Source: Methanooceanicella nereidis
GTDB taxonomy: Archaea; Halobacteriota; Methanocellia; Methanocellales; Methanocellaceae
Length of the DNA stretch: 64,000 nucleotides
Assembly: GCF_021023085.1 (NCBI RefSeq)
Contig: NZ_PGCK01000001.1
Location: 1 to 64,000 of the forward strand
Reading direction: 5' to 3'
The notes beneath the pieces were generated by a model. That model was not told where the DNA came from. It ran no database searches and worked only from the letters and a program-made list of their open reading frames with translations. The position numbers were made by a program, and so were the translations under genes. Below, in pieces: positions 1 to 64,000 of this stretch. Numbering within the stretch: position 1 is the stretch's first letter; every line of letters begins with the position of its first letter.

Positions 1-204
1 AACGTTTTAGTTTTCACACACAAAAAACAACCGATAAACTGATAACTCCTCCCATACTAACCAACCAAAAACACCACAAAAACAAACAACAACACCACAA
101 CCAACTAAACACCATCACAACTACTGGTTGCCTTTGTGATGCGCTTGAGTTAATAAAGGCCGATAAAAGAACTTAAGGAACACAGTGCTCGTTCTGTGAT
201 CCGG
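1..204. other. A/C-rich intergenic stretch with degenerate repeat
   Basis: No gene is visible here. From about 42 to 125 the + strand has no G at all and is dominated by A and C (ACCACAA-like words). At about 121-155 it reads TGGTTGCCTTTGTGATGCGC, which resembles the right arm of the intergenic inverted repeat seen at 39.5, 42.2 and 52.7 kb (for example TTGCCTTTGTGGTTAGC at 39.7 kb). I read it as a decayed edge of one copy; the rest may lie outside the window. Confidence 0.4.
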
Positions 205-1053
205 TCATATGGATATTGGCGTTACAGGATAATTTTTATAAAGCTCCGATCTTCTCGCCTCATAAACAAGGTCCGGCATACCCATGAACTCCGCAGCCGT
301 CATCACATCAGTGCCGCTTGCCCTTGCATATGCGATCAATGTCCTCATCCGCTCCCGCCACCTGATATCCCGCAGCAGATGATGGTCGAGTACGATCTTT
401 TGCACTCTTGTGCTCTCGATCATGCGGATAAGATTACCTATGGAAAGATCGAGATTCTTTTGAGGATAACGAAAGCCCAGCATGTAAGTCATCGGCCCGT
501 CACAGTACAATACGTCCGGGTCCGACTCTATGATGAAGTCGGCCTGTTCGGGAAGGCTCGGGCCCTCCACGTCAGACGTATAAACAAATCTTTCCCCGTC
601 GTCTATGCAGACTTCCGTCACATACCCGAGCTTAGAGTTAATGCCGTGCGGCACGGCTTTTGAGAAATCGGCCCGGGTACCTCCGAAAGTAAAGCTGTCC
701 CCGTCGGAATAGAATATTTCGGATGGGATATCCTTGATACTGTCGAAAAAATACGCCGCTCTTTTGGTCTGGCTTTTATTGATATTTTCGGACGGATGTT
801 TGGTCAGAAGTATCTTATTTTTGAACAGGTCGGCATATTCCGGGTTATGGTGGTCGTAATGATAGTGGGTGATAATGATCACGTCTGCTGAAAAAGCATA
901 TTTTCTTATCTTATCCCACATCTCGCTCATCGCCCGGATCTCGATAGGGTGGGGCGGCTTATTATAGCGCCGGGGGCCTAAAGCGACGGAAGGGTCTATG
1001 ATCATTGACACATCATGTGTCCTGACATAGGTGCACATGCTGCGGGCGCCCAT
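205..1053 (-). CDS. UPF0282 family metallo-beta-lactamase-fold hydrolase
   Basis: This is an archaeal MBL-fold metal-dependent hydrolase of the UPF0282 type; the substrate is unknown. The zinc motif THYHYDHH is at residues 62-69, and the N-terminus (GARSM, then IDPSVALGPRRY, then PPHPIE) has the family look. The ATG at 1053 gives 282 aa. The same frame stays open upstream to a TGA at 1084-1086 and reads a family-like ITFIAADS before this Met, with no ATG, GTG or TTG. Either the ATG is used and the first beta strand is lost, or a non-standard start (CTG at 1083) is used. The call is firm for the fold; the start is uncertain. Confidence 0.85.
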   Translation of the reverse strand: MGARSMCTYVRTHDVSMIIDPSVALGPRRYNKPPHPIEIRAMSEMWDKIRKYAFSADVIIITHYHYDHHNPEYADLFKNKILLTKHPSENINKSQTKRAAYFFDSIKDIPSEIFYSDGDSFTFGGTRADFSKAVPHGINSKLGYVTEVCIDDGERFVYTSDVEGPSLPEQADFIIESDPDVLYCDGPMTYMLGFRYPQKNLDLSIGNLIRMIESTRVQKIVLDHHLLRDIRWRERMRTLIAYARASGTDVMTAAEFMGMPDLVYEARRSELYKNYPVTPISI

Positions 1054-1253
1054 GCTATCCGCAGCGATGAACGTTATCTCCAGTCACATCCCCGAATTTA
1101 TTTACGCATACGATATATTTTTAGCATTGTCAGCACGATCAGCGCTTTTTATCGATGCGCTATGGATTATGCAGATATTCTCAATATTTTTGGCCCCGAC
1201 AGGGGAGAAGAATGTTTATTAACATTCACTATTCACTGAATAACGGTGATACG

Positions 1254-1844
1254 ATGAGAAAAAATGTATCTTTCATACTCATGATATTGCTAATGTCAGC
1301 TATGCTGGCAGGGTGTACAGGCCCTGGCACGGACAATGGCGCCACAGTGACGCCGGATGCCGCAACTCCGACGCCGGCACCGACACAGAATCCCGTGCCC
1401 ACACCGACGCCCGCCCCCACGCTTACTCCGTATGATACGGATAAGCCTCAAAAACAATACCTTTCAAATGGCGTACTTTTATCGCACCCGAAGACATGGA
1501 GAGGCGAGGACTGGATGATGCCCGTCGCGATGCCGGGCGAAAACCCCGCCCACCACGGAGTAGTCCAGGAACTCGTATTTGAGAATCCGACAGACTCGAA
1601 TAAAACTGTGTCAAGCTGGAACCTGAAAAGCATGTTTAACTATAAGTTAGACTATAAGACATACTTCTTGATATCCTATGATATCTTCTACGATGAGAAG
1701 AAAGGATTCTACAGTGACCTGAGACTTGCCCCCGGAGAGCAGAAAAGGGTCTTTATGTACTCCTATATCGTAGGCGACAGGGAATATGATAAGTATAGCG
1801 GCTTTATAAACGAGCAGGTGAACATCAGCCCTAACCCGGCTTGA
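1254..1844 (+). CDS. Secreted lipoprotein, unknown function
   Basis: This 196-aa protein is probably a surface lipoprotein. The N-terminus is a short basic start, a hydrophobic segment and a lipobox LAGC at residues 18-21. A Pro/Thr-rich linker follows (about residues 33-60), then a globular part of about 135 residues that I do not recognise. The second half (EFVFENPTDS-like strands and LAPGEQKRVFMYSY) looks like an extracellular beta-sandwich such as DUF4352-type domains, which is inference. The start at 1254 is chosen because GGTGAT sits just upstream and the signal peptide begins there; the frame is open further upstream. Confidence 0.75.
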   Translation: MRKNVSFILMILLMSAMLAGCTGPGTDNGATVTPDAATPTPAPTQNPVPTPTPAPTLTPYDTDKPQKQYLSNGVLLSHPKTWRGEDWMMPVAMPGENPAHHGVVQELVFENPTDSNKTVSSWNLKSMFNYKLDYKTYFLISYDIFYDEKKGFYSDLRLAPGEQKRVFMYSYIVGDREYDKYSGFINEQVNISPNPA

Positions 1845-2029
1845 GCGTACCTGAGCAGGGCTTAAACCTGTACATTTTTCAATTTTTTTAGAATAGTAAT
1901 AGGGTTTTTTAAAAATGACGACATCGTGATGTTTTCTAGATATTTTCGGGTTATATCCCCATATCATGGTCATTAACGTAAAAAGCTAAATGCTCTCAAC
2001 ACCCCCAAATATGATATTACGGTGTAAAC

Positions 2030-2218
2030 ATGGTCTCGACTGCAAAAATATCCCGGTATCTTAAAGGCATCACTTTTCCCGCGAATAAAGAGGAATGCAT
2101 CGATCGCGCGAAAAGGCAGGACGCTCCAGGAGACGTAATGAATGCCCTTAACCATATGTCGGATGGTATCTATACCAATATGGGGAACATCTGGTACGCA
2201 GTGAAGAAACAACAATAA
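2030..2218 (+). CDS. DUF2795 small protein
   Basis: The 62-aa product matches the DUF2795 pattern: a short helix ending in YLKGITFPANKEE, followed by IDRAKRQDAPGDVMNAL and an IYTNMGNIW tail. Such proteins are small, soluble and of unknown role. The start follows GGTGT at about 2020. It is monocistronic, between the lipoprotein gene and a small membrane protein gene. Confidence 0.7.
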   Translation: MVSTAKISRYLKGITFPANKEECIDRAKRQDAPGDVMNALNHMSDGIYTNMGNIWYAVKKQQ

Positions 2219-2408
2219 CAGGTCAGCGTTATTCAAAATTCGAGGGTCATGTTAAGTAGCCTATTGTAAATTATTGATTTTAGTTTAAATATATTGAATG
2301 ATACCAAAATTATCTTACGTGTTGCTATAAGAGCACTGGAAAGTCTTAAAATAAGGGCTTGAATAGCAATCATTTTATATTATTAAGCGCTACTCTAATT
2401 AATCACAC

Positions 2409-2618
2409 GTGTTGATGCCTATGGAGAAGAGTTACTTAGTAAGGCTGCTCGGAATATTCCTGGGTTTTTTCGGCGTAATAGCGCTCCTTTTCTGGTTCCT
2501 GACCGGTGAAAAATTTTGGGGTGCCACTGGCTTCATGGGATGTATAATCGGTGCTACCATGATATATTATTCCTGGCAGGTATCTCAAAGAGTAAGCAAG
2601 GAAGAGGAACAAAGTTAA
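2409..2618 (+). CDS. Small two-helix membrane protein
   Basis: The product is at most 69 aa, with two hydrophobic segments (LLGIFLGFFGVIALLFWFL and a second around FMGCIIGATMIYY) and a charged C-terminal tail (SKEEEQS). Several starts are possible (GTG 2409, ATG 2415, ATG 2421), none with a clear Shine-Dalgarno site. No family is recognised. The coding call rests on membrane-type composition and the clean stop. Confidence 0.5.
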   Translation: MLMPMEKSYLVRLLGIFLGFFGVIALLFWFLTGEKFWGATGFMGCIIGATMIYYSWQVSQRVSKEEEQS

Positions 2619-2770
2619 GCATATCCAGAGCCGGCCATAAGATAAAAAACCATTTTTAAGTTATAATCATCGGTTTTGTGAAGCAAAAACTTTAAAATGT
2701 ATCCCGATATTATAGGGACACGCTTGTAGGCCCTATCGACGGATATCCTATAAGTGTCAATTTGATCTTT

Positions 2771-2816
2771 AGGTAAAAACCTGATGATTGATGAAGGGCG
2801 AAAGCCCGGAAGGAGG
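2771..2816 (+). promoter_or_regulatory. Structured leader of rpl7ae with box D/box C-like motif
   Basis: Just upstream of the L7Ae start the leader has CTGA (2781-2784), four bases, then TGATGA (2789-2794). A perfect GGGC-GAAA-GCCC tetraloop hairpin (2796-2807) follows, then the Shine-Dalgarno AGGAGG. CUGA plus UGAUGA are the box D and box C sequences that build the k-turn/k-loop bound by L7Ae. L7Ae is reported to repress its own mRNA through a leader k-turn in other archaea, so autoregulation is a reasonable inference. The flanking stems of a full k-turn are not obvious. Confidence 0.45.
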
Positions 2817-2824
2817 AAATTATT

Positions 2825-3193
2825 ATGGCAAAACCATCATTCGTAAAATTCGAAGTTCCGCAGGAATTACAGGACAAAGCACTTGAATCGCTCGAGCTCG
2901 CAAGGGACACAGGAAAGATAAGGAAGGGCACAAACGAAGTGACGAAAGCCATTGAGAGAGGCATCGCACAGCTCGTGCTCGTAGGCGAGGACGTCAGCCC
3001 CGAAGAGATAGTAGCACACATCCCGGCGCTGTCCGATGAAAAGAAAGTGCCGTACATATTCATTAAGAAACAGGAAGAGCTTGGCGCCGCATGCGGTCTT
3101 GAAGTTGGATGCGCGACCGCAGCAGTAGTGGACGCAGGCAAGGCAAAGGCGCTTGTTGAAGAGATCGCGCAGAAGTTCGCTGCATTAAAGTAA
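2825..3193 (+). CDS. rpl7ae: Ribosomal protein L7Ae
   Basis: L7Ae binds kink-turns in 23S rRNA, box C/D and H/ACA guide RNAs and RNase P RNA. The 122-aa protein has the usual length and the diagnostic segments [14 protein letters not shown] (RNA-binding helix) and [18 protein letters not shown]. It is the first gene of the L7Ae-S28e-L24e-Ndk-aIF5B operon, a conserved archaeal order. A strong AGGAGG lies 9 bases before the ATG and directly follows a structured leader that may be bound by L7Ae itself. Confidence 0.97.
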
Positions 3194-3226
3194 AGAATTC
3201 TGAACAAAAACCAAAAGGTGGTATAA

Positions 3227-3439
3227 ATGGCAGAAGAGACAGGCGTTCCGGCAGAAGTCATCGAGATAATCGGCGGCACTGGCATGCATGGTGAGGCCAC
3301 GCAGGTCAAGTGCAAGATCCTCGAAGGCTCTAACAAGGGAAGGATCATAACCCGCAACACAGTGGGTCCAATCAGGCTCGGCGACATCGTCATATTGATG
3401 GAGACCGCAAGAGAGGCAAAGAAGCTTTCATCCAGGTGA
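3227..3439 (+). CDS. rps28e: Ribosomal protein S28e
   Basis: The 70-aa small-subunit protein has the characteristic OB-fold segments [20 protein letters not shown] and [16 protein letters not shown] and the closing [13 protein letters not shown]28e sits at the head-platform interface near the mRNA exit channel. It lies 33 bp after rpl7ae and 5 bp before rpl24e, with AAAGGTGG as ribosome binding site. Confidence 0.97.
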
Positions 3440-3444
3440 TCTAA

Positions 3445-3639
3445 ATGGTAGACATTAGAAAGTGCTCATTCTGCGGTTCGGAACTCGAGCCGGGAACGGG
3501 CAAGATGCTCGTAAAGAAGGACGGTGCAGTCCAGTATTTCTGTTCTTCCAAATGTCAGAACAACATGAAACTGGGCCGTATCCCGAGACTCACAGAGTGG
3601 GTCCCGAAGCCCCCAAAGCAGGAAAAGAAGAAGAAATAA
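3445..3639 (+). CDS. rpl24e: Ribosomal protein L24e
   Basis: The 64-aa zinc-ribbon protein of the large subunit has its two Cys pairs in [11 protein letters not shown] near the N-terminus and FCSSKC near residue 32. It ends in a Lys-rich tail. The Shine-Dalgarno site CAGGTGA overlaps the end of rps28e, so translation is probably coupled. The operon order supports the call. Confidence 0.96.
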
Positions 3640-3654
3640 GGCCCGGTGGATCAT

Positions 3655-4113
3655 ATGGCTGAACTTGAGAGAACATTCGTAATGGTAAAGCCGGATGGCG
3701 TACAGCGTGGCCTCGTGGGAGAGATAATCTCCCGCTTCGAGCGCCGCGGTTTAAAGATAGCAGCCATGAAGATGCTCGTCGTCAGCGACGAGCTTGCGAA
3801 GCAGCACTATGCGGAGCACGCTTCAAAGCCGTTCTTCCCGGGACTCGTAGGCTTTATAAAGTCCGGTCCGGTAGTAGCGATGGTCGTCGAAGGTAAAAAT
3901 GTCGTGCCCCTTGTAAGAAGCATGCTTGGCGCGACGAATCCGGCGAACTCTAACCCGGGAACGATCAGGGGAGACTTTGCCCTTGATACGGGAAGGAACG
4001 TCATACACGCATCAGATTCGCCAGAATCGGCAAAAAGAGAGATTTCCCTGTACTTTAATACATCAGAAATAGCCACGTACTCGAGAATAGACGAGCAGTG
4101 GTTATACGAGTAA
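3655..4113 (+). CDS. ndk: Nucleoside diphosphate kinase
   Basis: Ndk transfers the gamma phosphate between nucleoside triphosphates and diphosphates through a phospho-histidine. The 152-aa protein has the full family pattern: [15 protein letters not shown] near the N-terminus and the active-site His118 in [16 protein letters not shown] at 3646 is in frame, but CCGGTGG overlaps it and is well spaced for the ATG at 3655, which also gives the normal length. It lies in the L7Ae-aIF5B operon. Confidence 0.97.
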
Positions 4114-4139
4114 GTTAAAGTCATAAAGGGGTATATGTT

Positions 4140-5924
4140 ATGGCAGCAGTCGCCGAGCAAGCGAAGAATCTTAGGACACCTATTGTGTGTGTCATGGGAC
4201 ACGTAGACCATGGAAAGACCTCATTACTTGATAAGATAAGAGGGACGGCCGTGGTAGATAAGGAGGCTGGAGCCATAACCCAGCATATCGGGGCTACCGA
4301 GGTGCCGCTCTCCACCATACAGACGCTCTGTAAGGGGATCATGGGCGGTAACGTCGTAGTACCCGGACTTTTATTCATAGATACTCCCGGCCATCACGCG
4401 TTCACGACGCTGAGAAGCAGGGGAGGGGCGCTCGCTGACCTTGCGGTAGTGGTAGTCGACATCAACGAGGGATTCCAGCCGCAGACCATCGAGGCTATCA
4501 ATATTTTAAAGCAGTTCAAGACCCCGTTCCTGGTCGCAGCTAATAAGATCGACCGTATACAGGGATGGACCCCTACAAAAAATATGCCTTTTATCAAATC
4601 ATTTGCGAACCAGCCGGAATTCGTGAAGAACGTTATCGAAACAAGGACGTATGAGCTGGTAGGAAAGCTATCGGACCTCGGCTTTAGCTCGGACAGGTAT
4701 GACAGGATAAGGGACTTCACACGGAACGTAGGCATAATCCCGTTAAGCGCAAAGACCGGAGAAGGCGTACCCGACTTATTAATGATGCTTATAGGCCTTG
4801 CGCAAAAGTTCCTTGAGGATGGGCTTAAGCTCCATGTTACAGGACCGGGACTTGGAACTGTCCTGGAACTAAAGGAAGAGCGCGGGCTTGGTTACACGAT
4901 AGATACAATATTCTATGACGGCGAGGTCCGGACCGGTGACACGATCGTCATAGGCGGTAAGAACAAACCGATAGTCACCAAGGTAAGGGCGCTTTTAAAG
5001 CCCAAGCCGAACCGCGAGATAAGGATCGAAGAAAAGTTTGACCGGGTGAATAAGCTCACGGCCGCCGCCGGTGTAAAGATACTGGCACCGAACCTTGAAG
5101 AGGCTATGGCAGGCTCTCCGGTGCGCGTCACTAAAGAGGCGAACCTGGAATCCGCGATAAATGAAATAGAAGCGGAGATGGAACGCGCAAGGATCGAGTG
5201 TGACGAGCTGGGTATCATGGTGAAGGCAGACACTCTTGGCAGCCTTGAAGCGATCGTCAACGAGCTAAGGGCCGCGGACATTAAGATCGGCATGGCAGAG
5301 GTCGGGGACATTTCCAAGAAGGACATCATCAATGCGGAAACGATCAATGACCCGCTATATCGTGTCGTTCTCGGTTTTAACGTGAACATGCTGCCGGACG
5401 CAAAAGACTATCTGTCCAACACGGACATCAAGGTATTCAATAAGGACGTTATCTATCATCTTATAGACAGCTATAAAGAATGGGAGAGAGTCCAGAGAGA
5501 GCTGGCCGAAAAGAAGAAATTCGAAGAGATCATAAGGCCCGGGAAGATTAAGTACCTCCCCAACTGCACGTTCAGGCAGAGCAAGCCTGCCGTTATCGGA
5601 GTCCAGGTCATGGGTGGATTCATTAAGCCGGGCAACACGCTCATCAAGCCCGACGGCTCAAAGATCGGCGTCGTCAAGCAGATACAGGAGCGTAACGAGA
5701 ATATCAGTATCGCCACCCAGGGCAAAGAAGTCGCTGTATCCATAGATGGGCCGACAGCAGGAAGACAGATAAACGAGGGAGAAGTCTACTACGTCGATAT
5801 TCCCGAAGGCCACAGTAAAGTGCTAGAGTTCCAGCTTAAGGATACGATAAAGCAGGATGAGCTTGAGACGCTGTTTGAATTCCTGGCGATAAAAAGAAGA
5901 GACAATCCATTCTGGGGCAAGTAA
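4140..5924 (+). CDS. infB: Translation initiation factor aIF5B
   Basis: aIF5B is the archaeal IF2/eIF5B GTPase that promotes subunit joining and initiator tRNA placement. The 594-aa length is normal for archaea. The G domain shows GHVDHGKT (residues 20-27), DTPGHHAF (81-88) and NKID (about 131); the beta-barrel domains and the C-terminal barrel with CTFRQSKPAVIGVQVMGG follow. It is the last gene of the operon, preceded by AAGGGG and followed by an A/T-rich stretch. No intein or insertion is visible. Confidence 0.97.
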   Translation: MAAVAEQAKNLRTPIVCVMGHVDHGKTSLLDKIRGTAVVDKEAGAITQHIGATEVPLSTIQTLCKGIMGGNVVVPGLLFIDTPGHHAFTTLRSRGGALADLAVVVVDINEGFQPQTIEAINILKQFKTPFLVAANKIDRIQGWTPTKNMPFIKSFANQPEFVKNVIETRTYELVGKLSDLGFSSDRYDRIRDFTRNVGIIPLSAKTGEGVPDLLMMLIGLAQKFLEDGLKLHVTGPGLGTVLELKEERGLGYTIDTIFYDGEVRTGDTIVIGGKNKPIVTKVRALLKPKPNREIRIEEKFDRVNKLTAAAGVKILAPNLEEAMAGSPVRVTKEANLESAINEIEAEMERARIECDELGIMVKADTLGSLEAIVNELRAADIKIGMAEVGDISKKDIINAETINDPLYRVVLGFNVNMLPDAKDYLSNTDIKVFNKDVIYHLIDSYKEWERVQRELAEKKKFEEIIRPGKIKYLPNCTFRQSKPAVIGVQVMGGFIKPGNTLIKPDGSKIGVVKQIQERNENISIATQGKEVAVSIDGPTAGRQINEGEVYYVDIPEGHSKVLEFQLKDTIKQDELETLFEFLAIKRRDNPFWGK

Positions 5925-6112
5925 GGATCAAAATTTTTTAGGCTAAAAAAAATTCGTGCATGAAACCAATAGCAGGGGAAAGCACAAATTTATTTTCATT
6001 TTTGTCACCATACCGATCAAAGGCTATAGCCGATTTCATTTTCTTAAATATAGAGCTTCATTTGTGCATTCCCGTTCCATTAGTACTACTTAGTTATACT
6101 CACATTTCCGGA

Positions 6113-6529
6113 TCAGTACCACCACGGCCTCCATGCATAGCTGAAAGGATAAGCCAGGTCATAGTTGATCAGCGTAGCATATTCAGGATTCCCGTAGAAT
6201 GTTCCTGCCTCAGGGACCCCGTTCGGGAATAATGCGGGGCATTCCCAGCACATGCCTGATGGCACACCGTAGTTATGGTCAATATAATATGGCCTTCCCG
6301 CCCCGTAAGCGAATGAATAAGGCAGGTCATATCCCCATACCTGTCCGCAACTGTAATCTCCTTTAATGTCGGGCTGCCTGCAATATCCTGCCCCGTCACC
6401 ATATCCTGAATAAGTCACCGCACCGCATGGAACGTACTGCGGATAGGCGTAAGAATCACTTGCATCACATACCATACTGCATGAAAAAATAAGCATAGCT
6501 ATTGCTGCGATTAGATATTTACACCTCAT
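6113..6529 (-). CDS. Secreted Tyr/Pro/Cys-rich small protein, unknown
   Basis: The 138-aa product starts with a signal peptide (basic MRCKYL, hydrophobic AAIAMLIFSCSMV) and continues as a mature part very rich in Tyr, Gly and Pro. It has about five mature Cys residues (VPCGAV, GYCRQP, YSCGQV, GMCWECP) and ends in WRPWWY. A strong GGAGGG lies before the start. No family is recognised; the composition suggests a disulfide-held surface protein. It is convergent with aIF5B and downstream of, but separated from, marker protein 8. Confidence 0.65.
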   Translation of the reverse strand: MRCKYLIAAIAMLIFSCSMVCDASDSYAYPQYVPCGAVTYSGYGDGAGYCRQPDIKGDYSCGQVWGYDLPYSFAYGAGRPYYIDHNYGVPSGMCWECPALFPNGVPEAGTFYGNPEYATLINYDLAYPFSYAWRPWWY

Positions 6530-6647
6530 ATTACCCTCCTCAGTAATTTTTTTCGGCGCCGGACAGATATGAGTTAGTTAGAGAAAAATTGCATATTTTG
6601 ATAATAAGAAGTAAAAAATTTAAAAAAAGGGGGCTTATGCCGGACAT

Positions 6648-7478
6648 TTATACAAGTCTATCCGGCTGCTTAGCGTCCGGGTTAGGTTTTATGGGCTTTC
6701 CCATGAACTTTATCCTTTCTTCTATGAGGTGACGGCCCCTTTCGGTGATACCGAACATCGGTATAGAGTCGCCAACCTTGAAAACGCCCTTCTCGACGCC
6801 TTTTTCGCGGATATATTTAGAAGCGCATCCTGTTGCGACATCCGCATACTTGTATATTTCTTCGGCGTCTTTCTCCGACAGCCCGGTCGTATGCACGACG
6901 AAAGTGTAGATGTTCACGCCGTACTTTTTCTCCATACTGCGCATCTTACGGGCGTCAGAACCCGAGACGATGGACACTGCAATATCGTTATATCCCATCG
7001 CTATCGCTTTTTTAACACCTTCGACCTGATCTACGGCCGCGTTCTCAGGGTCCAGCACATTCTCCTCGCCTATGCGGCTGATGAGCCCCGGTATAGGAGT
7101 CGTGCTTACCAGCCCTGACACCCTTCCGCCGATTCCCTGAACCATTTCAGGATCGGTCACGATCACTGTACCGCAGCCTTCACAAACAAGCACTGCGGCT
7201 TCGACAAGTTTTAATGTCATCGCCGTACAGATGATCTCTGAAACGCCGAACGACAGGAAATCTTTCATCTTTAATGCGCGGTCGGCTTTACACATGCCGA
7301 AATCGTCTATCCTGAACTGTATGTTCTTACCGATGGCCTCTTTTGTGAGTTCCTTTATTCCACGGTGTTTATCGAACAGAGGGCAATAGCCGATCACCGG
7401 TTCCCCTACCTCCACGACTTTTCCATCCCTGACAACGACGCGGGCCTTACCTAATGCCTCTATTACATGTTCATCCAT
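6648..7478 (-). CDS. Methanogenesis marker protein 8 (DUF2099)
   Basis: The 276-aa protein belongs to the DUF2099 family called methanogenesis marker protein 8, found almost only in methanogens; its biochemical role is not established. Recognised segments are VIGYCPLFDKHRGI near the N-terminus, FRIDDFGMC, VCEGCGTVIVTDPEMVQGIGGRVSGL and SIPMFGITERGRHLIEERI near the C-terminus. Conserved Cys residues suggest metal or thiol chemistry, which is inference. It is divergent from a ferredoxin gene with a 184-bp shared upstream region. Confidence 0.9.
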   Translation of the reverse strand: MDEHVIEALGKARVVVRDGKVVEVGEPVIGYCPLFDKHRGIKELTKEAIGKNIQFRIDDFGMCKADRALKMKDFLSFGVSEIICTAMTLKLVEAAVLVCEGCGTVIVTDPEMVQGIGGRVSGLVSTTPIPGLISRIGEENVLDPENAAVDQVEGVKKAIAMGYNDIAVSIVSGSDARKMRSMEKKYGVNIYTFVVHTTGLSEKDAEEIYKYADVATGCASKYIREKGVEKGVFKVGDSIPMFGITERGRHLIEERIKFMGKPIKPNPDAKQPDRLV

Positions 7479-7662
7479 GAATATCCCTCTATAATACGAT
7501 AATTGATATATCCCTCTAATTTGTGCCCATATATGATATACTTAATAGTGAAGCTTTAAAGAAAAAGTCAGGATTTTTGGGCCGGAGATTTTAATATAAT
7601 ATCACAAAATTAATTAATAGAGTATAAATACAGGGAAGTACAGCTTTTTTAAGGGAAATAAT

Positions 7663-7854
7663 ATGGTAACTCCGGTAGTAGACAAGGAACTTTGCATATC
7701 ATGCGGTAACTGTGTAGATCTGTGTCCTGAAGTGTTTGCCTACGACGATGAGGGTAAGGCTGAAGTCATCGATAAAGAAGGATGCGGCACAAAATGTGAT
7801 TGCGAAGAGGCGGCGGCATCTTGCCCCACTGATGCTATAACATTAGAAGAATAG
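7663..7854 (+). CDS. Single-cluster [4Fe-4S] ferredoxin
   Basis: This 63-aa soluble electron carrier has CISCGNC (residues 11-17) and a distal ASCP that together supply four cluster ligands, as in archaeal one-cluster ferredoxins. The extra Cys residues (LCPEV, GCGTKCDC) could form a disulfide or a second site. The start follows AAGGGA. It is divergent from marker protein 8 and followed by a convergent intergenic repeat. Its redox partner cannot be told from context. Confidence 0.9.
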   Translation: MVTPVVDKELCISCGNCVDLCPEVFAYDDEGKAEVIDKEGCGTKCDCEEAAASCPTDAITLEE

Positions 7855-7933
7855 ATTTGATGTTAAGCTAGAAACTTTTTATTTTTGAGCTTATCACCCG
7901 TCATGCACAAAGGGCTCCAAGACCACTATTTTT

Positions 7934-8207
7934 ACCACAAAGCGCACAAAGGCGAACAAGGAACACCAAACTGCTAACCACAAAGCGCACAAAGGCGAAC
8001 AAGGAACACCAAACTGCTAACCACAAAGCGCACAAAGGCAAACAAGGAACACAAAGAACTTTTTTAGAAGATAATCATATTAATAAAAAAAATTTTGTGT
8101 ACCTTAATCGCCTTCGTGCGCTTAGTGGTTAACAAATTAGTGGACCTTAATCGCCTTCGTGCGCTTAGTGGTTAACAAATTAGTGGACCTTCGAGCCATT
8201 AGTGGTG
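7934..8207. repeat. Intergenic inverted repeat with 43-bp units (copy 1)
   Basis: The left arm has two identical 43-bp units (7934-7976 and 7977-8019) plus a partial third from 8020, beginning ACCACAAAGCGCACAAAGGC. The right arm has two identical 43-bp units (8101-8143 and 8144-8186), containing GCCTTCGTGCGCTTAGTGGT, which are imperfect reverse complements of the left units. The centre (about 8051-8105, GAACTTTTTTAGAAG then A-rich then TTTTGTGTACC) matches the cores at 39.6, 42.4 and 52.8 kb. It lies between convergent genes (ferredoxin and ftr). It has no ORF. Confidence 0.85.
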
Positions 8208-8287
8208 AAATACCATAGATAGTGCCCTGTAAAGGCTAAAAATAAAAACAAGTATAGCGGACAAGTTGTCCGCAATTTATTCTAGAT

Positions 8288-9202
8288 TTACTGTAACAGT
8301 TTCTGGAGCTCGAACTTGAAGGGACCGAGCTTGCCGCCGTAGTTGCCCGCGGATATCTTCACGATGCCCGGGATGGTGCATGCGGCCTTTATGCCTGCGG
8401 TCATTGCCTTCGCGATGGTCTCCTCGTCGACACCGTCGATGACGATCTCGTATGCGGCGTTGACGTTCGCCGGCATCTCAGTGTCAGCTACCTTGCCCTT
8501 AAGGGTCGGGGCCATCTTGTGGTTGGTCGAGGCCTTCATGAACTTGCTGTACTTGAGCGAGCCGACCTTGGAGCCGGACGCGACTATGCCGCCCGGGAAC
8601 GGGCAGATGCAGCCCTCTACGAGGCTGATGGCGTCTACTGCTGCCTGGGCTGCCATTAATGCGGAGCCCTGGGTCTCGCCCATTATGAAGAAGTTGCCGC
8701 CTGCGACACCCTTCTTGTAGCCGTACTCTTCCTCACAGATGAAATCGCCTTCCATGATGGGTATAGCCCATACGGTCCTGTCGCCCATGGTCTTCTTTGA
8801 CTCGAAGCCGTCGCCGAAGAAGTGGAGCTTGACGTCGAGCCTCTTCTCCTGGGTCTTGTCCTCAAGCTTCTCGTAGGGGAGCCAGTTGAAGACCGCTGTC
8901 GTCGGAGCTGTCAGGATACACTCGCCTATCCTCTCGATGAGCTGGTGCTTGAGCTCGTCCTTCTTGGGGTGGCAGATCATTATTACATAGCCGGGCCTGC
9001 CGTCAGGGGTCTTGTCACCCGGGACGAAGCAGTCGATGCCTGCTTCCGCAGGACAGCCGATGACGGAGGTACCGAAACCGGTGGCCTCAGTGGCCGCTAT
9101 TTTTGCATAATACTCTGTCGCTGCAGTGATCAGGACTCTGGAAACCGTGATCGGGAACGCCTCTGCATAGGTGTCTTCGATCTCAACATTGTTTATTTTC
9201 AT
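8288..9202 (-). CDS. ftr: Formylmethanofuran:H4MPT formyltransferase
   Basis: Ftr moves the formyl group from formylmethanofuran to tetrahydromethanopterin, the second step of CO2 reduction to methane. The family sequence is clear throughout: [22 protein letters not shown] at the start, [25 protein letters not shown] and [18 protein letters not shown] at the end. The start at 9202 is chosen because GGGAGGTT lies just upstream and it gives the family N-terminus; this makes 304 aa. The gene is monocistronic. Codon use looks optimised, as expected for a highly expressed gene. Confidence 0.97.
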
Positions 9203-9363
9203 TGCATAACCTCCCATTAGTAAAAACTTATAAAGTAATAGCTTTGACCTTATATTTAGATTTCCCACCTATAAAAAGATAAGTATCAGGCAGGGGTTTT
9301 ATACTTATAGTCTTTAAAAATGTTAAGATCGAGACTTCAATTGCTCAATATATCTTTTTTAAT

Positions 9364-9699
9364 TCACACGAGCGTATCCGTGTAGAAATAGCATCTCTGG
9401 AAAATAGCGCTTTCATCGCTGGATTGAATCAAGTTGAACGCAGGAAGCTTATTATGGCATATATGGTATAACGGCTTCGTCGGGTAGAGAATGAGATCAT
9501 CGTTATTTGTCAATATTGTAGATGATTGGTTTATTTTCAAAAGTGCTCCGTCCCAGCAAGTATACGGGACTATGAACCCCGCCCCGTCACATATGGCTAC
9601 GAAGGGTGCGCCCAGTTGCACGGCAGCGTTTGCGGCAGGCAGGCTCGCCAATAACGCGATGATCAATACTAAGATAACACCTACCGCTGTTTTTTTCAT
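9364..9699 (-). CDS. Secreted protein A, first copy of duplicated A/B module
   Basis: The 111-aa product has a signal peptide (MKKTAVGVILVLIIALLASLP, then AANAA) and a short mature part with four Cys residues (ICDG, YTCWDG, HICHN, RCYFY). It ends in CYFYTDTLV. It is a paralogue of the gene at 10438-10773, sharing PFV, W-D, N-D-L, a central Cys and the C-terminal CY-FTDT. A very strong GGAGGGAGGG precedes the ATG. It is divergent from gene B (9919-10425). I recognise no family and infer an exported function from the signal peptide only. Confidence 0.65.
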   Translation of the reverse strand: MKKTAVGVILVLIIALLASLPAANAAVQLGAPFVAICDGAGFIVPYTCWDGALLKINQSSTILTNNDDLILYPTKPLYHICHNKLPAFNLIQSSDESAIFQRCYFYTDTLV

Positions 9700-9918
9700 A
9701 CCCTCCCTCCGGTATTACATACTTACGATGAACATGCATAAATAAAAGTTTAATTTGAGGTATCTGCATTTATTCTATTACTATTACTGCATAAATTCGA
9801 TTATTTAATAATTTTAACAATATATTTGGTATTTCGATTAGATATTTCTAATAAAGCTTTATATCCGCTATAATTAACGTATAGACATTATGGGATTAAA
9901 GACAGATATCAAAGCATT

Positions 9919-10425
9919 ATGGAGTATTCTGGGTACTGGGACAAAGTTTTCAGGGTCATGATAACGATATTACTTTTGATGTCCGTATTGACCCTCACAT
10001 TCGTCAGTATCGACGGGATCGCGACATTCATGGAATGGCCGAAATATCCCCAAATGGGAAGCGTTGCGCCTGAAGCTGCCAGCTTCGGCGAGAGCCTTAG
10101 CCAGAATTATGTGGCCCCTTCTGAGAGACTGATCAATGACTGGAACCGTACGGGAGGCTTCGGCAACGTGGGAATAGGTAACGGAAGCGTCGAGGCTGTC
10201 AGAACCCCTTCGGGACAGGCTCCAAAGTCGAATTTTACGACTGATATGTGCATGGCATCCTATATTAATAGTTTTAACAGGCCATTGAATATCCGGTACC
10301 GCCGTCCCTGCGAAGGGCTATGCGAAGAGTGTGTGGACTCGTTCGACGGCACGCTGTTCATGAAAATGCTCGGCCCTGAGCTGATAAACAGGAACTTAAG
10401 CATCGTAACAAGAGTGAAAAAATAA
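9919..10425 (+). CDS. Membrane-anchored protein B, first copy of A/B module
   Basis: The 168-aa protein has an N-terminal transmembrane segment (about residues 12-32), then an outside domain with INDWNRTGGFGNVGIGNGS (residues 72-90) and a short Cys motif PCEGLCEEC (130-138). It ends in a basic RVKK. It is a paralogue of 11002-11574, which has INKWNRTRGYGNAGIENGS and PCEGLC in the same order. No Shine-Dalgarno site is clear; a TATA-like TTTATAT lies about 60 bases upstream. Its 3' end is 12 bp from the convergent second A gene. The family is unknown to me. Confidence 0.65.
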   Translation: MEYSGYWDKVFRVMITILLLMSVLTLTFVSIDGIATFMEWPKYPQMGSVAPEAASFGESLSQNYVAPSERLINDWNRTGGFGNVGIGNGSVEAVRTPSGQAPKSNFTTDMCMASYINSFNRPLNIRYRRPCEGLCEECVDSFDGTLFMKMLGPELINRNLSIVTRVKK

Positions 10426-10437
10426 AAAAGCCTTTGA

Positions 10438-10773
10438 TCAAAAGGTATCCGTGAAGTAGTAACACTTATTCCCGATCAATGAGGACTGGCGATCCTGTAT
10501 AAAATTTCCCATAGCTATGGGAGATCCGCAAGCTTCTGCCCCGGTATCCTGCGAGAATGACAGATTTAAGTTCTCAACGTCTGATGTCATAATGTTCACA
10601 CTGTTAAACGTTTGCGCGGTGGCATCCCAGTATGCGATAGGCGTGAAATATGTAGTGAACACCGGCCCCGACGAAACGAACGGCATCGACATCCAGAAGT
10701 TCGCTGATGCAGGACAGGCGAATGATATTGAAGCGATAAATACTATCATCCCATACACTAGCACTCTTTTCAT
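10438..10773 (-). CDS. Secreted protein A', second copy of A/B module
   Basis: The 111-aa product is the same length as its paralogue at 9364-9699. It has a signal peptide (MKRVLVYGMIVFIASISFA, then CPASA) and a mature part reading MPFVSS, YWDAT, NIMTSDVENLNL, CGSPIAMGNFIQ and C-terminal CYYFTDTF. GGAGGAAGG precedes the ATG. It is divergent from B' (11002-11574), repeating the arrangement of the first pair. The function is unknown; the duplication shows that A and B travel together. Confidence 0.65.
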   Translation of the reverse strand: MKRVLVYGMIVFIASISFACPASANFWMSMPFVSSGPVFTTYFTPIAYWDATAQTFNSVNIMTSDVENLNLSFSQDTGAEACGSPIAMGNFIQDRQSSLIGNKCYYFTDTF

Positions 10774-11001
10774 ATCCTTCCTCCTGTATTACTGAACAAT
10801 ACTCAGCCCTTATAATTATAAAAACATCATTAAAGGACACGGCATTTAATCCATTATGAAACGTTCTTAATTGCGCTTGCCGGATTTAATCACGCATAAA
10901 TTCCATGTTTCAGACATATAGGCTGGCGTTAGTGCTTTTTCCGCTGTTTGTTATGTGCCGGGATTATTCGTAAGGAGGATGAACATTGACCCGGGGTAAA
11001 G

Positions 11002-11574
11002 ATGCGCGGACAAATGAATGGATTTGGGAAGGTTCTTTTAATGATCATGGCAAACATTTTCATGGCCATGCTCATATTGATGCCGTACATGACCTTTGTA
11101 ACGGCAGACGCTAGCATTAATTACCGGTCTTTGCCGGGGTGGATGAACGGGGTGCCTGATATAAGTAACGTCAGCAAGTCGCCGGAAGACAGGGACAGGA
11201 CCGTTCAGGAATGGATGGACTGGAGGCAAAAGATCAGTGATTCAGGCCCGGGTTCTCAAAGAGTAAAATCGGATTCAGAGAATTTCATTAACAAATGGAA
11301 CAGGACAAGAGGGTATGGCAATGCTGGCATAGAAAATGGCAGCCTGGAGTGTGTTTGCTGTAGCCCGGACGATCCGTCCTCGAATTTCGGAGATGACCGC
11401 CTCGCATTTGAATTAATAGGCGGAGATGGGGGCAGGCAGATGTCGTATGGTAAGCCTTGTGAAGGATTATGTGGAGAAAAACCGCGCACGTGTGAGAGCA
11501 CGGGTTTCCTGAAGATGACAGGATTCAATATGAGCGGCGAAGAAATGACCATGGCCATACGAAGTAAAAAATGA
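11002..11574 (+). CDS. Membrane-anchored protein B', second copy of A/B module
   Basis: The 190-aa protein has an N-terminal membrane segment (about residues 9-35), a linker, the shared motif INKWNRTRGYGNAGIENGS (96-114), extra Cys residues (CVCC, 117-120) and PCEGLC (152-157). It ends in RSKK. A strong GGAGG upstream (10974-10978) overlaps a six-codon mini-ORF (ATG 10979 to TAA 10999); the gene start at 11002 follows GGGGTAAAG. It is paralogous to 9919-10425 and slightly longer in the linker. Confidence 0.65.
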   Translation: MRGQMNGFGKVLLMIMANIFMAMLILMPYMTFVTADASINYRSLPGWMNGVPDISNVSKSPEDRDRTVQEWMDWRQKISDSGPGSQRVKSDSENFINKWNRTRGYGNAGIENGSLECVCCSPDDPSSNFGDDRLAFELIGGDGGRQMSYGKPCEGLCGEKPRTCESTGFLKMTGFNMSGEEMTMAIRSKK

Positions 11575-11630
11575 TAATACCCTGATTTTTTATTTTATAT
11601 TATTCAATAGACCATTAGAAGGCGATAACT

Positions 11631-11671
11631 TTTTATACTATACATATGTACCTAATTACCATAGGTACATA
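11631..11671 (+). promoter_or_regulatory. TATA box and palindromic operator of ABC exporter operon
   Basis: A TATA-like TTTTATACTATAC (11631-11643) is followed at once by a perfect inverted repeat: TATGTACCTA (11645-11654), a 7-bp spacer, TAGGTACATA (11662-11671). The palindrome covers the expected transcription start about 25 bases after the TATA box, so a bound repressor would block initiation. The same half-sites occur before both padR genes (57799-57808 and 59158-59167). PadR-family operators commonly have ATGT...ACAT symmetry, so a PadR protein is the likely binder. Confidence 0.6.
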
Positions 11672-11795
11672 GGAAGGTTAGGTAGAGCATAAAGGCTATA
11701 ATATAATTTATAAAAATTATGTAATTCCATATAGCAGGCCTTTTGAGCACTGAAATCGACCTTGAGTGATATTCACACTGATCGGAGGGAAAATA

Positions 11796-12719
11796 TTGAT
11801 AGAGATTAAGGACCTTTGCCGGTCCTTCGGAAAGAACAATGTGGTGGACAACCTGAACCTCACCATTAAGACGGGTGAGGTCTTTGGCTTCCTGGGGCCG
11901 AACGGCGCGGGAAAAACCACTACAGTAAGGATGCTGTCATGCCTGATAAAACCGACATCAGGGACGGCATACCATGACGGGCTTGACATTTGTAAGGAAA
12001 ACGACGCCATGCAGATCCGTAAGCAGATAGGCATACTCACAGAGACGCCGGGGCTTTATGATTCCATGAGCGCGTATAAGAACCTTGACTTTTATGGAAA
12101 GCTTTACGAGGTAGATGAAAACTTACGCAAAGAGCGTATTGAGCATTATCTTAAAATGCTCGGGCTCTGGGAGAAGAAGGATAAATCCGTAGGCGGTTTC
12201 TCCAAGGGTATGAAGCAGAAAATGGCGATAGCCAGATGCCTGATACATGACCCCAAAGTGCTTTTCCTGGACGAGCCGACGTCCGGTCTCGACCCGGAAG
12301 CTTCGCGTATCGTGAGAGACTTCATATTAGAGCTAAAGAAAGAAGGCCACACCATTTTCATATGCACGCATAACCTGGACGAGGCGGACAGGCTTTGCGA
12401 CAGGATAGGAATATTCAGGGGTACGCTCCTCGGTGTCGACGAGCCTTCAAGGCTGAAGAGTTCGCTATATGGCAGGACTGTCAAGGTACAGCTCAAGAAC
12501 GTCACGCCTTCGATAATAGACGCGGTAAGATCGCTCAATTTTATCAATAATGTAGAGACTAACGGCAGCAGCCTGACGCTTGGTATGAGTTCGCCCGAAA
12601 CCGAGAACCCGGAGCTCATAAGAACCCTTGTAAAGGCCGGGGCCGACATTCAGTTTGTATCCGAGGACAGAAAAACGCTCGAAGAGGTATACTTCAAGGT
12701 ACTGGGGGTATCGAGATGA
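11796..12719 (+). CDS. ABC-2 type exporter ATPase (first pair)
   Basis: This is the ATP-binding subunit of a NatA/CcmA-like exporter. Walker A GPNGAGKT is at residues 34-41; signature GGFSKGMKQK, Walker B VLFLDEPTSGLDPE and an H-loop (ICTHNLDEA) follow. The C-terminal 90 residues are the usual regulatory tail. I chose the TTG start at 11796 because GGAGGG sits 6 bases upstream and the family begins there (MIEIKDL); the protein is 307 aa. It overlaps its permease gene by 4 bp (ATGA). The substrate is unknown. Confidence 0.9.
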   Translation: MIEIKDLCRSFGKNNVVDNLNLTIKTGEVFGFLGPNGAGKTTTVRMLSCLIKPTSGTAYHDGLDICKENDAMQIRKQIGILTETPGLYDSMSAYKNLDFYGKLYEVDENLRKERIEHYLKMLGLWEKKDKSVGGFSKGMKQKMAIARCLIHDPKVLFLDEPTSGLDPEASRIVRDFILELKKEGHTIFICTHNLDEADRLCDRIGIFRGTLLGVDEPSRLKSSLYGRTVKVQLKNVTPSIIDAVRSLNFINNVETNGSSLTLGMSSPETENPELIRTLVKAGADIQFVSEDRKTLEEVYFKVLGVSR

Positions 12720-13507
12720 ATAAGATCAAGATAATAATGGAAAAAGAGTTTGATGAGTTCTTAAAAAATAAGCTCCTGCTAGGAAGTACCATCCTGATAC
12801 CGCTGCTGTTCGTCGTCATCGCGTCGGGATTATTACTTGGTGTGACATATTTCCCGGACTTGAACAATCAGGATGATCTTCAAATGTACCTGAAGCTATT
12901 GCCTAATGCTTCGGAGATGTCGGCACAGGAAGTCATGTTAATGATATTTTCGAAAGGATTGTTGACCTTTTTCATGATGATCCCGGCAATAATACCCATG
13001 ATGATATCGTCATACAGCATCATAGGTGAAAAGAAGAACCGAACACTGGAGCCTTTACTTGCTGCGCCAATATCAGTTTACGATATACTGATAGGTAAAA
13101 CGCTGGCTTCCATCATACCGGCGCTCATTATGACGTATGTTGCTGCGACATTGTTCATCATCGTTGTGACAGTGGGCACATATTCTATAGTGAACAAGTT
13201 CCTGTTCCTCGACCCGATGTGGTTCATCGGACTCTTTGTGCTGGCCCCGCTGCTCGCCTTTATGGGCGTGCTCCTCACGATAATAATATCGTCCAGGGTG
13301 AACGACCCGAGATCTGCGCAGCAGATAAGCGTCGTGATAATACTGCCCATCATGGGGCTTTTCATAAGCCAGATGACCGGGCTCTTCTTGCTTGACATCA
13401 AGATAATCGCGATAGTGACCGCAGTCGCGCTGCTGGCAGACATCGGCATACTGGTGCTGGGTAAAGAGCTTTTCGACCGCGAAGAGATCCTTACACGCTG
13501 GACGTGA
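12716..13507 (+). CDS. ABC-2 type exporter permease (first pair)
   Basis: The 263-aa membrane subunit has six predicted hydrophobic segments. The ABC-2 hallmarks are an N-terminal cytoplasmic stretch (IIMEKEFDEFLKNK), a first segment after it, and the central SYSIIGEKKNRTLEPLLAAPISVYDILIGK with conserved E-P-L-L and P. The start overlaps the stop of the ATPase gene by 4 bp. A T-rich run follows the stop (about 13517-13541) and probably terminates transcription. It is a clear paralogue of the permease at 14567-15355. Confidence 0.88.
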   Translation: MNKIKIIMEKEFDEFLKNKLLLGSTILIPLLFVVIASGLLLGVTYFPDLNNQDDLQMYLKLLPNASEMSAQEVMLMIFSKGLLTFFMMIPAIIPMMISSYSIIGEKKNRTLEPLLAAPISVYDILIGKTLASIIPALIMTYVAATLFIIVVTVGTYSIVNKFLFLDPMWFIGLFVLAPLLAFMGVLLTIIISSRVNDPRSAQQISVVIILPIMGLFISQMTGLFLLDIKIIAIVTAVALLADIGILVLGKELFDREEILTRWT

Positions 13508-13647
13508 TCCGTCCGGCACTTTTTTTAATTTTTTATTTCAACAATAGTTCTTAAGTTTTTTATATAATATAAAATTAAAAAAATCAATACATTTTTATAT
13601 AATAATTTATATAACTAATGCTTGTAGCTTTAAAACGGTTGGTACTA

Positions 13648-14577
13648 ATGATAGAAGCCTCGGGATTGACCAGGAACTTCGGTAATTTTACAGCTGTGGA
13701 CCATATCGACCTTAACGTTAAGAAAGGCGAAGTATTTGGTTTTTTGGGGCCTAACGGAGCCGGCAAGACCACCACGGTCAGATTATTATCCTGTCTTATA
13801 AGGCCGAGCTCAGGGGATGCGCAGATATGCGGCCATGACATCATGGACCCGAACGAAGCTAAGGAGATCAGGAATAAAGTGGGCATCCTGACTGAGAACT
13901 CAGGGTTCTATGACTGCCTCAGCGTCAGAAAGAACCTCTTGTTTTACGCGGACCTTTACAGGGTAGACCGCCGAATGGCTGAAAAGAACATTGAGTATTA
14001 TCTCAAACTATTTGGACTGTGGGAACTGCGAAACTCGAACATAGGAGGCTTTTCAAAAGGCATGAGGCAAAAGCTTGCCCTGACCAGATGCCTTGTCCAT
14101 GAGCCGAGCGTACTTTTTTTGGACGAGCCGACATCCGGACTGGACCCCGAATCTGCAAGGATAGTGAGAGAATCGATATTAACCCTGAAAAATGAGGGAA
14201 AAACGGTATTTTTATGCACACACAACCTGGACGAGGCGGAAAGACTGTGCGACCGCATAGGGATAATGAACAGGCGGCTGTTAGATGTGAACAGCCCCGA
14301 AAAACTAAAGAACATGGCTTACGGCAGAAAGGTCGTCGTCAGGCTGGAGCGGATGCTGGATCCGGTATATGACGCGATATCCGGCATGAACACGGTAAAG
14401 GGCTTCGAAGCGCATGAGAATAACCTCGTCATAGAAGTCGAGGACCCCGAGATAGACAACGCCGACATCATTAACAGGATAGTGCTTGCTGGAGGCAGGA
14501 TCCAGTTTGTCAGCGAACTCAGGCACTCGCTGGAGGACGTATACATCAAGCTCGTAGGTGATAGCTGTGAGCATTGA
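13648..14577 (+). CDS. ABC-2 type exporter ATPase (second pair)
   Basis: The 309-aa protein is closely similar to the ATPase at 11796-12719, with Walker A GPNGAGKT at the same residues (34-41), GGFSKGMRQK, VLFLDEPTSGLDPE and CTHNLDEAERLCDRIG. The in-frame ATG at 13618 is possible, but the ATG at 13648 matches the start of the paralogue. TATA-like elements (TTTATATAAT) lie about 40-60 bases upstream. The gene pair is a tandem duplicate of the first exporter. Confidence 0.9.
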   Translation: MIEASGLTRNFGNFTAVDHIDLNVKKGEVFGFLGPNGAGKTTTVRLLSCLIRPSSGDAQICGHDIMDPNEAKEIRNKVGILTENSGFYDCLSVRKNLLFYADLYRVDRRMAEKNIEYYLKLFGLWELRNSNIGGFSKGMRQKLALTRCLVHEPSVLFLDEPTSGLDPESARIVRESILTLKNEGKTVFLCTHNLDEAERLCDRIGIMNRRLLDVNSPEKLKNMAYGRKVVVRLERMLDPVYDAISGMNTVKGFEAHENNLVIEVEDPEIDNADIINRIVLAGGRIQFVSELRHSLEDVYIKLVGDSCEH

Positions 14578-15355
14578 CACTTTTGTCATAATGCGGAAAG
14601 AGTTCGAGGAGGTAATAAAGAACAAATATATACTCTCGACGATGGCCAGTTTTCCGCTCGTGTTCTCGATAGCGATACCGATGATATATCTATTGACCAT
14701 CCCCTCTAACATATCTGAAGCAGACGTGGCCATGTTCGAAGGACTGATCCCGAACTTTGATTCGATGACACCGCAGCAGTCGCTTATATACTATATTGTC
14801 CAGAGCAACCTTCCGTTTTACCTGATGATGCCCAGCGTTATCCCTACCCTGATATCATCATATAGTATCGTAGGGGAAAAGAAAGGAGGAACTCTCGAAC
14901 CGCTGCTCGCTACGCCGGTATCCTCCAGGGACATCCTCCTGGGTAAAAGCCTGGCAGCTGTGATACCGTCCGTATTGATAACATGGTTCTCGTTCCTGAT
15001 ATATATGACACTGGTCGACGCGATGACGTTTAAGATATTCAATTACCCGATATTGCCAAACACATTATGGTTCGTGTCCATCTTCATAACAGCGCCCCTG
15101 CTGACATTGATGTCGGTGTACCTTTCCATACTTGTATCATCAAAAGTGAATGATATACGGGCGGCGCAGCAGATAAGCGCGGTCTTCGTCGTACCCATCA
15201 TGGGAGTGTTCGTCCTGCAGCTATTCGGCTACGTATCAATTGACATTAGCACCATGATCTTTTTCAGCCTTATCATTTTTATCATGGACATCATACTTGT
15301 AAGAGCCGGGACAAAAATATTCCGAAGAGAAGAGATACTGACAAAATGGGCATGA
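14567..15355 (+). CDS. ABC-2 type exporter permease (second pair)
   Basis: The 262-aa paralogue of the 12716 permease shows the core SYSIVGEKKGGTLEPLLATPVSSRDILLGK and six hydrophobic segments. I chose the GTG at 14567 because GGTGAT lies just upstream inside the ATPase gene; an in-frame GTG at 14558 is the alternative. The overlap with the ATPase gene implies coupled translation. The two exporter pairs may form alternative or mixed complexes, which the sequence cannot decide. Confidence 0.87.
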   Translation: MSIDTFVIMRKEFEEVIKNKYILSTMASFPLVFSIAIPMIYLLTIPSNISEADVAMFEGLIPNFDSMTPQQSLIYYIVQSNLPFYLMMPSVIPTLISSYSIVGEKKGGTLEPLLATPVSSRDILLGKSLAAVIPSVLITWFSFLIYMTLVDAMTFKIFNYPILPNTLWFVSIFITAPLLTLMSVYLSILVSSKVNDIRAAQQISAVFVVPIMGVFVLQLFGYVSIDISTMIFFSLIIFIMDIILVRAGTKIFRREEILTKWA

Positions 15356-15373
15356 AATAAATAACTGGGCACT

Positions 15374-16336
15374 TCACCCGTCATATCCCAGATTTCTTGC
15401 GACGAGCACGCAAACGTCGATCACGCCGGATATGTCTTCCGATAGGTGGAAGTTACATTGCGGGCATGCAGTAGCCACTATATCGGGCTTTAACGAACGA
15501 ATTTCGCCGACCTTTTTAGCCCTCAGGTTTCTTGAAAGCCCGAGGTCGTTCCTGCGGACGCCGCCGCCCGCGCCGCAACAGCTTTCAGGGGATGATACCC
15601 GTACGTATTCATACATCCTGTCGAGAAGCTTTTCAGCTATGACCATGGTGTAAGGTGAGACATTGCGATAAAGATGGCAAGGATACTGTAAAGTCGCCAC
15701 AATGTCAGACTTTTTAAGACCGTTATAAATATCATACTCATCATAAAGGTCCAGGTAGTGAACGACCTCAAACTCATCCTGATATTCCAGGAAAGTGGAT
15801 GTGCATCCGGGACATGACGTTATGACTGTCTCTACACCCCATTTTCTCAGCTCTTTAAGATTCTTTTCCAGAGTATTCCTTGCAAGATCAAAGCGGCCTA
15901 TACGGTTTAGAGGTGAGCCGCAGCACACTTCGGGTATTCTCGTGAAATCAATGCCCATATGCCCCATCGTATAGCATACCGCGTCCGCTATCTGCCTCTG
16001 CCTGTAAGTCGTAAGACAGCCTGCATAGTATGCGACCTTAGACTTGTGAGGCTTGACCTCGGGAATGGACGACGGTACTATCGAGCATTCATAAGTTGAA
16101 ATATAGTCCAGCGTTTCCTGATATCCTTTAGTTATTATATTCTTACGGACATTTTCGATGGCCTTTGTTATCGCCACACCTCTCGGGCATAAGGATACGC
16201 ACAGGTTACAGGTTGTACAGTTAAGCACTTCACGGGAGATCATCTTAGAACGGTCAAGATCGAGCGCCCTGAGTGAGCTTAGACATGAAGGACAAACAGT
16301 CTCGCATATGCCGCATTTAACACACTGGTCGCTCAT
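15374..16336 (-). CDS. GlpC/HdrD-like iron-sulfur and CCG-domain protein
   Basis: The 320-aa redox protein has two N-terminal [4Fe-4S] motifs (CVKCGICETVCP at about residue 5 and CTTCNLCVSLCP at about 40), then two CCG domains (CCGSP, then SCCGAGGGVRR). This plan is shared by GlpC, HdrD and thiol:fumarate reductase B. Its gene overlaps the GlpB-like gene by 4 bp, so the two products probably form a quinone-, methanophenazine- or thiol-linked dehydrogenase. The substrate is not evident, and no GlpA lies beside it. Confidence 0.85.
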   Translation of the reverse strand: MSDQCVKCGICETVCPSCLSSLRALDLDRSKMISREVLNCTTCNLCVSLCPRGVAITKAIENVRKNIITKGYQETLDYISTYECSIVPSSIPEVKPHKSKVAYYAGCLTTYRQRQIADAVCYTMGHMGIDFTRIPEVCCGSPLNRIGRFDLARNTLEKNLKELRKWGVETVITSCPGCTSTFLEYQDEFEVVHYLDLYDEYDIYNGLKKSDIVATLQYPCHLYRNVSPYTMVIAEKLLDRMYEYVRVSSPESCCGAGGGVRRNDLGLSRNLRAKKVGEIRSLKPDIVATACPQCNFHLSEDISGVIDVCVLVARNLGYDG

Positions 16337-17343
16337 AGGTCGTCACCCGCATGGTATCCGGAGATCAACGCGCCATACAGCCCGAAACCCTGTGCTACAG
16401 CCCCGATGGCCCTCGCATTGTCAAAACCGTATTTCATGCCCGGATAGGCCCCTATTCCTTTTCTCATTATTTTATGCTCCGACAGGAACGCGTCGTTCAG
16501 GTCGGCCTCGATGTCATGGGATATTACCATACCGGTGAGAGGCTCGTACACAGTATCGCCATCGATACAAAGGCCGGTAAGCGGACCCCCTGTCGCGATA
16601 AAAAGATTTGATGCGGTTACATGGAACTCTCTTTTTGCCTTTGTGCCGGTACGACCCATGACACGCCCCTCTACTATGCGGTCGGCTTTGGAAAGGTCAA
16701 GTATCATGACGTTTTTTTGAGACATGGCTTTTTTTCTTAAGGCCTGTATAAGTCGCATGCCGTGGACGGATGGCGATGATATGTACTCATATACGCTCGC
16801 GCCAAGCTCCTTCTGTAGCCTCTCCCTGATGTCGTGCGAGGATGCAATGCCCAGCACAGGCGGGATCAAAAGAGACCCGGCATCAATGCCGGAAAGCTCC
16901 TGCGAAAACGACCGAAGTACATCCGGATCGGTCTCAATAAGCTTAGCGATCTCCTGATATGACTTCCCCTCTAAAAATCTAATGCCCCTGACATTAAAGC
17001 CCGGTGAAGGCGGTATTTGCCCGTTGAGAGATATGATGGCCGGGTCGTCCGAGAACGCCATGATATCCTGGACCAGCCCCTCACGGTGAACCAGCATATC
17101 TGTGAGGGCATTACCGCAGGAATAGCCGCAGCCCGTATCCTTCATCGATCCCAGGAACCATTCTTCCGCAGGAAGGTCGCGACGGGCATTAAACGAGAGC
17201 ACGCCGCTGGATATGGCAGTGGCTCCGAAGCCCCGGGAAAGGACTATCGTATTGCCCTTCAGCCGTAAAGCCGCCGTAAGTCCCGCCAGGCCGGAGCCTA
17301 TTATAACGTTATCACAATCAAGCTCGAGTTTTTTTACTAACAT
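16333..17343 (-). CDS. GlpB-like FAD-dependent flavoprotein
   Basis: The 336-aa flavoprotein resembles subunit B of anaerobic glycerol-3-phosphate dehydrogenase. The dinucleotide-binding motif IIGSGLAGLTAALRL is near residue 14, and LFIATGGPLTG and the C-terminal GFGLYGALISGYHAG match FAD-binding parts. It is the first gene of a two-gene operon with the GlpC-like protein. Without a catalytic GlpA subunit nearby, glycerol-3-phosphate oxidation is only one option; fumarate-, succinate- or heterodisulfide-type chemistry is also possible. Confidence 0.8.
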   Translation of the reverse strand: MLVKKLELDCDNVIIGSGLAGLTAALRLKGNTIVLSRGFGATAISSGVLSFNARRDLPAEEWFLGSMKDTGCGYSCGNALTDMLVHREGLVQDIMAFSDDPAIISLNGQIPPSPGFNVRGIRFLEGKSYQEIAKLIETDPDVLRSFSQELSGIDAGSLLIPPVLGIASSHDIRERLQKELGASVYEYISSPSVHGMRLIQALRKKAMSQKNVMILDLSKADRIVEGRVMGRTGTKAKREFHVTASNLFIATGGPLTGLCIDGDTVYEPLTGMVISHDIEADLNDAFLSEHKIMRKGIGAYPGMKYGFDNARAIGAVAQGFGLYGALISGYHAGDDL

Positions 17344-17636
17344 CAGGATGCCCGGTCCGTTTGCTTAAATTTTAACGATAGTGAATTTCTTTATCTTCAG
17401 GATATATCTACACATTCAAACATATAAAAAGCTGGTTCTTACGACCCTGTGATCAATTCACAATATAAATATTCAAAATAATAAGTTTATAAAAATAAAT
17501 TTATCATATCTATTGCTAAATAAGCATTTAAAGAGATAATATTCGATTAATATACAATTACATTTTTATTTATCGTTTAATCCTTTGGTAAGGGTTATGT
17601 CAATGAATAAAAGATTAGTTTTTAGAGGCATATTAC

Positions 17637-17816
17637 ATGGCAGAACTAAAGGATCCGGGAAGAGTAGAGGGAGGCAGAAAGGCGGCAAGGACAGCAAAAG
17701 AAAGATATGGAGATAATTTCCACAAGGAGATAGGTTCTAAAGGCGGTAGAAGCACAGCAACGAGACATGGCGGGGAATTTTACGAAACTATAGGAAGAAA
17801 AGGAGGGAGAAGCTAG
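17637..17816 (+). CDS. KGG-repeat stress protein (59 aa)
   Basis: This small gene encodes a 59-aa, highly hydrophilic protein made of two to three KGG-type units: GGRKAARTAKERYGDNFHKE, then IGSKGGRSTATRHGGEFYET, then IGRKGGRS. KGG motifs occur in bacterial GsiB and fungal Con-10 general stress proteins, thought to act as hydrophilins. The ATG follows AGAGG. A perfect hairpin lies 8 bp after the stop. Stress induction is inferred from the family. Confidence 0.8.
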   Translation: MAELKDPGRVEGGRKAARTAKERYGDNFHKEIGSKGGRSTATRHGGEFYETIGRKGGRS

Positions 17817-17823
17817 AATTACT

Positions 17824-17848
17824 TTCCCCGGATATCTTTCCCGGGGAA
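17824..17848 (+). terminator. Hairpin downstream of KGG gene
   Basis: A perfect 8-bp stem (TTCCCCGG / CCGGGGAA) with a 9-base loop lies 8 bp after the KGG stop codon. No long T run follows, so it could be an RNA-stabilising 3' hairpin or a terminator. Confidence 0.5.
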
Positions 17849-17987
17849 TTCTCTCCCGATCGACCTATTTTTGAAAAGCCCGTTAAAAATCCATCATCCG
17901 CTATAATTTCGGCTATTATCCATTTTTTTACGATTATTAATTACTCAATTCTAAATCAAGTAGCGAATAATAAGCTTTGACAAGCAT

Positions 17988-18137
17988 ATGATAACTAACA
18001 ACACTAAATACACACATTCACACCGACCGTCACGCGAACATCAATATGAAGCTCAATTGAGACCGGAATGCCTCAACTGCATGTTCTGGTACAGATGCAG
18101 GACCGGGAATATTGATTGCGACATATTAAAAGGTTAA
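17988..18137 (+). CDS. Possible small Cys-rich protein (49 aa)
   Basis: A 49-codon frame runs from ATG 17988 to TAA 18135-18137. The C-terminal half reads CLNCMFWYRCRTGNIDCDI, four Cys residues in a spacing (C-x2-C-x5-C-x6-C) that could bind zinc or a cluster. The N-terminal half is polar. There is no strong ribosome binding site. It sits 42 bp before the UvdE-like gene in the same direction. The coding call rests on the Cys pattern and position. Confidence 0.45.
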   Translation: MITNNTKYTHSHRPSREHQYEAQLRPECLNCMFWYRCRTGNIDCDILKG

Positions 18138-18179
18138 AAATTAAAGAAAAGCCAAGAAATCCATTTTTAGGTCTTGACC

Positions 18180-19007
18180 ATGAGGATAGGATATGCGGCA
18201 ATACCTTATGAGAAAAAGCTTCTTCCGGTGACAAGTAAAAAGAGCGCTTCGATAACAATAGAACGCCTTGCAAAAGTCGCCGGGTATACTCATGAACTCG
18301 GCATCGACCTATACCGCATACCGGCTAACATCTCCCCGCATGAGAATATCGAAAGCATCGAAAAAGCAAAGGACGATATAAAATGCCTGGGAGAGCTTTT
18401 TAGAAGGCTAGACATCAGGACATGCTTCCATGTGACCTATTATTGTATAATGAACTCCCCGAATCCAAAAGTCATTGAGAATTCTATCAACGAGCTAAAC
18501 TGTATGTACCTTTATGATAAATACGCCGGAGGCGGAAATCATATCGAATTACACGCAGGCGGCGCATACGGCGACAGGCAAAGTTCTATACGGCGTTTTA
18601 TAGATAATGTCCTGAAGCTTGAAGAGCCGATATTCAAGATGATCCGCCTCGAGAACGAGGAACATGAGGGGAAGATCGGCACCATAGAGGAGCTGTTCTT
18701 AATCAACCGCGAGACTGGTATACCGCTCATATTCGATGTCGCTCATTATCGTGTCAACCCCCTTGAGAGAAAAAAGCCTGTGCGGGAGATAGTGAAGGCG
18801 TTCTTAGACACATGGGCAGAAGCCACCACATTTCCCATGCTTCATTATTCCACCACGCCTCCCGGCTCCGGTACGCATCTGCCCGTAGATCCTGTTGACT
18901 TCTGGGAATATGTGGACGGACTAAAAGGCCTGAGCTTTGACATCATGCTGGAGACAAAAGAAAAAGAAAGAGACGTCTTAAAAGTAAAGGCTTACAAGAC
19001 CCGATAA
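18180..19007 (+). CDS. UV damage endonuclease-like (UvdE/UvsE) protein
   Basis: The 275-aa TIM-barrel protein resembles UvdE, which nicks DNA 5' of UV photoproducts. Matching parts are MRIGYA at the start, LYRIPANISPHE, IELHAGGAYGDR, RLENEEHE (metal-binding Glu) and IPLIFDVAHYR with its His. The ATG at 18180 gives the family start; a TTG six bases earlier is in frame. The stop is 23 bp from the convergent aminotransferase gene. A related xylose-isomerase-like endonuclease role cannot be excluded. Confidence 0.75.
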   Translation: MRIGYAAIPYEKKLLPVTSKKSASITIERLAKVAGYTHELGIDLYRIPANISPHENIESIEKAKDDIKCLGELFRRLDIRTCFHVTYYCIMNSPNPKVIENSINELNCMYLYDKYAGGGNHIELHAGGAYGDRQSSIRRFIDNVLKLEEPIFKMIRLENEEHEGKIGTIEELFLINRETGIPLIFDVAHYRVNPLERKKPVREIVKAFLDTWAEATTFPMLHYSTTPPGSGTHLPVDPVDFWEYVDGLKGLSFDIMLETKEKERDVLKVKAYKTR

Positions 19008-19030
19008 AAGAAAAAGGGAAGTAGCGTTTT

Positions 19031-20143
19031 TCAGCACAATACCCTTTTCATTATGCCGGTCGCCTTTTTAATATTTTCAAGAGATGTCGCATAAGAGAAA
19101 CGGACATAACCCTTGCCGCACTGTCCGAACGCGGTTCCGGGCGTGGATATCACGCCGTTCTTCAAGAGTTCTGTAACGGCCTTGTTATCATCCCCGATAT
19201 ACGGGAAGGCATAAAAAGCACCCTGAGGCGTTACGCAATCTATTCCCATCGCGTGGAGCTCTCCGAGGAGATAATCGCGTCTTTTCCTGAACTCCTCTCG
19301 CATTTCGGCGACACATTCCTGCGGGCCGGTAACGGCAGCCAGTGCCGCCCTCTGCGATATCGAGCAGGCCGCTGCCTGGACATACTGGTGCACCTTTAGT
19401 ATCTGCTCTATGTATTCCGGCCTTGCCGCAAGGTAACCGAGCCTCCACCCGGTCATAGAGTAGGTCTTGGATGCCGCGTTGATAGTTACGACGTTGTCCG
19501 AATATTTAGCAGGGCTCACATGCTTGCCTTCATATATGAAATGCTCATATACCTCGTCCGAAATTATAGTCACGTTCCTGTCCGACGCGATATCCGCTAT
19601 TGCCTTGATCTCTTCTTCGGACTGGACCATTCCCGTCGGGTTCGAAGGGGAATTGAGCACGATAACTTTAGTATTGCGTGTTATGTGATCCTTGAGCTTT
19701 TCCGGGTCATACTTTAGCTTAGATCCAAGCGGGACGGGCACTACAGAAGCCCCTGAAAGCCTGGAAAGCGCGGAATATGAAACAAAGCCCGGGTCGGGGA
19801 CTATGACCTCGTCGCCGGTGTTGCATAACGCCTGTAGCGCGATGTATATCCCTTCACTGGCCCCTGAAGTGACCATTATCTCGGAAGGCGAGTAGTCGAG
19901 GCCGTTCTCGGCCTTGAATTTCTTTGAGAGCGCTTCCCTTAGCTCGGGCATGCCCATATTGGAAGTATACCCGGTGAAGCCTTCGTTGATCGCCTTTATG
20001 GCTTCATCTTTGATGTGCTGCGGAGTGTCAAAGTCCGGCTGCCCTATGCCCAGGTTTATGGAACCCGGTCCCGCAGCTTCGAATATCTTTCTTATCCCGG
20101 AGATATTCATCTCCTTTACCCTGTCGTTAAAATCGATGGCCAT
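19031..20143 (-). CDS. PLP-dependent class I aminotransferase
   Basis: The 370-aa fold-type I enzyme belongs to the AspC/aromatic aminotransferase group. Visible motifs are INLGIGQPDFDTP near residue 30, VLNSPSNPTG, ISDEVYEHF and the PLP lysine in NAASKTYSMTGWRLGY. The C-terminal KGYVRFSYA holds the carboxylate-binding Arg. The likely donors are aspartate or aromatic amino acids, which the sequence does not settle. GAGG lies upstream of the ATG. The gene is monocistronic, with a large hairpin region behind its promoter. Confidence 0.93.
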   Translation of the reverse strand: MAIDFNDRVKEMNISGIRKIFEAAGPGSINLGIGQPDFDTPQHIKDEAIKAINEGFTGYTSNMGMPELREALSKKFKAENGLDYSPSEIMVTSGASEGIYIALQALCNTGDEVIVPDPGFVSYSALSRLSGASVVPVPLGSKLKYDPEKLKDHITRNTKVIVLNSPSNPTGMVQSEEEIKAIADIASDRNVTIISDEVYEHFIYEGKHVSPAKYSDNVVTINAASKTYSMTGWRLGYLAARPEYIEQILKVHQYVQAAACSISQRAALAAVTGPQECVAEMREEFRKRRDYLLGELHAMGIDCVTPQGAFYAFPYIGDDNKAVTELLKNGVISTPGTAFGQCGKGYVRFSYATSLENIKKATGIMKRVLC

Positions 20144-20302
20144 GATAATGCCTCATATATGAGCGTTATTGTACAAACTATAGTTCTTTACGCAATATAC
20201 CTTTCGATGACACGAAGGCACAACAAGCCTCTGAGCATTAAAAAATACACAAAATACGGTCAGGCCATATATCAAATATACCATCTTAAGAATATCTTCT
20301 TT

Positions 20303-21040
20303 CTCACCACAAAATCTTTGATGAGCGGGTTCTTGCTCAGGTTTTTATGATGAAAGAACATGTTTTACTCAATTGTCTTTGAGATGAAGTTTTTATGGTT
20401 ATGCCTGTCTGATGGCAGGTAGACACGTAACCTCACAAAAACACAGAACCACAAAATTTTTTATATGATTTTTTAAGGGCACGAAAACCCTAAGAGTTTA
20501 CTCACAAAAACACGAAGGGCTCTAGTATCACTGTCAACGCACTAACACCTCTAACGCCCGGCTCAACGCACCAACCTCTCTAAGTCACCAACGCTAAAAC
20601 AAGGCCCGAACATTCTCCAAATCACTAAAGTTTAATATCCCGGTCTGTGTTCCCCTTGACCTATAACAGGGATATTGATCGTGTAAGCGTCAACCGTGCA
20701 GTTAAAATTTCGTGTTTTTGGGAATATTCGGGTCTTGTTTTAGCGTTGGTGACTTAGAGCACTTCGAGCATTAAGCCGTGCATTAGAGACTTTAGTGCGT
20801 TGACGGTGATACTAGAGCCATTTGTGGTTTGGTGAGTGAACCTTTGGGTTTTCGTGACCTTAAATTCTAAAAAAATTTTGTGGTTCTGTGTTTCTGTGAG
20901 GTTACGTGCCTGCCTGCCATCCGACAGACACAACCTAAAAAACCATATCGCAAAGACACGATGAAGTACTATACTTTCATACGTTTTTTCAACTTTAAAA
21001 CCTGAGCAAGAACACCCTCATCAAAGATTTCGTGGTAAAA
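20303..21040. repeat. Giant imperfect inverted repeat (copy 2)
   Basis: This ~740-bp palindromic region lies between the aminotransferase and DUF362 genes, which are divergent. Nested arms pair in order. ATCTTTGATGAGCGG (20314 on) pairs with the region at about 21019-21032. TAACCTCACAAAAACACAGA (20428 on) pairs with about 20882-20905. Segments around 20508-20545 pair with 20792-20830, and CACCAACGCTAAAACAAGGC (20586 on) with about 20733-20753. The loop is near 20640-20700. The outer arm is also found at 42246. No ORF of note. Confidence 0.85.
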
Positions 21041-21182
21041 GACCAGTATTTTAGTTACCTGAATGCCCGTCAGTAGATCTTTTAGCCCTTTGAACAGGTA
21101 ATTCGATTAGCTCTTCAGCATCATTTCATTATCAAGAAAGAATTTATCGGATACCACCCATAAGTTAATCAAAGTGGATACC

Positions 21183-22328
21183 ATGCCTTTTGAAGTCTCG
21201 GTCATAAAATGCGACACATACGAAGAAGAAAAGCTTACGGCAGCGGTGAAGGATAGTCTTGCCCCATTAGGCGGCCTTGAAAGCGTAGTCAAGAAGGGTG
21301 ACAGGGTCCTCATTAAATTGAACCTGCTGTCATCAAAAGAGCCCGGAAAGGCAGTCACCACCAACCCTGCACTTGTAAAGACAGTTGTAAAGATGGTCCA
21401 GCAGTTGGGGGCTGTCCCGATAGTTGGCGATTCTCCGGGAGGCAGGAACACGGGCTCATCATATGAGACGCTTCTCGAAAGAACGGGTATCAGGCAGATC
21501 GCCGATGATACGGGCTGCGAGGTCGTAAATTTTGACGAAGAAAAGCTTGACGTGGTGTCGGATAAGTCGAGGGTGTTTAAAAAGCTCACTGTGGCAAAGA
21601 TCGTCACGGACGTCGATGCGGTCATATGCCTGCCCAAGCTCAAGACACACCAGTTCATATACTATACTGGCGCCGTCAAGCTCCTGTACGGCTATGTCCC
21701 CGGCATGCTGAAGACAGAGTATCACCTGCATACAGGAAAGGACGTCAACGTTTTTGCCGACCTTCTTCTTGATATATATGAGAGTTTTACGCCGCAGATC
21801 AACATAATGGACGCGATCGTAGGAATGGAGGGCCCGGGACCGCAGAGCGGCATACCGCGCAATGTGGGATTGATAATTTCAAGTAAAAGCGGCCCTGCCC
21901 TGGATCTTGTAGCGACTTCTGTCATAGGCTTTGACCCGATGATAGTGCCCACCATAAAAAAGGCATATGAAAGGGGTATCGGACCGTCGGGTACGGGTGA
22001 GATAAAGATATTCGGGGAACCCCTGGAAAATGTCATGGTAGAGGATTTTAAAAAGCCGGAGACGCTGATGATGGCCATGGTGCCGCCTGTGTTCATGAAC
22101 TTGGCGAGCAGGCTTCTTGGAACACGGCCGGTGATAGACGCATCCATGTGTGTCATGTGCGGCAAATGCGCGAGAGACTGCCCTCCGAAAGCTATCAGTT
22201 TTAAAAAAGGAGCCGTACCTGCGATCAATTATAATGCTTGCCTGAGATGCTATTGCTGCCAGGAGCTCTGTCCGGAAGGAGCCGTTAAAGTAACCCTGCC
22301 GTTAATAAGAAAATTATTGAAGACCTGA
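21183..22328 (+). CDS. DUF362 protein with two [4Fe-4S] clusters
   Basis: The ~381-aa protein has an N-terminal DUF362 domain (KKGDRVLIKLNLL, GDSPGGRNTGSSYE, ICLPKLKTHQ, GMEGPGPQSG) and a C-terminal ferredoxin domain (CVMCGKCARDCPP and CLRCYCCQELCPEG). DUF362 proteins are widespread in anaerobes without a firmly assigned reaction. I chose the ATG at 21183 (GTGGAT upstream); a GTG at 21174 is in frame. It converges with a flavodoxin gene, 4 bp apart, a possible redox partner by proximity only. Confidence 0.87.
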   Translation: MPFEVSVIKCDTYEEEKLTAAVKDSLAPLGGLESVVKKGDRVLIKLNLLSSKEPGKAVTTNPALVKTVVKMVQQLGAVPIVGDSPGGRNTGSSYETLLERTGIRQIADDTGCEVVNFDEEKLDVVSDKSRVFKKLTVAKIVTDVDAVICLPKLKTHQFIYYTGAVKLLYGYVPGMLKTEYHLHTGKDVNVFADLLLDIYESFTPQINIMDAIVGMEGPGPQSGIPRNVGLIISSKSGPALDLVATSVIGFDPMIVPTIKKAYERGIGPSGTGEIKIFGEPLENVMVEDFKKPETLMMAMVPPVFMNLASRLLGTRPVIDASMCVMCGKCARDCPPKAISFKKGAVPAINYNACLRCYCCQELCPEGAVKVTLPLIRKLLKT

Positions 22329-22332
22329 ACGC

Positions 22333-22821
22333 TCAGATCACGCTAAGAGGTGTCTGTGTCGGCCTTCTAGGTCCTGCGAGCTCTTTTCCGAAGTCAAAGC
22401 ATATAGCCCTGTTGAGCTTTCTCCACGGCCCCATAGCAGCATCGAAAGAGGTCTCATAAATTATGTTACCCGCGCATGATCCCTTTAGTTCGTCAAGATA
22501 CTTGCGGACCATGAAGTTCCTCATGCCAAATACACCGGCGAAGCATACGACGAAAAGTGCAATTTTCTTTCCCCGAAGGTTTTCCTGCGCCATGAAGTCG
22601 CTTATGCTGCCCATCGGCTCTTCATTATAAATAGGCGAACCTATGACTATCAGGTCGTAATCAAGAGTATCGACGTTTTTAGGCGTCCTCGCCTCAACAT
22701 AAGCGCCGGCTGACATAGCACCATCCATTATCCAGCCTACGACCTCGTTTGTCGTACCACCCCGGGTATCGTAAACTATGAGGATACGCTTATTTCTACC
22801 CACTAACTCCATGTAACCCAT
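22333..22821 (-). CDS. Flavodoxin-family protein
   Basis: The 162-aa protein has the flavodoxin FMN phosphate loop near its start (IVYDTRGGTTNEV), a second FMN-contacting stretch (IVIGSPIYNEEPMGSISDF) and a third strand (KKIALFVVCFAG). The C-terminal PWRKLNRAICFDFGKEL is like HemG/flavodoxin-domain proteins. It is an electron carrier or small flavin reductase. The exact N-terminus (ATG 22821 or the internal Met at residue 4) is unsettled. Confidence 0.83.
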   Translation of the reverse strand: MGYMELVGRNKRILIVYDTRGGTTNEVVGWIMDGAMSAGAYVEARTPKNVDTLDYDLIVIGSPIYNEEPMGSISDFMAQENLRGKKIALFVVCFAGVFGMRNFMVRKYLDELKGSCAGNIIYETSFDAAMGPWRKLNRAICFDFGKELAGPRRPTQTPLSVI

Positions 22822-23084
22822 CTCACTGTGATATGTATTCTTCCCATATTTATGAACTTTCTAGATAAAATCACCCAATATATTTATATTATATAAAAAT
22901 ATGAACGTTTATTAGGGAAAGTAAAATATGCGGAACTATTATTGGGCACTGATATTCTATCTCCTGACATATTTTTGATCTTTCAGTATATCAGGAATTT
23001 ATTCTTATCTTATAATAATAAATATCTTCCCGTTAATTACGTATAAACCAAATAATTTATATTCATACAGGTGAACTTAAGTCT

Positions 23085-23615
23085 ATGAGCCGCGTAAAAA
23101 ATTTTCTATTGACAGGAAGACCGGGAATCGGAAAAACCACTGCTATAATATCCGCCATAAGATCATTGGATACGGATCCTGGAGGATTCTATACTGAGGA
23201 GATGCGCACAGGCAGAGAAAGGAAAGGGTTCGAGATAGTATCGCTTTCGAATGAGAGGAAAGTCCTCGCATTAAAAGGCTTAAAGAGCGGCCACAGGGTT
23301 GGACCGTACGGCCTGGATATGGGAGTAATGGACACGTTCGCCGTCGACCTCATCAAGGACGCAATGAAAAATAAAACGCTAATAATGATTGATGAGATAG
23401 GCAGGATGGAGCTTATGTCGGAAAATTTCAAAGACATTGTGATAAAGGCACTGGACTCCGATAAGCCTGTGATGGGCGTCATAATGAAGAAGGATAATGA
23501 ATTTTCGAAGGAGATCAAGAACAGGGAGGACACCATTATCATTGAGGTGACAGAAGCTAACAGGGATAAAATACCGGACACACTAAAAACTCTCGTAAGC
23601 GGTGTTTTAACTTAG
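23085..23615 (+). CDS. THEP1-type nucleoside-triphosphatase
   Basis: The 176-aa P-loop NTPase belongs to the THEP1 family. It has Walker A GRPGIGKT at residues 11-18, a GGFYTEEMR segment, and Walker B IDEIGRMEL with the catalytic Glu. Family members hydrolyse NTPs slowly; the cellular role is unknown. The upstream region is very A/T-rich with TATA-like sequences. A nearby 16-codon frame (22928-22978) is too short to call. Confidence 0.88.
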   Translation: MSRVKNFLLTGRPGIGKTTAIISAIRSLDTDPGGFYTEEMRTGRERKGFEIVSLSNERKVLALKGLKSGHRVGPYGLDMGVMDTFAVDLIKDAMKNKTLIMIDEIGRMELMSENFKDIVIKALDSDKPVMGVIMKKDNEFSKEIKNREDTIIIEVTEANRDKIPDTLKTLVSGVLT

Positions 23616-23959
23616 GCACACATGATACATGGAAACAATATGCCGGGCATTTTCTATAGAATAACATTCATGCCGAACCATTTGTGGACTGGATATCTGG
23701 AAACTATCAAATCCTTATAGATGATCATATGATCGGTCTAACTGCAAATTTTTTATGACTTTGATTTTAAAAGGATATGAAGACTAAAGCGCAAATCGGG
23801 TAATCGATCTATCTTTAAGATCAATCCATCATTTGAATGAAAATAAGCATATTACGATACGATCTTCAAAAAATGACGATGATATACTACAATTTTTTCA
23901 ACTATAATCCAATATTTCTATTACAAAAAGATTATAAAATAAAAACCTACAAATCTTTG

Positions 23960-24433
23960 ATGATAAAAACAAAAACTACAATACTGGCCGTATCAGTCGT
24001 AATTTGTATGATGGCCTTTGCCGGCATCGTTTCGTCACAGTCTATGCAACAGCCCGTGTTAAAGTCGAAGGTAACGATGGCCGACATCGATGAGGCTTTG
24101 AAGTCCGGGCCGGTATTCCTCGAGTTCGAGACCCAGGAGTGCGGGTACTGTAAACAGCAGCGCCCCATGACAGAAGAGCTTGCGGGGGAATATTCCGGAA
24201 AAGTGACCTTCATGTTCATCGATGCGAACCAAAACAGGGATATTGCGAGAACATTTCTTGTGTCCGGCGTGCCGCAGATGAACATCATAGCAAAGAAGGA
24301 GAACGGAGAATACACCTACGTCGGAAAGGACGGTAAGGCTTCCGGGAACATCAACGATTCAAGGTTCAGAGGACTGACACAAAAAGATACATTAAAGACG
24401 GCTCTCGATGCGGCGGTAAACATGAGAGGATAG
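23960..24433 (+). CDS. Exported thioredoxin-fold protein
   Basis: The 157-aa protein starts with a signal or anchor segment (TTILAVSVVICMMAFAGIV) and carries a thioredoxin domain: PVFLEFETQECGYCKQQRPM with active-site CGYC, IDANQNRD and the cis-Pro in SGVPQMNI. It probably handles thiol-disulfide exchange outside the membrane, fed by the CcdA protein of the next gene 4 bp downstream. The ATG at 23960 matches the signal peptide start; a longer frame upstream (from 23837) is A/T-rich and unlikely. Confidence 0.88.
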   Translation: MIKTKTTILAVSVVICMMAFAGIVSSQSMQQPVLKSKVTMADIDEALKSGPVFLEFETQECGYCKQQRPMTEELAGEYSGKVTFMFIDANQNRDIARTFLVSGVPQMNIIAKKENGEYTYVGKDGKASGNINDSRFRGLTQKDTLKTALDAAVNMRG

Positions 24434-24437
24434 TAGA

Positions 24438-25103
24438 TTGGAAACTGTAGATTTCGTGTGGGCATTTATAGCCGGCGTGGTGAGCATAACGTCTCCGTGT
24501 GTGCTTCCCCTGTTACCGGGAGTACTGGCATATTCGACACATAACAATAAGCTTACTCCGCTGGCTATAGTTTTTGGACTGACTTTGACTTTTACGACTT
24601 TGGGAATAGTATCAGCGGTTTTTGGCTCGATATTCATATACTATATTGATTATATCAAGTTCTTATCGGGCATCTTCATACTGATCATGGGCTTATATCT
24701 TTTATTGGAGCCTGTCGAGAACCTTATACTCCGCATGTGGCAAAAAGTGCCTTTTTCAAGGGTATCGCTATCATCGGCGGAGGAAGCGGGCCTGATCGGA
24801 GGCGTACTTCTGGGCATAAGCCTCGGGATAGTATGGATGCCATGCATCGGCCCCATACTGGCATCGATCCTGGTCATAGTGGCACAGCAGGGAGAGACAC
24901 TTTACGGAGCATCCCTGCTTATGGTATATTCGGCAGGCCTCGGAGTCCCGATGCTGGGCATCGCCTACATGTCGAACATACTATCGGGAAGGGTGAGGGC
25001 CGCTTCAAAATACTCCATGATCGTCAGAAGGCTGGCAGGCATAGTGCTGGTATTACTCGGCCTTTATTATATATCGGAGCTAAGGTACCTTTTCGGGATC
25101 TAA
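24438..25103 (+). CDS. ccdA: CcdA/DsbD-type membrane electron carrier
   Basis: The 221-aa six-helix protein moves reducing equivalents across the membrane to exported thioredoxins. The two active Cys residues are in ITSPCVLPLLPG (helix 1) and VWMPCIGPILASI (helix 4), each with the family Pro residues. The TTG start follows GAGGATAG. It forms an operon with the exported thioredoxin. The last 24 bp overlap the convergent helicase gene. Confidence 0.9.
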   Translation: METVDFVWAFIAGVVSITSPCVLPLLPGVLAYSTHNNKLTPLAIVFGLTLTFTTLGIVSAVFGSIFIYYIDYIKFLSGIFILIMGLYLLLEPVENLILRMWQKVPFSRVSLSSAEEAGLIGGVLLGISLGIVWMPCIGPILASILVIVAQQGETLYGASLLMVYSAGLGVPMLGIAYMSNILSGRVRAASKYSMIVRRLAGIVLVLLGLYYISELRYLFGI

Positions 25104-28100
25104 CGCGGAAAGTATAGCGTCCCCGAACTTGTCCACCCTTGACTGGCCGATACCATATATGCCTAAAAGCTCCTCTTTATTTTTAGGCTTTTTAGCGATA
25201 AGGTCGTAGATGGTCCTATCGTTAAATATCGTATACGGAGGCGAGTTCATCTCCTTTGAAAGCGAGGTCCGGAGAGCCCTTAAAGCTTTCTCGATATCTA
25301 CATCGATCCCCGATAGCTCCGGCTTAATCGCCGGTCCCGCCCTTTTTGATGCGGGACTTTTGACGCTCTCTTTTGGCTTGCTTTTATCTCCGGGACCATT
25401 TTCCGAAAATTTAGCATTACCGTCCTCAAACGGTGTATTGATAAGCGCTACCTGCCTGAATGATATTGATAGCTTCTCTTCGCCATTTTCCGCGACTATC
25501 CTCACGTTATTGGCGGGGTTAAAGCTGAACTGGCTGATCCTGGCCTGTCCCATATAGTTCCGCGGTTTAACGCCGGAATCTCCATGGACCACGACCGTTG
25601 AGTCCGGCTTTATCAGCACTATGGCATTTCCTTCGTACAGGTCTTCGGTCTTACCGGTATACTCGACGCAGGCCTCTCCTGCGATAACATAATATGTGTT
25701 CTGACGCATGTTAACAACACCTTCCATGTCTACCGTTTTGTTCGGAGCCTTATCGGTGGCGGCTCCCAATGTCGTTTTCCATTCGTCTACCGGCAACATG
25801 GCGTCGGTGTAATCGACAGATACCTTGATATGCACCGGGCCGTCCCCCGCAGGTAATCTGACCGGTACTTTCTTATTGTCTCCCGCGCCGATGTACATTT
25901 TTTCTTCGCATATCGTCATACCTTCGGCTTTGACCGACACTCCGATAGTGCCTGCGCCTCCGGAATTTATCAGAGATAGTTCAGACTCCCTGTTTCCCTG
26001 CGCGAAATTCCGGGATATGCCCGAAAAGTCGACCGAGATCCCTGGTAGTTTCCTTGCCGTCTCGACGATGTCGATGGCAAGGCTTCCCCTTATGCCCATC
26101 CTTATTAAGTCCTCTGGCTTTTTTTCTGCGGCATCCCTGAGCGAGCCTATTCCGCCCTTGAATAAAATGTCCAGGCTGCGATCGCCGACGCCGGGAACGG
26201 ATGCTAGCGATACTGCCTCTTCAGTGACTCCCTTGTCTATCTGGACTGACACCATCTTCACTTTACGTGAAAGCACAGGGCTGGAATATTCTTCGCAGAA
26301 CCGTGCGAACGCGCTTAACAGCCTGGAGGCGTTCTGCTTGATAGCCCATGCGTCCGACTTTAATTCGTCGGGCACGTCCCTGTTTATATACCCGTTCAGG
26401 ATAGCGCGCACTTTAGCGATGCCTCCCGGGCCGAGATCCATGCCTGCCAGAGACTTGACTGAGCCTGATTCGCCGGGCCTGGTGGCAACGTCGCTGAACT
26501 CTGCCGCCCTTGAGATGATATCCAGCACCTCGTCTGTGGATAGCCTTTCCCTGCGTGCGCATTCCTTAAACAGGAGAGATGTCTCCAGCCTGAGATAAAA
26601 GTCGGAGGTCATTACACCAAGAGGCGTAGCGGAAAGGACGCCATCGTCCTCGTTCACAAAGCCGTTCCTGACAAGGTAATCTATTTTCGTCGAGATCATA
26701 CGGTCTATGTCTGTAATACCATACGTCACTGGATCGGTCTTTGACCTGACGTATAAAAAGGTCGTCTTCAGCCAATCCGCCGCCTCGATCACGTTCTTGA
26801 CCATGCCCACGGCGATCTCGGCGTTCAGGTGCTCGGCCAGATTATACTTTAAGACGGACTCTATGGACTTTCCGCTTTTAAGGAGATCCCTGTACGCGCC
26901 TAACCGGGAATAAGGCACGATAACAAGGCCTTTACCCCGTGTATCGTATCCGGGGCGGCCTGCTCTCCCGAGCATCTGCAGAAGATCGATAGGGCTGATG
27001 TCCTTCGTTCCCGCTATCGGGTCATACATCTCGGTATCCCTGATCACGACAACTCGGGCAGGAAGGTTGACACCCCATGCCAGCGTAGAAGTCGAAACAA
27101 GTATCTTGATGCACCCTTCGCGAAAAGCGTTCTCAACAGCGGTCTTATCTTCGGACGGCAGGCCTGCGTGGTGGAAAGCAGTCCCGCACGATATGCATTT
27201 TTTTAAAGAAGGGTTGCTGACCCTGGACTTTATTTCCTGCAGCCTTCTCATCTCAGGCGGGATCAAAAAATACGGGGCGCTATTCTTACGCATGATCTCG
27301 CAAAGCTTCTCTGTCGCCTGATAGGTATCCTGCCTCGTCGATACGAATATCAAAGCCTGATGCCCGGCCGCAAGTTCATCTTTGATAAGGTCGTAGGCTT
27401 TGTACAGCCGGATATACTTATTAAGGAACTCGTTATCTTTCGGGCTATAGGGGATGACTGACGTGTCCAGTTCGACTGGCCTGTAAGAATTATCAAAAGT
27501 AAGTGTATTCTCTTCCGAAGCCCCAACCCACTTTGCGACATCGCCGATGTTAGGCATAGTGGCGCTCAATGCGACTATACGCAAAGGCTGTTTCATGAAC
27601 GAGCTGATACGTTTCATCCTGCTTATCACGGCTTCAAGGGCCCCTCCCCTGCTGTCTGAATCGAGCAGATGCACCTCGTCTATGATGACCAAAGCGACGT
27701 CCTTGACGAAAGAATAGCGCTCCTGCCGGTATTTTCTGGTGGCGGAATCCCATTTTTCAGGCGTGGTGATGATCACGTCCGCAGACTTTGCCTCAAAAGG
27801 CGAAAGCTCTCTTTCACCTGTAACGACGTATACCTTAAATCCAAGGCTTCCGAGCACATGCTTCCATTCTGATTCCTTTTCGTTCGTAAGCGCCCTGAGA
27901 GGAGCTATAAAAAGCACTTTACCCTTATCGGCTTTGCCAAGCTCTTTTACCATAGCTGCTTCTGCCAGGACGGTCTTACCGCTCGCGGTCGGTGCCGATA
28001 CGACGACGTTACCGTCGGAATTCAATATGACAGGCACGGCTCTCGATTGCATGCGATTAAAGTCTTTGAACGGGAACATCGGAACGAATCTTTTATCGAT

Positions 28101-28121
28101 GATGTCCGTAACGGATAGCAA
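25080..28121 (-). CDS. Ski2-family DNA helicase fused to extra DNA-binding modules
   Basis: The 1013-aa protein begins with a superfamily 2 helicase core: Walker A SAPTASGKT (residues 42-50), IAPLRAL, TTPEKWD, DEVH (148-151), SATMP (186-190), STSTLAWGVN and QMLGRAGRPG. A winged-helix/ratchet part and helix-hairpin-helix repeats (SVPGVGDRSLDIL) follow, as in Hel308. After about residue 700 come a beta-rich region, a segment like the N-terminal domain of NucS (VVVHGDSGVKPRNYMG), a low-complexity linker and a C-terminal HRDC domain (LLGIYGIGQSRVDKFG). It likely acts at stalled or branched DNA. The added modules are my reading by eye. Confidence 0.82.
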   Translation of the reverse strand: MLSVTDIIDKRFVPMFPFKDFNRMQSRAVPVILNSDGNVVVSAPTASGKTVLAEAAMVKELGKADKGKVLFIAPLRALTNEKESEWKHVLGSLGFKVYVVTGERELSPFEAKSADVIITTPEKWDSATRKYRQERYSFVKDVALVIIDEVHLLDSDSRGGALEAVISRMKRISSFMKQPLRIVALSATMPNIGDVAKWVGASEENTLTFDNSYRPVELDTSVIPYSPKDNEFLNKYIRLYKAYDLIKDELAAGHQALIFVSTRQDTYQATEKLCEIMRKNSAPYFLIPPEMRRLQEIKSRVSNPSLKKCISCGTAFHHAGLPSEDKTAVENAFREGCIKILVSTSTLAWGVNLPARVVVIRDTEMYDPIAGTKDISPIDLLQMLGRAGRPGYDTRGKGLVIVPYSRLGAYRDLLKSGKSIESVLKYNLAEHLNAEIAVGMVKNVIEAADWLKTTFLYVRSKTDPVTYGITDIDRMISTKIDYLVRNGFVNEDDGVLSATPLGVMTSDFYLRLETSLLFKECARRERLSTDEVLDIISRAAEFSDVATRPGESGSVKSLAGMDLGPGGIAKVRAILNGYINRDVPDELKSDAWAIKQNASRLLSAFARFCEEYSSPVLSRKVKMVSVQIDKGVTEEAVSLASVPGVGDRSLDILFKGGIGSLRDAAEKKPEDLIRMGIRGSLAIDIVETARKLPGISVDFSGISRNFAQGNRESELSLINSGGAGTIGVSVKAEGMTICEEKMYIGAGDNKKVPVRLPAGDGPVHIKVSVDYTDAMLPVDEWKTTLGAATDKAPNKTVDMEGVVNMRQNTYYVIAGEACVEYTGKTEDLYEGNAIVLIKPDSTVVVHGDSGVKPRNYMGQARISQFSFNPANNVRIVAENGEEKLSISFRQVALINTPFEDGNAKFSENGPGDKSKPKESVKSPASKRAGPAIKPELSGIDVDIEKALRALRTSLSKEMNSPPYTIFNDRTIYDLIAKKPKNKEELLGIYGIGQSRVDKFGDAILSALDPEKVP

Positions 28122-28435
28122 GCCTATTTCTGCCAGGATGATCCCCCTTTAGTATGCACTTTTAATGTACATGCCGGTAGATATATGATTCTATTCAAGG
28201 GCTGGCAATATAATAATTTTGGTTGTTTTCTTTTTTATGAAAAATAGTTTAGAGATATCAAATCATAAGCCAAATCTAATTAGAAAATTGAAACAAAACT
28301 TATAAATAGACTAAAACTAAATTTAGGGTTAATATACGGTATTTTAGCAATGAATTGTGGGGTTTGCTTAAAAGCCATTCAGAATAGGAATGACATCGAT
28401 ATACCGTAAAAATATCCTGCCGAGAGGAGTTAAAC
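28122..28435. other. A/T-rich intergenic region
   Basis: No gene is seen. The region contains upstream elements for both the helicase (minus) and the small membrane protein (plus), including a TATA-like CTTATAAATAG at about 28299-28309. GAATTGTGGGG-like words are present but no clear repeat. Confidence 0.4.
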
Positions 28436-28630
28436 ATGGAATATGAAATGTTGCTTTTATTCATAAGCTTTGGATGGTTCATGAGCGTAACCGTCATATT
28501 TCTCATGTACGTGAGGATGAGGCAGCTCTCCGAAGAGCTAAGGAAGGTTAAGGACGAGATAGAGCTGTCAGATGACGAATTTCACGGACTTGAAAGAGGT
28601 ATAACGGATTTCAAGAAGATAGAGATATAG
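28436..28630 (+). CDS. Small single-pass membrane protein
   Basis: The 64-aa protein has one hydrophobic N-terminal segment (LLLFISFGWFMSVTVIFLMYV) and a charged, probably coiled-coil C-terminal half (RQLSEELRKVKDEIELSDDE). GAGGAG lies 7 bases before the ATG. It is followed closely by the promoter of the hairpin-array RNA. No family is recognised. Confidence 0.6.
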   Translation: MEYEMLLLFISFGWFMSVTVIFLMYVRMRQLSEELRKVKDEIELSDDEFHGLERGITDFKKIEI

Positions 28631-28640
28631 ATCACTGGCA

Positions 28641-28650
28641 TTTATAAAAT
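28641..28650 (+). promoter_or_regulatory. TATA box for the hairpin-array RNA
   Basis: TTTATAAAAT at 28641-28650 is a good archaeal TATA box, placed about 25-30 bases before the first hairpin near 28672-28685. It lies just after the stop of the small membrane protein gene, so the RNA has its own promoter. Confidence 0.55.
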
Positions 28651-28671
28651 CGGCAATACCCCAAAAACATT

Positions 28672-29127
28672 ACATTATAGTCACGGCATGATGCCTGGCA
28701 GGCAGGGAGATGCCTTAAAGCAAATGTCTTGCGGCAGACATCAATAAACCCGCAGCTCCGACCCGGGAGCCATAAACCGGGCACCAGGGAGATGGTATAA
28801 AGCCGGGTCAACGCGGCGGACCTCATAAACGCCACCCTTTCATGAGGAAGGATAAACCCCATACTCGGAAGTCGAGTTTAAACTGCTTCGGTGAGGGCGA
28901 TCACCCGTAAAAAGCAAAGTCCGTGCAGGACTCTAAAGCGCATACGTGGGGAGACACGTCTAAAAAGCAAACGCGGATCGCAGGCGTCTAAAATGGCTTA
29001 AAGTAGGGAGCTACTATAAAGCAAAGTCTCCGGACTCTAAACAAATAAGGCCTATATCGACGTTGATAGGGGCATATCGGGCGGGATAACCGGAACCCTG
29101 CCCGATAGCCCCGTAAACGTTGTTTTT
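28672..29127 (+). ncRNA. Candidate structured RNA: tandem hairpin array
   Basis: This ~450-nt G/C-richer stretch has no ORF (UAA in every linker) and about sixteen short hairpins. Stems with clear pairing include 28701-28714, 28724-28741, 28755-28770, 28783-28796, 28863-28877, 28890-28905, 28918-28932, 28944-28959, 29002-29015 and 29025-29036, plus a long terminal one at 29069-29112. Hairpin centres repeat every 25-30 nt and are joined by a UAAA word. Three loops are the same hexamer GGGAGA, with GGGCGA and GGGAGC variants. A TATA box precedes it and a T run (29122-29127) follows. It matches no RNA class I know. Confidence 0.7.
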
Positions 29128-29412
29128 CATAAAGTTTAAGATCCTGACCTGCTATAATTAAAAGGCCGACTTATTGCTGTGTGCCGGTTGTTGTTGATAT
29201 AAATGTCCTTTTTTAAGTATTGAAATAGTGATCTTTAATGCTGTATGCGGACATAAGAGCGGGGATCGTCGACAGCAAGGGGATCTACCGGTGAGCTAAT
29301 ACAAAAGGCGCTTATAAAAAATCACCGCAGAATTATTTATGACACACGTTATGGTATTTTAAAAATCGTACATATAAAAAAAGATGGCCGACCGTTATGG
29401 CCGGTGATCCGC
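29128..29412. other. Intergenic region after the hairpin RNA
   Basis: No gene is supported. The segment 29240-29300 is G/C-richer than its surroundings and contains GATC-bounded inverted pieces, but I cannot fold it into a convincing structure. A TATA-like GATATAAATG at about 29195 could drive a short transcript. Confidence 0.3.
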
Positions 29413-29985
29413 TTAACTGAGGATACCCTCAAAGCGCTCGTCTATGAAATCGGCATATGTAGGTATTTCCGAGAGAGCGGGATTGCCTCTCCTTTTAATG
29501 TAAAGGCGGTGTTCATATTCCAGTTTGGTCTTTTCCTTTGCGATCTCTTCCGCGAATTTATCCAGCCTCTCCTTGAACTCATATATTGACAGAAGCATGA
29601 ACCTCTCGAAATCCTCCTCATTCTTGCAGGACTTTGATAGCCCGGGATTGTTTTCAAGAACGCGGAAGAACAGCGCCACGAACGCGTTATACTGGTCAGT
29701 CGTCCTGAAAGTGATCCTCTTAGCCTGCGTGATGCCGCCGACTTTCTTAAGTACGCTGACGTTGTTATTTTGTTCCAGCTCTTCTGCGATGTCAGTAACG
29801 CTCTTTTGCATCAGCGGATAAGCCACCGTCGATAATTTATATACCAGGACCTCGGAAAGCAGCCCGGACTCTGCAAAAGCGTTGACATCCTCTTTTATCA
29901 AAGACTGAAGAAAATGATCGGCAATTTGTACAAGTATGACCTTATCGTTTGCATTTTCCTTTTTTTCAGATTTTTTTGCGCCCAT
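29413..29985 (-). CDS. Hypothetical soluble protein
   Basis: The 190-aa product is mostly helical and charged. It has a Lys-rich start (MGAKKSEKKENAND), a middle reading KKVGGITQAKRITFRTTDQY and a long helix (YEFKERLDKFAEEIAKEKTK). The start at 29985 follows GGGAGGAATATA; an upstream in-frame start at 30021 is weaker. I do not recognise the family. RTTDQYNAFVALFF-like parts recall archaeal transcription-associated helical proteins, too weakly to assign. Confidence 0.6.
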   Translation of the reverse strand: MGAKKSEKKENANDKVILVQIADHFLQSLIKEDVNAFAESGLLSEVLVYKLSTVAYPLMQKSVTDIAEELEQNNNVSVLKKVGGITQAKRITFRTTDQYNAFVALFFRVLENNPGLSKSCKNEEDFERFMLLSIYEFKERLDKFAEEIAKEKTKLEYEHRLYIKRRGNPALSEIPTYADFIDERFEGILS

Positions 29986-30154
29986 TATATTCCTCCCAAT
30001 ACAACATAAATTCACTATCAAAACATTAACTGATAATACAGGGTGTAATGTAGATATAATATTGCTTCGGGTTAAAAAGAGTTTTGAAAGTGATCAGGAA
30101 TTGAATGATAAAATTAAAAAAAGATGATGATAAGGATCGGAGCTCTGACCCTGA

Positions 30155-30658
30155 TCATGGCGACTTTAATGCTATGTAGTCCCGGACGTCAAGCCTTAAG
30201 AGTAAGGATTCTTTAGATGACAGCGTCTTTTTATCCATACATTCAAAGCCGTGGCGTGCAGCAACTTTTTCTTTCCCTCCCCGGGAACCTATCGAAGCCA
30301 GAAGAGCTTCAGACGCTTCCTCTTTTTCCTTAGTGTCCCTGACGAGTGACAGCCTGCCCATCAACGTGACGCTCTTATAGTCGGTGATGTCTTCATTATA
30401 TTTGTCTATCTCCACGCAGACATTGGGGTTTTTATTGAACAGGTCCACTTTCCTGCCATAGTTGGCAAAGTGGAAATATATCTTATCGTTAATGAAAACA
30501 TAATCAAGAGGAATGATATATGGCTGCGGATCATCATTCAGCGCCATCCTGCATATCCTGCAGGACCTTAACATCTCCTTTACCTCTTCTTCGGACATCT
30601 TAGGCAATTTAAATACTTCTTCTCCTGGTTCGCATGCTTCCTGTACGGTCGGTACCAT
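30155..30658 (-). CDS. Pyridoxamine 5'-phosphate oxidase-like FMN protein
   Basis: The 167-aa split-barrel flavoprotein is of the nitroimidazole resistance (NimA)/PNPOx-like type. Signs are RSCRICRMALNDDPQPYIIPLDYV, YFHFANYGRKVDLFNKNPNVCVEID and YKSVTLMGRLSLV. Such proteins bind FMN, heme or F420; the substrate is unknown. The ATG at 30658 is chosen because GAGGTG lies 5 bases before it and overlaps an earlier in-frame GTG. The gene is monocistronic. Confidence 0.85.
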   Translation of the reverse strand: MVPTVQEACEPGEEVFKLPKMSEEEVKEMLRSCRICRMALNDDPQPYIIPLDYVFINDKIYFHFANYGRKVDLFNKNPNVCVEIDKYNEDITDYKSVTLMGRLSLVRDTKEKEEASEALLASIGSRGGKEKVAARHGFECMDKKTLSSKESLLLRLDVRDYIALKSP

Positions 30659-30804
30659 AGTATACACCTCGTCATATTTTTATAAAAAATTTTATTAATA
30701 ATTTTTATAATTTAATATAAAAATATAAATTAACAGGTAATTAAAGTTAAAGAGAGAAGAAGACGTATAATAAAGGAAAAAATAAGATAATTAGCGCCAG
30801 TACC

Positions 30805-32220
30805 TCATTCATTAATGAAATTGGTCAGCCTCGTCTGTTTATCCTCGCACGCTTCGCCAGGTATTTCCACCGGGTAAACGCCCGTCAAGCATCCTGTGCA
30901 AAGATCCTCTTTATTGATGCCTATGGCCTTTACAAGGCCGTCCAGCGAAATGTAGTATAATGAATCTGCACCTATCATGAACTCAACGCCCTTGACGGAT
31001 TTATACGCGGCGATGAGCTCTTCCCTTGTCGCCATATCGATGCCGAGGTAGCAGGGTGATATGATCGGCGGGCTTCCTATCCTGGCATGGACCTCTTTTG
31101 CGCCGCCCCTCCTGATAAGGTCGATGATACGGCGCGACGTCGTGCCGCGGACGATACTGTCATCGATGAGAATGATACTTTTACCCTCAATGTTGGACCT
31201 GACGGTGTTGAGCTTTAAACGTACGGCAGTTTCCCTTAATTCCTGGCTTGGCATGATGAACGTCCTGCCTACGTACCTGTTCTTTATCAGGCACTCGGAA
31301 TAATTTACGCTGGAAGCGTTCGAATAGCCTATTGCGGACGTGATACCCGAGTCAGGGACAGGGGATACTATATCCGCCTTTGTCGGGCATTCCTCTGCCA
31401 GGACCTCGCCTATACGATGCCTGACATTATACACGAGCCTGCCGTCAAGTATAGAGTCCGGCCTTGCGAAATACACGAACTCGAACATGCAATGGGCGTG
31501 GTTCTTTGCCCTGCACAGCCGGTAGCTTTCTATTCGATCGTTAAGTATGACCATTTCCCCGGGCGCGACATCCCTGATGAGTTCCCCGTTGAGCGTGTCA
31601 ATTGCCGCGCTCTCGGACGCCAGAACATAGCCGTTGTCTATATGGCCGATGCATAAAGGCTTAAATCCAAGCGGGTCGCGGACGCCTATGACCTTGCCGT
31701 CCACGAGTATGACCAGAGAATAAGACCCCACGAGCTTTTTCATGGTCTCCCGGACAGCGGTCTCAAGATCATTTTTTAGCAATTGCTTTACAAGCAGATG
31801 GGCGATGACCTCGGTATCGGAATCGGAGATGAATATCCGTCCGTCAGCTTCAAGTTCCTTTTTAAGCTCGCGATAGTTCACCAGATTGCCGTTATGGGCA
31901 ATGGCAAGCGTGCCGTTCTTATAGCTTACCATAAAAGGCTGACAGTTCTCCGCGCGGGAGCCCCCTGTCGTAGAATATCGCACGTGGCCTATGCCTGCAT
32001 ATCCTGCAAGCTTCTGTAAACGATCCCTGTTAAAATAGTCTGTGACAAGGCCCATACCCTTATCCGAGAGTATGCTGGTACCGTTCGATACGGCAATGCC
32101 GGACGACTCCTGGCCACGATGTTGAAGGGCTTGAAGTGCATAATAGATGTAAATGGCAGCAGCATCCCTGTTCTTGTTTTCATCGAACCAGACACCGACT
32201 ACGCCACACTTGTCTTTCAC
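30805..32220 (-). CDS. purF: Amidophosphoribosyltransferase
   Basis: PurF makes phosphoribosylamine from PRPP and glutamine, the first step of purine synthesis. The 471-aa protein has the N-terminal nucleophile Cys5 after a short propeptide (MKDK-CGVVGVW), the glutaminase core (GHVRYSTTGGS), the PRPP motif (IILIDDSIVRGTT) and a C-terminal CTGCLTG that fits the iron-sulfur cluster ligands of the Bacillus-type enzyme. It is the last gene of an lsm-rpl37e-purF cluster common in archaea. Confidence 0.96.
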   Translation of the reverse strand: MKDKCGVVGVWFDENKNRDAAAIYIYYALQALQHRGQESSGIAVSNGTSILSDKGMGLVTDYFNRDRLQKLAGYAGIGHVRYSTTGGSRAENCQPFMVSYKNGTLAIAHNGNLVNYRELKKELEADGRIFISDSDTEVIAHLLVKQLLKNDLETAVRETMKKLVGSYSLVILVDGKVIGVRDPLGFKPLCIGHIDNGYVLASESAAIDTLNGELIRDVAPGEMVILNDRIESYRLCRAKNHAHCMFEFVYFARPDSILDGRLVYNVRHRIGEVLAEECPTKADIVSPVPDSGITSAIGYSNASSVNYSECLIKNRYVGRTFIMPSQELRETAVRLKLNTVRSNIEGKSIILIDDSIVRGTTSRRIIDLIRRGGAKEVHARIGSPPIISPCYLGIDMATREELIAAYKSVKGVEFMIGADSLYYISLDGLVKAIGINKEDLCTGCLTGVYPVEIPGEACEDKQTRLTNFINE

Positions 32221-32330
32221 AAGTACACCTTTGTGTTTTTAGATATAGCCTTTTCGGCTGTCACTTATTTTTGGACAGCATTGTTATCGTGGTGAAAGTC
32301 TGAGACTTTCACTCCCGATCATTAGACCAT

Positions 32331-32510
32331 TTACCAGGTCTGTCTTGCCAGATGGCTGTGCCAGCCCCACTTGTTGAGTTTTGACGACCTGCCAAAACCG
32401 CAAGCTGCGCAGACTTTCTTGTTAAAGTTAAATGATACTTTACCGCACCTTCTGCACACTGTGTGCACTCTCTTCTGGCGCTTACCCTGTGATGGAGTTC
32501 CTTTTGTCAT
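32331..32510 (-). CDS. rpl37e: Ribosomal protein L37e
   Basis: This 59-aa zinc-binding protein of the large subunit runs from ATG at 32510 to TAA at 32331-32333. The sequence starts MTKGTPSQGKRQKRVHTVC, carries the two Cys pairs CRRC and CAAC, and ends NKWGWHSHLARQTW, all diagnostic for L37e. AAAGGTGA precedes the start. It lies between lsm and purF, the conserved archaeal position. Confidence 0.95.
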   Translation of the reverse strand: MTKGTPSQGKRQKRVHTVCRRCGKVSFNFNKKVCAACGFGRSSKLNKWGWHSHLARQTW

Positions 32511-32558
32511 TGTGATTCACCTTTTCGCGTGTATACTGCATGTCATTGTTTATAGATA

Positions 32559-32777
32559 TTACGGTGAAACGTAAACCACCGTATCGCCGCGCACTATGAT
32601 AGTACCAAGCTTCTTCGATGCTTCATTTTCCCTGAGTTCCTCTGCATTGTCGAGAACCAGGTTCATGTGCATGTCATATCCCTGTAATTCTCCCCTGAAC
32701 TCTCTTCCACCCTTTAATCTTACGATTACAGGGGAATTTAAAGCTTCATTTAAAACATCTAGGGGTCTCTGGCTCAT
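32559..32777 (-). CDS. lsm: LSm (Sm-like archaeal) RNA-binding protein
   Basis: The 72-aa SmAP forms heptameric rings that bind U-rich RNA. Sm1 ([31 protein letters not shown]) and Sm2 ([16 protein letters not shown]) are complete. The start at 32777 follows GGAGGAAATTT; the frame upstream is open but A/T-rich. It heads the lsm-rpl37e-purF cluster. Confidence 0.96.
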
Positions 32778-33142
32778 AAATTTCCTCCAATAAATACCTA
32801 TCAAGTAAAGAATATTACTGTGTTTAAATCTCACAAAGCATATTTATACTTATCGCCAAGGACGGCTCGTCGCCGCTACAATTAATCTACTATCTGATAA
32901 TAGATAAAATTATTTCGAAATAACATCGCTTTATGCTGAATGTATTTATACAAGAATTTGAAATATGCGAATTTGGTAAATAATGATTTGCCGTAGTAAC
33001 GTCAATGGACCAGATAACCCATAGTCTTAAAAGATACTTTAGCTTAAAAGATACGTTTTTTAGTATAGAATCAGCAAAAGTATTATAAATAAAAGCAATA
33101 TACAGATTGAGAACTCTAAATAAAGTTAGTGAGGAAAGGTCA
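32778..33142. other. A/T-rich divergent intergenic region
   Basis: This region holds the divergent promoters of lsm and the PUA-domain gene. A TATA-like TATTATAAATA at about 33082 serves the plus-strand gene. An open frame on the minus strand (32890-33153) is A/T-rich and unlike a protein. No repeat is seen. Confidence 0.4.
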
Positions 33143-33631
33143 TTGAGGATCAAGGGTAGACATCATTTGAGAGAGGATGCCGTAAAAAAAATCCTTGAAA
33201 ATTTAAGAGCGAATTTTGGCGAGAGCGCCGATGCTGTTTTCGCTGGAAAAACGTTCGAGATAGCGGAAACGGATGAGGAGCAGGATTTCATACTGGTCAA
33301 TGGAGAACCATTGCTTTTTTCAGTATCGGAAATGGTATTCCCGACTGTAAGAGGGGCGCTCAGGATGAAGCCAAAAAAGAAGCGTGTCGTCGTGGATATG
33401 GGAGCCGTTAAGTTCGTGGCTAAAGGCGCGGACGTGATGAGCCCCGGGATCGTGGATGTCGATACGTCAATACGTAGAGGCGACCTCGTGATAATCTGTG
33501 ATGAAGTGCATGGGAAACCTATCGCTGTAGGCAGGGCTCTGGTAAACGCGGATGCCATGATGGGCAATAGAGGAAAAGCTGTCAAGTCTGTGCATTATGT
33601 CGGGGACAGGATATGGAACCTTGAAGTATAG
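33143..33631 (+). CDS. PUA-domain RNA-binding protein
   Basis: The 162-aa protein has an archaeal N-terminal pre-PUA domain (RIKGRHHLREDAVKKILENL) and a PUA domain (VVVDMGAVKFVAKGADVMSPGI, RRGDLVIICDEVHGKPIAVG, GNRGKAVKSVHYVGD). It is related to the MCT-1/eIF2D-like group and may bind tRNA, rRNA or the ribosome. The TTG at 33143 is preferred because GAGGAAAGG sits upstream and the family begins there; a longer frame starts at 33107. It leads a run of plus-strand genes with sepF and ZPR1. Confidence 0.83.
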   Translation: MRIKGRHHLREDAVKKILENLRANFGESADAVFAGKTFEIAETDEEQDFILVNGEPLLFSVSEMVFPTVRGALRMKPKKKRVVVDMGAVKFVAKGADVMSPGIVDVDTSIRRGDLVIICDEVHGKPIAVGRALVNADAMMGNRGKAVKSVHYVGDRIWNLEV

Positions 33632-33707
33632 CACCTTTAGTCACAAGGTACCGATAAACTAATTATCACGGAAAGTTATTACATATCAGGTATCTAGAGG
33701 TATCAAG

Positions 33708-34082
33708 ATGGGTAGCAAGGGATTTATGGATAAAATATTCGGTAACAAACCGGCAGCGGAAGCAGAAGAGTACACCGAGATCGACCTTTCAGAATATGAA
33801 CAGGCGATAGGCGAGGGCCCGGCAGAGACATATGTCAGAGTGGCTGAACTTACCAGCCTGGCCCAGATACCGGAGTTAAAGAGAGAGATTTACAACGGCA
33901 ACATCGTTATAGTCGACATCACCCCTATCAAGGGCGACAGCCTGACGAGGGACCGTGCGCTCAAGGACCTGAAACAGGTAGCCATAGACGTTAACGGCGA
34001 CATCGCCGGACTCGGTGAGAACCAGATCATCGTCACGCCAATGTCCATCAAGATCGACAGGACAAAGTTTACAGCGAAGTAA
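33708..34082 (+). CDS. sepF: Archaeal SepF cell-division protein
   Basis: SepF anchors FtsZ to the membrane in many archaea. The 124-aa protein has a short amphipathic N-terminal membrane-targeting helix (MGSKGFMDKIFG), an acidic linker (EYTEIDLSEYEQ) and the SepF core (ETYVRVAELTSLAQIPELKREI, NIVIVDITPI, GENQIIVTPMSIKI). The start is ATG 33708 after GAGGTATCAAG. It is followed at 23 bp by a ZPR1-type gene, the usual archaeal neighbourhood. Confidence 0.93.
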   Translation: MGSKGFMDKIFGNKPAAEAEEYTEIDLSEYEQAIGEGPAETYVRVAELTSLAQIPELKREIYNGNIVIVDITPIKGDSLTRDRALKDLKQVAIDVNGDIAGLGENQIIVTPMSIKIDRTKFTAK

Positions 34083-34105
34083 ATATAATTTAATCCAGGA
34101 TAAAA

Positions 34106-34708
34106 ATGAATAACGTTGGATCAGATAATACAGATACATCAAACATGGTCAATATAACGGGGGCATCAAATTGCCCGATTTGCAATAATCCCCTGGAAAT
34201 GCGCTGGAACCAGGATAATATCCCATATTTTGGTGATGTGATCGAGATAAGCAGCGTATGCAGCTGCGGGTTCAAGTATGCCGATACTCTGATATTAAGC
34301 CAGAGAGAGCCGCTCAGACATATAAAACGTGTCAACAATGAAAGGGACATGTATGTCAGGGTCATCAGATCCACTTCAGGCACTATCAGGATCCCCGAAT
34401 GGGGGGTTAACATCGAGCCGGGACCGGCATCTGAAGCGTACATCTCGAACATTGAAGGTGTCATTGACCGCCTTGAGACTGTCGTCAGCATGGCATTAAA
34501 ATGGGCTGAAACCTCAGAAGAGTGCGAACGCGCCGAGAATTTCCTGAACACATTAAAGGACGCAAAAGAAGGTCATGCGGAATTCACTTTGATAATGGAG
34601 GACCCTCTTGGCAACAGTGCCATCATAAGCGATGATGTCGAGGTCACTAAGCTCTCCGATGAGGAAGCCGGTTCATTGCACACAGGAATGTTCATAATTC
34701 AAAAATAA
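34106..34708 (+). CDS. ZPR1 zinc-finger domain protein
   Basis: The 200-aa archaeal protein has one ZPR1 unit: a C4 zinc finger (NCPICNNPLEMRWNQDNIPYFGDV, then SSVCSCG) and the A/B domain (MYVRVIRSTSGTIRIPEWGVNIEPGP). Eukaryotic ZPR1 binds eEF1A as a folding helper; the same role in archaea is inference. The start is ATG 34106. It is probably co-transcribed with sepF. Confidence 0.9.
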   Translation: MNNVGSDNTDTSNMVNITGASNCPICNNPLEMRWNQDNIPYFGDVIEISSVCSCGFKYADTLILSQREPLRHIKRVNNERDMYVRVIRSTSGTIRIPEWGVNIEPGPASEAYISNIEGVIDRLETVVSMALKWAETSEECERAENFLNTLKDAKEGHAEFTLIMEDPLGNSAIISDDVEVTKLSDEEAGSLHTGMFIIQK

Positions 34709-35072
34709 AACTGCAGTCCTGGATATGCATCAAATTTGCATGAACAGATTTGATGCCCTGTTTTAATTTTACTTATCTACGTCAGGGGATAGCTCATAAC
34801 TTAATAGTGTTTCCTGCGGGCCCATAGTTTTATTTATGAACTGGATATTGTATCATTTTTATCTTAACTACAAAAAGCCTATGCCTGAAAAGATAATTCG
34901 ATGAGCGTCAGCTTTCCTTTGAAAAGGGAGAGTTGAAGTCTATGAGAGATCCATTAAGGTATTGAGATGAAAATGCATATCCGGAAAGGATGATAAAAAC
35001 CGATTTATTTAAAAAATAGCTCCAAGTGCCTTAACCGACCAGGAGTCTTCCGGACCATTATAAAAAGTGAGA
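34709..35072. other. Intergenic region without recognisable features
   Basis: Two convergent transcription units end here. I find no ORF, tRNA or repeat. A small A/T-rich hairpin-prone piece (TTTCCTTTGAAAAGGGAGA at about 34915-34933) is the only local symmetry. Confidence 0.35.
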
Positions 35073-37181
35073 TCAAATGTCGTAATGCCCCTTTATTAGA
35101 TTATCCGTTTTGAAAGCGCTGCCGCAGTTCATGCAGAACCTTGCGTGAGGCATATTAGGCGTCCCGCAATTTTCACATTTGATCCTTTGCTTTTCTTTTA
35201 CCCTTGTGCCGCAGGATATACAGAATTGCGCTCCCGAGGGTAACACGGTATTGCATGTCGGACAGTATATCATATCGCTGTCAAGACTTTCTTCTTTCTT
35301 ATCGCCGTTTTCAGGAGACTTTAACATGTCTGCAGCCGGAAACTTAACATCATCATTAGACGGGAGCGGATCTTTTACGATAGTTTTTTCGATAACTGGC
35401 GATGCCATTGATCCGTCGAGCCCGGTCTTGCCGGCGTCTATTTTTTCGACTTCGGGAATTTCTTTCTTTTTTACTTTTAACGGAGCAATGATCGGTTTTA
35501 TGGGATGATTAACGCTTTTAATGCCTGCCGACTTCGACGTATAATTAACAGGCAGCACTATAGAAGAGCGTTTATCCTTCGCAGGGACCGGAGCATTTGC
35601 CTGGACCGTATTCAATGCGTTGGCAGGCATATTTTCCGGAGAGCCTGCTGATATCTCTGTGAAGATCGGGCCGATCGCATTAAGGCTATCAAGACCCGTA
35701 GCAGGAGTTTCGCCGGGTTTCTTAAGTTCCTCCGGCAGATCTCCATCTGCAGGGTTATATTTCATCCTGGCCAAAATGCTTGACGGAGTCGTTTCGACTT
35801 CCTTTTCATCGGTTTTTTCTTCGGCCGCCGTAACCTGCGGGACAGTGTCTTTATCGGGCTTCTCCGCCGTCTTCTCGGGCGGTTTGAACCAGAACTTATT
35901 GACAGGAGATGCCGTGCTGTCGGCATTATTTTCCGTTATCGCAGGATTTTCCGGGGGGAAATTGCACTTTATGTCCGTAGTGATCTTTTCAGGCTCTTTG
36001 ATCTCTTCCTTAACCGGGATTTCCTGCGAGGGGAACAATTCAGAGGGTATATCCATCGCATCCAGGAACTTTTCCGGGTTTTCATTAACTGCAAAGCAAT
36101 TTTTCTCCATGATCTCTTTCATCGTGCTTCCGGACATATGGCCCATGCCTATTGAATCCAGAATGCTCTCCGCGTTTAATGAAAAATCATCTTTTACTTT
36201 TTCCATTAGCTCTTTAAGCTCGAGGTCGATGTCATTTATTTCCGTGTCGATGCCCAGCAATGACGCCGACTGTTTATCCACAGTGATACCGGGTATACCG
36301 CCATAGCTTTTATTCGGCTCATTGATATTACTTTTAACATTAGATGGTGATGGAGTCTCAGGGATATTGACGGTCTCGGAACCTTTCCGCCTCAATAGAT
36401 CCGCCAGGCCTACGCCGGCGGAATCAGACTGCATATTTGCCTTGGACCGCTCTTTTGGCCATGCCTTTTCTTCAGCCTCATTAAGCTTTAAAGAAAGCGT
36501 CTGGTACGCTTCCGATGCAATTCGCTTTACATGGGAGTCCGGGTAAAAGTTGGACAGATATTCCAGTGTCGGCAAGGCTTTTTCAACATATTCCGGGTGA
36601 GTCCTTGCGATTATCCCGACCAGCCTTGCTGTCTCCGCCCTGGTCGATTTGTTAATGCTGCCAAGAAGCTTTATCAGGGCGCCTGAGTAATACTCAAAAT
36701 ATTCCGGCTTTTTTGCGGCTATGATCTTTAAAGCGTCATATGCGTTAGTTCCTATGGTGCCATACCTGTCGTCAAGGCAGGAGATCAATTCGGGCATCAT
36801 GAACCGGGCATTATCCACCTTTGAGACGATCATGTATAAAAGGAACTTAGTTATAGCGTCCTGCAGCATTTTATGTGAGCTGTTCAGCTGTACCTTTAAA
36901 ATGGATACTAGCTGCGTTATGACGATCTCCTCTTTTTCAGGAGGTAAAGGAAGCAGGAACATCAGCGATTTTATGGAATATGTGAGAACGAGGATGTTAT
37001 TTGACTCTTCGATATTCTTTAAAAAAATTTCCGACAGCCGCTCGATCTCATTGCGATCGTGAGTGTCATCGATGATCTGCTTTAGCTCCGTCAGAGAAAG
37101 ATCATCACATCTCCCGGTGTTAATCCTGTCGATCAAAACATCTACCCTTTTGCGAGGAGCCCGGGGATTAGGGAATATCAT
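35073..37181 (-). CDS. HEAT-like repeat protein with C-terminal double zinc ribbon
   Basis: The 702-aa protein has three parts. The first ~240 residues are helical and HEAT/ARM-like (ITKFLLYMIVSKV, ARLVGIIARTHPEYVEKALP). A long low-complexity linker rich in Pro, Glu and Ser follows (about 250-630). A double zinc ribbon ends it (YCPTCNTVLPSGAQFCISCG and CENCGTPNMPHARFCMNCG). Together they suggest a scaffold or adaptor; no enzyme motif is present. It is divergent from ruvC with a 145-bp gap. The family is not recognised as a whole. Confidence 0.75.
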   Translation of the reverse strand: MIFPNPRAPRKRVDVLIDRINTGRCDDLSLTELKQIIDDTHDRNEIERLSEIFLKNIEESNNILVLTYSIKSLMFLLPLPPEKEEIVITQLVSILKVQLNSSHKMLQDAITKFLLYMIVSKVDNARFMMPELISCLDDRYGTIGTNAYDALKIIAAKKPEYFEYYSGALIKLLGSINKSTRAETARLVGIIARTHPEYVEKALPTLEYLSNFYPDSHVKRIASEAYQTLSLKLNEAEEKAWPKERSKANMQSDSAGVGLADLLRRKGSETVNIPETPSPSNVKSNINEPNKSYGGIPGITVDKQSASLLGIDTEINDIDLELKELMEKVKDDFSLNAESILDSIGMGHMSGSTMKEIMEKNCFAVNENPEKFLDAMDIPSELFPSQEIPVKEEIKEPEKITTDIKCNFPPENPAITENNADSTASPVNKFWFKPPEKTAEKPDKDTVPQVTAAEEKTDEKEVETTPSSILARMKYNPADGDLPEELKKPGETPATGLDSLNAIGPIFTEISAGSPENMPANALNTVQANAPVPAKDKRSSIVLPVNYTSKSAGIKSVNHPIKPIIAPLKVKKKEIPEVEKIDAGKTGLDGSMASPVIEKTIVKDPLPSNDDVKFPAADMLKSPENGDKKEESLDSDMIYCPTCNTVLPSGAQFCISCGTRVKEKQRIKCENCGTPNMPHARFCMNCGSAFKTDNLIKGHYDI

Positions 37182-37326
37182 AAGCCATCACATTTATTTA
37201 TAATAATGTTTAATTTCTCTACGATTCGCCCCACAATATATTCATAGTCTATACTTCTAATATTACTAATAAATTTGCTGGTCTAATATAGATAAGTATT
37301 CAAAGGGTTGCGAAGCAGGAGAAAAA

Positions 37327-37815
37327 ATGAGGATATTAGGGATCGACCCGGGCATAGCGCTGACAGGATTTGGCATTGTGGAAAGTGACAAGAACGGCAT
37401 ACGTGCCGGAAGTTACGGCCACATATCGACTGAAAGCGGCACCCCTATGCCGTCCCGCCTAAAGATTTTATACGATGACCTCATAAAGGTAATCGACGAA
37501 TATCAGCCTGATATTGTTGCGGTGGAAGAATTATTTTTTAATAAGAACGCAAAGACAGCCATCATAGCCAGTCATGCGAGAGGGGTCATAGTCCTGGCCG
37601 CCGTAAATTCAGGCCTTGATGTCGCCGAATATACACCGTTACAGGTAAAACAGTCAGTCGCAGGTTACGGAAGGGCGAGCAAGCAACAGGTCCAGGCGAT
37701 GGTGACCAGCCTTTTACGATTAAAGGAGATACCGAAACCTGACGATACCGCGGACGCGCTGGCCGTGGCCATATGCCATGCGAACTCCGCGGAGATGTTA
37801 AAGAGGCAAATATGA
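37327..37815 (+). CDS. ruvC: Holliday junction resolvase RuvC
   Basis: RuvC cuts Holliday junctions with RuvAB. The 162-aa protein carries Asp7 in GIDPG, the Glu pair in VAVEELFF (67-68) and the C-terminal acids in PKPDDTADALAVAICH (139, 140, 143), so the active site is intact. GAAGCAGGAG precedes the ATG. It overlaps ruvA by 4 bp. RuvABC is typical of bacteria, while archaea normally use Hjc, so lateral origin is likely. Confidence 0.95.
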   Translation: MRILGIDPGIALTGFGIVESDKNGIRAGSYGHISTESGTPMPSRLKILYDDLIKVIDEYQPDIVAVEELFFNKNAKTAIIASHARGVIVLAAVNSGLDVAEYTPLQVKQSVAGYGRASKQQVQAMVTSLLRLKEIPKPDDTADALAVAICHANSAEMLKRQI

Positions 37816-38405
37816 TAGCGCATATCGAAGGCATACTGGACAGCAGGTCTGACGAGAGCATCGTGATCGATGTGAACGGCGTAGGATACGAGATATTTAT
37901 CCCGTCCCACCTGTTCGAACAGCTTCCGGAAGAAGGCAGCAGGTGCAAGATCTTCGTCCACACACATTTCAGGGAAGAGGACGGCTTTACGCTTTATGGC
38001 TTCACCGCTCTTGAGGACAAGGAATTTTTCCAGCTGTTGATAAAGACGGTATCCGGCATAGGCCCGAAGGTAGCCCTGAGCATAATGTCGAGCATCTCTG
38101 TCCCGGACCTGGCGGAAGCGATCGTGTCCGAGGACCTGAAGACGCTGACCCGCGTGAACGGCATAGGTAAAAAGACCGCACAAAGGCTCATAGTCGAGCT
38201 AAAGGATAAAGTAGCGGAGATGTGCCTGCTTAAGCATGAGAAGAGACTTAAGGCTGATGACGTATCTGATGATGCGATCGATGCACTGATAGCGCTCGGG
38301 TACAGCAGGCAGGTAGCGACATCGGCAGTGTTGAAGGGGAGAGAGACCTTCGCAGCAATGCCAAAAGTTGAAGACCTAATAAAAGTATCATTAAGGTATC
38401 TATGA
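37812..38405 (+). CDS. ruvA: Holliday junction DNA helicase subunit RuvA
   Basis: RuvA binds four-way junctions and recruits RuvB. The 197-aa protein has the OB-fold start ([20 protein letters not shown]), two helix-hairpin-helix motifs ([14 protein letters not shown] and [14 protein letters not shown]) and the C-terminal RuvB-binding domain ([17 protein letters not shown]). The start at 37812 uses the ATGA overlap with ruvC. It overlaps ruvB the same way. Confidence 0.96.
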
Positions 38406-39445
38406 TCAACGTAACAGATAAGGAAAATGCAAAAAAGGCGGAGAAAGAGAAGCGGCTCATATCCCCGGAAATCACTGAGGATGACCACGGGGAGATGATA
38501 GTCGAGGGCATTCGCCCGAGGACACTGGATGATTTCATAGGGCAGCAAAAGATCAAGGAGAATTTAAAGGTATTCATCGAGGCCGCGAAGAATAGAGGAG
38601 AGAATCTGGACCACGTGTTACTATACGGTCCGCCGGGGCTGGGAAAGACAACCCTTGCCCATATCATCGCAAGAGAGATGGGGGCCAACATACGTTTGAC
38701 ATCAGGCCCGGCCATTGAAAGGCCCGGAGACCTTGCCGCCATATTGACCAATCTAAAGGAAGGGGACGTCATATTCATCGACGAGATCCACAGGCTCAGC
38801 CACGTCATTGAAGAAGTGCTGTACCCGGCGATGGAAGATTTCGAGATAGACATCATTATCGGAAAAGGCCCCAGTGCGCGCTCCATAAGGCTCGAACTGC
38901 CTAAGTTCACGCTCGTCGGCGCGACGACCAGGGCGGGCTTGTTGACATCTCCGTTAAGGGACAGGTTCGGAGTGTCGCTAAGGTTCGACTTTTACGAGCC
39001 CCGGGACATTAAGACCATAATCGATAGGTCGGCAAAGATCCTTGGAGTGGAGATGACCGAAGACGGTGCCATGGAGATCGCCAAACGCTCTCGAGGTACC
39101 CCGCGTATAGCTAACAGGCTTATGAGAAGGGTGCGGGACTTCGCGAACGTCGACAATAAGAAAGTCATAGATAAAGAGACAGCCAATGACGCGCTTAACC
39201 GGCTTGATGTGGACAGGCTTGGCCTGGATAATATGGATAGAAGGATACTGAAGACCATTATAAAGGACTACAGCGGCGGACCGGTCGGTGTCGAGGCGCT
39301 GGCAGTGACGGTCAGCGAGGAATCCAACACTATCGAGGATGTCTACGAGCCTTTCCTTATACAGATAGGCTTCGTAAACAGGACGCCCAGGGGAAGAGTC
39401 GCGACACAGGCCGCATACGAGCATATGAAAGGTTTATTAGAATAG
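38402..39445 (+). CDS. ruvB: Holliday junction branch migration ATPase RuvB
   Basis: RuvB is the AAA+ motor of branch migration. The 347-aa protein shows [19 protein letters not shown], Walker A GPPGLGKT (76-83), Walker B DEIH, sensor 1 ([11 protein letters not shown]), the Arg finger region (LRDRFG) and the C-terminal winged helix ([19 protein letters not shown]). It closes a tight three-gene ruvCAB operon. All three parts are intact, so it looks functional. Confidence 0.97.
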
Positions 39446-39528
39446 TATCAAAGATCCAAGATCTTTGTAGCTATTGGTTTTTTGACTTTCTACACATTCA
39501 GCCTGCATTCTTGTTGCGAGCGCATATT

Positions 39529-39714
39529 GACCACAAAGCGAACAAAGGCGACTGGGGACACGGTTTCCAACCACGAAGCGCACTAAGGGACACAAGGGTG
39601 CACAAAGGACTTTTTTAGAAGGCTATCATATACTTAAAAAAATTTGTGGACCTTATTCGCCTTTGTGCGCTTTGTGGTGGAAACTGGTGGTCCTTAGTTG
39701 CCTTTGTGGTTAGC
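39529..39714. repeat. Intergenic inverted repeat (copy 3)
   Basis: The left arm (39529-39610) has ACCACAAAGCGAACAAAGGC and ACCACGAAGCGCACTAAGG words. The right arm (about 39647-39714) has TTCGCCTTTGTGCGCTTTGT and TTGCCTTTGTGGTTAGC, their imperfect complements. The centre (39601-39654) is the family core, GGACTTTTTTAGAAGG then A-rich then TTTGTGGACCTT. It lies between convergent genes, ruvB and the coiled-coil membrane protein. Confidence 0.85.
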
Positions 39715-39900
39715 TTGATCGATGAAAAATTTCCGGGCTTCGCAATCAGAACACTATCAGTTTACAATAAACATGCGAAGAAATCAAAACACTACGAAAA
39801 ATATCGCTGACGGATAAACATACGTCGATATGCATAAAATGATAAAGTATTTTTTTAGCAGGCAATCACCTGAAAATAAGCCCTATTTTTCATCCGTGGC

Positions 39901-40371
39901 TTATATGTTAAGGGTATAATCCAGGAAATGCCTTTCCTCGACCTTGCCGTCGACGAACTCGACGCGCACCTTGTTCGTGGTGAATATTATCTTACTCACT
40001 TTAGGATTATCAGGGTCGATGATCAATGTATGCTCGACATTCGGAGTGCGGTTATAGAGGATAAAATCCTTTAGTTTTTTATTTTCCGACTCAAGATACT
40101 CTATCTGCAACATGGTCATGTTGTAATTTGTCCCGTTTTCCAAAAAGAGCTTATCGTTCTCTTTTTTAAGCTGGTCGTTCTGAACGAACAATGCCATAAC
40201 TGCGATGAGACAAACTATACATACCGCTATCAGGAGTATGATGAACTTTGAGACAAGATCGTTGTATCTCCTGAGTCTTTCCTCTCTTTTTCGCTCCTGG
40301 TTCTCCTTCAGTTTTTTTAGCCAGCTTTTCATCTCAAGCTCGCCTGAACCCGGGTTTGTCCTGTCAGCCAT
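39901..40371 (-). CDS. Membrane protein with extracellular coiled coil
   Basis: The 156-aa protein has a charged cytoplasmic start (KKLKENQERKREERLRRYN), one transmembrane segment (KFIILLIAVCIVCLIAVMAL), a coiled coil (QNDQLKKENDKLFLENG, YLESENKKLKDF) and a small C-terminal domain (TNKVRVEFVDGKVEERHF). The ATG at 40371 has AGGAC 6 bases upstream; an in-frame start at 40437 would add 22 residues. No family is recognised. TATGTACCT at 40476-40484 upstream resembles the PadR half-site. Confidence 0.62.
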   Translation of the reverse strand: MADRTNPGSGELEMKSWLKKLKENQERKREERLRRYNDLVSKFIILLIAVCIVCLIAVMALFVQNDQLKKENDKLFLENGTNYNMTMLQIEYLESENKKLKDFILYNRTPNVEHTLIIDPDNPKVSKIIFTTNKVRVEFVDGKVEERHFLDYTLNI

Positions 40372-40590
40372 GTTATTGTCCTGCCAGATATTACTTGCAC
40401 GCTTCTCGCTAATATATTTTCTTGATTTGACTGCCAATCGTATCCTGAGCGCTCAAAAAATATAGATATTAAATGTATGTACCTCAAATTAAAAAAACCT
40501 TCTCATATCAGCCGAACCCGAAATGATTATGAACATTCATTTACATATAGACGAACGTGAAGTCCGGATGGACTTCAAGGGGTAAGACAT

Positions 40591-41730
40591 ATGAACGTCT
40601 CAGAAATTACCACGAATAAGTTCGAGTGTATCGACATAAAGGCAACACTCCAGGAAGTATTGCCACTATTCACGAATACGAACCACCCATCGGTGTTAGT
40701 GTTCGACGGCAAGGAATATGCGGGGATGTTAACCGAGAAGTCGATCGTTCGCTCTATAAAGAACTTAAAGACAGGAATACACGGGCTCGTTAAAAAGACA
40801 CCGAAAATTACCCCGGAGACCACCATTTACGAAGCGGCCAGATTAATGGTCGAGAACCAGCTAAAGCAATTGCCTGTGTTCGATAAAAAGATCGTAGGCG
40901 TGGTCACGAACGAAAGCTTATTGTCTCTCGCGACAGAGGGCGACTTTGGCAAAAAACCGGTCTCAAGCATTATGAGCGGAGACGTAATAACGCTCGATGT
41001 TGAAGATAATGTCGGAAAGCTTATAAACGTGTTCAGGGAGGAGGGCATCTCAAGAGTGCCCGTAATATCGAACGGCAAGCTGGCAGGCATAGTCACCATG
41101 CATGACATGCTGCATCTCATCAAGCCTAATAAGACTGACTTTAGCGAAGGCTGCATAGGTGTTGAGACCTTACCGACAAGAAAGATCCTGATCAAGGATA
41201 TGATGACAGAAAGCGTCATCACAGTAAAGCCGGACGCGACCATAAAAGAGGCAGTGGATGTCATGCTTAAGAAGGACATCCAGGGTCTTGTGATATATGA
41301 CGGCAAGATAAAAGGTATCGTAACAAGGACGGACGTATTGCTGGCACTTGCGACACTCGCGAAGACCGAGATACCGAACTTCACGGTGCAGATGACCAGC
41401 AGCAACATTGTCGACTATGATCAGCAATACATGGCAACATCGCTTGGAAGCTTTGTAAAGAAATTCGAGAAGTTCCTTGGCCACGGAAATATAAACGTAT
41501 ACTTTAAGCAGTATAAGGAAACCTTCCGCGGAACGCCTCTTGTGATCTGTAAGCTCAGGCTGAAGACTGACAAGCACTTCTACAGCGCACGCGGCGAGTC
41601 GTGGGGAGCTGACGGCGCGTTCCACATAGCGATGACAACGCTGGAGCGCCAGGTAGTTGACGATAAGGAGATCTACGAGGATAAAAGATATACGACGGCA
41701 AGCCTTGCCGAAAAACTTGACATCCTGTAA
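40591..41730 (+). CDS. Four-CBS protein with HPF-like C-terminal domain
   Basis: The 379-aa protein has four CBS domains in two tandem pairs over residues 1-255 (for example VSSIMSGDVITLDVEDNVGKL and IKDMMTESVITVKPDATIKEA), which usually bind adenine nucleotides. The C-terminal ~115 residues (INVYFKQYKETFRGTPLVIC, KLRLKTDKHFYSARGESWGA) resemble the beta-alpha fold of hibernation-promoting factors. A nucleotide-sensing ribosome-associated role is a fair inference. It is followed at 15 bp by an Mrr-like gene. Confidence 0.8.
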   Translation: MNVSEITTNKFECIDIKATLQEVLPLFTNTNHPSVLVFDGKEYAGMLTEKSIVRSIKNLKTGIHGLVKKTPKITPETTIYEAARLMVENQLKQLPVFDKKIVGVVTNESLLSLATEGDFGKKPVSSIMSGDVITLDVEDNVGKLINVFREEGISRVPVISNGKLAGIVTMHDMLHLIKPNKTDFSEGCIGVETLPTRKILIKDMMTESVITVKPDATIKEAVDVMLKKDIQGLVIYDGKIKGIVTRTDVLLALATLAKTEIPNFTVQMTSSNIVDYDQQYMATSLGSFVKKFEKFLGHGNINVYFKQYKETFRGTPLVICKLRLKTDKHFYSARGESWGADGAFHIAMTTLERQVVDDKEIYEDKRYTTASLAEKLDIL

Positions 41731-41745
41731 GAACCTGTAGGACCA

Positions 41746-42153
41746 ATGGAAAAAGATATGGACGAACTCTCGTGGCAAGAGTTCGAGGAGTATATAAGGG
41801 ATGTATTATCCCACCACGACTTCGTTGTGAAGTTCCGTAAGGTGTTCAAGACGCCGGAAAGGGGCTATCAGATCGACGTCGTCGGTCTCAGGAATGACCT
41901 GTGCCTGTGTATAGACTGTAAAAAATACGGAAGGGGCAGGCACAGGTCCTCTTCCCTGAAGACCGAGGCAAAAAAGCATTACGATAGATGCGTCGCACAT
42001 GAGGAAGCGTTCGACGTCAGGTCCATACCCATCATAGTGACATGGCTTGACGATAATCTCATGATCGAGAACGGATGCGTCTTCGTACCGTCACATATGC
42101 TGAACGACTTTTTACTGAACCTTGACAGCTATCTTGATATGATAGGATATTGA
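41746..42153 (+). CDS. Mrr-like restriction endonuclease-fold protein
   Basis: The 135-aa PD-(D/E)XK protein starts MDELSWQEFEEYIRDVLSHH. It has the nuclease core QIDVVGLRNDLCLCIDCKKY, where Asp and the D-x-K triad match the active site with Cys preceding Lys. Small archaeal Mrr-like proteins are linked to DNA repair or restriction; the target is unknown. It is probably co-transcribed with the CBS protein, an unexplained pairing. Confidence 0.75.
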   Translation: MEKDMDELSWQEFEEYIRDVLSHHDFVVKFRKVFKTPERGYQIDVVGLRNDLCLCIDCKKYGRGRHRSSSLKTEAKKHYDRCVAHEEAFDVRSIPIIVTWLDDNLMIENGCVFVPSHMLNDFLLNLDSYLDMIGY

Positions 42154-42245
42154 CGACTTTAAAATATTAGAGTAGTTAGTAACATAAATTCATAGAATTA
42201 TGCTTTTATATCTGTCCCAAGGATAGGCTAAAGACATGATATTTT

Positions 42246-42525
42246 CACCACGAAATCTTTGATGAGCGGTGTTTTGCTCAGGTTTTAAGGATGAAAAGAT
42301 CATTTTGTGGTCAATAGCCTATATTGTGTTTTGTGGCCGGTTTTAATCGAAACTTTCAAAAAGTTTTTTCATAGAAGCACACGAAGGCGAACAAGGACCA
42401 CCAGTTTCCACCACGAAGGACGCTAAGGGCTTGAGGGTTCACAAAGGACTTTTTTGAAGATTAGCATATACATTCATAAAATTGTGGACCTTTTTCGCCT
42501 TTGCGCGCTTCGTGGTGAAAAATAG
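42246..42525. repeat. Intergenic inverted repeat (copy 4)
   Basis: This copy has two parts. The first (42246-42290, CACCACGAAATCTTTGATG then AGCGGTGTTTTGCTCAGG) matches the outer arm of the giant repeat at 20303. The second (about 42372-42525) has the ACGAAGG/CACAAAGG left arm, the family core at 42441-42492 and a GCGCGCTTCGTGGTG right arm. It lies between convergent genes and joins the two repeat types in one locus. Confidence 0.8.
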
Positions 42526-42670
42526 TGGATAATAATGTAGCTTTTCTGAATTGAAAATCAGCCTTATGTAAAGAGGGACCTGTGCAATATTCTACTCAGC
42601 ATTAGAATATTTTACATTAGTTAAAAAGAAGAAAAATAACAATTTTGCTATACGGATAAAAATAAAAAAA

Positions 42671-43126
42671 TTAATAATTGCCGTATAGCTTCCAGCCGTC
42701 GCTCGTGTTGACCACGACGAACTGCGATATACCGGACGAAACATGTCCGCTATATGCTACGGTCGCATTAACCGTCACCGATCTTGCCTCGGTGAAGTTA
42801 CCTTCGAAAGTATTTTCAGGCAGCGTATAATTCCCGACAACTGTGAAGTTGAATATCTTTAAGTTGCTGCCGTTCTCTCCCCACCATGCCTCGTGTTCAT
42901 CGATCCAAGACTGTTCGTCCATGCCTTCGACCTGGTGATATATGAGAGTGTATGCGTCCTTATAATCACCCGTGTCAAGGGCATTCCAGAAGTTCGTGAC
43001 CACTTCTTGCGGCAATAGTTTCTCTTTTTCTACAGGCTGCTCTTCGATCTTAGTGCAGCCGCATAATGAAGATACTAAAGCAATACAGATTAAAGTGGCC
43101 AGTATTAACTTCAAATTTTTTAGCAT
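42671..43126 (-). CDS. Lipoprotein with NTF2-like domain
   Basis: The 151-aa protein has a signal peptide and a lipobox with Cys in SLCGC (about residues 20-24). The mature part has the NTF2-like/DUF4878 plan: VVTNFWNALDTGDYKDAYTLIYHQ, WIDEHEAWWGEN and a final FVVVNTSDGWKLYGNY strand. It is surface-anchored and of unknown function. It is upstream of the repeat and downstream, in the same direction, of the thermosome gene with a 139-bp gap. Confidence 0.75.
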   Translation of the reverse strand: MLKNLKLILATLICIALVSSLCGCTKIEEQPVEKEKLLPQEVVTNFWNALDTGDYKDAYTLIYHQVEGMDEQSWIDEHEAWWGENGSNLKIFNFTVVGNYTLPENTFEGNFTEARSVTVNATVAYSGHVSSGISQFVVVNTSDGWKLYGNY

Positions 43127-43265
43127 ATTATGCGCTCCTGTTTAAGGTTCGACCTGTAATAATGTGTAAGTTCTTACTAATATAGGTATAGGTTAATGGC
43201 ATAAAGAGCTCAAATGTTGAAAAATAAAATTTTAAGGGTGTTGCAATGAACACCCGTCAAATGGA

Positions 43266-44873
43266 TCACTGCGGCGATCCGGGTGGCTTTACCTGGGTCG
43301 CGGCCAGTATATCGTCGATCCTCAGGATCATGGTCGCTGCCTCGGTGGAACTGATGATCGCCTGTGTCTTGACCTTCATCGGCTCGATCACGCCCATCTT
43401 GATCATATCCACAGCCTCTCCGGAGAAGACGTTAAGGCCATAGTTCTTGCCATTTTTACCCTCGTGCTTGCTCTTAAGGGCTATTATCATGTCGATGGGG
43501 TTTAATCCTGCGTTAGACGCAAGGGCCTTCGGTATGACCTCAAGCGAGGTAGCGAAAGCTTCAATGGCAAGCTGTTCCTTGCCGCTGACCTTCGCAGAGT
43601 ACTGCTTTAAGCGAAGCGACAGTTCGATCTCCGGTGCGGCTCCGCCCGGGACCACAAGCCCCTCTTTTAATGCGGTCTGGACAGCCCTGAGCCCGTCGTC
43701 AATGCCTCTCTCATACTCGTCAAGTATGTGGGATGAAGATCCCCTGAGGATCACGGAGGTGATCTTTTTATCCTTGCATTTAGTGATAAAGACCATCTCG
43801 TCGTCGCCCACGATCTTTTCTTCTATGAGGCCTGCGACACCCAGGTCCTTCGGGCTGATGTCCTCGAGGCTGGTCACGACGTTTCCGCCCGTAGCCTTCG
43901 CCACACGCCTGACGTCAGACTCCTTAAGCCTCCTTAAGCCAATTATGCCATACTTTGCCATGTAATGCTGTGCAAGGTCATCGATGGCCTTGGTGGTGAA
44001 CACGGCCTTAACGCCGAGCTTTGCTATGACATCGACCTGGTCCTTGATCTGTTTGTCTTCCGCGTCGGCGAACATCTTGAACTGCCCCGGCGTCTTGATC
44101 CTGAACTCCGCGTCGAACTCTGTGTCCTTTGCCTCTATCCCTATATCTAGCGCAAGGACTTTGACGTTCTCGAGCCTTTCGGGCATCTGGAAGTTTACCC
44201 TTCCCTTATCGATAAGGACGCCTTCGATGATCTCGGACTCGGTAACATCTCCGCCGGTCTTCTTTTCCATGACGAGGTTATTTCTCTCGACATAGTATTT
44301 GCCGCTGGCATCCTTCTCAAGGGTCGACCCTACGGACTTTACGACAAGATCTGCAAGGAACTCCCTGGCATTCTCGGTATCTTTACCGGTCATGGCCGTC
44401 TCCGCTATCTTGAGGAGCATGTCCTTGTCCTTGTCCGAAATTTTAATGGCCATTGTCTTAAGCAGCTCAAGCGACTTTTCCGCCGCCATATTATATCCCT
44501 TTATAATGCTGCTCTGATGGATACCCTGCTCTCCGAGCAAGCCTGCCTGCCTTAAAAGCTCTCCCGCGATAACTACTGCCGTCGTGGTGCCGTCGCCCAC
44601 CTCGGAATCCTGCGTCTTGGCTACCTCGACCATCATCTTTGCTGCCGGGTGCTCGATGTCCATCTTTCTAAGGATGGTAACGCCGTCGTTGGTCACGACT
44701 ATGTCGCCCGTCGAGTCGACGAGCATCTTGTCCATGCCTTTCGGGCCTAATGTGGTGACCACTGAGCCTGCGACAGCCATCGCCGCTAAAATATTGTAGG
44801 ACTGCGCTTCATTGCCACGAGTCAACTGGCTTCCTTCGCGCATTACATAAACCGGTCCTGCTTGCTGTGCCAT
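43266..44873 (-). CDS. thsA: Thermosome subunit (group II chaperonin)
   Basis: The 535-aa subunit of the archaeal chaperonin folds proteins in an ATP-driven double ring. It starts [20 protein letters not shown]. The ATP-binding elements [14 protein letters not shown] and [15 protein letters not shown] and the C-terminal [18 protein letters not shown] are clear. It ends PPGSPQ without a Gly-Met tail. The start at 44873 follows AGGAGGATATTTA; an open frame upstream is discounted. The gene is monocistronic. Confidence 0.96.
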
Positions 44874-45179
44874 TAAATATCCTCCTGTGAAAGTAACTGC
44901 TGGTTTTATGTGTTTGTAGTTCGATATAAAGATTTCTGTATTATTAAATAAACAAAAATCGTTTTCAGCCATCATCGGTGGGATAAAGTTTACAGGCGTT
45001 TCCTGACCTATCCCTTCCCGGCAGATAACTTAATATTATGAATAAGTACAAAAAGTTTATTAAAAGTACCCGGACACCATAAAAGGATATATTACCGGCA
45101 TATGAAAAAATTAACCGTAAATGGTTTATTTCAGGCGCATATCATAGAAGTATCATAAAACAGGAAGGCTGTCATTATC
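44874..45179. other. Divergent promoter region
   Basis: This region lies between the thermosome gene (minus) and the phosphomevalonate dehydratase operon (plus). It is A/T-rich with a long purine run near 45050. I see no ORF, repeat or clear heat-shock operator. Confidence 0.35.
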
Positions 45180-46409
45180 ATGTATCTTACAAAAGATGAA
45201 GAAAAGATCTATAACGGCGAACAGGGGCCCACGCTACAAAAAATGATGGAAATACTGGTGGCGCTGGGCGATATTTTCGAGGCAGACAGGCTCATCCCTA
45301 TCAAAAGCGCCCAGATAGCCGGAGTGTCATATAAGACCATCGGAGATGCAGGCCTTGAATGGATAAGCGACCTTGAAGGCAAGGTAAAGGTGCCAGCAGT
45401 GCTGAACCCGATGGGCATGGACATGGAACTCTATGAACAGATGGGCATAGATATTAAGTTCGCCAGAAAACAGGAAGAGATCATAAAGGCTTATGAGAAA
45501 CTTGGCATTGCGGCCGAATGCACATGTACGCCTTATTATCTTAAAAGGCCGAATTTTGGAGATCACCTTGCGTGGTCCGAATCATCGGCAGTTTGCTTTG
45601 CGAATTCCGTGCTGGGCGCCAGGACGAACCGTGAGGGAGGGCCTTCCGCGCTTGCTGCCGCGCTTATCGGGAAGACGCCTAATTACGGGCTTCACATCAA
45701 AGAGAACCGTTATCCCACGGTCACGATAAAAGTTGAGGAACCCCTTTACGGTGCTGAGTACGGTGCGCTTGGATACGTCGTTGGCTCAAAGGTCGGCGAC
45801 GGGATACCTATGTTCAAGCTAAAGTCGACCCCGACCGAGGACGAGCTTAAACACCTCGGGGCCGCGCTCGCTGCGTCGGGGGCTGTGGCCTTGTTCCATG
45901 TTTTACATGTCACCCCGGAACAATACGTCTTGCCGCCTGAAAAAATGTCGATAGACAGGCAGATGCTTTCAAGAGAAGATGACTGGCAGGTGCCGGAGAG
46001 ATATTTCCTGCCGAGGGAGAAGATAGAGGTAGATGTCGGCCATATAAAAGAGCTTGTAAAACAGCATGTCAGGCCGGACATTATCGCCATGGGCTGCCCG
46101 CATGCGTCGAAGGGGGAGCTGGAAGAGATACTCAGGCTGCTCGACGGCAGGACAGTTAAAAAAGAAGTCTGGGTATGTGCGGCACGTTCGGTGGGGGCGA
46201 AAAACCCGGAGCTTATTGAAAAGCTAAGAGAGCACGGTATAAAAGTGCTATATGATACATGTATGGTCGTATCGCCCGCGGCGAACCAGTTCAAGAAAAT
46301 GATGGTGAACTCGGGTAAGGCGTTAAAATACGTACCCTCGATGTGCGGCGTGGATGCGGCGATCGGGTCTACGAAGGACTGTATCGAAGAAGCATGCAGG
46401 GGTGACTGA
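45180..46409 (+). CDS. Phosphomevalonate dehydratase large subunit (aconitase X)
   Basis: The 409-aa aconitase X catalytic subunit, in archaea the large subunit of phosphomevalonate dehydratase, makes trans-anhydromevalonate 5-phosphate for isoprenoid lipids. The family signature is strong: AGVSYKTIGDAGLEWI, CTPYYLKRPNFGDHLAWSES, GARTNREGGPSALAAALIGK and VVSPAANQFKKM. Cys residues for a [4Fe-4S] cluster are present. It is 2 bp before the small subunit gene. Confidence 0.9.
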   Translation: MYLTKDEEKIYNGEQGPTLQKMMEILVALGDIFEADRLIPIKSAQIAGVSYKTIGDAGLEWISDLEGKVKVPAVLNPMGMDMELYEQMGIDIKFARKQEEIIKAYEKLGIAAECTCTPYYLKRPNFGDHLAWSESSAVCFANSVLGARTNREGGPSALAAALIGKTPNYGLHIKENRYPTVTIKVEEPLYGAEYGALGYVVGSKVGDGIPMFKLKSTPTEDELKHLGAALAASGAVALFHVLHVTPEQYVLPPEKMSIDRQMLSREDDWQVPERYFLPREKIEVDVGHIKELVKQHVRPDIIAMGCPHASKGELEEILRLLDGRTVKKEVWVCAARSVGAKNPELIEKLREHGIKVLYDTCMVVSPAANQFKKMMVNSGKALKYVPSMCGVDAAIGSTKDCIEEACRGD

Positions 46410-46411
46410 AC

Positions 46412-46810
46412 ATGAAGATAAGCGGCCATAAGATCTGCAGGGGGACGGCAACGGGCCCTGCGCTTGTTTCTAAGGATGCGATATCATTTTTAGGCGGAGT
46501 GGACCCAAAGACAGGAATAGTCATAGAGAAGGGCCATGCGCTGTACGGCAAGAACGTAAAGGACACGGTGCTGATATTCCCCGGAGGCAAGGGCTCCACG
46601 GTCGGCTCGTACGTAATATACCAGCTAAAAAAGAACGGGGTCGCGCCGGCGGCTATGATAAACATAAGGGCTGAGCCCATCGTCGCAGTGGGCGCCATAA
46701 TATCCGGCATACCGATGGTGGATAAGCTGGAAAAGGATCCCGTCGAGACTATCAATGACGGGGACATGGTGACCGTCGACGGCACTGACGGCACCATAGA
46801 GGTAACATGA
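46412..46810 (+). CDS. Phosphomevalonate dehydratase small subunit (DUF126)
   Basis: The 132-aa swivelling-domain subunit pairs with aconitase X. It shows KICRGTATGPALVSKDAISFLGG, FPGGKGSTVGSYVIYQLKKNG and the C-terminal INDGDMVTVDGTDGTIEV, typical of DUF126. It overlaps the next gene by 4 bp and follows the large subunit by 2 bp, so the three are one operon. Confidence 0.9.
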   Translation: MKISGHKICRGTATGPALVSKDAISFLGGVDPKTGIVIEKGHALYGKNVKDTVLIFPGGKGSTVGSYVIYQLKKNGVAPAAMINIRAEPIVAVGAIISGIPMVDKLEKDPVETINDGDMVTVDGTDGTIEVT

Positions 46811-47871
46811 TACAAAAAGAGGACATAGAGGTCATAAGGCCGGTCTTTAACATATACGAGATCTCGGATAAGGAAAGAACGTCAATACTCTACGGAGAGC
46901 CGCTAGCGGACAGCAATGTCATATACGGCGCCTTATACGGGCATTTCTCAAAGAAGAATAAAGCCATAGCTCTTGACTATCGCCTCGGCGAGTTCGTTCT
47001 CGTCATAGCGGACAAAAAGAAGGATAACATCTGGATAAACGTAGCACTGGCGATAGCCACGGTCATAACGACCATGGTCGTGGGAGCGCTGATGTACGGA
47101 GTGGACATATTCTCGACTCCGTGGCTAGTCTACAAAGGGCTTCCGTTCTCGATAGCCATAATGACTGTCCTGGGCTCGCATGAGCTGGGGCATTACTTCG
47201 TGTCAAAGAAGAACGGCATAGACTCCACACTCCCCTATTTTATCCCGTTCCCTGTGCCGCCTATAGGCACCATGGGCGCGATCATAAGACAGAAGGGACC
47301 TGTGCCGAACAGGAAGGCTCTCTTCGACGTGGGCATATCCGGCCCGCTTGTAGGACTCGCCGTATCGGTCATCATAACGGCAATAGGATTAATGCTGCCC
47401 CCTGTGGCGCCGGCGCAGGTAGCCGAGGATGTCATGTATATGCAGCTTCAGACGCCGATAATGTTCGACCTTATAGCAAGCGTGGTAAATCCGGGGGCGC
47501 AGATCGAGAGCATACACCCGATAGCTTTTGCGGGATGGGTCGGCATGCTTGTCACCGTCCTTAATATGATACCCGTCGGCCAGTTAGACGGAGGCCACGT
47601 GATACGGGCGATCCTGGGCGAAAGATCCGACAGGATATCAAAGCTCGTACCCCTGGTGATAATGTCCTTCGGCCTTTACTCGACGTTCGTCATGAACCAG
47701 CAGGGACAGATATGGATATTCTGGGGCCTGCTGACGGCATTGATGGGAAGCGGAATGCACCCGAAGCCCATAGACGACGATAATCCGATAGGCATCAGCA
47801 GAACTGTAATAGCAGTGATCGGGTTCGTTCTGACGATAATGTGCTTTACTCCGTTCCCGATAACGGTTTGA
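46807..47871 (+). CDS. Site-2 protease family (M50) membrane metallopeptidase
   Basis: The 354-aa intramembrane protease has HELGH in LGSHELGHYFVSKKNG for zinc and the third ligand in NMIPVGQLDGGHVIRAI. It has about six to eight hydrophobic segments and a soluble N-terminal domain of ~75 residues. The PVPPIGTMGAIIRQKG loop marks the archaeal class. ATGA overlap with the small dehydratase subunit implies coupling, though a functional link is unclear. Confidence 0.9.
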   Translation: MIQKEDIEVIRPVFNIYEISDKERTSILYGEPLADSNVIYGALYGHFSKKNKAIALDYRLGEFVLVIADKKKDNIWINVALAIATVITTMVVGALMYGVDIFSTPWLVYKGLPFSIAIMTVLGSHELGHYFVSKKNGIDSTLPYFIPFPVPPIGTMGAIIRQKGPVPNRKALFDVGISGPLVGLAVSVIITAIGLMLPPVAPAQVAEDVMYMQLQTPIMFDLIASVVNPGAQIESIHPIAFAGWVGMLVTVLNMIPVGQLDGGHVIRAILGERSDRISKLVPLVIMSFGLYSTFVMNQQGQIWIFWGLLTALMGSGMHPKPIDDDNPIGISRTVIAVIGFVLTIMCFTPFPITV

Positions 47872-48060
47872 AAAGCCATTATCATAAATGGACAAGACGA
47901 ACCTCTTTATCTTTTTTGTATTTTGTTAAAACTGAACATTCGCAGTTTTTGTTCGCAACAGGCTAATATAGCCCGTTAAGCCTTTAGCCGGGAGACGATA
48001 AAAAGGCTTATTTCCTAGTAAAGCGTTACTTGAGTTAAATCAAAAAAAATGGTGTAGAAA

Positions 48061-49128
48061 ATGGAAAATGATGGACTTATCTATTACAATGGTGCTGAGG
48101 ATTTTGCAAAAAAGATCAATGGGCCGGGCTCTTTCGTCCTTGTCATGGGGAACACGAAAACAGCCGCAATACCGGGAATAACTGCGGCAGGAGCAAGCGC
48201 GGAGCTTAACGTTTACACCCCTCCGCTCGACGCGGAACTTGTACACACGGGACGGATAATAACACTTGATGAAATACCTTTTACACCTCCTTTCATACCA
48301 ACGCCGGGACTTATCACAAGGGCGGTCATCTCAATGTCGGACTTCAGGGAGTTCTATGTTGATGCCGGGATAGATGTTGCCCCTGTAGTCCCCCATTACA
48401 GGGTAGGCTTCGGGTCCGGAGGGGACATACGGACCGGAAAAGCCGTTTCCCGCGTAAAAGAGATCATAGAGAACGCGAAGAAAGTGGGAGCAGAAATAGC
48501 AAGCAAGTCCGAGTATATTGTAATAGGGGAGACCATCCCGGCAGGCACAACGACCGCGCTCGGAGTCCTTCTTGCGCTCGGGCTCGATATGAACGGGTAC
48601 ACGAGCAGCAGCATGAACACGAACCCGCACCAGCTGAAGACCTCAGTGGTCATGGAAGGCCTGAAGAACGCAGGCATAAACGGCTCATGTGATGCGATAA
48701 AGGCCATCGAGAGCATGGGCGACCCCATGATGGCAGCCACAATAGGCCTTTGCATCGGGGCGAAGGACGTGCCCATCATACTTGCCGGCGGAACGCAGAT
48801 GGCAGCCGTGGCAGTACTGCTCTCAAAGATATACGACATCAGCAAGCTCAACATAGCGCTTTCCACGACGAGATGGGTCGCGCAGGATAAGACATCGAAC
48901 CTGTTCGGTATCTTAAAACAGGCAGGCGTCGAGATCCCGGTCCTTATAGCCAGCCTATCCTTCGCAGGCACACAGTTCGAAGGATTAAAGGCCTATGAAC
49001 AGGGCTATGTGAAGGAAGGCGTCGGTGCAGGCGGAATATCTGCCATAGCAATGGTCAAGGGTATCAAGAAGACCGATATAGAGCAAGCCGTAGAGAACAT
49101 GTACGGCATGATGGTCGGCGGCAAGTAA
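48061..49128 (+). CDS. cobT: CobT family phosphoribosyltransferase (UPF0284)
   Basis: The 355-aa protein is an archaeal relative of nicotinate-nucleotide:dimethylbenzimidazole phosphoribosyltransferase, which prepares the lower ligand of cobamides needed by methyltransferases. Family stretches are VMGNTKTAAIPGITAAGASAE, VGETIPAGTTTALGVLLALG and ARTRWVAQDKTSN-like LSTTRWVAQDKTSN. TGGTGT lies upstream of the ATG. The gene is monocistronic. The exact base used is not shown by sequence. Confidence 0.87.
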   Translation: MENDGLIYYNGAEDFAKKINGPGSFVLVMGNTKTAAIPGITAAGASAELNVYTPPLDAELVHTGRIITLDEIPFTPPFIPTPGLITRAVISMSDFREFYVDAGIDVAPVVPHYRVGFGSGGDIRTGKAVSRVKEIIENAKKVGAEIASKSEYIVIGETIPAGTTTALGVLLALGLDMNGYTSSSMNTNPHQLKTSVVMEGLKNAGINGSCDAIKAIESMGDPMMAATIGLCIGAKDVPIILAGGTQMAAVAVLLSKIYDISKLNIALSTTRWVAQDKTSNLFGILKQAGVEIPVLIASLSFAGTQFEGLKAYEQGYVKEGVGAGGISAIAMVKGIKKTDIEQAVENMYGMMVGGK

Positions 49129-49280
49129 AGGCTTATTTTAAGCCTTTTACACTTTTTTAGTATTTTTAAAGAATTATGTGTTTTACCATTTTTTATCGGA
49201 CGTTTATCCCCGATTCTTTAAATTAATTATATAAAATTATATTTATATAGTATTTGACAGGTGAAGAGGAGGACGCAGCG

Positions 49281-49553
49281 GTGTTGGATACCTTTCTATT
49301 GTATGTGCTCGAATTTTTCGCGATCCTGATAGGCGTCATGCTGTTCAGAAAGTACATATACAGGAGGAAAACGCCTTTCGACCAAAAAGCCATATATAAA
49401 AGTGTGATGGCCGCAATATACATATGGACCATCTGGACCTGCATGGGGATTTTCGGCGTCGACCTCGGATTTGTCCTCGGGCTTATAGCGGGTGCGATCG
49501 CCGTGTATCTGCTCGAAGGGACTATCGGCTTTTTAAACAATGCCGGCTACTGA
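49281..49553 (+). CDS. Small multi-pass membrane protein
   Basis: The 90-aa protein has three hydrophobic stretches (FLLYVLEFFAILIGVMLF, SVMAAIYIWTIWTCMGIFGV, LGFVLGLIAGAIAVYLLEG). The GTG at 49281 is chosen because GAGGAGG lies 8 bases before it; a TTG at 49254 is in frame but has no binding site. The last 7 bp overlap the convergent surface protein gene. The function is unknown. Confidence 0.68.
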   Translation: MLDTFLLYVLEFFAILIGVMLFRKYIYRRKTPFDQKAIYKSVMAAIYIWTIWTCMGIFGVDLGFVLGLIAGAIAVYLLEGTIGFLNNAGY

Positions 49554-50455
49554 TATCTTTTTAACAGGACTATGACCGCACCTATCGATAAAATCCATAA
49601 TACCATCCCAAAGCCGGGGGTCTCTGCAGGCGTCGGTTCGGGAGTTGCCGTAGCGGATGGTTCCGCGGTTGCCGCGGGCGTGGGCATTAACGGGGCCGGA
49701 ACAACATATACATAGTCAGGTATTGCGACGTTCGCCGTATAGGTTCCTTTCTCTACGTCCACCATGGCAAAATACATGTGCCCGTCTTTCTCTGCTGTCA
49801 CATTATACTGTCCCTGAGGCACAAATGTGTACGTGTACGTGCCTATTGCCGCGGTTTTGCCATCATTCGAAAGCTGAGGGTTATCAGGTGACTTCAGGAT
49901 CGCATTGTTGGCCGTACCGTTCCAGTGCCATAAAGTCACTACGGCGTCGGGCACACCGTTCCTGTTCTTATCTGTGACCATGCCGGATACTGTCCCCCAT
50001 CCCACCACTCTCACAGTACAGGTATCGCTGATATCATGCTGGTACATAATGTGAGACGTGGCGGTTATGTTAACCGTGCCTACCGTGTTATTCGCGATGA
50101 GCAGGATCTTTGCCTGGCCGTTCTCATCGCTCGGCCTCGTCCGGTTGTAAGGCTCCAGTACGGCGACGGAGTCATTATCCGATGAGAAGACGACAGGTAT
50201 GTTCGCCATCTTATAAGGCTTGCCGTTCAAGTATAGCTGGGCCGTTATGACCGATACGTGCATATTCTGTCCCGCGAATTCTTCGTAGGCAGTATAATTC
50301 ACTGCATCCTCTACCGTAAAAGTACCTCCGCCATTGACCAGGATCACGGGAGAGTCATACTGCTGCGCCGCTGCCGGGATGATCCCCGCCATGATCAGCG
50401 CCGTGGCGAAAATAGCCATTATAAATGCCTTGTAATTCGGGGACATACTATGCAA
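49547..50455 (-). CDS. Surface protein with PGF-CTERM archaeosortase signal
   Basis: The 302-aa exported protein has a signal peptide (AFIMAIFATALIMAGIIPAAAQQ) and two beta-sandwich domains. One is Ig-like (residues ~35-150, IPVVFSSDNDSVAVLEP) and one like a carboxypeptidase regulatory domain (WGTVSGMVTDKNRNGVPDAV). A Thr/Pro/Ala-rich spacer and a C-terminal PGFG-hydrophobic-KR tail follow, the PGF-CTERM signal recognised by archaeosortase. It should be cut and lipid-linked to the membrane. Confidence 0.83.
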   Translation of the reverse strand: MHSMSPNYKAFIMAIFATALIMAGIIPAAAQQYDSPVILVNGGGTFTVEDAVNYTAYEEFAGQNMHVSVITAQLYLNGKPYKMANIPVVFSSDNDSVAVLEPYNRTRPSDENGQAKILLIANNTVGTVNITATSHIMYQHDISDTCTVRVVGWGTVSGMVTDKNRNGVPDAVVTLWHWNGTANNAILKSPDNPQLSNDGKTAAIGTYTYTFVPQGQYNVTAEKDGHMYFAMVDVEKGTYTANVAIPDYVYVVPAPLMPTPAATAEPSATATPEPTPAETPGFGMVLWILSIGAVIVLLKRYQ

Positions 50456-50583
50456 TTGATACTATATCCATGCCTAAATATTTTCCTCTGTCATATACGA
50501 ATATGAAAGGATACATAGTCATTAGATCATGACTGCCGGAACAATTGATAATTTTTTATAGGATAACCCCAGTATCCTTCTTA

Positions 50584-50700
50584 ATGATACATCATGTCGT
50601 AGCGGCGATGACTTCCATAGAGACGGCAAAAAGGCTGGAAAAAAATAAAAAAAAGCAGGTCAGGAAGTTGCCGAAAAAAGGCTCAAAAGGTAAAGAATAA
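50584..50700 (+). CDS. Possible Lys-rich small protein (38 aa)
   Basis: A 38-codon frame from ATG 50584 to TAA 50700 gives a very basic peptide (about one third Lys/Arg, ending KKGSKGKE). There is no clear ribosome binding site, and A-rich DNA alone could produce it. It lies in the ~440-bp gap between the surface protein and the superoxide reductase. Confidence 0.3.
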   Translation: MIHHVVAAMTSIETAKRLEKNKKKQVRKLPKKGSKGKE

Positions 50701-50839
50701 AGAGTTATATACATGTCCCCTGCGGACCTATGAGATACCCGGGCCGAAAAGTGCCTTTTAACCCACCTTTTTTATGATAAATCGCCATTCTTTGAAATAT
50801 TCTTGGATACTATATTTATATCTGGTATATTATACATAC

Positions 50840-50879
50840 TATAAAATTGCTGGATATTCAGCTGGAGCATATGCTCCAG
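50840..50879 (+). promoter_or_regulatory. Promoter and 18-bp palindrome of superoxide reductase gene
   Basis: A TATA-like ACTATAAAAT (about 50839-50848) is followed by a perfect 18-bp palindrome CTGGAGCATATGCTCCAG at 50862-50879. The palindrome covers the expected transcription start and lies 17 bp before the gene start. It could be the operator of a redox-responsive repressor, or a hairpin at the 5' end of the mRNA. Confidence 0.6.
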
Positions 50880-50896
50880 GACAACAGGTGATAGAG

Positions 50897-51280
50897 ATGA
50901 TGAGAATGGAAGCTTTTAAAACTGACGAACTTTTTCAAAAGATAAACACTCCGAAAGACGTCAAGAATATGTCTGACCTTGAGAAAAAGCACTGGCCCAG
51001 GATAGAATGCCCGGATGTTGTCGATGCAGGACAGCCGTTCGACGTTGTCGTAAATATCGGATCAGGCATCGACCATCCAAGTGAACAGGCTCACTTTATC
51101 CAGTGGATAGAGGTCGCCAGGGGAAGCTGTGACATCAGCCGCGTATACCTGGAGCCGGTATTCTCGCTGCCCCGTGTCACGTTCAGGATGAGGCTCAACA
51201 AGGATACGAGTCTCGTAGTGAGAGAAAGCTGCAACTTACACGGCATCTGGGAAAACAGAAAAGAGATAAAAGTAAAATAA
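50897..51280 (+). CDS. sor: Superoxide reductase (neelaredoxin type)
   Basis: This 127-aa non-heme iron enzyme reduces superoxide to peroxide in anaerobes. The iron ligands are visible as His32 (EKKHWP), His60 (DHPSE), His66 (HFIQW), Cys112 and His115 (SCNLHG). It lacks the N-terminal desulforedoxin domain of longer family members. The start at 50897 follows GGTGATAG; an upstream frame is discounted. A perfect palindrome lies in the leader. Confidence 0.93.
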   Translation: MMRMEAFKTDELFQKINTPKDVKNMSDLEKKHWPRIECPDVVDAGQPFDVVVNIGSGIDHPSEQAHFIQWIEVARGSCDISRVYLEPVFSLPRVTFRMRLNKDTSLVVRESCNLHGIWENRKEIKVK

Positions 51281-51307
51281 AATTAATGTACGAACCATAC
51301 ATTAATT

Positions 51308-52504
51308 TTATTTTGTAGATACGATCTTTATAATATCGTTGTTCTCAAGCTCGTGCTTTTCCCCGAGCCTCATTTTCGTCCTCGCATTAACGCCGAACAG
51401 GAATGAGTCGCCGATCTGCGTATGTACTTTATACGCCAGGTCTTTGGCGTTCGAGCCTTTCTTTATCAGGAAAGCATCCGGGAGCACGTTGCCGCTCTTA
51501 TCGGAGAATTTGCTTTCATCCTCGACAGGATAAGCGACTATATAGTCCAGAAGGTCGAAAACCACTGTATTAAGACATTTTTGTATACCTGTACCGCCGT
51601 TCTTAACGATGAAGTCCCTCATCTTATCCAGCGCGGCCTTCTGCGCAGCGTTCAGCTTTTCAGGGTTTAGTATCTTAAAGTCAGTATCTCCCGGGAGGTA
51701 GTCTATGAAGTTATTCTTAGCGGCCATCCTAAGCGCCAGCTCTATGCCTCCGCTGCACGGCACTACCTTATAGCCGTCCTTTTCAAGCCCCATGAGCTTC
51801 TTGATGTTCTCGGGCGGCGCTATGTCTGCCTTGTTCGCCGCGATCACCAGCGGCTTGCTGACATGCCTTAACATGTCAGAAAGGTCGATCATGTCCTGCT
51901 CGGTCCAGTTCACCACGGACTTGCTGTCAAGCCCAAGCTCGTGCAAGGCCTGCCTCGCCATGATGTCCGTAATGCCCAGTCCTGCGAACTGTTCGGCCAC
52001 CACGTCCTCGATCCTGCCGCCGCCTGCTGATGTTGTCTTCCTCGATATTTTCACCCAGTTCTTGTTCAGGATGCCGTACATCCACATCGTGATCTCGTTC
52101 TCGAGGAACTTAATATCGTTAAGCGGGTCATAAGAGCCGACGGGTACAGGGTTGCCTTCGATGTCAGTGCTGCCCGATGCGTCTACGACATGTATGATAG
52201 CCTGGGCCTGCCTCATATCGTCCAGGAAAGCGTTACCAAGGCCCTTACCCTTGTGAGCTTCGGGGACGAGTCCGGCGACATCCAGCAGCTCGACCGCAAT
52301 AAAGCGTTCTCCGTCAGTGCATTTCTGGCAGTCCGTCTTTAGCTCTTTACACGGACACCTGGTCCTTACATATGAGACGCCAAGGTTCGGCTTGATCGTC
52401 GTGAAAGGGTAGTTCGCGATCTCGACATCTGCGAGCGTCGCCGCCTTAAAGAATGTGGATTTTCCGGCATTAGGCTTACCGGCCAGAGCAATCATTATCG
52501 CCAT
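51308..52504 (-). CDS. Obg-like/YchF-type GTPase with TGS domain
   Basis: The 398-aa translation-associated GTPase has G1 GKPNAGKSTFF (residues 9-19), switch elements (TTIKPNLGVSYV), G3 (LLDVAGLVPEAHKGKGLG), G4 (IAANKADI) and a C-terminal TGS domain (KDLAYKVHTQIGDSFLFGVNARTKM). CPCKELKTDCQKC after G2 is a Cys-rich insert seen in archaeal members. It binds ribosomes; the exact role is unsettled. It converges with the superoxide reductase gene. Confidence 0.93.
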   Translation of the reverse strand: MAIMIALAGKPNAGKSTFFKAATLADVEIANYPFTTIKPNLGVSYVRTRCPCKELKTDCQKCTDGERFIAVELLDVAGLVPEAHKGKGLGNAFLDDMRQAQAIIHVVDASGSTDIEGNPVPVGSYDPLNDIKFLENEITMWMYGILNKNWVKISRKTTSAGGGRIEDVVAEQFAGLGITDIMARQALHELGLDSKSVVNWTEQDMIDLSDMLRHVSKPLVIAANKADIAPPENIKKLMGLEKDGYKVVPCSGGIELALRMAAKNNFIDYLPGDTDFKILNPEKLNAAQKAALDKMRDFIVKNGGTGIQKCLNTVVFDLLDYIVAYPVEDESKFSDKSGNVLPDAFLIKKGSNAKDLAYKVHTQIGDSFLFGVNARTKMRLGEKHELENNDIIKIVSTK

Positions 52505-52732
52505 AGTAAAACATCTTCTCTTAATTTAATCAATAACGTATTAATGTCGCATGAGTATTAATTACCATTTTGGTTGAACACAAAGACACGGAAAAAGTCT
52601 CAATATTTTCGAAGTCGATTAAGTCATAAGGTGTCAACAAGGCAAAAAGAATATATGACTAAGGCCTTGGTGCTTTGTCTCGTATTTTTTATTGTATATG
52701 TCATTTCATCTTCGAATAGGTCTACCACAAAG

Positions 52733-52880
52733 GTGAACAATGAACACTAAGGACTTTTTTAGAAGGTTAGCAAATACTTAAAAAAAATTTTGTGTACCTT
52801 ACTTGCCTTCGTGCGCTTCGTGGTTAACAGTCAGTGTTCCTTGTTCGCCTTCGGGCCCTTGGTGGTTGAAAATTAGTGAA
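52733..52880. repeat. Intergenic inverted repeat (copy 5)
   Basis: The left arm (ACCACAAAGGTGAACAATG, about 52722-52745), the core (52745-52800, GGACTTTTTTAGAAGGTTAG then A-rich then TTTTGTGTACCTT) and the right arm (CTTGCCTTCGTGCGCTTCGT and CCTTGTTCGCCTTCGG, to about 52880) match copies 1, 3 and 4. A further weak symmetry (ACACAAAGACACGG at 52578 against CTTTGTCTCG at 52673) sits upstream. It lies between divergent genes. Confidence 0.8.
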
Positions 52881-53129
52881 CCTTTGAGCCCTTTCTAGTG
52901 AAAGAGAAGATATAATAAAAACAAGGAAGTAATGGGACACACTATCCAAAACATTGTTAAAATTCAAATTACCTGAAGATCTTTATGTTTTCGGGGAGAT
53001 TATCCTTCAAACAAGAATTAATAAAGCTAAAAACGTAGAAAATAAGAGATCATGCTCATGCATGCCTATTCGCTTATACATATATCGATCTTTAGTTAAG
53101 TGATGATGACATAAACATTTTATATTTCT

Positions 53130-54419
53130 ATGCTGATTTTATCGATGGCGTTCCAGTTGAAAAATTATCACGTTTTCAGTTATTTCCGAAAGATTGCATT
53201 GATAACTATCATATTATTGATCATTTTACCGGCCCTGGCCGGCGCAAGGAACACACCGTACCTGCCGGAATGCCCGGACTCGTTTAACACTTTAAGGTCA
53301 AGCGTTTTTGATGTTAAGTACGATCCTGACAAGGTCGATAATATAGGGTATATACTTGACCTGGCAGGACTGTCATACGACCAGGTCGCATGTTTCTTCG
53401 GAGGATACCCGTACAGGACCACCCTGGAGATAGCTTCAAGCCATGAGGAATATGAAGCCCTTTTAGGCATCGGCAACCTGTCCGTGTCGAGCATGGGCAG
53501 CGGATGGGGCGACGGGGACAACGGCATAATTGTGATAAAATCGCCGGACCAGGTCCCGGATTTTTTGACAGTGCTCACGCATGAGCTGGCGCATATCGCG
53601 CTGAGGAGCAATACGCCGGATTATAAGTATGCGATGCCCCAGTGGTTCGAAGAAGGCATAGCGGTATACGTCTCGAACGATATTTCAGAAGATAAGAGAA
53701 GAGCTTTTGAGAACATATGCAGGGAGGGAAGGTATATCCATATAGGCGAGCTTGAAAATATTCACAAGGGCTCCTACAAGCCTGACTCTAACCTCAACGA
53801 CATCGGCATAGCGTACACCCAGTCAGGCATGGTCATCGAGTATATAAATGACACATATGGCAGGGATAGCATATATGAGATCATATACGACCTGGGATAC
53901 TCCCGCGATGTTGACCTGTCTTTCAAAAAAGTGATCGGGAGGTCTGCGGAAGAGGTCAACTACGATATGTGGAGATCGGTAAAGGACGAGATGGACAGGC
54001 AGGACGGTAAGCTGCTGGAACAGAAGATCTATGGCTATGTGATCGACCATAACGGGAATACCATACCGAACCAGACAGTGTCATTCACGTCGGAAAGAGA
54101 AGGTTCCCCTGTCAAAGGAACGGTTTACACTGTCATGGCTGATGGCTCAGGATACTATGAGGTCGATGTCACCTACGGGCCTATCAAAGCATTTGCAGAA
54201 AAACAGGGATACGAGAGTGCGAACAAGGAAGTCATGCTGGACAGGGGTGAATCGCTGCTATTTAATATTACCCTTGACGGCTCGGCTGCCGAGGCCCGGG
54301 AACTGGCGAGGCTGAGAGCGGAAGAGGAAAAAAGAAATATCATACTGGTGAGCGCTGGAGCCTTAAGCCTTATAGTGATCTCCTCTGTGCTTGTTGTATG
54401 GAAAAGGTCTAATAAATAA
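53130..54419 (+). CDS. Exported membrane metallopeptidase (MA family)
   Basis: The 429-aa protein has an N-terminal signal/anchor (residues 20-37), a zinc metallopeptidase domain with HELAH at 151-155 and a downstream WFEEGIAVYVS supplying the third ligand, then a carboxypeptidase-regulatory-like domain (IYGYVIDHNGNTIPNQTVSF). A C-terminal transmembrane segment (IILVSAGALSLIVISSVLVV) and basic end follow. It should act outside the cell, anchored at the C-terminus. The ATG at 53145 is an alternative start. Confidence 0.83.
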   Translation: MLILSMAFQLKNYHVFSYFRKIALITIILLIILPALAGARNTPYLPECPDSFNTLRSSVFDVKYDPDKVDNIGYILDLAGLSYDQVACFFGGYPYRTTLEIASSHEEYEALLGIGNLSVSSMGSGWGDGDNGIIVIKSPDQVPDFLTVLTHELAHIALRSNTPDYKYAMPQWFEEGIAVYVSNDISEDKRRAFENICREGRYIHIGELENIHKGSYKPDSNLNDIGIAYTQSGMVIEYINDTYGRDSIYEIIYDLGYSRDVDLSFKKVIGRSAEEVNYDMWRSVKDEMDRQDGKLLEQKIYGYVIDHNGNTIPNQTVSFTSEREGSPVKGTVYTVMADGSGYYEVDVTYGPIKAFAEKQGYESANKEVMLDRGESLLFNITLDGSAAEARELARLRAEEEKRNIILVSAGALSLIVISSVLVVWKRSNK

Positions 54420-54530
54420 GCAGTAATAGTACGGCCATCATAAATTAAAAAAGTTTAAATAGTTTGTATAGCGTATTAGTGTCGGCAATAGGCGAGACCG
54501 CATTATTTGCCGTGAACTTTTTATCGGGAA

Positions 54531-54616
<86 letters not shown>

Positions 54617-54694
54617 AAAACATATAAGTTTTCAAAAGAGATAACTATTGTTTCTGCAAACAGGCTATACATACAGGCCTTTTCAGGAACTGTC

Positions 54695-55063
54695 TTAATA
54701 CCGGTCATTCTCATTTAAGCTTCTATACGCCTTATCCTCAACGATGTAAATACGAGACCCGGTGAAAGGAAACATCTTTTTACCTGTGGAAAATGGCCTT
54801 TTCATGAATGACCTTAATCCTTTTCCGGAGTTATCCAGTATAGTATCTATCCTGTATATCCGATCATCATTTTCTCCCAGTATCACTAAAGATAACCTTA
54901 CGAAAGAATAGGCAAGGAATATACAGGCAAGGCCGGAGATCAACAGGAATGCATTATTCAGGTCAATACTGGTGTCCTTTAAAATGATGAACAGGCATAC
55001 AAGTGCAGAGAATGAGATGAACGTATAAATGGAGTACCTGAACTTACGTAGGAATCTACTCAT
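54695..55063 (-). CDS. Two-helix membrane protein
   Basis: The 122-aa protein has a basic start (MSRFLRKFRYS), two hydrophobic segments (IYTFISFSALVCLFIILK and AFLLISGLACIFLAYSF) and a polar C-terminal half. The ATG at 55063 is chosen for the GGGGGTAG site just before it. No family is recognised. It ends 81 bp after the tRNA, on the other strand. Confidence 0.6.
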   Translation of the reverse strand: MSRFLRKFRYSIYTFISFSALVCLFIILKDTSIDLNNAFLLISGLACIFLAYSFVRLSLVILGENDDRIYRIDTILDNSGKGLRSFMKRPFSTGKKMFPFTGSRIYIVEDKAYRSLNENDRY

Positions 55064-55287
55064 ACTACCCCCCTTCCTTATACAAACCATTATTTTATCT
55101 AACCAAGCAATTTTAGATATGCTGGTTAGTTTTTTATAGTGATCTAAAAAAATTAACGAGTTTTAGTAGAAAATTGTAAAGAATGTTAATATTGACCGTT
55201 ACCGTTAAAATGTTAAACAGGAAAGCGGCTTGGTACAGTACCGGATGGCGACCCCCGATACTGTCGCCTTTACTGAACTGTTTTCGT

Positions 55288-56364
55288 TCATCGCACTAAC
55301 TTAATTGATCTCAAGCCCGCCCAGACATCATAGATTTTCTTTTTACTTCCGTCCGCATTTTTTAAAGATATTGTCATGGTCTCAGGCTGGCTTGCGATAG
55401 CGGCCAGACCTTCTGCCGGCATTTCATGCAGGAACAGCCAGTTCACCATTTCGAGTTCATTATCTTTAGTCAGCTCTAAGAACTTGATTAAAAATCGCGC
55501 CTGCTCCTCTTCAGAGCTTTCCTTATTTTGTGACGAGACCCAGCCGATCTCCGTAAACGCCAGAGGCCTGTCTGTGTATTTAATTAACCTTGAATAATAA
55601 TCCTCGGGGATATTGCCGGGATCGTCAAAATGCTGCCAGGGATAAGTGGTAAGACCTACAATGTCCGACCTATCGCTGAATCTGGTGAGCATCCAGTACT
55701 GGTCGTTATCTATCATATGGTTGTATGAGAATACGACAAAAACCTTTGTATTCGGAGACACCTCTTTTATGGCAGAGTAAGCCTCGTCATAAAGCGAAAG
55801 ATAACTGTCAAGATCTTCCGGGTGCAGGTAAAAGTAGTCGTTTACCTCATTGCCGAGCGAAAAATACTCGGGCTTAAAATCCCTGGCGATATTTCTCGCT
55901 TCATTCACCCACATGCTTCTGAACACGGGGTCGGAAAGATCGGCTTTTACGCCTTCGGGAGCGTCGACGACATACTGCAAGCCTTTTCCGGGCATAGGTT
56001 CAATTGCGGCAAAGCTCAGTGTCACTACGGGCTTAAGGCCGTATACCCTCATTGCAGTTATGACTTTATTGTTTTTTAGCCTATCATATTCTCCTATGCC
56101 TGAAGGGTCCACCCAAACCATCGAGACTTCCGCCAGTTCCCCCGTTTCCCGGTAAGCGTCGTTCATATCCTCAAATGTCGTGGCCGGAACGTTCTTTGGT
56201 GTCGGCACGACGCCCAGATAAAAATCTCTCTCAGACAGGGGAAGCGAATATCCGCCATAAGTGGCTGGCGTAGCTGTTACTGATGCTCCATCATTTTGCG
56301 TACATCCGCTTAACATTAATATGGCAATTAATACCCCAAAAATTAAAAATGACTTAAATCTCAT
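55288..56364 (-). CDS. Lipoprotein glycosidase-like TIM barrel
   Basis: The 358-aa lipoprotein has a lipobox LSGC (residues 18-21) and a clan GH-A-like (beta/alpha)8 domain. The likely acid/base is Glu173 in SLGNEVNDY and the likely nucleophile is Glu272 in LAFTEIGW. PVVTLSFAAIEP and DIVGLTTYPW fit other barrel strands. It should cut or modify an extracellular glycan; the substrate is unknown. The gene is monocistronic. Confidence 0.8.
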   Translation of the reverse strand: MRFKSFLIFGVLIAILMLSGCTQNDGASVTATPATYGGYSLPLSERDFYLGVVPTPKNVPATTFEDMNDAYRETGELAEVSMVWVDPSGIGEYDRLKNNKVITAMRVYGLKPVVTLSFAAIEPMPGKGLQYVVDAPEGVKADLSDPVFRSMWVNEARNIARDFKPEYFSLGNEVNDYFYLHPEDLDSYLSLYDEAYSAIKEVSPNTKVFVVFSYNHMIDNDQYWMLTRFSDRSDIVGLTTYPWQHFDDPGNIPEDYYSRLIKYTDRPLAFTEIGWVSSQNKESSEEEQARFLIKFLELTKDNELEMVNWLFLHEMPAEGLAAIASQPETMTISLKNADGSKKKIYDVWAGLRSIKLVR

Positions 56365-56575
56365 GCTTATAGACCATATTAAAATGTGATCAAGAGTATT
56401 TTATTCTAGCGATAAGTTGAGGATCCATTTACAGGATTTTGACCGGATAGCTGTGTTAAAAATTGTCCCCCTTAGTTTCCCCGGCCAATATAATCGATAA
56501 TTGTCCCGGGTATTTCAACGAAAACTGTCAAAATATTATAAATAAAAATTAATAATACTACTATTAGGGCATAAG

Positions 56576-57046
56576 ATGGTCAGATATCTAAACTGGTTCA
56601 TTGCCGGGTTACTATTAGGATTATTGAACATTTTTTCCTATGCGGTAAAAAAACCGCTGGGAGTGTCCACATCATTCGTGACAGCGACCGGCGTCCTGAT
56701 AAAAGCCGTGGATAGATCGCTTCTTGAAAAAAGCGAATACTTAAAGGACCATTCCACTATCGACTATCAGCTTATCCTTGTGGTTTTCATGGCCATAGGA
56801 GGTTATTTATCTTCATTGTTTTTCGGGAGAGGCTCCGGAAATGAGCGGAGGATTCGCTCTCCGGGCGGTATCCTGAGGCAGCTTTTAGGCGGTTGTTTAA
56901 TGCTGTTCGGGGCCAGGATCGCGAAAGGATGTACAAGCGGGAATATACTCAGCGGCGTTGCGCAAATGGACGTTAGTAGCCTATGGTTTTCTGTAATGAC
57001 GTTTCTAGCAGGGATATTGACTTTACGCTTTCTGGGGGATAGATGA
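56576..57046 (+). CDS. YeeE/YedE-family membrane protein, first half
   Basis: The 156-aa protein of the YeeE/YedE (sulfur transport) family has four hydrophobic segments and the family motif GGCLMLFGARIAKGCTSGN with its Cys. It overlaps the next gene by 4 bp. The two together equal one full-length YeeE protein, which would pass thiosulfate or a related sulfur species through its Cys path. The substrate is inferred from the family. Confidence 0.82.
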   Translation: MVRYLNWFIAGLLLGLLNIFSYAVKKPLGVSTSFVTATGVLIKAVDRSLLEKSEYLKDHSTIDYQLILVVFMAIGGYLSSLFFGRGSGNERRIRSPGGILRQLLGGCLMLFGARIAKGCTSGNILSGVAQMDVSSLWFSVMTFLAGILTLRFLGDR

Positions 57047-57594
57047 GCATGAAAGACGCCGATACTAAATTACTGGCTGCCGTCACAGGATCACTGTTCG
57101 GAATAATACTTCAAAGGGCCGGCGCATCGAATTATGATAAATTAACGGGCATGCTCGGATTTTCAGACACCCATCTCCTGAAGATGATGATAACCGCTAT
57201 AGGTACCGCCTCTGTCGGCATTTACGCATTAAGCCTTAAAGGTATTGAGCATTTTACCATTAAGCCTTTCAAGATATTGATGATGACCGTCGGAGGGCTG
57301 TTGTTCGGCACAGGGTTTGCTTTGAACGGATATTGCCCCGGAACAGGCATTGTTGCGGCTGTCGAAGGTAAAAAAGATGCGCTTATCGCCATGATCGGGG
57401 GAATTTTGGGCTCAATTGTTTATGTATTCCTTAAGCCATCGATAGATAAACAATTAAGTAAGCCCGATTACGGCAAGATCACTGTAGACGGTATCATTAA
57501 GCAGGATAAGATGATAACTGCATTAATATTCGGGGCGTCAATGATCCTGCTGGCATATTTCATCGATCTGGCGGAAAGATCGATAAAAAAATAA
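57043..57594 (+). CDS. YeeE/YedE-family membrane protein, second half
   Basis: The 183-aa partner of the previous gene has the second family motif GTGFALNGYCPGTGIVAAVEGK with its Cys and four to five hydrophobic segments. The overlap (ATGA) implies co-translation and a heteromeric transporter. The split arrangement is common in the family. Confidence 0.82.
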   Translation: MSMKDADTKLLAAVTGSLFGIILQRAGASNYDKLTGMLGFSDTHLLKMMITAIGTASVGIYALSLKGIEHFTIKPFKILMMTVGGLLFGTGFALNGYCPGTGIVAAVEGKKDALIAMIGGILGSIVYVFLKPSIDKQLSKPDYGKITVDGIIKQDKMITALIFGASMILLAYFIDLAERSIKK

Positions 57595-57778
57595 ACAATA
57601 TTAAGCCGTATCCGGGTCTTTACTGAGTGTGAAGAGGAATGCCTCAGGGTGACAGGGTAGTTATAGTATCTGTTTATAAGTATTCGGCCGGTTATTTTTT
57701 ATCATCCATAATTTAGACAGCATTTATTCTAAGCATACAACAGTCTTGCAAAAATTTATTGGTCATAAATCATATGTT

Positions 57779-57808
57779 CTATATATAGAAACTAACGATA
57801 GGTACATA
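57779..57808 (+). promoter_or_regulatory. TATA box and PadR-type half-site before first padR
   Basis: A TATA-like TCTATATATAG (57779-57789) is followed by TAGGTACATA (57799-57808), the right half of the operator before the ABC exporter at 11.6 kb. It lies 31 bp before the padR start, near the transcription start. Autoregulation is inferred. Confidence 0.5.
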
Positions 57809-57838
57809 TCTATTATATGCATACGGCTTAGAGGTAAC

Positions 57839-58183
57839 ATGCAGGAAGACATCGATAAGTGGCTAAAGGAGCTTAAAAAAGGCAGCACAAAGCTGGCAAT
57901 TTTATCACTATTAAAATCCGGCGACAAATACGGGTACGAGATCATCCACCAGCTTGAAGTACTCACAAATAAGGTGGTGGTCATAAAGGAAAGTAACGCA
58001 TATCCGGCATTGCACTCCATGGAAAGCGACGGGCTCGTGGAGAGTTACTGGAAGGATACTGAAGCGGGATTGCCCCCAAGAAAGTATTACAGGATAACGG
58101 AGAAAGGAGAATTACTGCTGAACGAAATGATCAAGGAATGGAATAGGTACGTCCAGGCCATGGATAATGTATGGGGGACATAA
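57839..58183 (+). CDS. PadR-family transcriptional regulator
   Basis: The 114-aa winged-helix protein has WLKELKKGSTKLAILSLLKSG, GYEIIHQLE, the wing YPALHSMESDGLVESYW and LPPRKYYRITEKGELLL. PadR proteins repress detoxification or transport genes and usually control themselves. The ATG at 57839 follows GAGGTAA; an upstream open frame covers the promoter and is discounted. It is followed by an RDD-type membrane protein gene and is paralogous to 59178-59561. Confidence 0.88.
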   Translation: MQEDIDKWLKELKKGSTKLAILSLLKSGDKYGYEIIHQLEVLTNKVVVIKESNAYPALHSMESDGLVESYWKDTEAGLPPRKYYRITEKGELLLNEMIKEWNRYVQAMDNVWGT

Positions 58184-58185
58184 TT

Positions 58186-58992
58186 ATGCAAATAGACGAG
58201 GAAGCTAAAAAGATACTTGAAAAACGGATCTCAAAAGCTATCGACAGCATTGATATCCATAGCAATGAAAAACAAGAGATTGAGAATGAGTTACGCTCAC
58301 ACTTTTATGATGCCTCATTATCAAAAGCGCAGAAAAGAGGCTCGAACATTATTGAAAAGGTAGATGTTGATGCAGCTCTGGAAGAGTCAGACGACCCCGA
58401 GGATATCGCGGCAGAATATGTTAAATTACATGCGGATACCCTGGAAAGGGCGGGACTGCTCTCAAGGACAGCCGCGTTTTTTATAGACTTAATTATCGTA
58501 GTCGCCTGTGTCAGCATACTCATAGCCCCGATAGCAATTCCTTTAGGGATACTATCTTTTACTCCCGGGACTGGTTCCACAAGTATTATTGCGGTCACGC
58601 TATGGAAAGGATTGGGCATAGGCCTATACTTTAACGAGATACCCGGACTGACATATACGATAATATCGTTCATACTGGGTGCCGGCGCCCTGATAGTGTT
58701 CGTAACATATTTTGTCGTCATCGAGGGACGATACGGCTATACCCCCGGTAAAAGGCTGCTGAGGCTCAAGGTGCTGAAAGAGGACGGTACCAGGATAGGA
58801 TATAAAGAGTCTATCCTGAGGAACCTGCCCAAGTTCTTCAATAACCTTATCCTGCTCGACGCCCTTATAATGTTGATCGTTTTCAGAAAAACGAAGCAGA
58901 GGGCATTCGATAAGATCGCCGGGACCATCGTCGTCCATGCAGGAAAGCCCTCCGATAAAAATATCGGGCTCTTTGAAGTCTGGAAACGCTAG
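58186..58992 (+). CDS. RDD-family membrane protein with N-terminal HAAS-like helices
   Basis: The 268-aa protein starts with a soluble helical domain (about residues 1-85, IENELRSHFYDASLSKAQKRG) like the HAAS domains that bind PadR-type regulators in other systems. An RDD domain follows with three or four membrane segments (TAAFFIDLIIVVACVSILIA, YTPGKRLLRLKVL). It begins 2 bp after padR, GGGGGA upstream. A signal-sensing partner of the PadR protein is a plausible inference. Confidence 0.75.
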   Translation: MQIDEEAKKILEKRISKAIDSIDIHSNEKQEIENELRSHFYDASLSKAQKRGSNIIEKVDVDAALEESDDPEDIAAEYVKLHADTLERAGLLSRTAAFFIDLIIVVACVSILIAPIAIPLGILSFTPGTGSTSIIAVTLWKGLGIGLYFNEIPGLTYTIISFILGAGALIVFVTYFVVIEGRYGYTPGKRLLRLKVLKEDGTRIGYKESILRNLPKFFNNLILLDALIMLIVFRKTKQRAFDKIAGTIVVHAGKPSDKNIGLFEVWKR

Positions 58993-59120
58993 ACATCTAT
59001 CCTGCAATCCATTTTTTATCTTTTTATTTCTGTATAATGTACAATATCGCTTTATTGCGAGCGTTTTTATTACTGGTTTCATTACCGCTTTTTTCAATGA
59101 CCATCAGCCAATCAAAAGGT

Positions 59121-59167
59121 TTATATATACATAATCATACTATATACCTATGTAGCATATGTACATA
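59121..59167 (+). promoter_or_regulatory. TATA box and palindrome before second padR
   Basis: A TATA box TTATATATAC (59121-59130) is followed by a perfect palindrome TATGTACATA (59158-59167), with an extra TACCTATGTAG just before it. The palindrome covers the expected transcription start and ends 10 bp before the GTG start. It shares the TATGTAC core with the exporter operator at 11645. Confidence 0.55.
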
Positions 59168-59177
59168 TAATGAATAT

Positions 59178-59561
59178 GTGTACTGTGTTAGTGATAAAAC
59201 GAGTAAACACGTAGATAACTGGATCCGCCAGTTAAAAAAAGGTAGTATGAAGCTCAGCATATTGTCGCTATTAAATGGCGGCGATATGTATGGATATGAA
59301 CTGATCCGGGAGATGAAGACGAAGACGGAAGGATGCATATCATACAATGAGAGCAACACATACCCGGCGCTACATTCGGTGGAAGAGGAAGGGCTTGTCA
59401 CCTGCTATATGAAAACGAACAGGGAAGGCCTGCCTCCGAGAAAATATTATCAAATAACTGAAAAAGGCAATCGGATCCTCAGAAATATGCTACATGAGTG
59501 GCGGAAGTATGTCATCGCTATCGACGGCATACTCGACATAAAAAACGAAAAACGGCCATAA
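59178..59561 (+). CDS. PadR-family transcriptional regulator (second)
   Basis: The 127-aa regulator is very like the one at 57839: WIRQLKKGSMKLSILSLLNGG, GYELIREMK, YPALHSVEEEGLVTCY and LPPRKYYQITEKGNRIL. The GTG at 59178 is chosen because it lies just after the promoter palindrome; the mRNA would be nearly leaderless. It precedes a small membrane protein, a hydrolase and an ABC exporter, the likely targets. Confidence 0.87.
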   Translation: MYCVSDKTSKHVDNWIRQLKKGSMKLSILSLLNGGDMYGYELIREMKTKTEGCISYNESNTYPALHSVEEEGLVTCYMKTNREGLPPRKYYQITEKGNRILRNMLHEWRKYVIAIDGILDIKNEKRP

Positions 59562-59667
59562 TGTCCATACAGGCCCGGAACCGATTCCGACATCAAATCC
59601 TCCTATAACCTCCCACAAAATAAAAAATACGGGCCTGTGTCGGACAAAATTTTAACGGGGCTATAAA

Positions 59668-59778
59668 ATGATAAGCCAGACTATTATACTTTCAGGAAAG
59701 ATCATCTTAATGATAGGCTTTTTTGCCTTTCTATACCTTATATTGAGAAAAATGGAAAGAGAAATGAGCGATATATGA
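59668..59778 (+). CDS. Tiny membrane protein (36 aa) coupled to hydrolase
   Basis: A 36-aa frame from ATG 59668 to TGA 59776-59778 gives one hydrophobic helix (IILMIGFFAFLYLILRKM) with a charged end (EREMSDI). Its stop overlaps the start of the hydrolase gene (ATGA), so it is a real upstream gene or translational coupler. No strong ribosome binding site; GGGG lies 9 bases upstream. Confidence 0.55.
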   Translation: MISQTIILSGKIILMIGFFAFLYLILRKMEREMSDI

Positions 59779-60713
59779 CCCGGGAAAAGGGGCGGCACAA
59801 GATGAGAACAGGATCACAATGTTTACTTAACATGGTACAGAGACCCGAAATTTATGAAGAGACGCTGATAGGATCGCAGGGTGTGCCCATAGCGCTTTCC
59901 ATATGGAAAGGAAAGGAAGGATGGCCCTGTATCGTATTTTTACCCGCGACCATGACACACCCGCTATTCTATGAAGAATTACTGGATGGCATCTCAAGGG
60001 AAGGTTTCAACGTGATCGGCGTCCATTTCCAGTGTCATGGAAAAAGCCCGAGGGTAAGCAAGCTATATTCTTTCGACGACCTCGTCCAGAACGGAAAGGA
60101 CGCGATCACATACGCTATCGACAGGTTCGGCAGCGACATTATTGTCATGGGCTCAAGCCAGGGCGGCATAGTCTCCATGGCACTGGCAGCATCGGACGAT
60201 CGTATCAAGGCGGTCTTCCCGCATAATATCCTCAACCCGGAAATGCCCGAATCGATAAAGGTGACGATATTCCCGGAATGGCTTATGCCGGGTTACAGAT
60301 ATGTAACGATATGTATGGACATAGCGGCAAAATTCCTGCCGTATTTAAAAGTGCCCATGACATTTTACTTAAAGAATGACAGGGTCTTCAGGACCGAAGA
60401 AAAATTACGACAGTTCTATGAAGACCCGCTGGGATTGACATCTTATCCATTGTATTTTATGGCAAGCCTGTTCAAGGCGGACATGAGCGGCATGAGAACC
60501 GGTAAAATCAAATGTCCTGTTATAGTAGTGGCCTCGACAGGAGATACGCTTTTCCCGTTCGATTATACACAAAAGGTTTATGATATTATCAATGCTCCAT
60601 ATAAAGAAATGCTCGTTTTTGACTTGAGCCATCACCTCATATATAACGAATGCCTTGACGAGGTAATGCCTGCATTCATGTCAAAATTAAAAGAGATCAC
60701 AGGTAGGGCCTAA
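59775..60713 (+). CDS. Alpha/beta hydrolase
   Basis: The 312-aa protein has the hydrolase nucleophile elbow GSSQGG (Ser), the acid in STGDTLFPFDY and the His in LSHHLIYNE. The oxyanion region VFLPATMTHP is present. It lacks a signal peptide. The start could also be the internal Met at residue 10 (MRTGSQ). It follows the 36-aa membrane protein and precedes the ABC exporter in a likely operon with the second padR. The substrate is unknown. Confidence 0.82.
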   Translation: MTREKGRHKMRTGSQCLLNMVQRPEIYEETLIGSQGVPIALSIWKGKEGWPCIVFLPATMTHPLFYEELLDGISREGFNVIGVHFQCHGKSPRVSKLYSFDDLVQNGKDAITYAIDRFGSDIIVMGSSQGGIVSMALAASDDRIKAVFPHNILNPEMPESIKVTIFPEWLMPGYRYVTICMDIAAKFLPYLKVPMTFYLKNDRVFRTEEKLRQFYEDPLGLTSYPLYFMASLFKADMSGMRTGKIKCPVIVVASTGDTLFPFDYTQKVYDIINAPYKEMLVFDLSHHLIYNECLDEVMPAFMSKLKEITGRA

Positions 60714-60753
60714 AGCAAAGAATATAGCTAGGTAAACCGGTCCTGGTGTTAAC

Positions 60754-61635
60754 ATGAAATTATCGATAAAAAATGTAAGTAAACGCTATAAAGGTAACGT
60801 ATGGGGATTAAAAGATTTTAGCCTTGAGCTAGGCCCTGGAGTCCTCGGGCTGCTTGGCCCTAACGGCGCGGGAAAATCCACCCTGATGCGTATCCTTGCG
60901 ACTATCACTCAGCCTACCGAAGGAAATATCACCTGGGATGGCGTCGACATCTCAGGCTCTCCGGACACTATCAGGTCAGTGCTGGGATATCTTCCGCAGG
61001 ATTTCGGGGTGTACCCAAACCTTAACGCTGTCGAGTTCCTTGAATATATGGCGGCCATAAAAGGCATTGATTCAAAAGCCGCGAAAAGCCGCATAGATGA
61101 GCTGCTGGACGTCGTGAACCTGGCTGACGCGAAAAAACGCCCGCTTGGAGGCTATTCCGGCGGCATGAAGCAGCGCATCGGCATTGCACAGGCTTTGCTC
61201 AACGACCCTAAACTTTTGATAGTCGACGAACCCACAGTCGGGCTTGATCCCGAAGAACGTGTCAGGTTCAGGAACCTTTTATCGGACCTCTCGGGAGACC
61301 GCATAGTCATCCTTTCCACCCACATAGTCTCTGACGTTGAGGCTACAGCTACCGGTATCGCGGTAATAAACAAAGGCTCCATGCTCGCGAACTATTCTCC
61401 GGAAAGCATGTTAAGCTCTATCGAAGGAAAAGTATGGGAGACAGCCATACCCAGCTCGGAGCTTAACGCCCTCAAGCAAAAATACCTGATAAGCAGCACG
61501 ATACGTCGCAGCGACGGAGTGCGTGTCCGCGTAGTATCTGATGATAAGCCGGGCATCGACGCGATAGAAGCCCAGCCGACGATGGAGGACGCTTACCTTT
61601 ATTTGCTCTCGACCAGCCGGGGCGGTAAAGAATGA
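60754..61635 (+). CDS. ABC exporter ATPase (third system)
   Basis: The 293-aa ATPase has Walker A GPNGAGKS near residue 37, Q-loop LPQDFG, signature GGYSGGMKQRIG, Walker B LLIVDEPTVGLDPEER and the H-loop STHIVSD. It is of the CcmA/BcrA type and more distant from the two ATPases at 12-14 kb. GGTGTTAAC precedes the ATG. It overlaps the permease gene by 4 bp. Confidence 0.9.
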   Translation: MKLSIKNVSKRYKGNVWGLKDFSLELGPGVLGLLGPNGAGKSTLMRILATITQPTEGNITWDGVDISGSPDTIRSVLGYLPQDFGVYPNLNAVEFLEYMAAIKGIDSKAAKSRIDELLDVVNLADAKKRPLGGYSGGMKQRIGIAQALLNDPKLLIVDEPTVGLDPEERVRFRNLLSDLSGDRIVILSTHIVSDVEATATGIAVINKGSMLANYSPESMLSSIEGKVWETAIPSSELNALKQKYLISSTIRRSDGVRVRVVSDDKPGIDAIEAQPTMEDAYLYLLSTSRGGKE

Positions 61636-63299
61636 GTGCATTAAAAGAGATATACCATATCGCAAGGGCGGATTTTTTAGACCGTGTCAGAAGCTACGGC
61701 TTCATCATAGTCTTACTTATCACGATAATGGGTGCGTACGTCTTTATACCGCCTACCGACGCGAACTATATTACGCTTGTGATAAGTGACACCGGCGCAT
61801 CGGACCTTTTAAATGGCGGCAGTGATGACAGCAAGCCGCACGATTATTATCGGGGCATCTATAATTCCGCCTGGATAGGCACGAATGTGGCGATCCTGAC
61901 GATCATACTTCTTTCGCTTTTCGGGTTTTACCTGGTAAAGAACGCGGTGGATAGAGACCGGCGTACAGGCGTGGGGCAGATCATAGCCGCATCGCCCGTT
62001 ACTAAAACGAGGTATATCCTTGGAAAAGCATTGAGTAATTTCTCAGTGTTCTCGGTAATTACTTTCATAATGTTCTTAGGAGCCATAGGCATGCAGCTAT
62101 TAAGAGGCGAAAGCAATGTCATCGACCTCTGGGCTCTTGCGTCTCCTTTCCTGTTATTATTGTTGCCGGGAATGGCTTTAATAGCGTCAGTGGCCGTGTT
62201 TTTTGAGTCCGTACCCATACTCAGGGGAGGACTGGGGAACATAATATATTTCTTTATCTGGATCGCCCTTATCTCCACTTTGCCGGTGACTGTAATGCTG
62301 ACCGAGCAGTCAAGCAATGAAATATTGATGTTCGGCGACATTTTCGGGTGGAGCATACCGCTGGCGAGCATGAACCAGGCCATAGCTGCCATGTATCCGG
62401 GCTTTGGCTCCGGGTCGGTCTCCGCGGGTTTCCAGATCTTTGAGCCGCCCATATACACTTTTCAATGGTCGGGAACGGAATGGTCTCCGCTTCTACTGCT
62501 GACAAGAGTGTTCTGGCTCCTGGTGGCGGGCCTTGTCGCCATAGCGGCATCCGTCTTCTTCGACCGTTTCGATACGGCAGCCATTTTAAAGAGCAAAAAG
62601 AACAAAAAGGGCACCGTCGAAATTGAAGAGCCAAAAGAGCATGTAAAGAACGTGAAGGAACTGCGTTTGAATACTCTTCTTCTGGAGAATATCAGGTTTG
62701 GTTTTTTGACGATACTGGCCGCGGAGCTAAGGCTGATGTTAAAAGGCCAGCGCTGGTGGTGGTATACGGTATCGGCGCTTTTGATCGTCACAGGCCTGTT
62801 CCTGCCGCTTGACGTATCGTTAAAGTTCATATTACCGGTCGCGTGGGTATGGCCGATACTGATATGGTCATCGATGGGGACCAGAGAGAATATCCATAAT
62901 ACCTCCCAGCTAGTATTCTCAGCTCCGAACCCGGTCAGAAACCAATTACCAGCGACCCTGCTTTCAGGCATTATCGTAGCCATGGTACTGGGAAGCGGCG
63001 TCCTGTTACACCTGATAGCCGCAGGAAGCTGGATGAACGTTCTTGCCGTTCTCGCAGGGGCCGTATTTGCACCTTCTATGGCGCTTGCCATGGGCGTCTG
63101 GACCGGCAATAACAGGCTTTTCGAGATAATTTACCTGCTGGTATGGTATACAGGCCCGGTGAACGGTGTTAAATACTTTGATTTCCTGGGGACGACCGCA
63201 AGAAGCGTCGCCATGGGAATACCGGTATATTTCCTCGCCTTCACAGCCATACTCATGATACTTGCCGTGATTGGACGGAAAAGACAGGTCGGGATGTGA
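61632..63299 (+). CDS. ABC exporter permease (third system)
   Basis: The 555-aa membrane protein has about twelve hydrophobic segments in two halves. A first ABC-2-like half has DRDRRTGVGQIIAASPVTKTRYILGK, a soluble linker lies near residues 320-345 (KSKKNKKGTVEIEEPKEHVK), and a second half begins ELRLMLKGQRWWWYTVSALL. The ATGA overlap with the ATPase shows they work together. The substrate is unknown; control by the adjacent PadR is inferred. Confidence 0.85.
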   Translation: MSALKEIYHIARADFLDRVRSYGFIIVLLITIMGAYVFIPPTDANYITLVISDTGASDLLNGGSDDSKPHDYYRGIYNSAWIGTNVAILTIILLSLFGFYLVKNAVDRDRRTGVGQIIAASPVTKTRYILGKALSNFSVFSVITFIMFLGAIGMQLLRGESNVIDLWALASPFLLLLLPGMALIASVAVFFESVPILRGGLGNIIYFFIWIALISTLPVTVMLTEQSSNEILMFGDIFGWSIPLASMNQAIAAMYPGFGSGSVSAGFQIFEPPIYTFQWSGTEWSPLLLLTRVFWLLVAGLVAIAASVFFDRFDTAAILKSKKNKKGTVEIEEPKEHVKNVKELRLNTLLLENIRFGFLTILAAELRLMLKGQRWWWYTVSALLIVTGLFLPLDVSLKFILPVAWVWPILIWSSMGTRENIHNTSQLVFSAPNPVRNQLPATLLSGIIVAMVLGSGVLLHLIAAGSWMNVLAVLAGAVFAPSMALAMGVWTGNNRLFEIIYLLVWYTGPVNGVKYFDFLGTTARSVAMGIPVYFLAFTAILMILAVIGRKRQVGM

Positions 63300-63325
63300 C
63301 CGGTAAATATTTTTTCCGACAATGA

Positions 63326-64000
63326 TCACAGGATCAATAATATGGCGGTAAAGAGCACCGTCAGTATAATGAATATTTGATCCTCTTTTTTTAACGAGAT
63401 CTCCCGGAATATAGTGGGCTTTTTCGTATACCCGAAACCTCTCGACAGCATGGCTTCCGAGATATTTTCGGAACGATTTAGAAGACATACCACGGTAGGT
63501 ATGAACAACGCCAGCAGCTTTTCATAATTCTTAAAAATATTACCTTTATCGAACTCAAGACACCTGGAACGCTGGGCATCCATGATGTTTCTGACATCAC
63601 TGCCCATATAGGTCATGGACCTGAGAGCAAGCCCCAGCGAGAAAGAAACGGTATATGGGACATGTAGTTTCCTGAGCCCTTTTACGAAATCTTCATACCT
63701 TGTGCTCATTATGAAGAGCATCGACACGCCGACGAAGTTTAGAAGCCTGAATCCCATGGCAGTGCTGAATAAAAGGCCCCCATACGTGACCTCCGGATGT
63801 AAGAACAGGATGTCGCCGGAAAATATTACCGGGCCGTATGACACCCTCGGAAATAACGAGTCCAGGACCAGGACAAGCACCAGGAAAATGGCGAATTTCC
63901 TTAACATTTTTAGCCAGTATCTCAACACTCCGGAAAACGCCGCGACCAGTACCAGCGACACAAATAACAGTGCCATTGGAAGAAGATCGATGGTAAGGAG
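63326..64000 (-). CDS. ECF transporter T component (CbiQ-like), 5' end outside window
   Basis: At least 216 aa of an EcfT-type membrane subunit are visible. Coupling motifs are SRCLEFDKG and SENISEAMLSRGFGY, which contact the ATPases. Five hydrophobic segments are present. The frame stays open upstream of the Met at 63976 to the window edge (LLTIDLLP), so the gene is probably truncated by the window. Substrate (cobalt, nickel or vitamin) is not shown. Confidence 0.85.
   Translation of the reverse strand, partial: LLTIDLLPMALLFVSLVLVAAFSGVLRYWLKMLRKFAIFLVLVLVLDSLFPRVSYGPVIFSGDILFLHPEVTYGGLLFSTAMGFRLLNFVGVSMLFIMSTRYEDFVKGLRKLHVPYTVSFSLGLALRSMTYMGSDVRNIMDAQRSRCLEFDKGNIFKNYEKLLALFIPTVVCLLNRSENISEAMLSRGFGYTKKPTIFREISLKKEDQIFIILTVLFTAILLIL

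Follow-up and report, generated by a model that had tools for sequence, protein, structure and literature searches.

The window, by which we mean the whole 64,000-nt stretch of Methanooceanicella nereidis DNA that was analysed, carries at positions 28672-29112 (plus strand, ends approximate) a region of ~440 nt that almost certainly specifies a structured RNA not described before. The region lies between a small ORF of 64 aa for a membrane-type protein (28436-28630, plus strand) and a convergent 202-aa gene (29413-30021, minus strand) whose product matches no known family. Three relatives were compared: G001 (3,179,916 bp), which we take to be Methanocella arvoryzae, M. paludicola (G002), and Methanocella sp. 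PtaU1.Bin125 (G003). The genome of M. paludicola is 2,957,635 bp long (PMC3146512). Gene order is the same in the window, G001, and G003, namely, Trx, ccdA, small ORF, RNA, convergent gene, and purF, and in all three the small ORF is directly upstream of the RNA. At the M. paludicola site, ~120 bp separate a Hel308-type helicase gene from the convergent gene, and neither the small ORF nor the RNA is present. The helicase gene sits between ccdA and the site in the window and in M. paludicola and is not adjacent to the RNA in G001 or G003. In the window, its product (25080-28121) has extra HRDC and NucS N-terminal PH-like domains on the C-terminal side.

The RNA region is devoid of a conserved ORF, as the initial annotation had stated. 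All six frames carry stops in each of the three genomes, and a protein-coding reading was dropped because every frame is interrupted. No plus-strand gene follows the RNA, the gene at 29413-30021 being convergent, and therefore the RNA is probably not the leader or riboswitch of a following gene. The protein encoded by the upstream small ORF belongs to no Pfam family and gives a weak FtsL-like score (E 0.056). Its paralogs occur in all four Methanocellaceae genomes (G000:C12:35660-35842; G001:C1:2318730-2318909; G002:C1:2448474-2448659; G003:C69:15041-15223) and, in the flanking sequence inspected, adjoin a gene that appears MinD/ParA-like. An inverted repeat, TACGGTAT...ATACCGTA, lies at 28335-28415, presumably within the 5′ untranslated region of the small ORF.

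The RNA is specific to a part of the Methanocellaceae. A DNA search recovers the element in G001 and G003 with E about 1e-42 and an identity of 74-75% and finds nothing in M. paludicola or in 56 other genomes. Between the window and G001, identity is 73% over the RNA, 69% over the adjacent coding sequence, and 45-52% in the flanks. Two covariance models, R1 built on the module and R2 on units 8-13, were searched in 394 Halobacteriota genomes; they return only the three Methanocellaceae, apart from a few R1 matches judged to be chance. Three R1 chance matches fall inside a long ORF (G028 and G037) or stand without a surrounding array (G089). Viral contigs searched for the RNA give no match, and a search of genome contigs with the small ORF returns PtaU1.Bin125 only. 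The RNA is present as a single copy per genome, and no extra module copies resembling mRNA sites are found in the genomes, the weak matches inspected lying inside long reading frames. This single-locus, family-restricted distribution gives no clue to the targets.

Sixteen small structures make up the RNA, namely, H0 (28684-28697) to H14 (29056-29067) and a long G/C hairpin, H15 (29069-29112). Unit centres are mostly 24-31 nt apart, with a step of ~27 nt. The initial annotation had described about sixteen hairpins in a row with UAAA at a constant phase, and this regularity is far beyond chance. Within the window sequence by itself, perfect 4-bp hairpins form an in-phase chain of at most 14 members, against a mean of 1.8 and a maximum of 5 in 300 dinucleotide shuffles; when TAAA is required within 4 nt downstream, the chain has 13 members, against a mean of 0.3 and a maximum of 1. 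TAAA occurs 14 times in the RNA region (3.8 expected), and the folding z-score of the window RNA is -3.9. G001 and G003 carry every unit from H0 to H14 at the same positions and spacing, and the stems and the UAAA phase are likewise kept. H0 is a 5′ hairpin, CGGCATGATGCCTG, which reads CGGACATATGTCCG in G001 and CGGACTCGTTCCG in G003, and H14 is a short hairpin, ATCGACGTTGAT, replaced in the relatives by TCAACGTTGA, with an A-U to G.U change on the plus strand.

Selection on structure, which the initial annotation had argued from well-paired but divergent stems, is supported by comparison both between genomes and among modules. The alignment folds ~5 SD better than shuffled alignments (z about -5), and no shuffle equals it. 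H12 has AGTA/TACT stems in the window and G003 and ACCA-GGGAGA-TGGT in G001, that is, two compensatory pairs; H7 shows an A-U to G-C change between genomes, and at the outermost position of H8 a C-G pair in G001 corresponds to T-A in G003 and to a broken pair in the window. With a comparative set of three sequences from two genera, two of the three belonging to one genus, covariation between genomes is present but limited (n=3). Pair counts between genomes understate the stems of units 3 and 6, because the MAFFT registers are imperfect there. The repeated modules have varying stems and constant loops and linkers. In an alignment of paralogous modules (four hairpin pairs in three genomes), the covariation score is 0.747 versus 0.252 in shuffles, with slid controls at 0.05-0.16, and doubly changed cells number 30 versus 9.6 in shuffles. 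The structure of the RNA is thus well supported; its function we infer.

The array had been drawn as a row of plain hairpins. The regular chain holds, but units 2, 3, 5, 6, and 7 are, as predicted from their complementarity, H-type pseudoknots. In the units that lack a GGGAGA loop, the loop can pair with the part of the linker that directly follows UAAA, and this pairing covaries among genomes. Unit 2 (28724-28754) combines stem 1 ATGTCT/AGACAT and loop 3 CAAUAAAC with a stem 2 that is TGCGG/CCGCA in the window, CCATGCC/GGCATGG in G001, and GCCGA/TCGGC in G003. In unit 3 (28755-28781; stem 1 GCTC/GAGC, loop 3 CAUAAA), stem 2 is CCCGG/CCGGG in the window, GCCC/GGGC in G003, and just 3 bp (GCC/GGC) in G001. 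Unit 5 (28806-28833; stem 1 GGTC/GACC, loop 3 UCAUAAA) has GGCG/CGCC in the window versus ACGG/CCGT in both relatives. Stem 2 of unit 6 (28836-28862; stem 1 CCTT/AAGG) is ATGAGG/CCCCAT in the window, a weak pairing that includes one A.C, and reads GCGGA/TCCGC in G001 and GCGG/CCGC in G003. Unit 7 (28863-28889; stem 1 ACTC(G)/(C)GAGT, loop 3 UUAAACUG) pairs GAAG/CTTC in the window, CGGC/GCCG in G001, and TCAGC/GCTGA in G003. Over these five units, the stem 2 duplex energy has a z of -7.7 against shuffled linkers, and permutation of linkers among genomes gives P=0.0005. The corresponding values for nine units (all except H1, H8, H10, and H12) are z -7.3 and P=0.012, and these are the more conservative figures because the five core units were picked after inspection. 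H9 (28918-28932; AGTCC-GTGCA-GGACT), H11 (28971-28987; ACGC-N9-GCGT), and H13 (29025-29036; AGTC-TCCG-GACT) were also considered as pseudoknots, for which no genome-level support is found (P 0.49); all three are retained as hairpins.

The same folds emerge from a search blind to the units, in which stems 1 and 2 had 4 bp, loop 1 0-5 nt, loop 2 0-3 nt, and loop 3 4-9 nt. On the plus strand, the three genomes yield 5, 3, and 4 independent H-type pseudoknots, against ~0.4 in shuffles; on the minus strand, the numbers are 1, 0, and 0. Of the five found in the window, two are off-phase. Loop 3 is A-rich in all the in-phase pseudoknots, with sequences such as CAUAAA, UUAAACU, UAUAAAC, and CAAAAC. 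UAAA would therefore form the A-rich loop 3 that crosses the groove of stem 1, which explains why its phase is constant. Since pseudoknots exceed chance only on the plus strand, this is the RNA strand. The minus strand was considered and rejected on these grounds and because the linkers are A-rich on the plus strand; in its favour, the stems of H9, H11, and H13 extend by G.U pairs and its folding z is similar. Inverted repeats at a regular step could also belong to the DNA itself, as protein-binding sites, an origin-like element, or single-stranded DNA hairpins. Such a DNA-level element is hardly probable at all, since the stem sequences differ between repeats and so offer no common DNA site, the interleaved pseudoknot pairing has an RNA-type geometry on one strand only, and G.U pairs occur in H2 and H14.

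Tandem pseudoknots are known from type III toxin-antitoxin systems. The solved structure of ToxI is that of an H-type pseudoknot in which A-minor contacts hold the four-pair stem 1 (PMC8860590), and such contacts over the stem 1 groove are found in type III antitoxin RNAs (PMC8860590). The array resembles ToxI and CptI in its H-type pseudoknots, which stand in tandem and have a stem 1 of four pairs, and differs from them in having 16 modules, diverged in sequence and interspersed with plain hairpins. It could accordingly be imagined as a small-RNA precursor, in which an endonuclease would cut the A-rich linkers and free pseudoknots or hairpins of ~27 nt, as ToxN does. The ToxI plan of tandem H-type pseudoknots with four-pair stem 1 and A-rich loop (PMC8860590) and the similar module step speak for this reading, which is nevertheless rather improbable: the modules are not near-identical repeats, UAAA would lie inside the fold, as loop 3, and not between folds in the pseudoknots, and no toxin-like or defence gene was recognised beside the RNA. 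No neighbour of the RNA has a toxin or defence match, and the ToxN-like family PF13958 has zero matches in the four genomes, in a search without a working positive control. Tandem Repeats Finder reports no array in the RNA region, where the unit stems differ. Elsewhere in the window, two neighbouring arrays of 43-bp tandem repeats, 98% matching, are found at 7934-8052 (2.8 copies) and 8097-8191 (2.2 copies).

The second type of module is a hairpin with the loop GGGAGA or GGGAGC, which is present in H1, H8, H10, and H12 and, in the window, also in H4. H1 (28701-28714; GGCA-GGGAGA-TGCC, then UUAAAGCAA) is invariant in the three genomes. H4 (28783-28796; ACCA-GGGAGA-TGGT) has the loop CGGCAC in G001 and G003. 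H8 (28890-28905; GGTGA-GGGCGA-TCACC, then AAAAAGCAA) has GGGAGA in both relatives, and H10 (28944-28959; ACGTG-GGGAGA-CACGT) and H12 (29002-29015; AGTA-GGGAGC-TACT) complete the set. R1 matches H1 and the stretches 28889-28937 (H8), 28943-28992 (H10), and 29000-29041 (H12). The recurrence of loops reported earlier is thereby upheld, with three GGGAGA (H1, H4, and H10), one GGGCGA (H8), and one GGGAGC (H12). GGA is carried as GGGAGA or GGGAGC by 4 of the ~16 units (H1, H4, H10, and H12), besides scattered other loops, and the GGAG loop as such is found on just 4-5 of the ~16 modules. The conserved loop is best interpreted as a tetraloop, GGAG, with G.A or G-C as its closing pair; GGAG is present in 12 of the 13 GGGAGA-type hairpins of the three genomes, the exception being the GGCG of H8 in the window. 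Directly 3′ of these hairpins stands nUAAAAGCAA. At four of the five GGAG-module positions, the loop is kept in all or nearly all genomes while the stems vary, as expected of recognition sites. Outer stems enclosing the GGAG hairpins (in the window, GCTT/AAGC) were considered and discarded, as they are not conserved.

A loop of this kind is found in the signal recognition particle. GNAR is the loop of archaeal SRP RNA helix 6 (PMC2905702), and in the SRP RNA of both M. paludicola and the window's genome this helix is tipped by GGAG (CUGGAGAG). The array might then mimic helix 6, its GGAG tetraloops binding SRP19 so as to titrate or store it. The presence of the same tetraloop at the local helix 6 tips and in 12 of 13 GGGAGA-type array hairpins is consistent with this, but the chance that it holds is very small, as the closing pair and stem are unlike those of helix 6, H8 of the window has GGCG, and loops as simple as GGAG could arise for other proteins.

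As regards expression, a TATA-like box, TTTATAAAA, is predicted at 28641-28649 (plus strand). The promoter assigned to the RNA in the initial annotation, a TATA box at 28641, corresponds to CATATAAAG in G001 and to a weaker box, CATATATTC, in G003. The annotated end, a long G/C hairpin with a T run, is conserved in its first element only: H15 has CCGGA in its loop and long CCGGA hairpins also follow H14 in both relatives, whereas the T run at 29120-29129 is confined to the window and absent from G001 and G003. In these two genomes, a T run separates the small ORF from the RNA. We favour a separate transcript, a choice made on sequence signals, because TATA-like boxes (weak in G003) precede the RNA and a T run follows the small ORF in two genomes. 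These signals count against the view that the RNA works together with the small membrane-type protein, either as its 3′ untranslated region or in a membrane-tethered complex like that of OLE RNA and OapA. The small ORF and the RNA do adjoin in all three genomes and are jointly missing at the M. paludicola site, a transmembrane-like stretch is present at the N-terminal side of the conserved protein, and OLE RNA shows that a large RNA can be part of a membrane complex. A partnership is all the same unlikely: the small protein has no recognisable RNA-binding domain, and its paralogs lie at RNA-free loci, so that the family does not need the RNA.

A multivalent protein-binding RNA is favoured because one invariant loop recurs on changing stems, as repeated protein sites would. 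A single RNA-binding protein may recognise the repeated GGAG hairpins, and the pseudoknots may act as rigid, nuclease-resistant spacers which keep these sites apart. The RNA would carry several copies of the protein, either as a CsrB-like sponge for a protein other than CsrA, titrating it from mRNAs, or as a scaffold. That it is a stand-alone, trans-acting RNA of ~440 nt whose 4-5 GGAG sites scaffold or titrate an RNA-binding protein comes close to an even chance. More tentatively, it is possible that the array represents a new archaeal class, a rod in which GGAG-loop hairpins and H-type pseudoknots alternate and which displays the sites of a dedicated protein, and the first repeat-based titrating or scaffolding RNA of such plan in Archaea. 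If the sponge or scaffold reading is true, protein-titrating RNAs would be extended to Archaea, with a different protein. The modular plan is simple and readable and Methanocella-type hosts are culturable; the predictions are a transcript of ~440 nt, a protected stem 2 in the five pseudoknots, and a protein that binds GGAG hairpins.

As a class the RNA appears new, since it falls in no Rfam family and departs in a defining feature from each of the known classes tested. To our knowledge, large structured RNAs of no known function (OLE, GOLLD, and ROOL) are mostly bacterial, and conserved archaeal ones outside the classical set are few. At the gathering score, Rfam 15 gives no match in the RNA region, and at E<=10 only MS2 and GP20-b appear, at 12.6 bits each, far under their gathering scores and at chance level; the annotation's failure to place the RNA in any class thus agrees with Rfam. 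No report of this RNA was found in a literature search of open-access papers. CsrB, of 369 nt, comes from a stand-alone gene and has hairpins in series, their G-rich loops containing GGA (PMC5027483). The array is like the CsrB/RsmZ sponge RNAs in these respects and in its length; unlike them, it has pseudoknots between the hairpins and only 4-5 loop-bearing modules, is archaeal, and has no Rfam match. A CsrA sponge was excluded, as CsrA (PF02599) is found in none of the four genomes, with positive controls. Repeated sites on an RNA are already known from CsrB and ToxI, so that, in the case of titration, the RNA would be new but its kind of task familiar. The STAXI motif consists of two or three tandem pseudoknots near ssDNA-binding or antirestriction genes (Weinberg et al. 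2010, PMC2864571); the repetition of pseudoknots is common to the array, while the gene context differs and no Rfam match is obtained here. OLE RNA is likewise a large structured noncoding RNA, and the array too adjoins a gene for a membrane-type small protein, but OLE RNA is bacterial with another fold, and its covariance model does not match the RNA. Lastly, archaeal SRP RNA helix 6 shares with the array a GGAG tetraloop at a hairpin tip; it is a single copy within SRP RNA, its stems and closing pair differ, and the array has no SRP match in Rfam. As a minor observation on SRP RNA itself, M. paludicola has a second, short match to the archaeal SRP RNA model at G002:C1:1136540-1136586 (E 1.9e-5), which covers model positions 182-228, the helix 8 region, and is separated by ~7 kb from the complete gene for SRP RNA.
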